Shown: piece after piece, positions 1 through 22,367 of the stretch | Position numbering within the stretch: position 1 is the stretch's first letter | Layout: the number at the start of each line of letters is the position of its first letter | From: a virus | DNA: 22,367 bases | IMG/VR virus record: IMGVR_UViG_3300009285_000774 | Location: 1 to 22,367 of that record | Reading direction: 5' to 3' (one strand) | The notes under the pieces: model-generated | Told to the model about the DNA's origin: nothing | The model's database searches: none | The model's input: only the letters and a program-made list of their open reading frames with translations | Program-made: the position numbers and the translations under genes

Positions 1-2705
1 CTTGCAGCCGTGTCGTCGAACCTGATAGACGACTCGCGGAACACCTGCATCATCTCGGTCCCCTCGATAAGCATCGCTCCGTCGATGTCTACCGTATCGC
101 CGGCCGCAGCAGACACGTAGACGTACAGCCGATCGCTATCAGCATCGGTCACGGTATGCGTGACGTCGCATCGTACCCATCCCTCGCCGCCGGCCAGCGA
201 GTAGGCGTAATCGGTCGAATCGTTTGCTCCACCGCTGTCGGCCTCCTGCAAGCGAATCCAGTTGTTCGCCCCCGTGGCAGCAGCAGATGAAAGCAGGTAC
301 ACCGCGAAGGTATAGGTATCGCCAACGTTTAGCTTTTTCGTCCCGGTGAACGTCATGATCTGATAGACGTATTGTGTTCCAGCTCCTGGCACAAGCCGAC
401 CGCAATACGTGCCGAAAAGCGGCGCGGCCTGTCTACTCCATGTCCCGCCGCTTGCCGCCCAGGAGTCCGTGATCGTCGCATCCTCAAATGAGTTGTTGGC
501 AAGGTACTGCCTCACGCGCGGGAAGCCTTCGCGGAGCATGAGATGCAAGAGCGAGTTGATCTCGATATCGTCGACGAGGTTACACGCCTCCCATATCCGC
601 GCTACCTCGGTCCTGATTGCAGCTAGCGCTCCGGCGTGATCAGTTGCGCCCACAGTCGCAACCGAGGCAGTGGTCATCGGCGAGTTGCGCCGGAACCCTT
701 CTCTGATGTGCCCCGAGAACTCGCTGTCAAAGTCCGACCCGTGCCACGACTCTACCCACAGACGGCAGTTATCCCGAAGGTACCGTTGCGATGCGGTCCC
801 GTTAAATTGGTCGAGCTCTGGATTGTATGCCGCATACTGATCGTCGGAAAACTCGCCGTTGAAGTTAAGCGCCTGTAGTGCGAGTCGATTTGCGCACAGC
901 TTGCCCGTGCTATCGTCGGCGATTGCTTTCTCGATTCCGATGTTCTGCACGAATCTCGTCACGTCGCATCGCTCAGTTCCGGTCGCGTGTCCGTCCATCG
1001 GGAAGTGGATCCGATCGCAGGTCACGCTCGCAAAGTCGGATTGCACCTCGGCGTCGGTCACGACGTAGTTCGGGAAGTACTCTGCATAAGCAATATCGTA
1101 TCCGCCCATGGTCCCTACGAACGCGCGGAGTTGAAGCTTGTTGAAGCTCGTCGCGAAAGCAGCGATTGCGCCCGTCCACGTAGTATCATCCTGCGTCTTA
1201 TTGAGCCATAGCGAGCTACCGGCCGTCGTCCCGGTTGAGAGATCCCACGCAACTACGAGCTCTATCCACTGATTGATATTGCGGAAGCTTGTGCCGTCGT
1301 CGTACCGCGCGGAATACAGACCTTGGACCGTCCCGAGGTCGTTGAAGAAGATTCCGAACTTATCTGAGGCGACCTCGTATATTGCGTAGAAGTATCTATT
1401 CACACCCCCGGTCCACCCGAATAACCTTTGCGTAACAACCGCCGTGTCATACGCGAACGTCGGGCTGAACTTGATGCGCAACGTCCCGGTCTCGGTGAGC
1501 GGGCACAGATGCTCGGTGTACCCGCCGCTGAGGTAGTGCGAACCGGGGACCGAGTGCCGTGAGACCTTGATGTCGTCGACGTAGAAGTACTCGTTGAGAG
1601 CGGCGGTGGAGGCAGCGTAGAAATACAATCTAATCCCTGTCACATCGTCAGATGGGATCGTAAACGTACCCGATATATGAACCCACGAATCAAGCGCCCC
1701 CGCTGCTGCGGTTACAGTCAATAGAGCCGACCACGCCGCCACGCTTGCATCATACTCTTCGACCTGGAAGCCGCACTCGCTTAGCGCAATTCCGGAAGCC
1801 GTCGGGACGTATGCATACGCTGAGAATTCTACTGTCTCGCCGCACTTGAATCCGACCATGTTTGTCGTCTGAGACGGGGAGACAAATACAAACCCGGCAG
1901 TTCCTGCGGCTATCGTTTTCGTAAGGAGGTAGGCGTAGTCGCCGCTTCGCGCGAAGTCGGACGAGCGAGCCCATGTGCAGTTGCTCGCAGCCGCAGGAGT
2001 CGTGCCGTTTATCGCGGGCGCCGTCACGCTTTCGCAGTTCCCCCTGTCGATCAGGTTGTCCTCACGGGCGAGAGTGAATGAGGCGTAGCGACGAATGTCG
2101 AAGTTGTCCCAGTAGCATATCTCCGCATTCTCGGCCGTCGACGCCATCACGACCTCGAAGCGGACCGCAGTACACGCAACGTTTAGCGTCACCCGCGCCG
2201 AGAGCTTGTGCCACGCATCCTGCTCGCTCGCGGTCCCGAGCGTAGTCGCGTTCCACGCCGCCCCATAGTATTGTTGCAGCCGGAAAGTAACCTCTGTCAC
2301 CGCAGGCCCGCCGGTAGCAGGCACATACACCCATGCCGCAGCCTCGATGGTCTCACCGGCTACAAACCCGTGCATGTCGGTAGTGAGCACCCCGTCCTGT
2401 ATCGCGGTATAGCCCTCGGTGCCTGCCGCGGCCGTCTTGGTAAGCAACATCGAGTACTCACCACCGTGCGCGACCACAGCGGAACGCGCAAACGTGGTAT
2501 TGCTATTGATATCGTTCGCCTCGCCCCGTAGCGTCGGCTCTGTAGTGGACTCGCAATCCGCGCGGTCAACGTAATTGCGCGTATCTCGGGCTATGTCCGG
2601 ATACATCCGATTGCGGAAACCTATCAGCACCCGGTCATCCCGAGCCCCAGGGTCGCCGGTCGTCTGGTTTGTGCGCCACGCCGACCCAATAGACCTGATA
2701 CTCAC
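1..2705 (-). CDS. Multidomain tail-tip / adhesin protein (3' end beyond window)
   Basis: One frame stays open from a GTG at 2705 to the left edge (901 codons, no stop), so the C-terminus is missing. The GTG overlaps the tape-measure stop (GTGA), and a GGGTGG lies just upstream. Visible parts: residues 44-206 and 217-384 are two related beta-rich modules resembling CBM4/9-type jelly rolls, with shared ARS, LTKT and Y/F-x-D-D/N-x-x-I motifs. Residues about 395-545 look like a LamG/concanavalin-type fold (LFGWTGG, then IELVVAWDLSTG and LWLNK). Residues about 560-730 resemble the domain that starts many siphophage tail-hub proteins (CDVTRFVQNIGIEK, then NPELDQF). Residues about 735-880 are a more diverged CBM-like module beginning NNSFEDATI. 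The position directly after the tape measure fits a distal-tail or baseplate protein carrying host-binding domains. The specific ligand is unknown. Confidence 0.82.
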   Translation of the reverse strand, partial: MSIRSIGSAWRTNQTTGDPGARDDRVLIGFRNRMYPDIARDTRNYVDRADCESTTEPTLRGEANDINSNTTFARSAVVAHGGEYSMLLTKTAAAGTEGYTAIQDGVLTTDMHGFVAGETIEAAAWVYVPATGGPAVTEVTFRLQQYYGAAWNATTLGTASEQDAWHKLSARVTLNVACTAVRFEVVMASTAENAEICYWDNFDIRRYASFTLAREDNLIDRGNCESVTAPAINGTTPAAASNCTWARSSDFARSGDYAYLLTKTIAAGTAGFVFVSPSQTTNMVGFKCGETVEFSAYAYVPTASGIALSECGFQVEEYDASVAAWSALLTVTAAAGALDSWVHISGTFTIPSDDVTGIRLYFYAASTAALNEYFYVDDIKVSRHSVPGSHYLSGGYTEHLCPLTETGTLRIKFSPTFAYDTAVVTQRLFGWTGGVNRYFYAIYEVASDKFGIFFNDLGTVQGLYSARYDDGTSFRNINQWIELVVAWDLSTGTTAGSSLWLNKTQDDTTWTGAIAAFATSFNKLQLRAFVGTMGGYDIAYAEYFPNYVVTDAEVQSDFASVTCDRIHFPMDGHATGTERCDVTRFVQNIGIEKAIADDSTGKLCANRLALQALNFNGEFSDDQYAAYNPELDQFNGTASQRYLRDNCRLWVESWHGSDFDSEFSGHIREGFRRNSPMTTASVATVGATDHAGALAAIRTEVARIWEACNLVDDIEINSLLHLMLREGFPRVRQYLANNSFEDATITDSWAASGGTWSRQAAPLFGTYCGRLVPGAGTQYVYQIMTFTGTKKLNVGDTYTFAVYLLSSAAATGANNWIRLQEADSGGANDSTDYAYSLAGGEGWVRCDVTHTVTDADSDRLYVYVSAAAGDTVDIDGAMLIEGTEMMQVFRESSIRFDDTAA
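72..503 (-). other. Third, diverged CBM-like module in the tail-tip protein
   Basis: Encodes residues about 735-878, starting NNSFEDATITDSW and ending with VDIDGAMLIEG. This start and end pattern (N-x-x-F-E near the start, D-x-x-x-I-E-G near the end) is typical of CBM4/9-type jelly-roll modules found in phage tail proteins. It lacks the DNA similarity that links copies A, B and C. The assignment rests on pattern only. Confidence 0.5.
1554..2057 (-). repeat. CBM-like module copy B (tail-tip gene)
   Basis: Encodes residues 217-384 of the tail-tip protein, directly after copy A. It contains IDRGNCES, ARSSDFARSG, LTKTIAAGTAG, PTASGIA and STAALNEYFYVDD. All of these recur nearly unchanged in the tail-terminator copy at 5794-6285, and the DNA is also visibly similar there (compare 1573-1611 with 5811-5849). 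Confidence 0.8.
2088..2576 (-). repeat. CBM-like module copy A (tail-tip gene)
   Basis: Encodes residues 44-206 of the tail-tip protein. It begins NYVDRADCES and ends CYWDNFDIRR. It shares TTDMHG and the following GE turn with the copy inserted in the tail terminator, including about 19 of 20 matching bases around 2363-2382 versus 6072-6091. Copy B replaces this segment with a different sequence. Confidence 0.75.
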
Positions 2706-4531
2706 CGAGCCACCCGCCGCGCGATAGAGGCGATCATATTCTCCAATTGCATTTGATGGATCACAGACCCGGCGTTGATGTTGATGACAGTCCCCCCGTA
2801 GCCACCGCCGCCACTCAGGGGTACCACAGCCTCAGGGCCACGCTCACCGATGAGCGCCAGCGTCGGCCTCGTCACTATCCCGCCATCACCGAGGGTAGCC
2901 ACAGCACCGGCTGCAGCATATGCGGCTATGGCTCCACCACCCGCAGCCCCAAGGGCCGGGATCTTCGTCAGATCACCCGCGAGCACCATCGCCCCGTACA
3001 GCGCTGCCTGCGCAGTCAAGTACTCGCCGATCGCTCGCAGCCCCGCTATCGCCATGCCCTTGAGCGCGTCCTTGGCGAGCTCCGCCCCCGACTCGATGTC
3101 CACAAACGACGCGCCCCACGCCTCGATAAACCCGGTCATGTTCTGCCAGATATCGTCCTTGGCCAACGTCCACATAGCCTTAAGCGGGCCGCCGGCCTTT
3201 TCGAGTGCCCCGTATGCAACATCAGCACCCGCCGCGAGTAGCACAAGATTCGGAGCGAGCGCATCCGTCATCTCGTTAATAATCTCGATGTTGCGCTTGA
3301 TCTGGTCTCCGTAGTCAAACGCAGCGATCGTAGCGTTCTTGTGAGTCTGCGCCATCTCCTTGAGCTTGCTCGATCCCTTGTCTATCGGCTCTTCGAGGTC
3401 GTCCAGCGCGTTTATGACGTCTTGTACATAGGTCGTGTCAAAGCCGAGTTCGCGTAGCTGATTTCGCAGCAGCCCGAGTTCCACGATCTGGTCCTGTAGC
3501 GTCGTCTCAGGCGTTAAAAACTCTTCCTGTAACTCGATCGCCTTCCGCATGGCCTCGTTGTAAACCGCAACCTCTGCCGGTAGCGCGTTGAACAACACAG
3601 CCTCCTCAAGCCACGCCGCCAAATATCTACGGTTCTCCGCGAGCGCCGCGCCGCCTTTCGCTATTTCCGCCCGGTACGCGGCTACCATTTCCGTTATGTG
3701 CTTGACGGTAGCCGTGTCGCCAAACTCAAGCTCTGAGAATGCAACCCCAAGATCCTCTACGTCATCCCTCCACAGCCTGATGTTCTTTGAAAGTCCGAGT
3801 ATCTTGTTTCCCCATATCGTCAGAATAGCAAGCGTCGGGTCAAGCCAATCCCGTAGAAGCCGCCCACCTTCCTCTCTCAGATTCGCCATGACGATTCTGA
3901 ACTGTTTGTTTTGCGAATCAACCCCGGCCATCGCCTCCGCGACTCCGCCAAACTCCCGAGTAAGCTCGTTAAGGATAACCTTCTGCGCAGACATCACATC
4001 GTTCTGCGCCATGAAGGCCGCTATCGATTGCTTTTGCGACTCGGTAAAGGATACGCCGATCCGTCGTAATCTACCGATCCCCTGTATGGGATCGTTAAGC
4101 GCAGTACCGAGTGAAATCACCGATTGCTGCAAGTCCTGACCGAACATCGCCGACATATCGGCGGCCGCCTTGATCGCGTCGGGAAATACCTCTTTCCCTA
4201 TCTGCGTGAAGGTGACCATCAGACCTTGCGCGTTCGTAATGAGATCGCCGTCTATGGCCAGGAGCGATTCCATCTCCCCTGACATGCGCGCCATCTCATC
4301 TGCAGATATCCCTACTGCGTTTCCCGTGGCCTTGAGAGCCGCCGCCAATCTCGCGCTTGAATGCATGGCCTCGGTGTTCTCCGCGATCAGCTTGTTGACC
4401 CCGGTAAAAAACTTGGCTATAGCCGCAGTAGCCGCTGCCACCGCAGCGGAGTACTTCATGAGCGACCCTACGCTGCCTGAGGTCTTCGAGTGGATATTTA
4501 CGTAGACATCGCCTTGTTTCGACAGTGCCAT
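2702..4531 (-). CDS. Tail tape measure protein
   Basis: A 609-aa protein that would set tail length and occupy the tail tube lumen. The N-terminal third is Ala-rich and helical. Residues about 95-250 match the conserved core of lambda-like tape measures (ADMSAMFGQDLQQSVISLGT, then DPIQGIGRLRRIGVSFTE). The C-terminus has the usual Gly-rich stretch with GIVTRPTLALIGERGPEAVV. Hydrophobic helices lie in the 490-560 region. At roughly 1.5 angstrom per residue this implies a tail of about 90 nm. It is preceded by the G/GT chaperone pair and followed by the tail-tip gene, as in other siphophages. GGGAGG stands 5 bases before the ATG. The identification is firm. Confidence 0.93.
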   Translation of the reverse strand: MALSKQGDVYVNIHSKTSGSVGSLMKYSAAVAAATAAIAKFFTGVNKLIAENTEAMHSSARLAAALKATGNAVGISADEMARMSGEMESLLAIDGDLITNAQGLMVTFTQIGKEVFPDAIKAAADMSAMFGQDLQQSVISLGTALNDPIQGIGRLRRIGVSFTESQKQSIAAFMAQNDVMSAQKVILNELTREFGGVAEAMAGVDSQNKQFRIVMANLREEGGRLLRDWLDPTLAILTIWGNKILGLSKNIRLWRDDVEDLGVAFSELEFGDTATVKHITEMVAAYRAEIAKGGAALAENRRYLAAWLEEAVLFNALPAEVAVYNEAMRKAIELQEEFLTPETTLQDQIVELGLLRNQLRELGFDTTYVQDVINALDDLEEPIDKGSSKLKEMAQTHKNATIAAFDYGDQIKRNIEIINEMTDALAPNLVLLAAGADVAYGALEKAGGPLKAMWTLAKDDIWQNMTGFIEAWGASFVDIESGAELAKDALKGMAIAGLRAIGEYLTAQAALYGAMVLAGDLTKIPALGAAGGGAIAAYAAAGAVATLGDGGIVTRPTLALIGERGPEAVVPLSGGGGYGGTVININAGSVIHQMQLENMIASIARRVAR

Positions 4532-5193
4532 CTATCCTCCCAAGGCCGCGTCGAACGCCCCGCTATCAGCAGACTCCACCCGCCTGTTTCTTTCGCTCTC
4601 ACATATCCGGATAATTTTCATCCACCGCGCCGGTTGCTGCATAACCCCTCCACTCACCGGAAGCGCACCGAAATCTTTCACCCCCGCCCACATATTGTAG
4701 GCCCTCGTCATCCCCTGGATGATCACCGCCGGGCAGATATCGATATACACCCCCTGCTCTTCCTGCCATGGGAGGCGGCTCTTTCCGGTGCAACGGCCTC
4801 GCACTTTCTCACATAGGGACTCCGCGTCGGTACCGGCATGAATCAGACGGAAGCCCCTTACGAGTTTTTTGTTTCAGCCTCGCTCAGATCCGAGCCCTTC
4901 TGGATCGCGACGAACAGCTCGGCGAGCAGAACAAAAAGCCCAGGTGAATCGCTTACCTCTTCGCCGCTGGTAATCGGCTTCCCGTTTACCGTGAGCCCCG
5001 CAACCGACATGCACCCGAGGCGCACGTATCGGCTTTTGTTCAGGCGAATCGTCTTAGCGGTGCTGTACTCGAAGCAGGAATCCTCTTCCTCGCTCGTGAG
5101 CTGTCGCAGATGCGCCTTCACCTTACCGCCGCCGAACTTGCACGTGATGTCCCACTCAAGCGGCCCGATCGGTACGTCGAAGGACTCGGCCAT
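4532..5193 (-). CDS. Tail assembly chaperone GT fusion made by -1 ribosomal frameshift
   Basis: The 0-frame protein (start 5193) carries the heptamer A AAA AAC at 4870-4864, exactly in phase, three codons before its stop. A -1 slip there continues as CTC GTA AGG and stays open to the TAG at 4532-4534, giving about 220 aa. The extension has no well-placed start of its own: the only candidate is a GTG at 4804 without a ribosome binding site. Tail chaperones made as a short G and a long GT form by frameshift are standard between the major tail gene and the tape measure in siphophages. The short and long forms guide tape-measure folding and tube assembly. Slippage efficiency cannot be read from the sequence. 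Confidence 0.82.
4858..5193 (-). CDS. Tail assembly chaperone, short form (gpG-like)
   Basis: The 111-aa 0-frame product. Its ATG overlaps the stop of the major tail gene (TAATG), indicating translational coupling. The sequence opens with a small beta-like region (DVPIGPLEWDITCKFGGGKV), then has an acidic helix (LRQLTSEEEDS) and a helical C-terminus (PGLFVLLAELFVAIQK). No catalytic motif is expected. The identification rests on position between the major tail protein and the tape measure and on the frameshift signal at its end, not on sequence recognition. Confidence 0.75.
   Translation of the reverse strand: MAESFDVPIGPLEWDITCKFGGGKVKAHLRQLTSEEEDSCFEYSTAKTIRLNKSRYVRLGCMSVAGLTVNGKPITSGEEVSDSPGLFVLLAELFVAIQKGSDLSEAETKNS
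4864..4870 (-). promoter_or_regulatory. -1 programmed frameshift slippery site A AAA AAC
   Basis: Reads A AAA AAC in the 0 frame of the upstream gene (codons ACA AAA AAC). This is the classical X XXY YYZ heptamer, the same form as in MMTV and close to the A AAA AAG of dnaX. Both tRNAs can re-pair after a -1 slip. It lies immediately before the 0-frame TAA, and the -1 frame is open for 110 codons. Confidence 0.85.
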
Positions 5194-5597
5194 TAGGTAG
5201 ATCCGGCGGTGCGGGCGAGGGGCGACTTGCCACGGATGGAGAAGGTGAGCTTGTCGGGAGACCCGACCGCCTTCGTAACCGAGTAGGCAGTGAGGATCCC
5301 CGCGGTCGCGGTGTAGTCACCGCTCGTGGCCTCGAATAAGCTGATACCTGTCAACCCGTCAGAGGTGCCGACCGACGCCCCCACGATGACCGCTTGCCCG
5401 GTATCCAACGGCGAGTAGTTGCACGACACCGCCATCTCCCAGCCCTTGTGCAGGGCGATGGCATCCTCCCAGCTTGATCCTATTTTTGTCGTGTCCGCCG
5501 TGTTGAGCGTGAGAGTCAGAGTGACCGAGACCGTCTCGCCGATCTCGATCGAGTTGACCTTCATGTTCCCTTCGGTGTGCTTTTTGATTACAGCCAT
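5193..5597 (-). CDS. Major tail (tube) protein
   Basis: A 134-aa protein with a predicted mostly-beta composition and many Thr, Ser, Gly and Val residues (ETVSVTLTLTLNTADTTKIG, then GDYTATAGILTAY). This suits a tail-tube subunit, whose hexameric rings stack around the tape measure. A strong GGAGG sits 5 bases before the ATG, fitting high expression. It lies between the tail terminator and the chaperone pair, the usual place for the tube protein. It is short for a tube protein (commonly 140-250 aa), and the assignment rests largely on context. Confidence 0.7.
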   Translation of the reverse strand: MAVIKKHTEGNMKVNSIEIGETVSVTLTLTLNTADTTKIGSSWEDAIALHKGWEMAVSCNYSPLDTGQAVIVGASVGTSDGLTGISLFEATSGDYTATAGILTAYSVTKAVGSPDKLTFSIRGKSPLARTAGST

Positions 5598-5598
5598 G

Positions 5599-6549
5599 CT
5601 ATCCTCCGTTTGCGCTTGAGTAGAAATACGTGATTTTGTAGGACTGATCCCACACCGAGTAGTTGGGGATCGTCCCTTTGTCCGTGATGATGTTCATCGG
5701 TTCGATGTCGATGATCAGGTCATTGAGCGCTGAATCATTCAACAGGCACTTCTCGATGTCGACCATGAGCCCCAGCCGTTCCGTCCTCATACTACGCCGC
5801 GCGACTCGGAGGTCATCGACGTAGAAATATTCGTTGAGGGCGGCTGTGGATTCTACCTCGAGCCGCAGCTGAAAGCCGGTCGCCGTCGTCGGCACGATCC
5901 CCGATATCGCAAGCCGTTCCCACTCGTCGAGCTCCGACGCCGCGTCCGCTGTGGCAAGCGATATCCAAGCCCCATCGTAGTACTGCGCCTGTATCGACAC
6001 CTCAGCCGCTGCTATCCCGCTTGCCGTAGGGATATAGACGTAGCACTCGATATCGAGCATCTCGCCGGGGACAACCCCGTGCATGTCGGTGTTCGTCCCG
6101 TTGTCGGTTTGTCGAGCAAGCGCCGCCGTACCAGCGGCGATAGTCTTAGTGAGCTTATATGAGTAGGTTCCGCTCCGCGCAAAGTCAGACGAGCGTGCAA
6201 AAGTGCATTGCACCAAGCTCGGCTCGCTCTCGCCGAGCATCATCGGAGCTGTCGCCGACTCACAGTTCCCGCGGTCGATGATGTTTGTCATCCCCGATTT
6301 TATGACGCACGATATAATTGCCGTCAGCTCCGCTCGCAGGTCAAGCCCCGAAATCGCCTCCCATCCCCTGACCTCGTCCGCATCGATCGGCATGAGGCAC
6401 GGGATCTCTTTCGATGGGATCTGGTCGTACTGTTTAAGCGTTTCGGATACCGACCCCACCGTCGTGTTGTAGCCGTTTGCCTCCGTGATGGTCTCGAGTG
6501 CCGCGAGCACCCGGTCCATCACCGACTTCCTGACGCTTGATACGCTCAT
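5599..6549 (-). CDS. Tail terminator/completion protein with inserted CBM-like domain
   Basis: A 316-aa protein whose ends form a short tail-completion protein. Residues 1-88 (RKSVMDRVLAALETI, then LRAELTAIISCVIKS) and 254-316 (RTERLGLMVDIEKCLLND, then WDQSYKITYFY) would together make about 150 aa, the usual size for a terminator capping the tail tube below the neck. Residues 89-252 are an inserted beta-rich module matching copies A and B of the tail-tip gene. The insertion is in frame and separates two segments that normally adjoin in this family. Position after the gp10-like gene and before the tail tube supports the role. The ATG overlaps the upstream stop (ATGA). The insert would decorate the head-tail junction; its ligand is unknown. 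Confidence 0.75.
   Translation of the reverse strand: MSVSSVRKSVMDRVLAALETITEANGYNTTVGSVSETLKQYDQIPSKEIPCLMPIDADEVRGWEAISGLDLRAELTAIISCVIKSGMTNIIDRGNCESATAPMMLGESEPSLVQCTFARSSDFARSGTYSYKLTKTIAAGTAALARQTDNGTNTDMHGVVPGEMLDIECYVYIPTASGIAAAEVSIQAQYYDGAWISLATADAASELDEWERLAISGIVPTTATGFQLRLEVESTAALNEYFYVDDLRVARRSMRTERLGLMVDIEKCLLNDSALNDLIIDIEPMNIITDKGTIPNYSVWDQSYKITYFYSSANGG
5794..6285 (-). repeat. CBM-like module copy C, inserted in tail terminator
   Basis: Encodes residues 89-252. Its two ends match tail-tip copy B (NIIDRGNCES, ARSSDFARSG, LTKTIAAGTA; PTASGIA, STAALNEYFYVDD). Its centre resembles copy A (NTDMHG-V-V-P-GE and QYYDGAW versus QYYGAAW). DNA similarity is visible by eye, pointing to duplication or recombination within this phage family rather than distant homology. 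Confidence 0.8.
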
Positions 6550-6968
6550 CGGTAGTTCGGTCCCAAGGTCTTCATGGTCTCCGCGATAATCTCATCATTG
6601 AGCTCATCCTGCCTGCCCGCGATGGCCGGCCGCAGCCACGGACGCTCCGGCATGCGACCGATCCCGTACTCATGCGCTCGCGGGTACGAATAGCCCTCGT
6701 TGGTCAGGTTGGTCCCTATCTCGCCGGTCACCCCTATCGCCGTGCGGGTGAACCTCGCCGTTATGCGCATGATCAACCCGTGCTTCGACGCGAGCGTTGA
6801 GCGGTCGAACCCGCCGCTCACGCCCCGCGGCATCTTCGGCCCACGCAAGTGCTTGCGCCTCGAGTCGGAGATCATGAGTATCGCTACGCGCCTCATCGCT
6901 CGCTCGACCGCGTCCGGCATCTGGTCCTGCATCGCGCGTATCGATGCCGCGTGTTCCTCAAGCGTCAT
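6546..6968 (-). CDS. HK97 gp10-like head-tail / neck protein
   Basis: A 140-aa protein with the hallmark of the HK97 gp10 / phage virion morphogenesis group: a helical N-terminus (VERAMRRVAILMISDSRRK) followed near the end by YSYPRAHEYG and MPERPWLRPAI. These proteins act in the neck, where the head connector joins the tail. The start overlaps the connector stop (ATGA), and its own stop overlaps the tail terminator start (ATGA), so all three are translationally coupled. Gene order (connector, gp10-like, terminator, tube) is canonical. Confidence 0.82.
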   Translation of the reverse strand: MTLEEHAASIRAMQDQMPDAVERAMRRVAILMISDSRRKHLRGPKMPRGVSGGFDRSTLASKHGLIMRITARFTRTAIGVTGEIGTNLTNEGYSYPRAHEYGIGRMPERPWLRPAIAGRQDELNDEIIAETMKTLGPNYR

Positions 6969-7570
6969 GCAATGCCCCGATACAATCGGTACTTGTTGAT
7001 AGCCGCAACCTCGATCGGTAACGGCTCGTGCCTGTACCCGGTCTGTCCGCTTTGGTCATCCGAGCGCGATGTCGTGCCGAACGCCCCCGTCTCCTGCAGC
7101 TTGTAGAGCCGTGATAGCCGGACTTTTGCAGCCGTCCTCAGATCCAACGGGATCGCGCTGTCAGCGTATCCCCCGGTATAGGTCGCCTTGATGATCCGCT
7201 GCCCACTGAGGAAAACCCCCGCGATGTACTCCACGCGCCCGTTTGTCGGGTCCACGTCATAGTCGCCGTCATCGATCTCGGTCGAAGCCGCAAACTCCCG
7301 CTCAGAGTCCTGGAAGATCGACACCCCCGTTACCGGAGGATTACGCAGCCACAAGACCCGACCGCCGCCGCTGAAGTACTCCGTCACCGCTCGCGACAAA
7401 AACAGCCTCCCACACTCCCGGTTGAACGACCACGAGACCTCGTTGACGAGATCCGTGATCGTGTTGTCCTCTGACGTGTCGGCCTCCGCAACCCCAAGAA
7501 ACGATTTGATCTCAAGGAGCGTTGCGCTGAGGAGCGTGTTGACTGTATCTATCGCTGCGGTGTAGGACAC
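6965..7570 (-). CDS. Head-tail connector (gp6-like) protein
   Basis: A 201-aa protein. The N-terminal half has the helical pattern of gp6-type connectors (LLEIKSFLGVAEADTSEDN, then ITDLVNEVSWSFNRECGR). The second half contains YFSGGGRVLWLRNPPVTGVS and a DYDVDPTNGRVEYIAG stretch, then YTGGYADSAIPLDLRTAAKV, a signature of this family. The ring formed by these subunits docks under the portal. The start is a GTG at 7570 with only a weak upstream AAGTAAAA. The preceding 50-aa gene ends two bases earlier, so re-initiation is possible. Confidence 0.85.
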   Translation of the reverse strand: MSYTAAIDTVNTLLSATLLEIKSFLGVAEADTSEDNTITDLVNEVSWSFNRECGRLFLSRAVTEYFSGGGRVLWLRNPPVTGVSIFQDSEREFAASTEIDDGDYDVDPTNGRVEYIAGVFLSGQRIIKATYTGGYADSAIPLDLRTAAKVRLSRLYKLQETGAFGTTSRSDDQSGQTGYRHEPLPIEVAAINKYRLYRGIA

Positions 7571-7572
7571 TT

Positions 7573-7725
7573 TTACTTCGCCGACCTCACGACCTTATCG
7601 GCGTACTTCTCGGTGAGGTACTCAGCCGGGATGCGCTCGAGCAGATGCTCGGGCACTGCATCCCCCGCTTTGAGTCTGATCTCTTTCCCGTCGTACACGA
7701 CCGATATCGCTCGTTTCACCTTCAT
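7573..7725 (-). CDS. Small conserved-position protein, 50 aa
   Basis: ATG at 7725 with GGGAGA six bases upstream, ending in TAA at 7573-7575. The product begins MKVKRAISVVYDGKEIRLKA and is charged and lysine/glutamate-rich, with a predicted short beta hairpin then a helix (VPEHLLERIPAEYLTEKYAD). It lies between the putative decoration protein and the connector, where small head-completion genes are common in HK97-like phages. I do not recognise a family. The good ribosome binding site and the close fit between neighbours make it a credible gene. Confidence 0.7.
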   Translation of the reverse strand: MKVKRAISVVYDGKEIRLKAGDAVPEHLLERIPAEYLTEKYADKVVRSAK

Positions 7726-7770
7726 TCGATTCTCCCGGAAGGGGCGAGCCGAAGCCCGCCCCCAACTCCG

Positions 7771-8370
7771 TTACTTGTTGATGTAGTCGAAGACTACGTA
7801 GTCCTGAGACCCTGCAGCCGCCGCGTCGTTGGCGTGGTAGACGACCATCGGCTCCCCCTTACCTCCGCCGTAGATCAGCCCACCGCCCTCGCTGTTGCGC
7901 GCGGTCTGCACCGATACCGTCAGCAGTACCCGCATGTGCCCGGAGTCGGTCGCAATCCCGAATCCGTAGATGGACGCTCCCGCAGAGATAGCCCCCGGAG
8001 ATCCAGCGGCCGCCGTGACGGAGAACCCGGTGAACAGGCCAGTCGCCACGATCCCGAAATACCAATCGCCATTGGTTTTCTGGATGGCGATATAGTCACC
8101 CGAGGCAAGCGGGTTTGCCGCAGTTTGCGGCTCTGCGGTCGCCACAAACCCGGTCGTTGCGCCCGACGCCACCGCCGTGGTGATCGTGGACGATCCCAAG
8201 GGCGACATGAAGTACGCACTCCCAGCCGTCGCTCCGCAAGTAAATGCGAAGGCGCGAATAGATATCCGCTCTCCCGATCGAGCCGGGATGTTCTGGACGA
8301 TCGCAGTATCCGCCGCCTCAGTCTTGTAGCCGAGCGACCCGACTGCCCTTACATACGCATTGCTTCCCAC
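7771..8370 (-). CDS. Putative head decoration / virion protein of unknown family
   Basis: A 199-aa, Ala/Gly/Thr/Ser-rich, probably beta-rich protein (TAGSAYFMSPLGSSTITTAV, then ATGLFTGFSVTAAAGSPG). It begins with a GTG at 8370 preceded by AATAGGAGG, one of the strongest ribosome binding sites in the window, suggesting a high copy number. Its place right after the major capsid gene, before the connector, suits a cement or decoration protein. There is no motif that proves this. A minor structural protein is the main alternative. Confidence 0.5.
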   Translation of the reverse strand: MGSNAYVRAVGSLGYKTEAADTAIVQNIPARSGERISIRAFAFTCGATAGSAYFMSPLGSSTITTAVASGATTGFVATAEPQTAANPLASGDYIAIQKTNGDWYFGIVATGLFTGFSVTAAAGSPGAISAGASIYGFGIATDSGHMRVLLTVSVQTARNSEGGGLIYGGGKGEPMVVYHANDAAAAGSQDYVVFDYINK

Positions 8371-8395
8371 AATAAACCTCCTATTGGTTTAGGGC

Positions 8396-9679
8396 TTACA
8401 CAGCCGCCGTGGTGAGCTTCGACCACGCGCTCGGGATGGCGAGAGTGAACGCCTGCCGAACGCGAGCCCGCAGGTATATCTGCGAGTACTTCATACTTGA
8501 CTCGGTCTGGTCGTAGATCCTGAACTCGAGCCCGAGCCGGTTGCCGTTGAGGATGTACGTCGGGTTTCCGAATGCCACGAAGTCGGTGGACACGGCGCTG
8601 TCGCTGATGTCGGGCATCCCGTCGGTGAGCGTGACAGGATATCCCCGAACCTGGAGCGGCTCCGCGTCGGAGAACCGGCGGATCTTGTAGTTGCCGTTGT
8701 CGTCGACCTCGTTGGCGGGGTAGTCCCACACCGAGGGCGACATGAAGAACCGCGCACCCCGACGCTTCCCACGAGTCGTGAGCTCGGTGATCATCTGGTC
8801 GAGGTAGTCGGTGGTCAGGCTCGAGAACGCAACATCCCCGGCGCCCATGGTCACCTGGTTGATCCCGCTCGCGGCCATGGCTCCGGTAGTGGAGTCGGAC
8901 AGCGCCAGGGTATCGAACTTCGTCCCCCACGCCTCGCCGACCATCGCGCGGATGAACGCTCCGAGGGCGATCAGCGAATCCTGATCCATGTCCTCGGTAA
9001 TCGCGATCCACGTCGCGTAGTCGTAGACGGTGAGCGTCGCCTTGGTCCAGGTCCACGTGTCCTCGGTCGCTGCGGTCTCCTGATCGGTAAGCCGGGTGAA
9101 GGTGAGGGCATCGGTCGTGGTCGGCACCGTGGTCGTGATACCCCGCACCGGTCGCGAGGTCACGAGACTCATCATCGCCGAGGCTTCCTCGGCTATCCGC
9201 ATCACCTCCGGCAGGATGTCCACAGGCACGAGGTATGACCCGAAGAAGTCCGAGTCGTCGCTGTCGTCCGAGGTCATCGGGTCTGAGGAAAGCGCCGCCT
9301 TCAACCAGAAGCGGTCGTGGAGCGCCTTGTACCGAGCCTCGAATCCCGGACGCACCTTGAATCCCTCGGTCTCCGAGTTGATGGTCGGGATACCGCCGAG
9401 CCGGTTGGCCTCACCGCCGTCCTTGCGGTAGAGCGCCTTGACGAACGAGCCGAGCTTGTAGAGCTTCGCCTCTTCGCTGTCGTCACGCTCGATCGAAAGA
9501 GCGTCCTTGAGCTGGACCTGGATGGTCTTGAACTTCTCGGCCATCGACTTGAGCTGCGCATCGACATCGGCGAGCTTCGTGTCCTTCTCGACGTTCGCGG
9601 CCTTCAGCGCGGTTACTTCCGCGTTGGCTTCCTTGGCGAACTCGTTGACATCCTGTTCGCTCTTGATTTCAGTTTTCAT
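8396..9679 (-). CDS. Major capsid protein (HK97 fold)
   Basis: A 427-aa protein. Residues 1-65 form a charged coiled coil (EFAKEANAEVTALKAANVEK and onward), matching the delta scaffold domain removed by the prohead protease. The rest matches HK97-type capsids: FFGSYLVPVDILPEVMRI, RPVRGITTTVPTTT, then EAWGTKFDTLALSDST, RRGARFFMSPSVWDY and a C-terminal YLRARVRQAFTLAIPSAWSK. The start has AGGAGA upstream and lies inside the last codons of the protease gene (11-nt overlap). Neighbours (protease before, connector after) confirm the role. Confidence 0.93.
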   Translation of the reverse strand: MKTEIKSEQDVNEFAKEANAEVTALKAANVEKDTKLADVDAQLKSMAEKFKTIQVQLKDALSIERDDSEEAKLYKLGSFVKALYRKDGGEANRLGGIPTINSETEGFKVRPGFEARYKALHDRFWLKAALSSDPMTSDDSDDSDFFGSYLVPVDILPEVMRIAEEASAMMSLVTSRPVRGITTTVPTTTDALTFTRLTDQETAATEDTWTWTKATLTVYDYATWIAITEDMDQDSLIALGAFIRAMVGEAWGTKFDTLALSDSTTGAMAASGINQVTMGAGDVAFSSLTTDYLDQMITELTTRGKRRGARFFMSPSVWDYPANEVDDNGNYKIRRFSDAEPLQVRGYPVTLTDGMPDISDSAVSTDFVAFGNPTYILNGNRLGLEFRIYDQTESSMKYSQIYLRARVRQAFTLAIPSAWSKLTTAAV

Positions 9680-10409
9680 GGGTAAACATATCTCCTATGT
9701 GTTTCGGTGATCCGAACAGGCCACTCAGTTGACTGGGCTTGTCAACGGGGTCGGGACTGGGATGGTCCTCCGCGCTGGTCTTGCGCTCCTGCTCAGTATC
9801 AGCATACGCGAATATGTGGCTCCGTGCAAGTATCTCACTATCGTCCGCGCTATCCTCCACCACGCCCGCGTTGATGTTTGCGGGGATGTTGACGATCGAG
9901 AACTCCATGAGCTCCTGCTCCCGGTGCACCAGCCGCGTCGGGTCTTTCTTGTCGTCGATGAGCTCGATCCTCAGGGGCTTGAATCCGACCGAGCCCTTGG
10001 TGATGATCCCGCTCTTGACCTTGCTCGCAATCATCATCGCAAACGGGTCGAGTCCCGACTCGTCGAACACGACGCTACCCGTAAGATCCTTGTCGGAGCC
10101 CTTGACCTTCTCGCTCCGCCCGATGGCCGGCCGCATCCAATCATGCGACCACAGCACGATGGGATTCTTCCGGTAGCCGTTGAGTTTCCACCCCGTGGGG
10201 TCGATGCGCTCGAAGTCCGAATCCATCGAGCCGTCGCTAAAAACAAACCGCACCCGTGAGCCGTCCGCCTTGAGCTCTGCGTCGTGAAACATCACGATGT
10301 CCTCTTCGACTCTTCCGTCCTTCGTGTGCTCCTCGAACCACGCTACCAACTCCTGCTCGGTGACCTCGTGCGGCTCGTATCCCGCTGCGCCTTTGAACAG
10401 TACGTTCAT
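9669..10409 (-). CDS. Prohead maturation protease (S78/U35 type)
   Basis: A 246-aa serine protease that cleaves the capsid delta domain during maturation. Candidate catalytic residues are H89 in IVLWSHDW and S140 in KGSVGFKPL. The family-typical EFSIVNIPANINAG follows at 170-182. An extended N-terminus (1-60) is acidic. Strong GGGGAGG lies upstream of the ATG, one base after the portal stop. The 3' end overlaps the capsid start by 11 nt, coupling protease and capsid synthesis. Confidence 0.9.
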   Translation of the reverse strand: MNVLFKGAAGYEPHEVTEQELVAWFEEHTKDGRVEEDIVMFHDAELKADGSRVRFVFSDGSMDSDFERIDPTGWKLNGYRKNPIVLWSHDWMRPAIGRSEKVKGSDKDLTGSVVFDESGLDPFAMMIASKVKSGIITKGSVGFKPLRIELIDDKKDPTRLVHREQELMEFSIVNIPANINAGVVEDSADDSEILARSHIFAYADTEQERKTSAEDHPSPDPVDKPSQLSGLFGSPKHIGDMFTHEN

Positions 10410-10410
10410 G

Positions 10411-12501
10411 TTAAGCCTCCCCTTTCTCGGGTAGTGTTAAGCATCTGCAATTCACGACCTCTTCAACCGGAGCCGTTTCGTCGTGCGGCCATCGTAGCCC
10501 GTTGGAAAACGGTTCGCCGATGCGCACCGTCTCCGATATCTGATGGCTCGGCCTGACATCGGCATCGCGCGAGTCGAGCCACGAATGATACTCAAACCCG
10601 GAATCAAGGTAACTCGCGATCTCGGCGTCATTGACCACCCCGCCAATCTCGGTCCGCGCTATGGTGTTGCACCGGACCTTGGCTTGGTTGTACAGCGTGC
10701 CCAACTTCTCGGCGGCCTCGGCGTCGGTGAGCCCGTCGGTTACCGCCCGCTTGAGCACATCACGCGTGTCGTTGCGGATGGTCTCGGTGATGCGTCCGAT
10801 CTTCTCCAACCGAGCGTTCAGCATTTCCACCGCACGCGTGTTGAAAATCGACCACGACGCGCTTTGCGCCACTCCCGCGGCCGACAGCACATCACGCACG
10901 TGGGGCTCAGTAGCAGCGATCGCCTCCCGATATCGCTTGGCGGTAAGCGTTCGCAACTCCGACTCCGCCGCAGCCCACCAGCCCTCGTCGAGTATCTCGT
11001 CTATCACGGCTGCAGACGGAGCCTTGCCCCGCTTCTCCCGACTCGCGATATTCAGCGTCCGCGCGCGAATCGCGAATACCCAATCCTGCAACTCCTTCCG
11101 ATACTGCGCCTCCACCTTTGCCCATGTCCGCGTGACCCGCTTCCAGTGCATGTCCTTGTACTCGGGCGTCCACGACGCTTTGTGCTCGAGCATCGCCGCG
11201 ACCGTTACCGTCGCATCCCAGTACTTGATAGGCTCGCTCTCGATGGGATCAGGCGCGGCATCGTAGTCGGAGACCGGCTGTAGCAAAAGCGGCATCCACC
11301 ACGTGTCGCCCCACGGAACCGGATCCTCCCCGCGATCTGATCGAACCTCGTTGATTGTCCTGAGCCCCGCGGCGACGTCGGCCCGTTGCCGCTCGGAGAG
11401 TGCATTCCGGTCTTCCTGCAGCTCCGAGATATGATCGATGTTGAAGCGCCCGATCTCCGCAAACCCGTACCGGGAGAAAAACTCAGTATCGAGCTTGTCC
11501 TCAAAGAACCGAAGCAGCGGGTAGATCGTGCCCTCCCAGAAGTTCCGCATCTGCTCGCCGGTGTCTTTCCCCGATAGAGCACTACCCTCGTCGTACACCC
11601 CGGCCACTGCCGGCGGAACCCCATACCGAGCAAGAATGGTTTGCCGCCCCCACTTCATCAGGGTAAAAAACTGCATGTCCTCGGGCGACATCTGGATCTG
11701 CTGGTACTTCACCCCGGCGCCGAGCACCGATATCCCGTTGCGCCTCTTCGAGCCCCCGTGCTCTTTCTGCCAGCGCTCTTTGATCTCCTTCGCCTGGTTC
11801 TCGTCGAGCGTCGGGTTATCGCTTTCGAGTATGCCCTTGGGCACACCCCCGTTGGTGAGCATGGAAAGGTTCGCTTGAGTGGCGTTGACCACCATGCTCA
11901 GGTCCATCTTCATTGCCCGCAGAGGATTCACGCCCCGGCGCGTAGACCACGGGTTCCAGAGCTTGAAATGGATGAGCTCTTTGGGGAGATATGGGATGGT
12001 CCTGTTATCGATCTTGTACTCCCACATCGTGATATCACCCGACTCGCTCACACGCTCTTTCATCGTCGAGGGGTCAACCACGTAGAGAATATCGGTAAGC
12101 TGCTCCCCAAGGCCGGGAAGCCAGAACGCCTCACCCCGCATCATCAGCCACGAGGTCGTCGACTCCCACAGTTGCGAGCGCGAGAGGAACGGATTCACGT
12201 CGCGAAACAGGTCATGTATCGGTCCGCTCTCGACTACCGCTTCGCCACGCAGGATGTCGAAACGGGCCCTTGCGATGTGCTGCGCGATCTTCGTCACCGC
12301 GATGTTGACCCATGATATCTGTCCGTAGGGATTCGCCGATACCCGCACACTCCCCGAGTCGTCGTCATCGATCTGACCGAGGAGGTAGGCAAGCTCGGTT
12401 GCGGTCGACTTCTCCTTCGGCGGCCGCGTGATGCGGATAGACGGGAGGTTGACCCGGATCAGGTTCGCCGCGCGGTCATACGAGAATAAAGCCACCGGCA
12501 T
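10411..12501 (-). CDS. Portal protein fused to MuF-type head morphogenesis domain
   Basis: A 696-aa protein. Residues 1 to about 410 are an HK97-type portal: ISWVNIAVTKIAQHIA, WLMMRGEAFWLPG, GGVPKGILESDN, then ARYGVPPAVAGVYDEGSALS. After a Pro-rich linker, residues about 430-560 are helical, and 605-690 match the SPP1 gp7 / Mu F family (VRCNTIARTEIGGVVNDAE, then WLDSRDADVRPSHQ and WPHDETAPVEEVVNCRC). The portal is the dodecameric DNA gate; MuF-type proteins are minor head proteins often injected with DNA. Here both are on one chain. ATG has GGAGGTGG upstream and overlaps the terminase end by 26 nt. Confidence 0.92.
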   Translation of the reverse strand: MPVALFSYDRAANLIRVNLPSIRITRPPKEKSTATELAYLLGQIDDDDSGSVRVSANPYGQISWVNIAVTKIAQHIARARFDILRGEAVVESGPIHDLFRDVNPFLSRSQLWESTTSWLMMRGEAFWLPGLGEQLTDILYVVDPSTMKERVSESGDITMWEYKIDNRTIPYLPKELIHFKLWNPWSTRRGVNPLRAMKMDLSMVVNATQANLSMLTNGGVPKGILESDNPTLDENQAKEIKERWQKEHGGSKRRNGISVLGAGVKYQQIQMSPEDMQFFTLMKWGRQTILARYGVPPAVAGVYDEGSALSGKDTGEQMRNFWEGTIYPLLRFFEDKLDTEFFSRYGFAEIGRFNIDHISELQEDRNALSERQRADVAAGLRTINEVRSDRGEDPVPWGDTWWMPLLLQPVSDYDAAPDPIESEPIKYWDATVTVAAMLEHKASWTPEYKDMHWKRVTRTWAKVEAQYRKELQDWVFAIRARTLNIASREKRGKAPSAAVIDEILDEGWWAAAESELRTLTAKRYREAIAATEPHVRDVLSAAGVAQSASWSIFNTRAVEMLNARLEKIGRITETIRNDTRDVLKRAVTDGLTDAEAAEKLGTLYNQAKVRCNTIARTEIGGVVNDAEIASYLDSGFEYHSWLDSRDADVRPSHQISETVRIGEPFSNGLRWPHDETAPVEEVVNCRCLTLPEKGEA

Positions 12502-13681
12502 CCACCTCCATAATCAGATATCGTAGCGCATCCATCGCGTGGTCGTTTTCCTTGACCGGCTCCTCTTTGTCGTTGCGCCCTTCCTTCGTTTCGTTCCACC
12601 GATACAACCCGAACTCGCGAATTAGGTTCGGGCAGTCGGAGGAGATGAACAGCCGCGGCTTCCCGTCGGACTGTTTCACGAGTCGCGCCATGACCTTGCG
12701 GATCCCGACGAGAACTTCCTTGCGCGCCCGGTTGGTAGGGATACCCAGGGCCCCCATCTCGGCGTTGTCCTGCGCATCCCAATCGGCGACGGTCCATTGC
12801 ACGTGCCCGGTACGCGCCTTGATCATGCTCGCGTGGTCCTTCAGGAGCGTCTTCGGCTGGTAGTGCTCGGCGTAGATATAAATCCGCTTGTCCTCGTCGA
12901 GCGCCGCCCACAGACATACGAATGGATTGGTGTAGCCGTAATCGAGCGCCCGGTATCTCGGCCAACTCTCGGGGATGGCGAACGATTTGAGGAGATGCAG
13001 GTTGCGGGAGAAGTCGGGATATACAAGCCCCTCAAAAGCCACGAAGTCGCCCTCTATCTCCTGCTTGGCAAATTCTCCGACGTAGTTTGATTCGAGGTCG
13101 GCCACGTACTCACTCGGAAGATAGGTATTCTCACGAGTCGATGCGTGGATGATCTGATACGCGGGGTCGCCCTTCTCTACCCATCGGCGATAGACCCAAT
13201 TGTAGCCGGCCGGAGTCGTGGTGATCCACGCCTGCGGCTTGTGCCCTACCCGAAGCCGCCCGAGGATGACGTTCCACATCGACTCGCGCATCTGCGCCGC
13301 TTCGTCCAGATACGCCCAGTTGAGGTTGGGCCCGCGAAGCCGATCGGGATTGTCGGACGAGCGGAACATTACCGTGGCGCCCTTGCGCTCGAGGATCCCG
13401 TCTGTCTTGTAGTACTCGTACTTGTAGTTGGCCGCGTCGAGGATCGAGAGGAACGTCTTCTGCGTTACGTCTCGAAGCATCGGGTAGGTGGGGGCTACTA
13501 TCACCCCGTCCTCGCCCTCCTCCATCTTGATCACGGCCTTTAGACTACCTGCGTATGTCTTCCCCGCGCCAAGCCCCGATATGAACGCCGGGTACTTCGC
13601 CTGAGAGAAGAGGAAGTCGTCCTGCTTCGGGAGTAGGTTAATGACTACGGACGATGGTGATTGAGCTTTCGACGTTTCCAC
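12476..13681 (-). CDS. terL: Terminase large subunit
   Basis: A 401-aa DNA-packaging motor. The ATPase half has Walker A GLGAGKT (36-42), Walker B AYLDEA (123-128) and the coupling motif TTTPAG (154-159). The nuclease half shows acidic residues in LDYGY (D247), ADWDAQD (D300/D302) and NDHAMDALRY (D380/D384). It is compact, near the lower end for the family. It starts within the end of the small subunit gene (44-nt overlap) and ends inside the portal start. Confidence 0.95.
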   Translation of the reverse strand: METSKAQSPSSVVINLLPKQDDFLFSQAKYPAFISGLGAGKTYAGSLKAVIKMEEGEDGVIVAPTYPMLRDVTQKTFLSILDAANYKYEYYKTDGILERKGATVMFRSSDNPDRLRGPNLNWAYLDEAAQMRESMWNVILGRLRVGHKPQAWITTTPAGYNWVYRRWVEKGDPAYQIIHASTRENTYLPSEYVADLESNYVGEFAKQEIEGDFVAFEGLVYPDFSRNLHLLKSFAIPESWPRYRALDYGYTNPFVCLWAALDEDKRIYIYAEHYQPKTLLKDHASMIKARTGHVQWTVADWDAQDNAEMGALGIPTNRARKEVLVGIRKVMARLVKQSDGKPRLFISSDCPNLIREFGLYRWNETKEGRNDKEEPVKENDHAMDALRYLIMEVDAGGFILV

Positions 13682-14066
13682 TGTGCTCTACCCTCTGCAC
13701 GTCCCGCCACCGCTCAGGTCGCCGGTTCTTCAACCAGAAGATCTGAGCGATCACGTCTGGAGCCTGTTGCTTGGTCACCGTCTTAGTGACCTCCAACTCG
13801 CCCTCTTTCGCCTCTCGGGTAGTCTCCACGTACTCATATCCGAGAGCGCGTTGATACAGCGACAACTCTACTTTGTCATCGGGGATAGCCTTGCCTCTTT
13901 TTAAGGCGTCGATAAACTCGGGATGCTTATTTTTCCAGTTATGTACTGTGGCTACTGATACCTTGAGCTCTTCTGCAATTTCGGCGTCGATTAGCCCGGC
14001 GCGTGCCATCCAGTAGGCGCGTTCGGGAGTATCTGATTTGTAACCGGATGGTCTGCCGCCCGCCAC
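13638..14066 (-). CDS. terS: Terminase small subunit
   Basis: A 142-aa protein that recognises the packaging site and regulates the large subunit. The N-terminus holds a helix-turn-helix (DAEIAEELKVSVATVHNWKN, about 28-47). The C-terminal part ends with APDVIAQIFWLKNRRPERWR, typical of small terminases. The start is a GTG at 14066 without a visible Shine-Dalgarno sequence. A candidate promoter ends 9 bases before it, so the message may be nearly leaderless. Confidence 0.85.
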   Translation of the reverse strand: MAGGRPSGYKSDTPERAYWMARAGLIDAEIAEELKVSVATVHNWKNKHPEFIDALKRGKAIPDDKVELSLYQRALGYEYVETTREAKEGELEVTKTVTKQQAPDVIAQIFWLKNRRPERWRDVQRVEHSGNVESSITIVRSH

Positions 14067-14089
14067 TACGTAAAAAGATACGCCACTAC
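14061..14089. repeat. 9-bp direct repeat flanking the candidate -10 box
   Basis: CGCCACTAC occurs at 14061-14069 and 14081-14089, exactly 20 bp (about two helical turns) apart. One copy covers the predicted transcription start and terminase start codon, the other lies in the promoter spacer. This could be an operator; the small terminase itself has a helix-turn-helix. Confidence 0.4.
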
Positions 14090-14103
14090 ACGAGAAATTG
14101 CAA
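14075..14103 (-). promoter_or_regulatory. Candidate promoter for packaging/head operon
   Basis: On the minus strand TTGCAA (14103-14098), a 17-bp spacer and TATCTT (14080-14075) fit a sigma70-type promoter. The expected start of transcription is about 14068, just before the GTG of the small terminase. It lies in one of the few gaps in the window (14067-14132). Supported by sequence match only. Confidence 0.4.
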
Positions 14104-14108
14104 GATAC

Positions 14109-14140
14109 CGCAATCAGGTGGTCGATTTCAGGCTATTGCG
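14109..14140. terminator. Weak inverted repeat at end of DUF115 gene
   Basis: CGCAAT (14109-14114) and ATTGCG (14135-14140) are perfect complements around a 20-base loop, spanning the stop codon of the DUF115 gene. There is no T-run after the stem, so it is not a standard intrinsic terminator. It may be chance or a mild attenuator before the terminase genes. Confidence 0.2.
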
Positions 14141-15482
14141 TCAGTCCCGCACGCCCGTATGTCCCGTCGGCGCACTTCGTCTCGCCCTCCTCGAGCACAT
14201 TGCGGAAGCGCATCATGATCGCAGCAACGTCTATCGTCGGGTCGTAGGTGTCATGCAGCATCCGCACCATCCCCTCGAGGTGCACCATGTTCTGCGCGAC
14301 CACGAGTTTGTGACCCTCCAACATCGGCACGAAGTAGTGCTGCTTGACCGCCAGCCACGGCTCGAGGCGCTCCCGAGTGCTCCGCGCCTGCGGCCGGATC
14401 TTCGCCCCCTGCGTCTCGATGACCTCCCGGATATCCGCCTTGGGATACAACCCGTCGAGTAGCCCATCCGATGCGTCTACGACGTGCATGTTGTCGACCC
14501 ACGACATCGCTACCGTCGTCGTGCGGTAGTGGGTCATCACGTAATCGGTCAATCGCCCACCCGCCGTCGTGATCCGGATGTGGTTGGTATTCTGGGCATT
14601 CTGCGTCGGCTCGCCCGGCGAGAGTACCCAGCGCTTGCGCTTCTCCCCCGTAGGCTTTTGGTAGTGCCATGCGTCAAACCGCACCGTCTCGTGGTAGCAC
14701 TGATCGCATCCCATGAGGATGAGCGGCGAGTAGCCCATGAAATTGGCCGCGGCCATCTGCATCGGAATCGAATGCGAGAACGGTTGCATTTGCGTCTCGA
14801 TCCAGTTATACCCGGTCGAGAGCGCGTAGGCGTAGAAATAAACCGCCGGATCGTAGACCCGGTACAAATATTTCGTTCCCTTCCACCAGTCGTGGAGGGC
14901 GGGATTTATCCCGGTATGCGTGATCATCACCGTCTTCGCGTAGTCGTAGGGCTTGGCGTCGAACTCCTCCACGGCGCTGAACGGATCGAAGTTCAGTATA
15001 TGCTTGGGCGGAGCTCCGTACTTCTGTAGCGTCGATGCGTGAGAGGATGAGCAGATAAGCCCCCCCCCCCACTTGCGCAGGTGTGGGAGCGCATCGTTGA
15101 GCGAGCACCCTGAGCCGATGATAATGCATGGCCCCGAGTGGTTCCCCTGCGGGAGATCGTGGGCTTGGTGCCGACCCCGGAAGTAGTACCGCAACGATTC
15201 GCCGATCTCATCCGCGCACCGGGAGAGCACGGCCAGCGGCTTCGCCCACTCGTCTCGATGCATATCCTTATAGAGCAGATAGTGATTGCCGAAGGCGGAC
15301 ACCATTTCGCGGGGGAGAATCTTGTTGATAGTCGCCACTTGGAACGCCACCATGTCGGCGGTAATCTCGTTTTCGGGGATGGGTTTCCGGCCTCCGTCCT
15401 CGAACTTTTTGGCAATCTCGTCGTCATGAAGTCGGCGCTCCCCAGGGGCGAACCGGTCCGGGTTACCGATGTGCTCACTCAT
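14133..15482 (-). CDS. DUF115 / Maf-like (MptE-related) putative glycosyltransferase
   Basis: A 449-aa protein. Residues about 115-265 match the DUF115 core: PCIIIGSGCSLNDALPHL with a G-x-G-x-S-L nucleotide-type loop (123-128), then a conserved ILNFDP (D166), and MGYSPLILMGCDQCY (249-263). DUF115 covers archaeal MptE (pterin pyrophosphokinase) and bacterial Maf proteins, which are linked to transfer of nonulosonic acids to flagellin. The nearby CMP-sugar synthetase favours the glycosyl-transfer reading. Residues 139-141 (GGG) are encoded by an 11-G run. The N-terminus overlaps the small zinc-ribbon gene by 8 nt. Acceptor and sugar are unknown; role inferred. Confidence 0.72.
   Translation of the reverse strand: MSEHIGNPDRFAPGERRLHDDEIAKKFEDGGRKPIPENEITADMVAFQVATINKILPREMVSAFGNHYLLYKDMHRDEWAKPLAVLSRCADEIGESLRYYFRGRHQAHDLPQGNHSGPCIIIGSGCSLNDALPHLRKWGGGLICSSSHASTLQKYGAPPKHILNFDPFSAVEEFDAKPYDYAKTVMITHTGINPALHDWWKGTKYLYRVYDPAVYFYAYALSTGYNWIETQMQPFSHSIPMQMAAANFMGYSPLILMGCDQCYHETVRFDAWHYQKPTGEKRKRWVLSPGEPTQNAQNTNHIRITTAGGRLTDYVMTHYRTTTVAMSWVDNMHVVDASDGLLDGLYPKADIREVIETQGAKIRPQARSTRERLEPWLAVKQHYFVPMLEGHKLVVAQNMVHLEGMVRMLHDTYDPTIDVAAIMMRFRNVLEEGETKCADGTYGRAGLTQ
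15060..15070 (-). repeat. 11-G homopolymer inside DUF115 gene
   Basis: The coding strand reads T followed by eleven G and then CTTATC, encoding Trp-Gly-Gly-Gly-Leu. No other homopolymer of this length was noticed in the window. Slippage by one base would frameshift and truncate the protein inside its core domain. In this sequence the frame is intact (ON). Confidence 0.9.
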
Positions 15483-15684
15483 AGTAGGTCGCCTCCCACT
15501 GCTCCTCCACGAACTTCGTCACGGTGCCACAGACGGAGCAATTAGGAATCACCCGATTCGGTTTCCTCCATCCCGCCCCTGACAATGGAGCCGCGCACTT
15601 CGGGCACTCGTACCGCCCGTATCGATACCCAATCGCACTCGCGAATTGCTGTATAGCAACCGCGATCTTCTCACTTATAGTCAT
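15475..15684 (-). CDS. Small zinc-ribbon protein, 69 aa
   Basis: Contains two Cys pairs, CPKC (about 28-31) and CSVC (about 49-52), spaced as in a zinc ribbon, after a short helix (EKIAVAIQQFASAIG). It begins inside the end of the cytidylyltransferase gene (14-nt overlap) and ends inside the DUF115 start. It therefore lies between the two sugar genes. It may bind nucleic acid or simply be a structural zinc protein; no family recognised. Confidence 0.7.
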   Translation of the reverse strand: MTISEKIAVAIQQFASAIGYRYGRYECPKCAAPLSGAGWRKPNRVIPNCSVCGTVTKFVEEQWEATYYE

Positions 15685-16426
15685 AATAGACCTCCATCCC
15701 TCTTCCGTCGAGTATGTAGTGCTCCATGATGAGCGCGCACAAGTCGAACTCGGTGAACGTATCTGTCTCCGGTACCTGCCACGCCTCCACCTCGATGTAA
15801 TAGATCTGGTTGTTCGGCGCGTCCCTCGATTCGAGGACCATGCTGTCGAGATCCTCGTCGTGGTCCGATGGAAGCTGATGCGTAAACCACTGGTACCACC
15901 GCGGGTGGTTTACCGTCACGACTCCCGAGGCGAGCGAAAAATGCCGTTTGTACTTGTCGGTGAGAATAGCCTCCGCCACGATCCCGCCTTTGTCGCGGTA
16001 GATGAACGTCTCGCGGTTGCGATGCATCGCCGAAACCTGCCCACCCGTGTTGTGCCAGTGCTTCACCGCCCGGTCGATATCGTCCGGCTTCCGCATCGGC
16101 GAGGTCGGGAGCAAAGTCGCCATCGTCCAGTCGAGCCCGATGTCGGCCTCGAGCACCTCGATAGCGTGGAGGAGTGGACGGTTCGCGGCCACAAGATCAG
16201 CGTCAGGCCAATTCGGCCGACGAATCACTTCGGCACCGTAGCGCCACCCGATCTCCTCGATCTCATCATCGTCGGTGGACAGCACTACCCGATCCACCGT
16301 CCGCGAGTTGATCGCCTGCACGATCGACCACGCCACAAGCGGATGGCCGCAAAAGTTCTTCACGTTCTTCCGCGGCACCCGTTTCGATCCGCCGCGAGCG
16401 ATGACGATAGCCACAACAGGTTGCAT
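15671..16426 (-). CDS. NeuA-like CMP-sugar (acylneuraminate-type) cytidylyltransferase
   Basis: A 251-aa protein of the CMP-Neu5Ac / CMP-Kdo synthetase family, which joins CTP and a keto-acid sugar to give a CMP-sugar and pyrophosphate. Visible motifs: the CTP loop IARGGSKRVPRKN (9-21), VVLSTDDDEI (47-56), LLPTSPMRKPDDI (105-117), and the C-terminal ETDTFTEFDL (220-229). Length is typical. The start lies 3 bases after the permease stop, inside one continuous operon, and the DUF115/Maf-like gene follows downstream. NeuA, PseF and LegF subtypes cannot be separated by eye, so the sugar (sialic, pseudaminic, legionaminic or other) is open. Confidence 0.88.
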   Translation of the reverse strand: MQPVVAIVIARGGSKRVPRKNVKNFCGHPLVAWSIVQAINSRTVDRVVLSTDDDEIEEIGWRYGAEVIRRPNWPDADLVAANRPLLHAIEVLEADIGLDWTMATLLPTSPMRKPDDIDRAVKHWHNTGGQVSAMHRNRETFIYRDKGGIVAEAILTDKYKRHFSLASGVVTVNHPRWYQWFTHQLPSDHDEDLDSMVLESRDAPNNQIYYIEVEAWQVPETDTFTEFDLCALIMEHYILDGRGMEVYYDYK

Positions 16427-16429
16427 ACT

Positions 16430-17239
16430 CTACTCCCTCACGGCTCCCCCGAGAGCCGTCACAAAATATTTGTTGGCGATGAGAAATATCGCAAGCATCG
16501 GTAGCGCCAACACCACCGCGGATGCAAGTGAGTACCCGATCGGGTTCACGGTCGCCTCACCCCCGCCCCTGCTCATCGCCGCTCGCATAAGCCCGATCAA
16601 AAGCGTGTGCACGTCGGGCCGTTGCAATTGCAGGAGTTGCCACAGATAATCGCCCAGCGCCCCGAGCCCCGAGAACAACGCGATCGCCGTTATAATCGGG
16701 CGGCTGATCGGCGCGACTATCCGTAGCAGGATCTGCAAGTCGTTCGCCCCATCGATCCGCGCCGAGTCCATCACGCCCTTCGGGACCGTCTCGAAATACG
16801 CGCGAGCCAGGTAAAGACCCATCGGCATGTAGCACAGCGGGAGCACCGCCGACCATAGCGTCCCCGCCACCCCGAGCTTCCGCATGACCACGAATAGCGG
16901 GATGATAAGCGACATCCGCGGCACCATCACTCCCGACAAAAGAAGCGCCCACAACACCCGCTTGCACCGGAACGAGTAGAACGCGAAGGCGTACCCGCCG
17001 CTTGCCGATACCGCCACCGCGAGCACAACAGTCATCGCGAGCACAATGCCGGAGTTCCGCGCCCACAGCAGAACCGGATGCGACGTCACCCATCGGTAGT
17101 TGTCCAGCGTCGGCATCCGAGGCCAGAAACGAGGAGGCATAATGAACAGCCCCCGCATCTCCGTCAACGATCCCACGATGAGAAACCACACAGGGAGTAG
17201 CATCACGACGATGATGGCGACAAGTACTGCTCGGTTCAC
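16430..17239 (-). CDS. Sugar ABC transporter permease, MalG-type
   Basis: A 269-aa inner-membrane permease. A longer open frame extends upstream to 17776, but the extra N-terminus is low-complexity and lies antisense-like over the preceding permease, so the GTG at 17239 (GTGA overlap with the previous stop) is the real start. Six hydrophobic segments are visible, with SGGYAFAFYSF (80-90), characteristic of MalG-type subunits. The cytoplasmic EAA-like loop is VMDSARIDGANDLQILLRIV (156-175), which would contact an ATPase. The partner is the permease upstream, with the binding protein before that. No ATPase gene is in the window. Confidence 0.9.
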   Translation of the reverse strand: MNRAVLVAIIVVMLLPVWFLIVGSLTEMRGLFIMPPRFWPRMPTLDNYRWVTSHPVLLWARNSGIVLAMTVVLAVAVSASGGYAFAFYSFRCKRVLWALLLSGVMVPRMSLIIPLFVVMRKLGVAGTLWSAVLPLCYMPMGLYLARAYFETVPKGVMDSARIDGANDLQILLRIVAPISRPIITAIALFSGLGALGDYLWQLLQLQRPDVHTLLIGLMRAAMSRGGGEATVNPIGYSLASAVVLALPMLAIFLIANKYFVTALGGAVRE

Positions 17240-18042
17240 CGCTGCACCCGTTGTCTCACGAGCGCGACGCCCATCATCATCACGAGCAAGATCATCGACA
17301 TCGCCGCGGCCGGTCCATGCCTCGACATCACGAAAGCCTCGCGGTAGATCACCCATCCCATAGTCGCGGCGTACTCGAACGGAGCGAGCGCGTAGATCGT
17401 CTCGAACACCTGCGGAGCCGCGACCACCGTGAGTAGTACCAGCACCCCTATCGTCCGCGAGATCATCGGGAGTACTATCCGCAGCTTGATCATCCACCAC
17501 GGAGCCCCGTCTATCACCGCCGCGTCGTAGATGCTCGTGTCGATCCCGAGGATCGAGGCAAGCACCACGATGAGCACGCCTCCGAGTCCGGTCGTAGCCA
17601 CGATCAGCACGATCGCAGGTATGGCAGTCACCCCCTGCGCAAACCACTGCACATGCATCCCGAGAATCCAGTTGATCGGCCCTTGCGAGTGGAAGATCCA
17701 CCGCCACACCTGCGAGATGATGATTCCCGCAGCTACCACAGGGAGGTACATGAGCACTCGGATCACATCGTGCCATCGTTTCCGCTCACGCATGACGAGG
17801 AGCGCGATTGTCACCGCGCCCCCCACCGATAGCGTCACCATCCCGATCGCATACCACAGGCTGTTGAGCATCGACCGCAAAAAAACCGGGTCGCCGAATG
17901 CTCGCGCGTAGTTCGCAAATCCGACGAACCGGCTGACTATGAAGTTGGTCCTGTATAAGCTGATGACAACGAGTTCGCCCACAGGCCAAATCGCGAACAG
18001 AGCGCACGCGACGAGCGACGGTGCCAACAGCAAGTACTTCAT
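17236..18042 (-). CDS. Sugar ABC transporter permease, MalF-type
   Basis: A 268-aa permease with an N-terminal helix (LLLAPSLVACALFAIWP), FVGFANYARAF at 39-49 (the typical N-terminal signature of these subunits) and about six membrane spans. The EAA loop is IYDAAVIDGAPWWMIKLRIV (171-190), followed by LP. The ATG overlaps the binding-protein stop (ATGA), and the stop overlaps the next permease (GTGA). Both junctions predict balanced synthesis of the pair. Of the CUT1 (oligosaccharide) type by length and motif; substrate not readable. Confidence 0.9.
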   Translation of the reverse strand: MKYLLLAPSLVACALFAIWPVGELVVISLYRTNFIVSRFVGFANYARAFGDPVFLRSMLNSLWYAIGMVTLSVGGAVTIALLVMRERKRWHDVIRVLMYLPVVAAGIIISQVWRWIFHSQGPINWILGMHVQWFAQGVTAIPAIVLIVATTGLGGVLIVVLASILGIDTSIYDAAVIDGAPWWMIKLRIVLPMISRTIGVLVLLTVVAAPQVFETIYALAPFEYAATMGWVIYREAFVMSRHGPAAAMSMILLVMMMGVALVRQRVQR

Positions 18043-19283
18043 TCGTCGGCGATTGCCCGGTTGATCGCCTCGGCGTACTCGCGGATCGCAGCTTTAGGCG
18101 TCACCTCGAGCTTGAGCACCCGTTGAAGAATCGGGAAGTGCTGCGGCCTGGTACGCGCGAAAAACGGCATCGTCGAACCGAAATCGAACACCCCGAAGTC
18201 GGCCATGATCCGCGCCGTCTCCGCTACCCGCGGATCGTCCTTGAGGAATCGAGCGTCACGCCGCGAAGGGACGTTTCCCATGAGCGTGGCGTACTCCTGA
18301 AATTTGACCCCGTTGGCGTACTCGACGAATCGCGCAGCCCACTTATCGGCCTCGGTACCCGTCTTGTGCACGACGAACGCCGCGGCGCTCACGTAGGTCG
18401 GGGCACCTCCCGGGAACGGGAAAAACTGATAGTCAAATGGTTTCCCGGTCCCGTTGCTAAACACGGTGTCAAAGTACGGCTTGATCCACGCCGGGAAGAA
18501 AGCGGTCGCCGCGAGTTCGCCCCGTGCCCACTGCAACACGTAGTCGTCATCGGTCAGCGTCGCCGCGTCGGGCGGGATGTAGCCGTTGCGAACCAGCGTC
18601 TGGAAAAACTCGTATGCCTTCGCGCCGCCCTTGTCGATGGTCGTGATGGCGTACCCGTCCGCGTAGTACTCCGCTCCGAAGCTCGCAAACCAGTTGTTGA
18701 TGAGGTAGTCGCCGGATTGATTCGCAGCGAACATCCCCGTTGCCCACTTCTCACCGCCGTATTTCTGCTTCACGAGCTCGGCCATCTTCAGGAAATCCTC
18801 GATGGTCCAGTCCCAGGTAGGCGTAAACCCGATCTCCCGCATGATCTCCATGTTGACCGCCATGCCCTGAGCTCCGCCTACGTCGGGGAGTCCGAGTACC
18901 TTGCCATCGCGCGTGTATGGACTAAGGTCGACGTATTGGTCGAGGTCGCGGATGTAGCCGTTGAGCGGGAGCGCGAACTCCGAGACAAGAGACTCGCTAA
19001 CTCTCCCGATGAAATCGACGTAGATGTTCGGAGTGTCCCCCGCGGCGTTGAGCGCAACCATCGTGAGCGCTGAGCCGGTGGACAGATCAATCTGCAGCAT
19101 CTCCACCGTCACGCCAGGGAAGTCTGCCCGCATCCTCTCGGCCGCGTCGTCGTATCGGGTCCAGCCGCCGAGATCGGGATTGCCGCCGTGCAAGAGCGTG
19201 ATCGTCCGCTCCTCCTGTAGTCCAGCTCCGAATACCGAACCGGCGATGAAGAGCACTACCAAAAACAAGATCCATCTTTTCAT
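18039..19283 (-). CDS. Family 1 sugar-binding protein of ABC importer
   Basis: A 414-aa extracytoplasmic solute-binding protein. Residues 1-20 are a signal peptide (MKRW then hydrophobic, ending VFGAG) with no lipobox cysteine, so probably secreted or periplasmic rather than a lipoprotein. The mature part matches the family 1 fold: TITLLHGGNPDLGGW near the start, GLPDVGGAQGMAVNMEIMRE, TPTWDWTIEDFLKMAELVK and WARGELAATAFFPAWIKPY. An ATG with GGAGG lies upstream, and the start overlaps the zinc-ribbon stop. It would capture a sugar or glycan fragment for the two permeases. Cognate sugar unknown. Confidence 0.9.
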   Translation of the reverse strand: MKRWILFLVVLFIAGSVFGAGLQEERTITLLHGGNPDLGGWTRYDDAAERMRADFPGVTVEMLQIDLSTGSALTMVALNAAGDTPNIYVDFIGRVSESLVSEFALPLNGYIRDLDQYVDLSPYTRDGKVLGLPDVGGAQGMAVNMEIMREIGFTPTWDWTIEDFLKMAELVKQKYGGEKWATGMFAANQSGDYLINNWFASFGAEYYADGYAITTIDKGGAKAYEFFQTLVRNGYIPPDAATLTDDDYVLQWARGELAATAFFPAWIKPYFDTVFSNGTGKPFDYQFFPFPGGAPTYVSAAAFVVHKTGTEADKWAARFVEYANGVKFQEYATLMGNVPSRRDARFLKDDPRVAETARIMADFGVFDFGSTMPFFARTRPQHFPILQRVLKLEVTPKAAIREYAEAINRAIADE

Positions 19284-19519
19284 CTATGGTCCTCCATGAC
19301 TCGTGCTACCGCCCTATTTTTGTTTTTGTCAACCCCGTCTGCGTGATATCCGCAAAGATTGCAGTGATAGCTCCCGTGGTGATCGGTCAACATCCTCGCG
19401 TGACACTCTGGGCAGGGCCGGACATGGACGAACCACTCGCCCCGACAGCCGGATGCCGTGCGAACGTTGGGGTCGTTTTGCTTCGGCATGATCAGGACGA
19501 CATCATAGTATCGCGCCAT
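19280..19519 (-). CDS. Small zinc-ribbon protein, 79 aa
   Basis: Two Cys pairs, CPEC (36-39) and CNLC (54-57), form a probable zinc ribbon, with His residues between. It is the first gene after the repeat array and overlaps the binding-protein start by 4 nt, so it leads the cargo operon. An AGGAGGG lies about 16 bases before the ATG at 19519, farther than usual. A later ATG at residue 11 (MPKQND) has no better site. Could act as a regulator; no family recognised. Confidence 0.65.
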   Translation of the reverse strand: MARYYDVVLIMPKQNDPNVRTASGCRGEWFVHVRPCPECHARMLTDHHGSYHCNLCGYHADGVDKNKNRAVARVMEDHR

Positions 19520-19553
19520 GTGACGGCTCGTAATTCCCTCCTATCGCCAAACC

Positions 19554-19752
19554 GGCTCGCTCGGGCTACATGGGTTACTCGGTAACGTTGGCTCGCTCTT
19601 TACCGATGGGTTTCTCTAGACTCATGGCTAGCTCGCTCACTTAGGGTTTCTCAGGTACATCGGCTCGCTCGCGCGCGTCGGGTGGCTCGGCGGGGGATGG
19701 CTCGCTCGCGTAATCTGGGTTTCTCGCTATTCCTAGCTTATTCATTACGCGC
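19554..19752. repeat. 18-bp-period tandem array with alternating half-units
   Basis: Eleven consecutive units, all 18 bp except one of 19. On the plus strand odd units start GGCTCGCTC and even units start GGGTTTCTC (or GGGTTACTC); each is followed by a 9-bp non-conserved half. Starts: 19554, 19572, 19590, 19608, 19626, 19644, 19662, 19680 (19 bp), 19699, 19717, 19735 (degenerate). The array fills the gap after the IS110-like gene and overlaps its last codons. A 7-bp hairpin (TCGGTAA 19579-19585 with TTACCGA 19600-19606) lies within. Both strands carry stop codons through it, so it is not coding. Candidate roles: iteron, ParB-type site or operator cluster. Confidence 0.75.
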
Positions 19753-20527
19753 TATGTCTTTTCCCGAGATACTCGCTCTGATACGGCTCCCGCACCGGCA
19801 AGCCTTCGAGTGTCCGCCATGCGACGTACAGGTCTCGGAGGAACATCTTGACCATGTACCGCGTCGCGGCCTTGTGCTGATGCCCCGCCTTCGGTCGCGC
19901 CTTGTCGGTCGGATTCTTGCTCGCCGTCCCCCACTCCGCGGACTCAAGACGATGCTTCATGTTGTCGTAGTACTCCCGGTAGGGAGAATTGCATTTCAAG
20001 AACGACGGTCCAAGCACCCCGCATAGCTTTGCTTTCAGAAATTGGTTGTACGGACAGAGGTAGCCTTTCGTCCGCTTGTCACCCCGGATCTTGTCGGTAG
20101 TCGGAATCAGTTTCCGTTCCTTTCCCTTGCCTTTGGCGAGCTTCCCGAATACCTCACCGGGATTCAGCCCGGCAAACTGCCATATCTTCGACACCGTAGT
20201 AGCACGTTCAATGTCAATCTCAGATATGAGCACGGCCGCGACCGACTCGCCGACTCCTTTCGCGTCGGCAAGAAAGGCGATCCACAATGGATGCGTATGA
20301 ACTTCTTTCGCGAGATCCTTGAACAGCGCCTCCTCGAAAGCGAAAATGCTTTGACGCCTCTCTCGAAGGACAAGCATCATGGTTTCATCCGTCTCCGGAG
20401 CTCCCGCCTTTGCCTCGCCGTCTTTCTTGATTCCAAGTCGCCCATCAAGCGCAATGCGCTCATCCTGATAATCGTAGTACGCTCGCATGTTGATCTTAAT
20501 CGAGTTGCGAATGGCATCTTTCATCAT
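19745..20527 (-). CDS. IS110/IS116-type C-terminal domain protein, no RuvC half
   Basis: A 260-aa protein. Residues 88-125 (DAKGVGESVAAVLISEIDIE then VSKIWQFAGLNPGE) match the helix-hairpin-helix-like start of the IS110-family C-terminal domain. Residues about 150-195 (RGDKRTKGYLCPYNQFLKAK then SPYREYYDNMKHR) and 218-245 continue it. The N-terminal DEDD RuvC-like domain of real IS110 transposases is absent; instead there is a helical 1-80 region. It is too short and lacks element ends, so it is not an insertion sequence. It is a phage gene of unknown role, coupled to the ParB-like gene (ATGA overlap, with GAGGTGG before the ATG). Confidence 0.7.
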   Translation of the reverse strand: MMKDAIRNSIKINMRAYYDYQDERIALDGRLGIKKDGEAKAGAPETDETMMLVLRERRQSIFAFEEALFKDLAKEVHTHPLWIAFLADAKGVGESVAAVLISEIDIERATTVSKIWQFAGLNPGEVFGKLAKGKGKERKLIPTTDKIRGDKRTKGYLCPYNQFLKAKLCGVLGPSFLKCNSPYREYYDNMKHRLESAEWGTASKNPTDKARPKAGHQHKAATRYMVKMFLRDLYVAWRTLEGLPVREPYQSEYLGKRHSA

Positions 20528-21201
20528 GCCACCTCGTCAAGAATAACGCCGATCGCCGTGTGAAGTTCCCGGAGTTTCGCCGTTGTCTTTTCAGTGAGTT
20601 CGAGCGCTTCTGCCCGGAGCGCATTCAAAAGCATGTAAGCGTACATCTCAGGAAGGCATCCGTTCGCAGTCCGCGCATAATGCTCTTGTGAATCTGTCAG
20701 CGTCTTTCCGGCAAGACCGCGAGCCCCGGCTGGAAGCGGGATAGTTTCTCCGCTCTGCGTCTTCGCCGATCGGCTCTTGACGAACTCTTTCATGACTTCC
20801 GGATCCATGTGCAAGGCCTCGGCGATCGCAGCCGGAGGGATCTTGTACTTCCGTGCACGGATGATGAAATGCGCCCGATCCTTCGGACCCATGACAAGCC
20901 CGTGTTGCGAATTATAGGCCCCTGCCGCAAGAAACATCTCGGCGTCGGTAGCAAAGTCGTGTAGATCGACATCGATTTCGGTGTCTTCTCCGAACACGTC
21001 AAGAACGGCTCTCGTCCGGTGAAAACCGTCTACAATGCGCAGATCCTTTTTGTTGGCGACGACAGGCGGGAGGGAATAGCCGGAACGTAACGCCGCTCGC
21101 ATTCGCGCTACGTTGGTCGAATCGAGTACCTGCGCCGATTGCCTCGGCCACAAGCTCCAGTCGAACACTAGCTCAATGGCTTTGATCTTTGTGATTCCCA
21201 T
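20524..21201 (-). CDS. ParB-like nuclease-fold protein
   Basis: A 225-aa protein. VDGFHRTRAVLDVFG (58-71) is the conserved G-x-H-R motif of the ParB/sulfiredoxin fold. Residues about 108-141 (DRAHFIIRARKYKIPPAAIA and onward) look like a helix-turn-helix, as in ParB. An ATG at 21237 is also in frame, but the ATG at 21201 has GAGGAGGT seven bases upstream and a candidate promoter 50 bases before it, so this start is preferred. Such phage ParB-like proteins may bind DNA or act as CTPases or nucleases. The neighbouring repeat array is a possible binding site. Function not demonstrated. Confidence 0.75.
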   Translation of the reverse strand: MGITKIKAIELVFDWSLWPRQSAQVLDSTNVARMRAALRSGYSLPPVVANKKDLRIVDGFHRTRAVLDVFGEDTEIDVDLHDFATDAEMFLAAGAYNSQHGLVMGPKDRAHFIIRARKYKIPPAAIAEALHMDPEVMKEFVKSRSAKTQSGETIPLPAGARGLAGKTLTDSQEHYARTANGCLPEMYAYMLLNALRAEALELTEKTTAKLRELHTAIGVILDEVA

Positions 21202-21253
21202 CGGGAACCTCCTCACGAAATATGGACTTCCCGGCACAACGCGCCGGTTAATT

Positions 21254-21282
21254 AACTCTACACCCTCACCTCCTCGCGGTCA
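21254..21282 (-). promoter_or_regulatory. Candidate sigma70 promoter upstream of ParB-like gene
   Basis: TTGACC (21282-21277), a 17-bp spacer and TAGAGT (21259-21254) fit a sigma70 promoter on the minus strand. The palindrome GTTAATTAAC (21246-21255) covers the expected start site and could be an operator. The 118-bp gap 21202-21319 has no other credible coding content. Confidence 0.55.
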
Positions 21283-21319
21283 AGCGCTTTTGCGTCGGAT
21301 GCTTGTGGCCGGTGATAGG

Positions 21320-21427
21320 TCACCGATGCTTCCCTGCCCGATTGTCGCGTACGCGAAGGCAGATGGCGAGTACCGTCAAGCTCCCCGCGATAAGCGCGAG
21401 GGCGACGTAGAGCGCTGCGAGGGTCAT
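21320..21427 (-). CDS. Predicted single-pass membrane peptide, 35 aa
   Basis: ATG at 21427 overlaps the stop of the gene upstream (ATGA), and the TGA is at 21320-21322. The product starts MTLAALYVALALIAGSLTVL, one hydrophobic helix (about 2-23), then a basic tail (LRVRDNRAGKHR). Too small for family recognition, but the coupling and clean helix-plus-basic-tail design support it. Could be a holin-like or membrane-interacting peptide; speculative. Confidence 0.5.
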   Translation of the reverse strand: MTLAALYVALALIAGSLTVLAICLRVRDNRAGKHR

Positions 21428-21861
21428 CGCTTCACCTCGGCACCGCATCGGGGGCAGAAGTGGTCGGCCATCATCATCTGCGCACTACATTTCCCACAAG
21501 TCCTATCGCACAGTACTGATTCCACATGGCCCAACAAAACCGGTGTTATCTCCACGCACCGGCGGTAGCGATTCCGCCCACTTCCGTGGATGATCTCCTC
21601 CCTCACCCAGTGGCCCTCTCCGTCAGGAAGATTCCATCCGCTGATCCACACCACATCCGGCATCTCGGGTTCCGGCTCGACAGGATCGAGGTAACACCAC
21701 CGCACCGGTTTTGCGGCCACCGCAAAGCAGTATTCGTGAAACGCAGGCTCCGTCCATACTCCCGCCCGCATCGCATATACGTGGTTGTTGAATTGCAAAA
21801 ACACATGCTTGCTCGTGTCCGTCGGCGGGTTCGTGCCGTCGTACTTCACCCATTCGCTCAT
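21424..21861 (-). CDS. Protein with DUF551-like N-part and C-terminal zinc ribbon, 145 aa
   Basis: A longer in-frame start exists (22020), but the ATG at 21861 has the repeated AGGAGGGAGTC element upstream, and the extra N-terminus is a shadow of the membrane-peptide gene. The N-terminal part (MSEWVKYDG, then VRWCYLDPVEPEPE) loosely resembles short phage DUF551-type proteins. The C-terminus has CGKC and CPRC (residues about 123-141), a zinc-ribbon pattern. It overlaps both neighbours by 4 nt. Role unknown. Confidence 0.6.
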   Translation of the reverse strand: MSEWVKYDGTNPPTDTSKHVFLQFNNHVYAMRAGVWTEPAFHEYCFAVAAKPVRWCYLDPVEPEPEMPDVVWISGWNLPDGEGHWVREEIIHGSGRNRYRRCVEITPVLLGHVESVLCDRTCGKCSAQMMMADHFCPRCGAEVKR

Positions 21862-22031
21862 GACTCCCTCCTCGCCTTCCACAGCTTCCGACGCCTGCGC
21901 TTCCGCAGCCACGTCGCTACGTCGATCATTTGCCCGCACAGCACCACCGCGAGCAGCCACTTGATCGGGAACAATATCGCAAGCGCTATCCCGCTCACGA
22001 TCCCGAGCGCCCATACCCAAACGTCCTTCAT
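21858..22031 (-). CDS. Predicted single-pass membrane peptide, 57 aa
   Basis: ATG at 22031 overlaps the upstream stop (ATGA) and follows the AGGAGGGAGTC element. The product begins MKDVWVWALGIVSGIALAIL, one or two hydrophobic segments to about residue 40, then a strongly basic tail (WLRKRRRRKLWKARRES). The last codons are made from the RBS element of the next gene. Possible membrane anchor or lysis-related peptide; not demonstrated. Confidence 0.6.
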   Translation of the reverse strand: MKDVWVWALGIVSGIALAILFPIKWLLAVVLCGQMIDVATWLRKRRRRKLWKARRES

Positions 22032-22294
22032 GACTCCCTCCTACTCCCGTATGGATATCCTGACTCGCCCCTCATGTTTCTTTCGGCGAGCACATGGTCT
22101 ACGAAGACACCCACTCGCCCCGCGCCGAAGCACGCCTCGCAGTAGTCCACGGTCTGCTCGCAGGTCGTGAAGCTGTTGGGCAGTATCGCGGTGTGCTGAA
22201 TGATGACATGCCCGCCCATCCGGCACCCCGTGTCAAACTTCACTCGCTCCCCGCACACGTCGCACGTAACGATTCGTTCCTCTCGCACGCTCAT
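22028..22294 (-). CDS. Small Cys-pair (zinc-binding) protein, 88 aa
   Basis: Start chosen at the ATG at 22294, preceded by AGGAGGGAGTC. A further in-frame ATG at 22339 lacks that element. The product begins MSVREERIVTCDVCGERVKF. Cys pairs CDVC (11-14) and CEAC (52-55), with additional Cys and His between, suggest a zinc knuckle. It ends with the shared RRES tail encoded by the next gene's RBS element. No family recognised. Confidence 0.65.
   Translation of the reverse strand: MSVREERIVTCDVCGERVKFDTGCRMGGHVIIQHTAILPNSFTTCEQTVDYCEACFGAGRVGVFVDHVLAERNMRGESGYPYGSRRES
22029..22042 (-). promoter_or_regulatory. Repeated 14-bp RBS/start element (one of three copies)
   Basis: AGGAGGGAGTCATG on the minus strand occurs identically at 22042-22029, 22305-22292 and 21872-21859. 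Each copy supplies the Shine-Dalgarno sequence and ATG of a gene. In two cases it also encodes the final RRES codons and, with the ATGA overlap, the stop of the gene before. Confidence 0.75.
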
Positions 22295-22304
22295 GACTCC
22301 CTCC

Positions 22305-22367
22305 TCACTCATCAACTTCCAGTGCGGCCTTCTTCCCACGCTTCGACTTTGACTTGCACTCGTTGCA
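22305..22367 (-). CDS. Partial gene, C-terminus only (Cys-pair, basic)
   Basis: From the right edge one frame reads CNECKSKSKRGKKAALEVDE then TGA at 22305-22307. The CNEC pair and Lys/Arg-rich tail resemble the end of another small zinc-ribbon protein. The rest is outside the window. The stop lies 10 bases before the next gene's start. Confidence 0.5.
   Translation of the reverse strand, partial: CNECKSKSKRGKKAALEVDE

Follow-up and report, generated by a model that had tools for sequence, protein, structure and literature searches.

A conserved phage gene cassette with a predicted route for import, CMP-activation and transfer of a sugar acid

Host-adapted bacteria scavenge sialic acid for surface decoration by combining its import with a NeuA synthetase and a sialyltransferase. 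The transporters used for scavenging are usually of the TRAP, SSS or peptide-type ABC kinds, and the acceptor is LOS. Glycosylation genes are also known from phages, where they are thought to use sugars made by the host. SatABC is a CUT1 importer of sialic acid that has no ATPase of its own and uses the shared MsmK (PMC4519317), although the requirement of MsmK for sialic acid was not reproduced (PMC3302838). CbMaf accepts both CMP-Neu5Ac and CMP-KDO (PMC11339370), and EpaA/EpaB of an Acinetobacter prophage epimerise a host-made nonulosonate (PMC12053666). Here we describe a phage locus in which a CUT1-type transporter is encoded together with a CMP-sugar synthetase and a Maf-like transferase.

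Organization and recurrence of the cassette

The window, which is the whole stretch of DNA that was analysed, is a virus fragment of 22,367 bp from IMG/VR and contains phage genes for terminase, portal, protease, capsid, and tape measure protein. The first-pass annotation listed seven co-directional, overlapping genes, and the open reading frames, together with Pfam and NCBIfam scans, recovered all of them on the minus strand and in the same order: ZnA, solute-binding protein (SBP), MalF, MalG, NeuA, ZnB, and MptE/Maf. Neighboring frames overlap by 4, 4, 4, 14, and 8 bp, and the single gap, between MalG and NeuA, measures 3 bp. The cassette ends 66 bp before the start of the terminase small subunit gene (TerS, 13638..14066, minus strand; phrog_309, 1.8e-52), which is part of the context and not of the cassette. 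TerS is followed by the large terminase subunit TerL, a portal-MuF-like fusion, prohead protease, capsid, tape measure, and a 901-residue CBM_4_9 protein. A CBM module is also present in a 316-residue protein encoded at 5599-6549 (50% identity over 171 residues). The G+C content is even across the cassette and the rest of the phage, and a scan for promoters and terminators gave a result near chance.

Viral contigs were searched with the SBP and later with successively enlarged alignments of MptE, NeuA, and SBP; the final scan, in which the SBP was the only bait, returned eleven distinct contigs. Carriers of the SBP family represent eleven distinct phages: the window with its sister strain L002, L005, L007, G006 (merged with L016 and L024), L054 (merged with L064), L055 (merged with L056 and L057), L059, L060, L061, L062, and L063, the contig of which starts within the SBP gene. 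All eleven encode SBP, MalF, MalG, NeuA, and MptE in one order and on one strand, even where small unrelated genes are inserted between the members. Contigs L008 and L017 break off at MptE or shortly before it and are not informative. A twelfth phage, L006, retains the NeuA-MptE pair and has a distant CUT1 transporter. The core SBP-MalF-MalG-NeuA-MptE/Maf is a conserved unit, and at least twelve different uncultured bacterial viruses carry the cassette. Recurrence of the five-gene order in eleven further distinct phage contigs, at 20–70% protein identity, excludes chance. The same gene set was therefore found in other phages, where the first-pass annotation had proposed to look for it. Independent carriage of the transporter and the sugar genes, which had been named as the refuting case, was also looked for: every SBP-family carrier has the full ordered set, and in L006 the transporter slot is still filled, by a different transporter. 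ZnA (19280..19519, minus strand), a 79-residue protein with weak zinc-ribbon matches only, is the first frame of the co-directional run and had been counted as a member of the cassette; no counterpart was seen upstream of the SBP gene in the other carriers.

Individual parts of the cassette were replaced while the unit was kept. The L006 transporter proteins are 19–27% (SBP), 27–34% (MalF), and 30–41% (MalG) identical to those of the other carriers, whereas the L006 NeuA is 69% identical to that of L007, and its MptE is 56–66% identical to those of other carriers, with 66% to L008. L006 also contains genes for a BNR (sialidase-like) protein, an aldo/keto reductase, and a class-III aminotransferase, the last of which had no matches at 1e-40 in Spirochaetota. 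In the window, SBP, MalF, MalG, and NeuA are ordinary for the carriers, whereas MptE is foreign: it is 26–30% identical to the 13 other MptE proteins, which share 40–66% identity with each other. Replacement of single parts by functional analogues with retention of the unit is the pattern expected if selection acts on a function that the parts share. The large terminases of the carriers form several unrelated families with 15–23% identity between groups, so the cassette is not bound to a single phage backbone. Distances among the cassette proteins correlate with each other (Mantel p 0.0005–0.046) but not with those of TerL (p 0.07–0.63), and the congruence of the other cassette proteins with MptE is weak (rho 0.29–0.51). 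The recurrence across unrelated backbones and the survival of gene-by-gene replacement indicate that the cassette is probably under strong selection.

Searches of 50,697 named-phage records identified no relatives of SBP or MptE, and the only match to NeuA was in one Moritella fragment. MalG matches among the named phages resemble host fragments in unannotated records. Plasmids contained SBP matches at 22–25% identity only. A scan of bacterial genomes found no relatives of MptE and only four matches to MalG, with 29–32% identity. The signal peptides of the SBPs prompted us to examine Spirochaetota as suspected hosts; in 393 genomes, the SBPs were only about 21–25% identical to those of the phages, and the Mafs were ordinary cellular proteins. 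A phage-borne sugar importer coupled to glycosylation was not found in open-licence papers. The component families are all known, and it is their phage-borne combination that appears to be new.

Predicted functions of the cassette proteins

The composition of the transporter is that of the CUT1 family, with an SBP_bac_1/8-type binding protein and MalF-like and MalG-like permeases. The SBP gene (18039..19283, minus strand) matches SBP_bac_8 (PF13416, 6.6e-15), and its product is 44–54% identical to ten phage relatives. The signal peptides lack a lipobox, which suggests that the protein is periplasmic and the host diderm. A segment, W-x-T-G-M-F-A-x-N-Q-S-G-D-Y-L, which in a longer form reads KWATGMFAxNQSGDYLINNWFA, is nearly invariant and suggests one conserved ligand. 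Among solved structures, the SBP profile hits sugar binders of the CUT1 type (9rsi, 4.4e-18; the arabino-oligosaccharide binder 6rjy, 6.5e-11); the nearest solved proteins bind oligosaccharides or unnamed sugars, and none is named for sialic acid. We found no paper describing the top structures 9rsi and 9ru4. The structure prediction of the SBP (pLDDT 42) was too poor for an analysis of the ligand site or fold. The MalF-like permease (17236..18042, minus strand) was recognized by NCBIfam UgpA (2.6e-18), with a sub-threshold Pfam match, and the MalG-like permease (16430..17239, minus strand) by BPD_transp_1 (3.1e-9) and GlcU (6.7e-24). The true start of MalG is the GTG at 17239; the mechanical open reading frame from 17776 is too long.

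Both permeases contain the EAA loop, the docking site of the ATPase, which is kept in all carriers. Nevertheless, no PF00005 match to an ABC ATPase exceeded the cut-off in 14 contigs, including the near-complete 67-kb genome of G006, which suggests that the ATPase is borrowed from the host. The ends of the G006 contig hold two halves of MalG, which do not join in frame; about 0.2 kb is missing. Because most of the carrier contigs are incomplete, a gene for an ATPase or for NeuB could be located beyond their ends. By analogy with systems that share an ATPase, the phage proteins would work as a CUT1 importer only together with that of the host. L061 and L062 have, immediately upstream of the SBP gene, a gene for an exported protein of 300–337 residues with a C-terminal phenylalanine and no Pfam match. 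The two proteins are predicted to be outer-membrane beta-barrels, and they do not appear to be obviously related to each other.

The synthetase (15671..16426, minus strand) is a predicted CMP-nonulosonate synthetase of the NeuA/PseF kind. It has the CTP_transf_3 fold (2.4e-18) with the motifs ARxGSxxxPxKN, which is intact in the window as ARGGSxRxPxKN, and PTSPL. The profile of the family matches NeuA structures (9ftb, 1.8e-30). The window protein matches PseF (8.4e-28), with a score below the equivalog cut-off (97.5 of 205.7 bits). Motif 1 is also intact, with minor substitutions, in eight other carriers. In L005, L006, and L007, it is altered to PQHxxSxRLPxKA, and therefore the substrate of these enzymes may differ or their activity may be lost. 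None of the 14 contigs of cassette carriers encodes NeuB/PseI (PF03102), which was detected in the comparison phage L010. The sugar is therefore probably either supplied by the host or imported.

The last gene of the cassette (14133..15482, minus strand) matches PF01973 (2.9e-12, above the cut-off), and all 14 MptE relatives match this family. The model of the MptE family is of modest quality (pLDDT 56); in a comparison with the PDB, Maf 5mu5 (8e-7) was the one fold match with an E-value below 1e-3, and HPPK of M. jannaschii was third, with an E-value of 0.011. The sequence profile also singles out Maf 5mu5, and the match covers the central domain. MptE is a putative glycosyltransferase with a PF01973 central domain and a predicted Maf fold. 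The phage proteins have about 450 residues and most end in a zinc ribbon, whereas Maf proteins have 500–670 residues and, in their full architecture, additional N- and C-terminal domains; we know of no Maf with a C-terminal zinc ribbon. The ribbon, CxxC-~20-CxxC, is present in 13 of the 14 MptE proteins, the exception being that of the window. There, the gene immediately upstream encodes ZnB, a 69-residue zinc ribbon (15475..15684, minus strand). The profile of the MptE C-terminus gave a short, weak match to ZnB (9.6 bits, E 4e-5 against one sequence), so ZnB may resemble the ribbon that is fused to MptE elsewhere.

The window MptE gene contains a G11 homopolymer (15060..15070, minus strand), which had led to the proposal that the last step is phase-variable. 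The tract codes for glycine within a conserved glycine motif (W-G-G-G). When the window was shuffled 300 times, a run of at least eleven arose in 12 cases, which makes the tract unusual but not compelling. Phase variation is unsupported because, in the two assemblies compared, the tract has the same length in the window and the sister strain L002 (99.7% identical), and it is absent from all other cassettes compared.

Proposed route and alternative explanations

Based on the gene content and the predicted protein functions, the following route can be proposed. In a diderm host, the SBP would capture a sugar acid within the periplasm. The ligand would most likely be a nonulosonic acid, a close relative of one, or a glycan bearing one. 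The MalF-MalG permeases would carry the sugar inward, powered by a host ATPase of the MalK/MsmK type, and the NeuA-like enzyme would convert the same sugar to a CMP-sugar. The Maf-like enzyme may then move it to serine or threonine residues of a protein. Because the cassette leads into the late genes, the acceptor could belong to the virion; it could also be a protein on the host surface, for example flagellin, and we prefer neither. We consider it probable that the locus is such a phage-borne salvage glycosylation cassette. The reading of the genes as a unit for import, activation, and transfer, already put forward in the first-pass annotation, is strongly supported at the genomic level by the one ordered unit in all eleven SBP-family carriers; the phase-variable last step and the membership of ZnA did not hold.

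It could instead be that two functions share one late operon, with the transporter feeding nutrients as auxiliary metabolic genes do, or blocking superinfection at the envelope, while NeuA and MptE separately glycosylate a protein with a host-made sugar. CUT1 transporters mostly import oligosaccharides, and the closest solved SBPs bind them; furthermore, 43 of 393 Spirochaetota genomes encode Maf-like proteins, which are thus common there, and CMP-nonulosonate may accordingly be a product of some hosts themselves. However, the five genes co-occur in fixed order in eleven of eleven phages, the transporter was replaced as a slot while NeuA and MptE stayed, and no recognized metabolic genes for an imported sugar lie beside the cassette, except in L006. 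We therefore regard the separation of functions as unlikely. The MptE-like enzyme might also act on something other than protein, transferring a CMP-sugar or another group to a nucleic acid, lipid, or small molecule; the zinc ribbon would then make contact with this target near the packaging machinery. PF01973 includes 6-hydroxymethylpterin diphosphokinase, HPPK is the third fold match, and both the frequent zinc ribbon and the usual position of the cassette near TerS would fit such a target. This explanation is rather improbable, given that Maf alone gave a significant fold match (8e-7, compared with 1.1e-2 for HPPK) and that pairing with a NeuA-like synthetase is a hallmark of Maf loci (PMC11339370, PMC4065374).

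We also considered that the genes might stem from contaminating bacteria or from a recent host fragment in a mis-binned contig, because ABC permease matches among the named phages resemble host fragments. However, phage genes flank the cassette in twelve contigs, it also lies within a near-complete phage genome of 67 kb, its G+C content equals that of the phage, and its cellular relatives are distant (about 21–25% identity for SBP, 29–32% for MalG). The recurrence in phage contigs ruled out this explanation, to which we assign a negligible probability.

If the salvage route operates as proposed, it may represent a new viral strategy, which we put forward tentatively: a complete route, in some phages with an outer-membrane pore, would import an extracellular sugar acid during infection and glycosylate virions or the host surface independently of host biosynthesis. 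Viruses would then obtain a specific external metabolite for use in a post-translational modification. The cassette provides an entry to two questions, namely the targets of phage Maf/DUF115 proteins and the source of acidic virion glycans.

Comparison with known systems

Flagellin O-glycosylation by Maf in Campylobacter, Aeromonas, and Clostridium resembles the cassette in the position of a NeuA/PseF-like synthetase beside a PF01973 transferase and in the match to Maf 5mu5. The cassette differs in being phage-borne, in its shorter transferase with a zinc ribbon in most carriers, and in the lack of NeuB and biosynthesis genes. SatABC/MsmK of Streptococcus pneumoniae likewise combines a CUT1 SBP with two permeases and no ATPase, and a sugar acid is the proposed cargo; unlike the cassette, it is catabolic, is located on a Gram-positive chromosome, and forms a unit without CMP activation or a transferase. 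EpaA/EpaB are phage genes that act on the nonulosonic acid chemistry of the host surface, but they do not include a set of transporter, synthetase, and transferase. The phage L010/L011 (IMGVR_UViG_3300025313_000030) also encodes a CMP-sugar synthetase, but has NeuB, looks like a case of de novo synthesis, and showed no SBP or permeases. Bacterial scavenging of sialic acid is encoded by cellular genes and not by a phage unit next to a terminase, but it follows the same steps as those proposed for the cassette, from import through CMP activation to transfer.

Genes accompanying the cassette in other carriers

The transporter genes of L006, which combines the NeuA and MptE of the cassette with a distant CUT1 transporter, are mixed with genes for a BNR sialidase-like protein, an aldo/keto reductase, and a class-III aminotransferase (L006 137–4447). 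This interleaving with the foreign transporter suggests that the imported sugar is altered before its activation. Two other phage contigs with the cassette encode an exported protein with a C-terminal phenylalanine immediately 5' of the solute-binding protein (L061 8974–9987 and L062 9085–9987), and the N-terminus of the L062 protein is nearly a copy of the signal peptide of the solute-binding protein. Both exported proteins are probably outer-membrane barrels. The single NeuA of L062 is followed by two MptE/Maf-like genes in tandem (16251–19197), perhaps one for each of two acceptors.

Variable regions and CBM_4_9-like modules of the window

The sister strain L002 lacks the 1.8-kb block of the window that pairs a ParB-like gene with one for an IS110-like transposase (19522–21329), and has 57 bp in its place. 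The pair is also present in the cassette carrier L005, at a different site 3' of the head gene (11183–12567), where the copies are 46% and 59% identical to those of the window. Therefore, the pair looks mobile. The window and L002 differ by 30 substitutions, 26 of which are concentrated within a 0.45-kb stretch of the portal gene (11902–12346) that looks like a recombination tract.

CBM_4_9-like modules, 36–50% identical, are repeated across two virion-region proteins of the window: residues 44–386 of a 901-residue protein (3–2705) and residues 89–268 of a 316-residue protein (5599–6549). One copy forms an insertion within a small tail-region protein.

Possible pathways in other phage sequences

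QueC-like and FolE-like genes, identified by eye in the 67-kb carrier G006 (20001–40000, L025), suggest 7-deazaguanine DNA modification. A different phage, IMGVR_UViG_3300025313_000030 (L010/L011), in which no transporter was seen, apparently encodes its own nonulosonate synthesis, including NeuB and a CMP-sugar synthetase.
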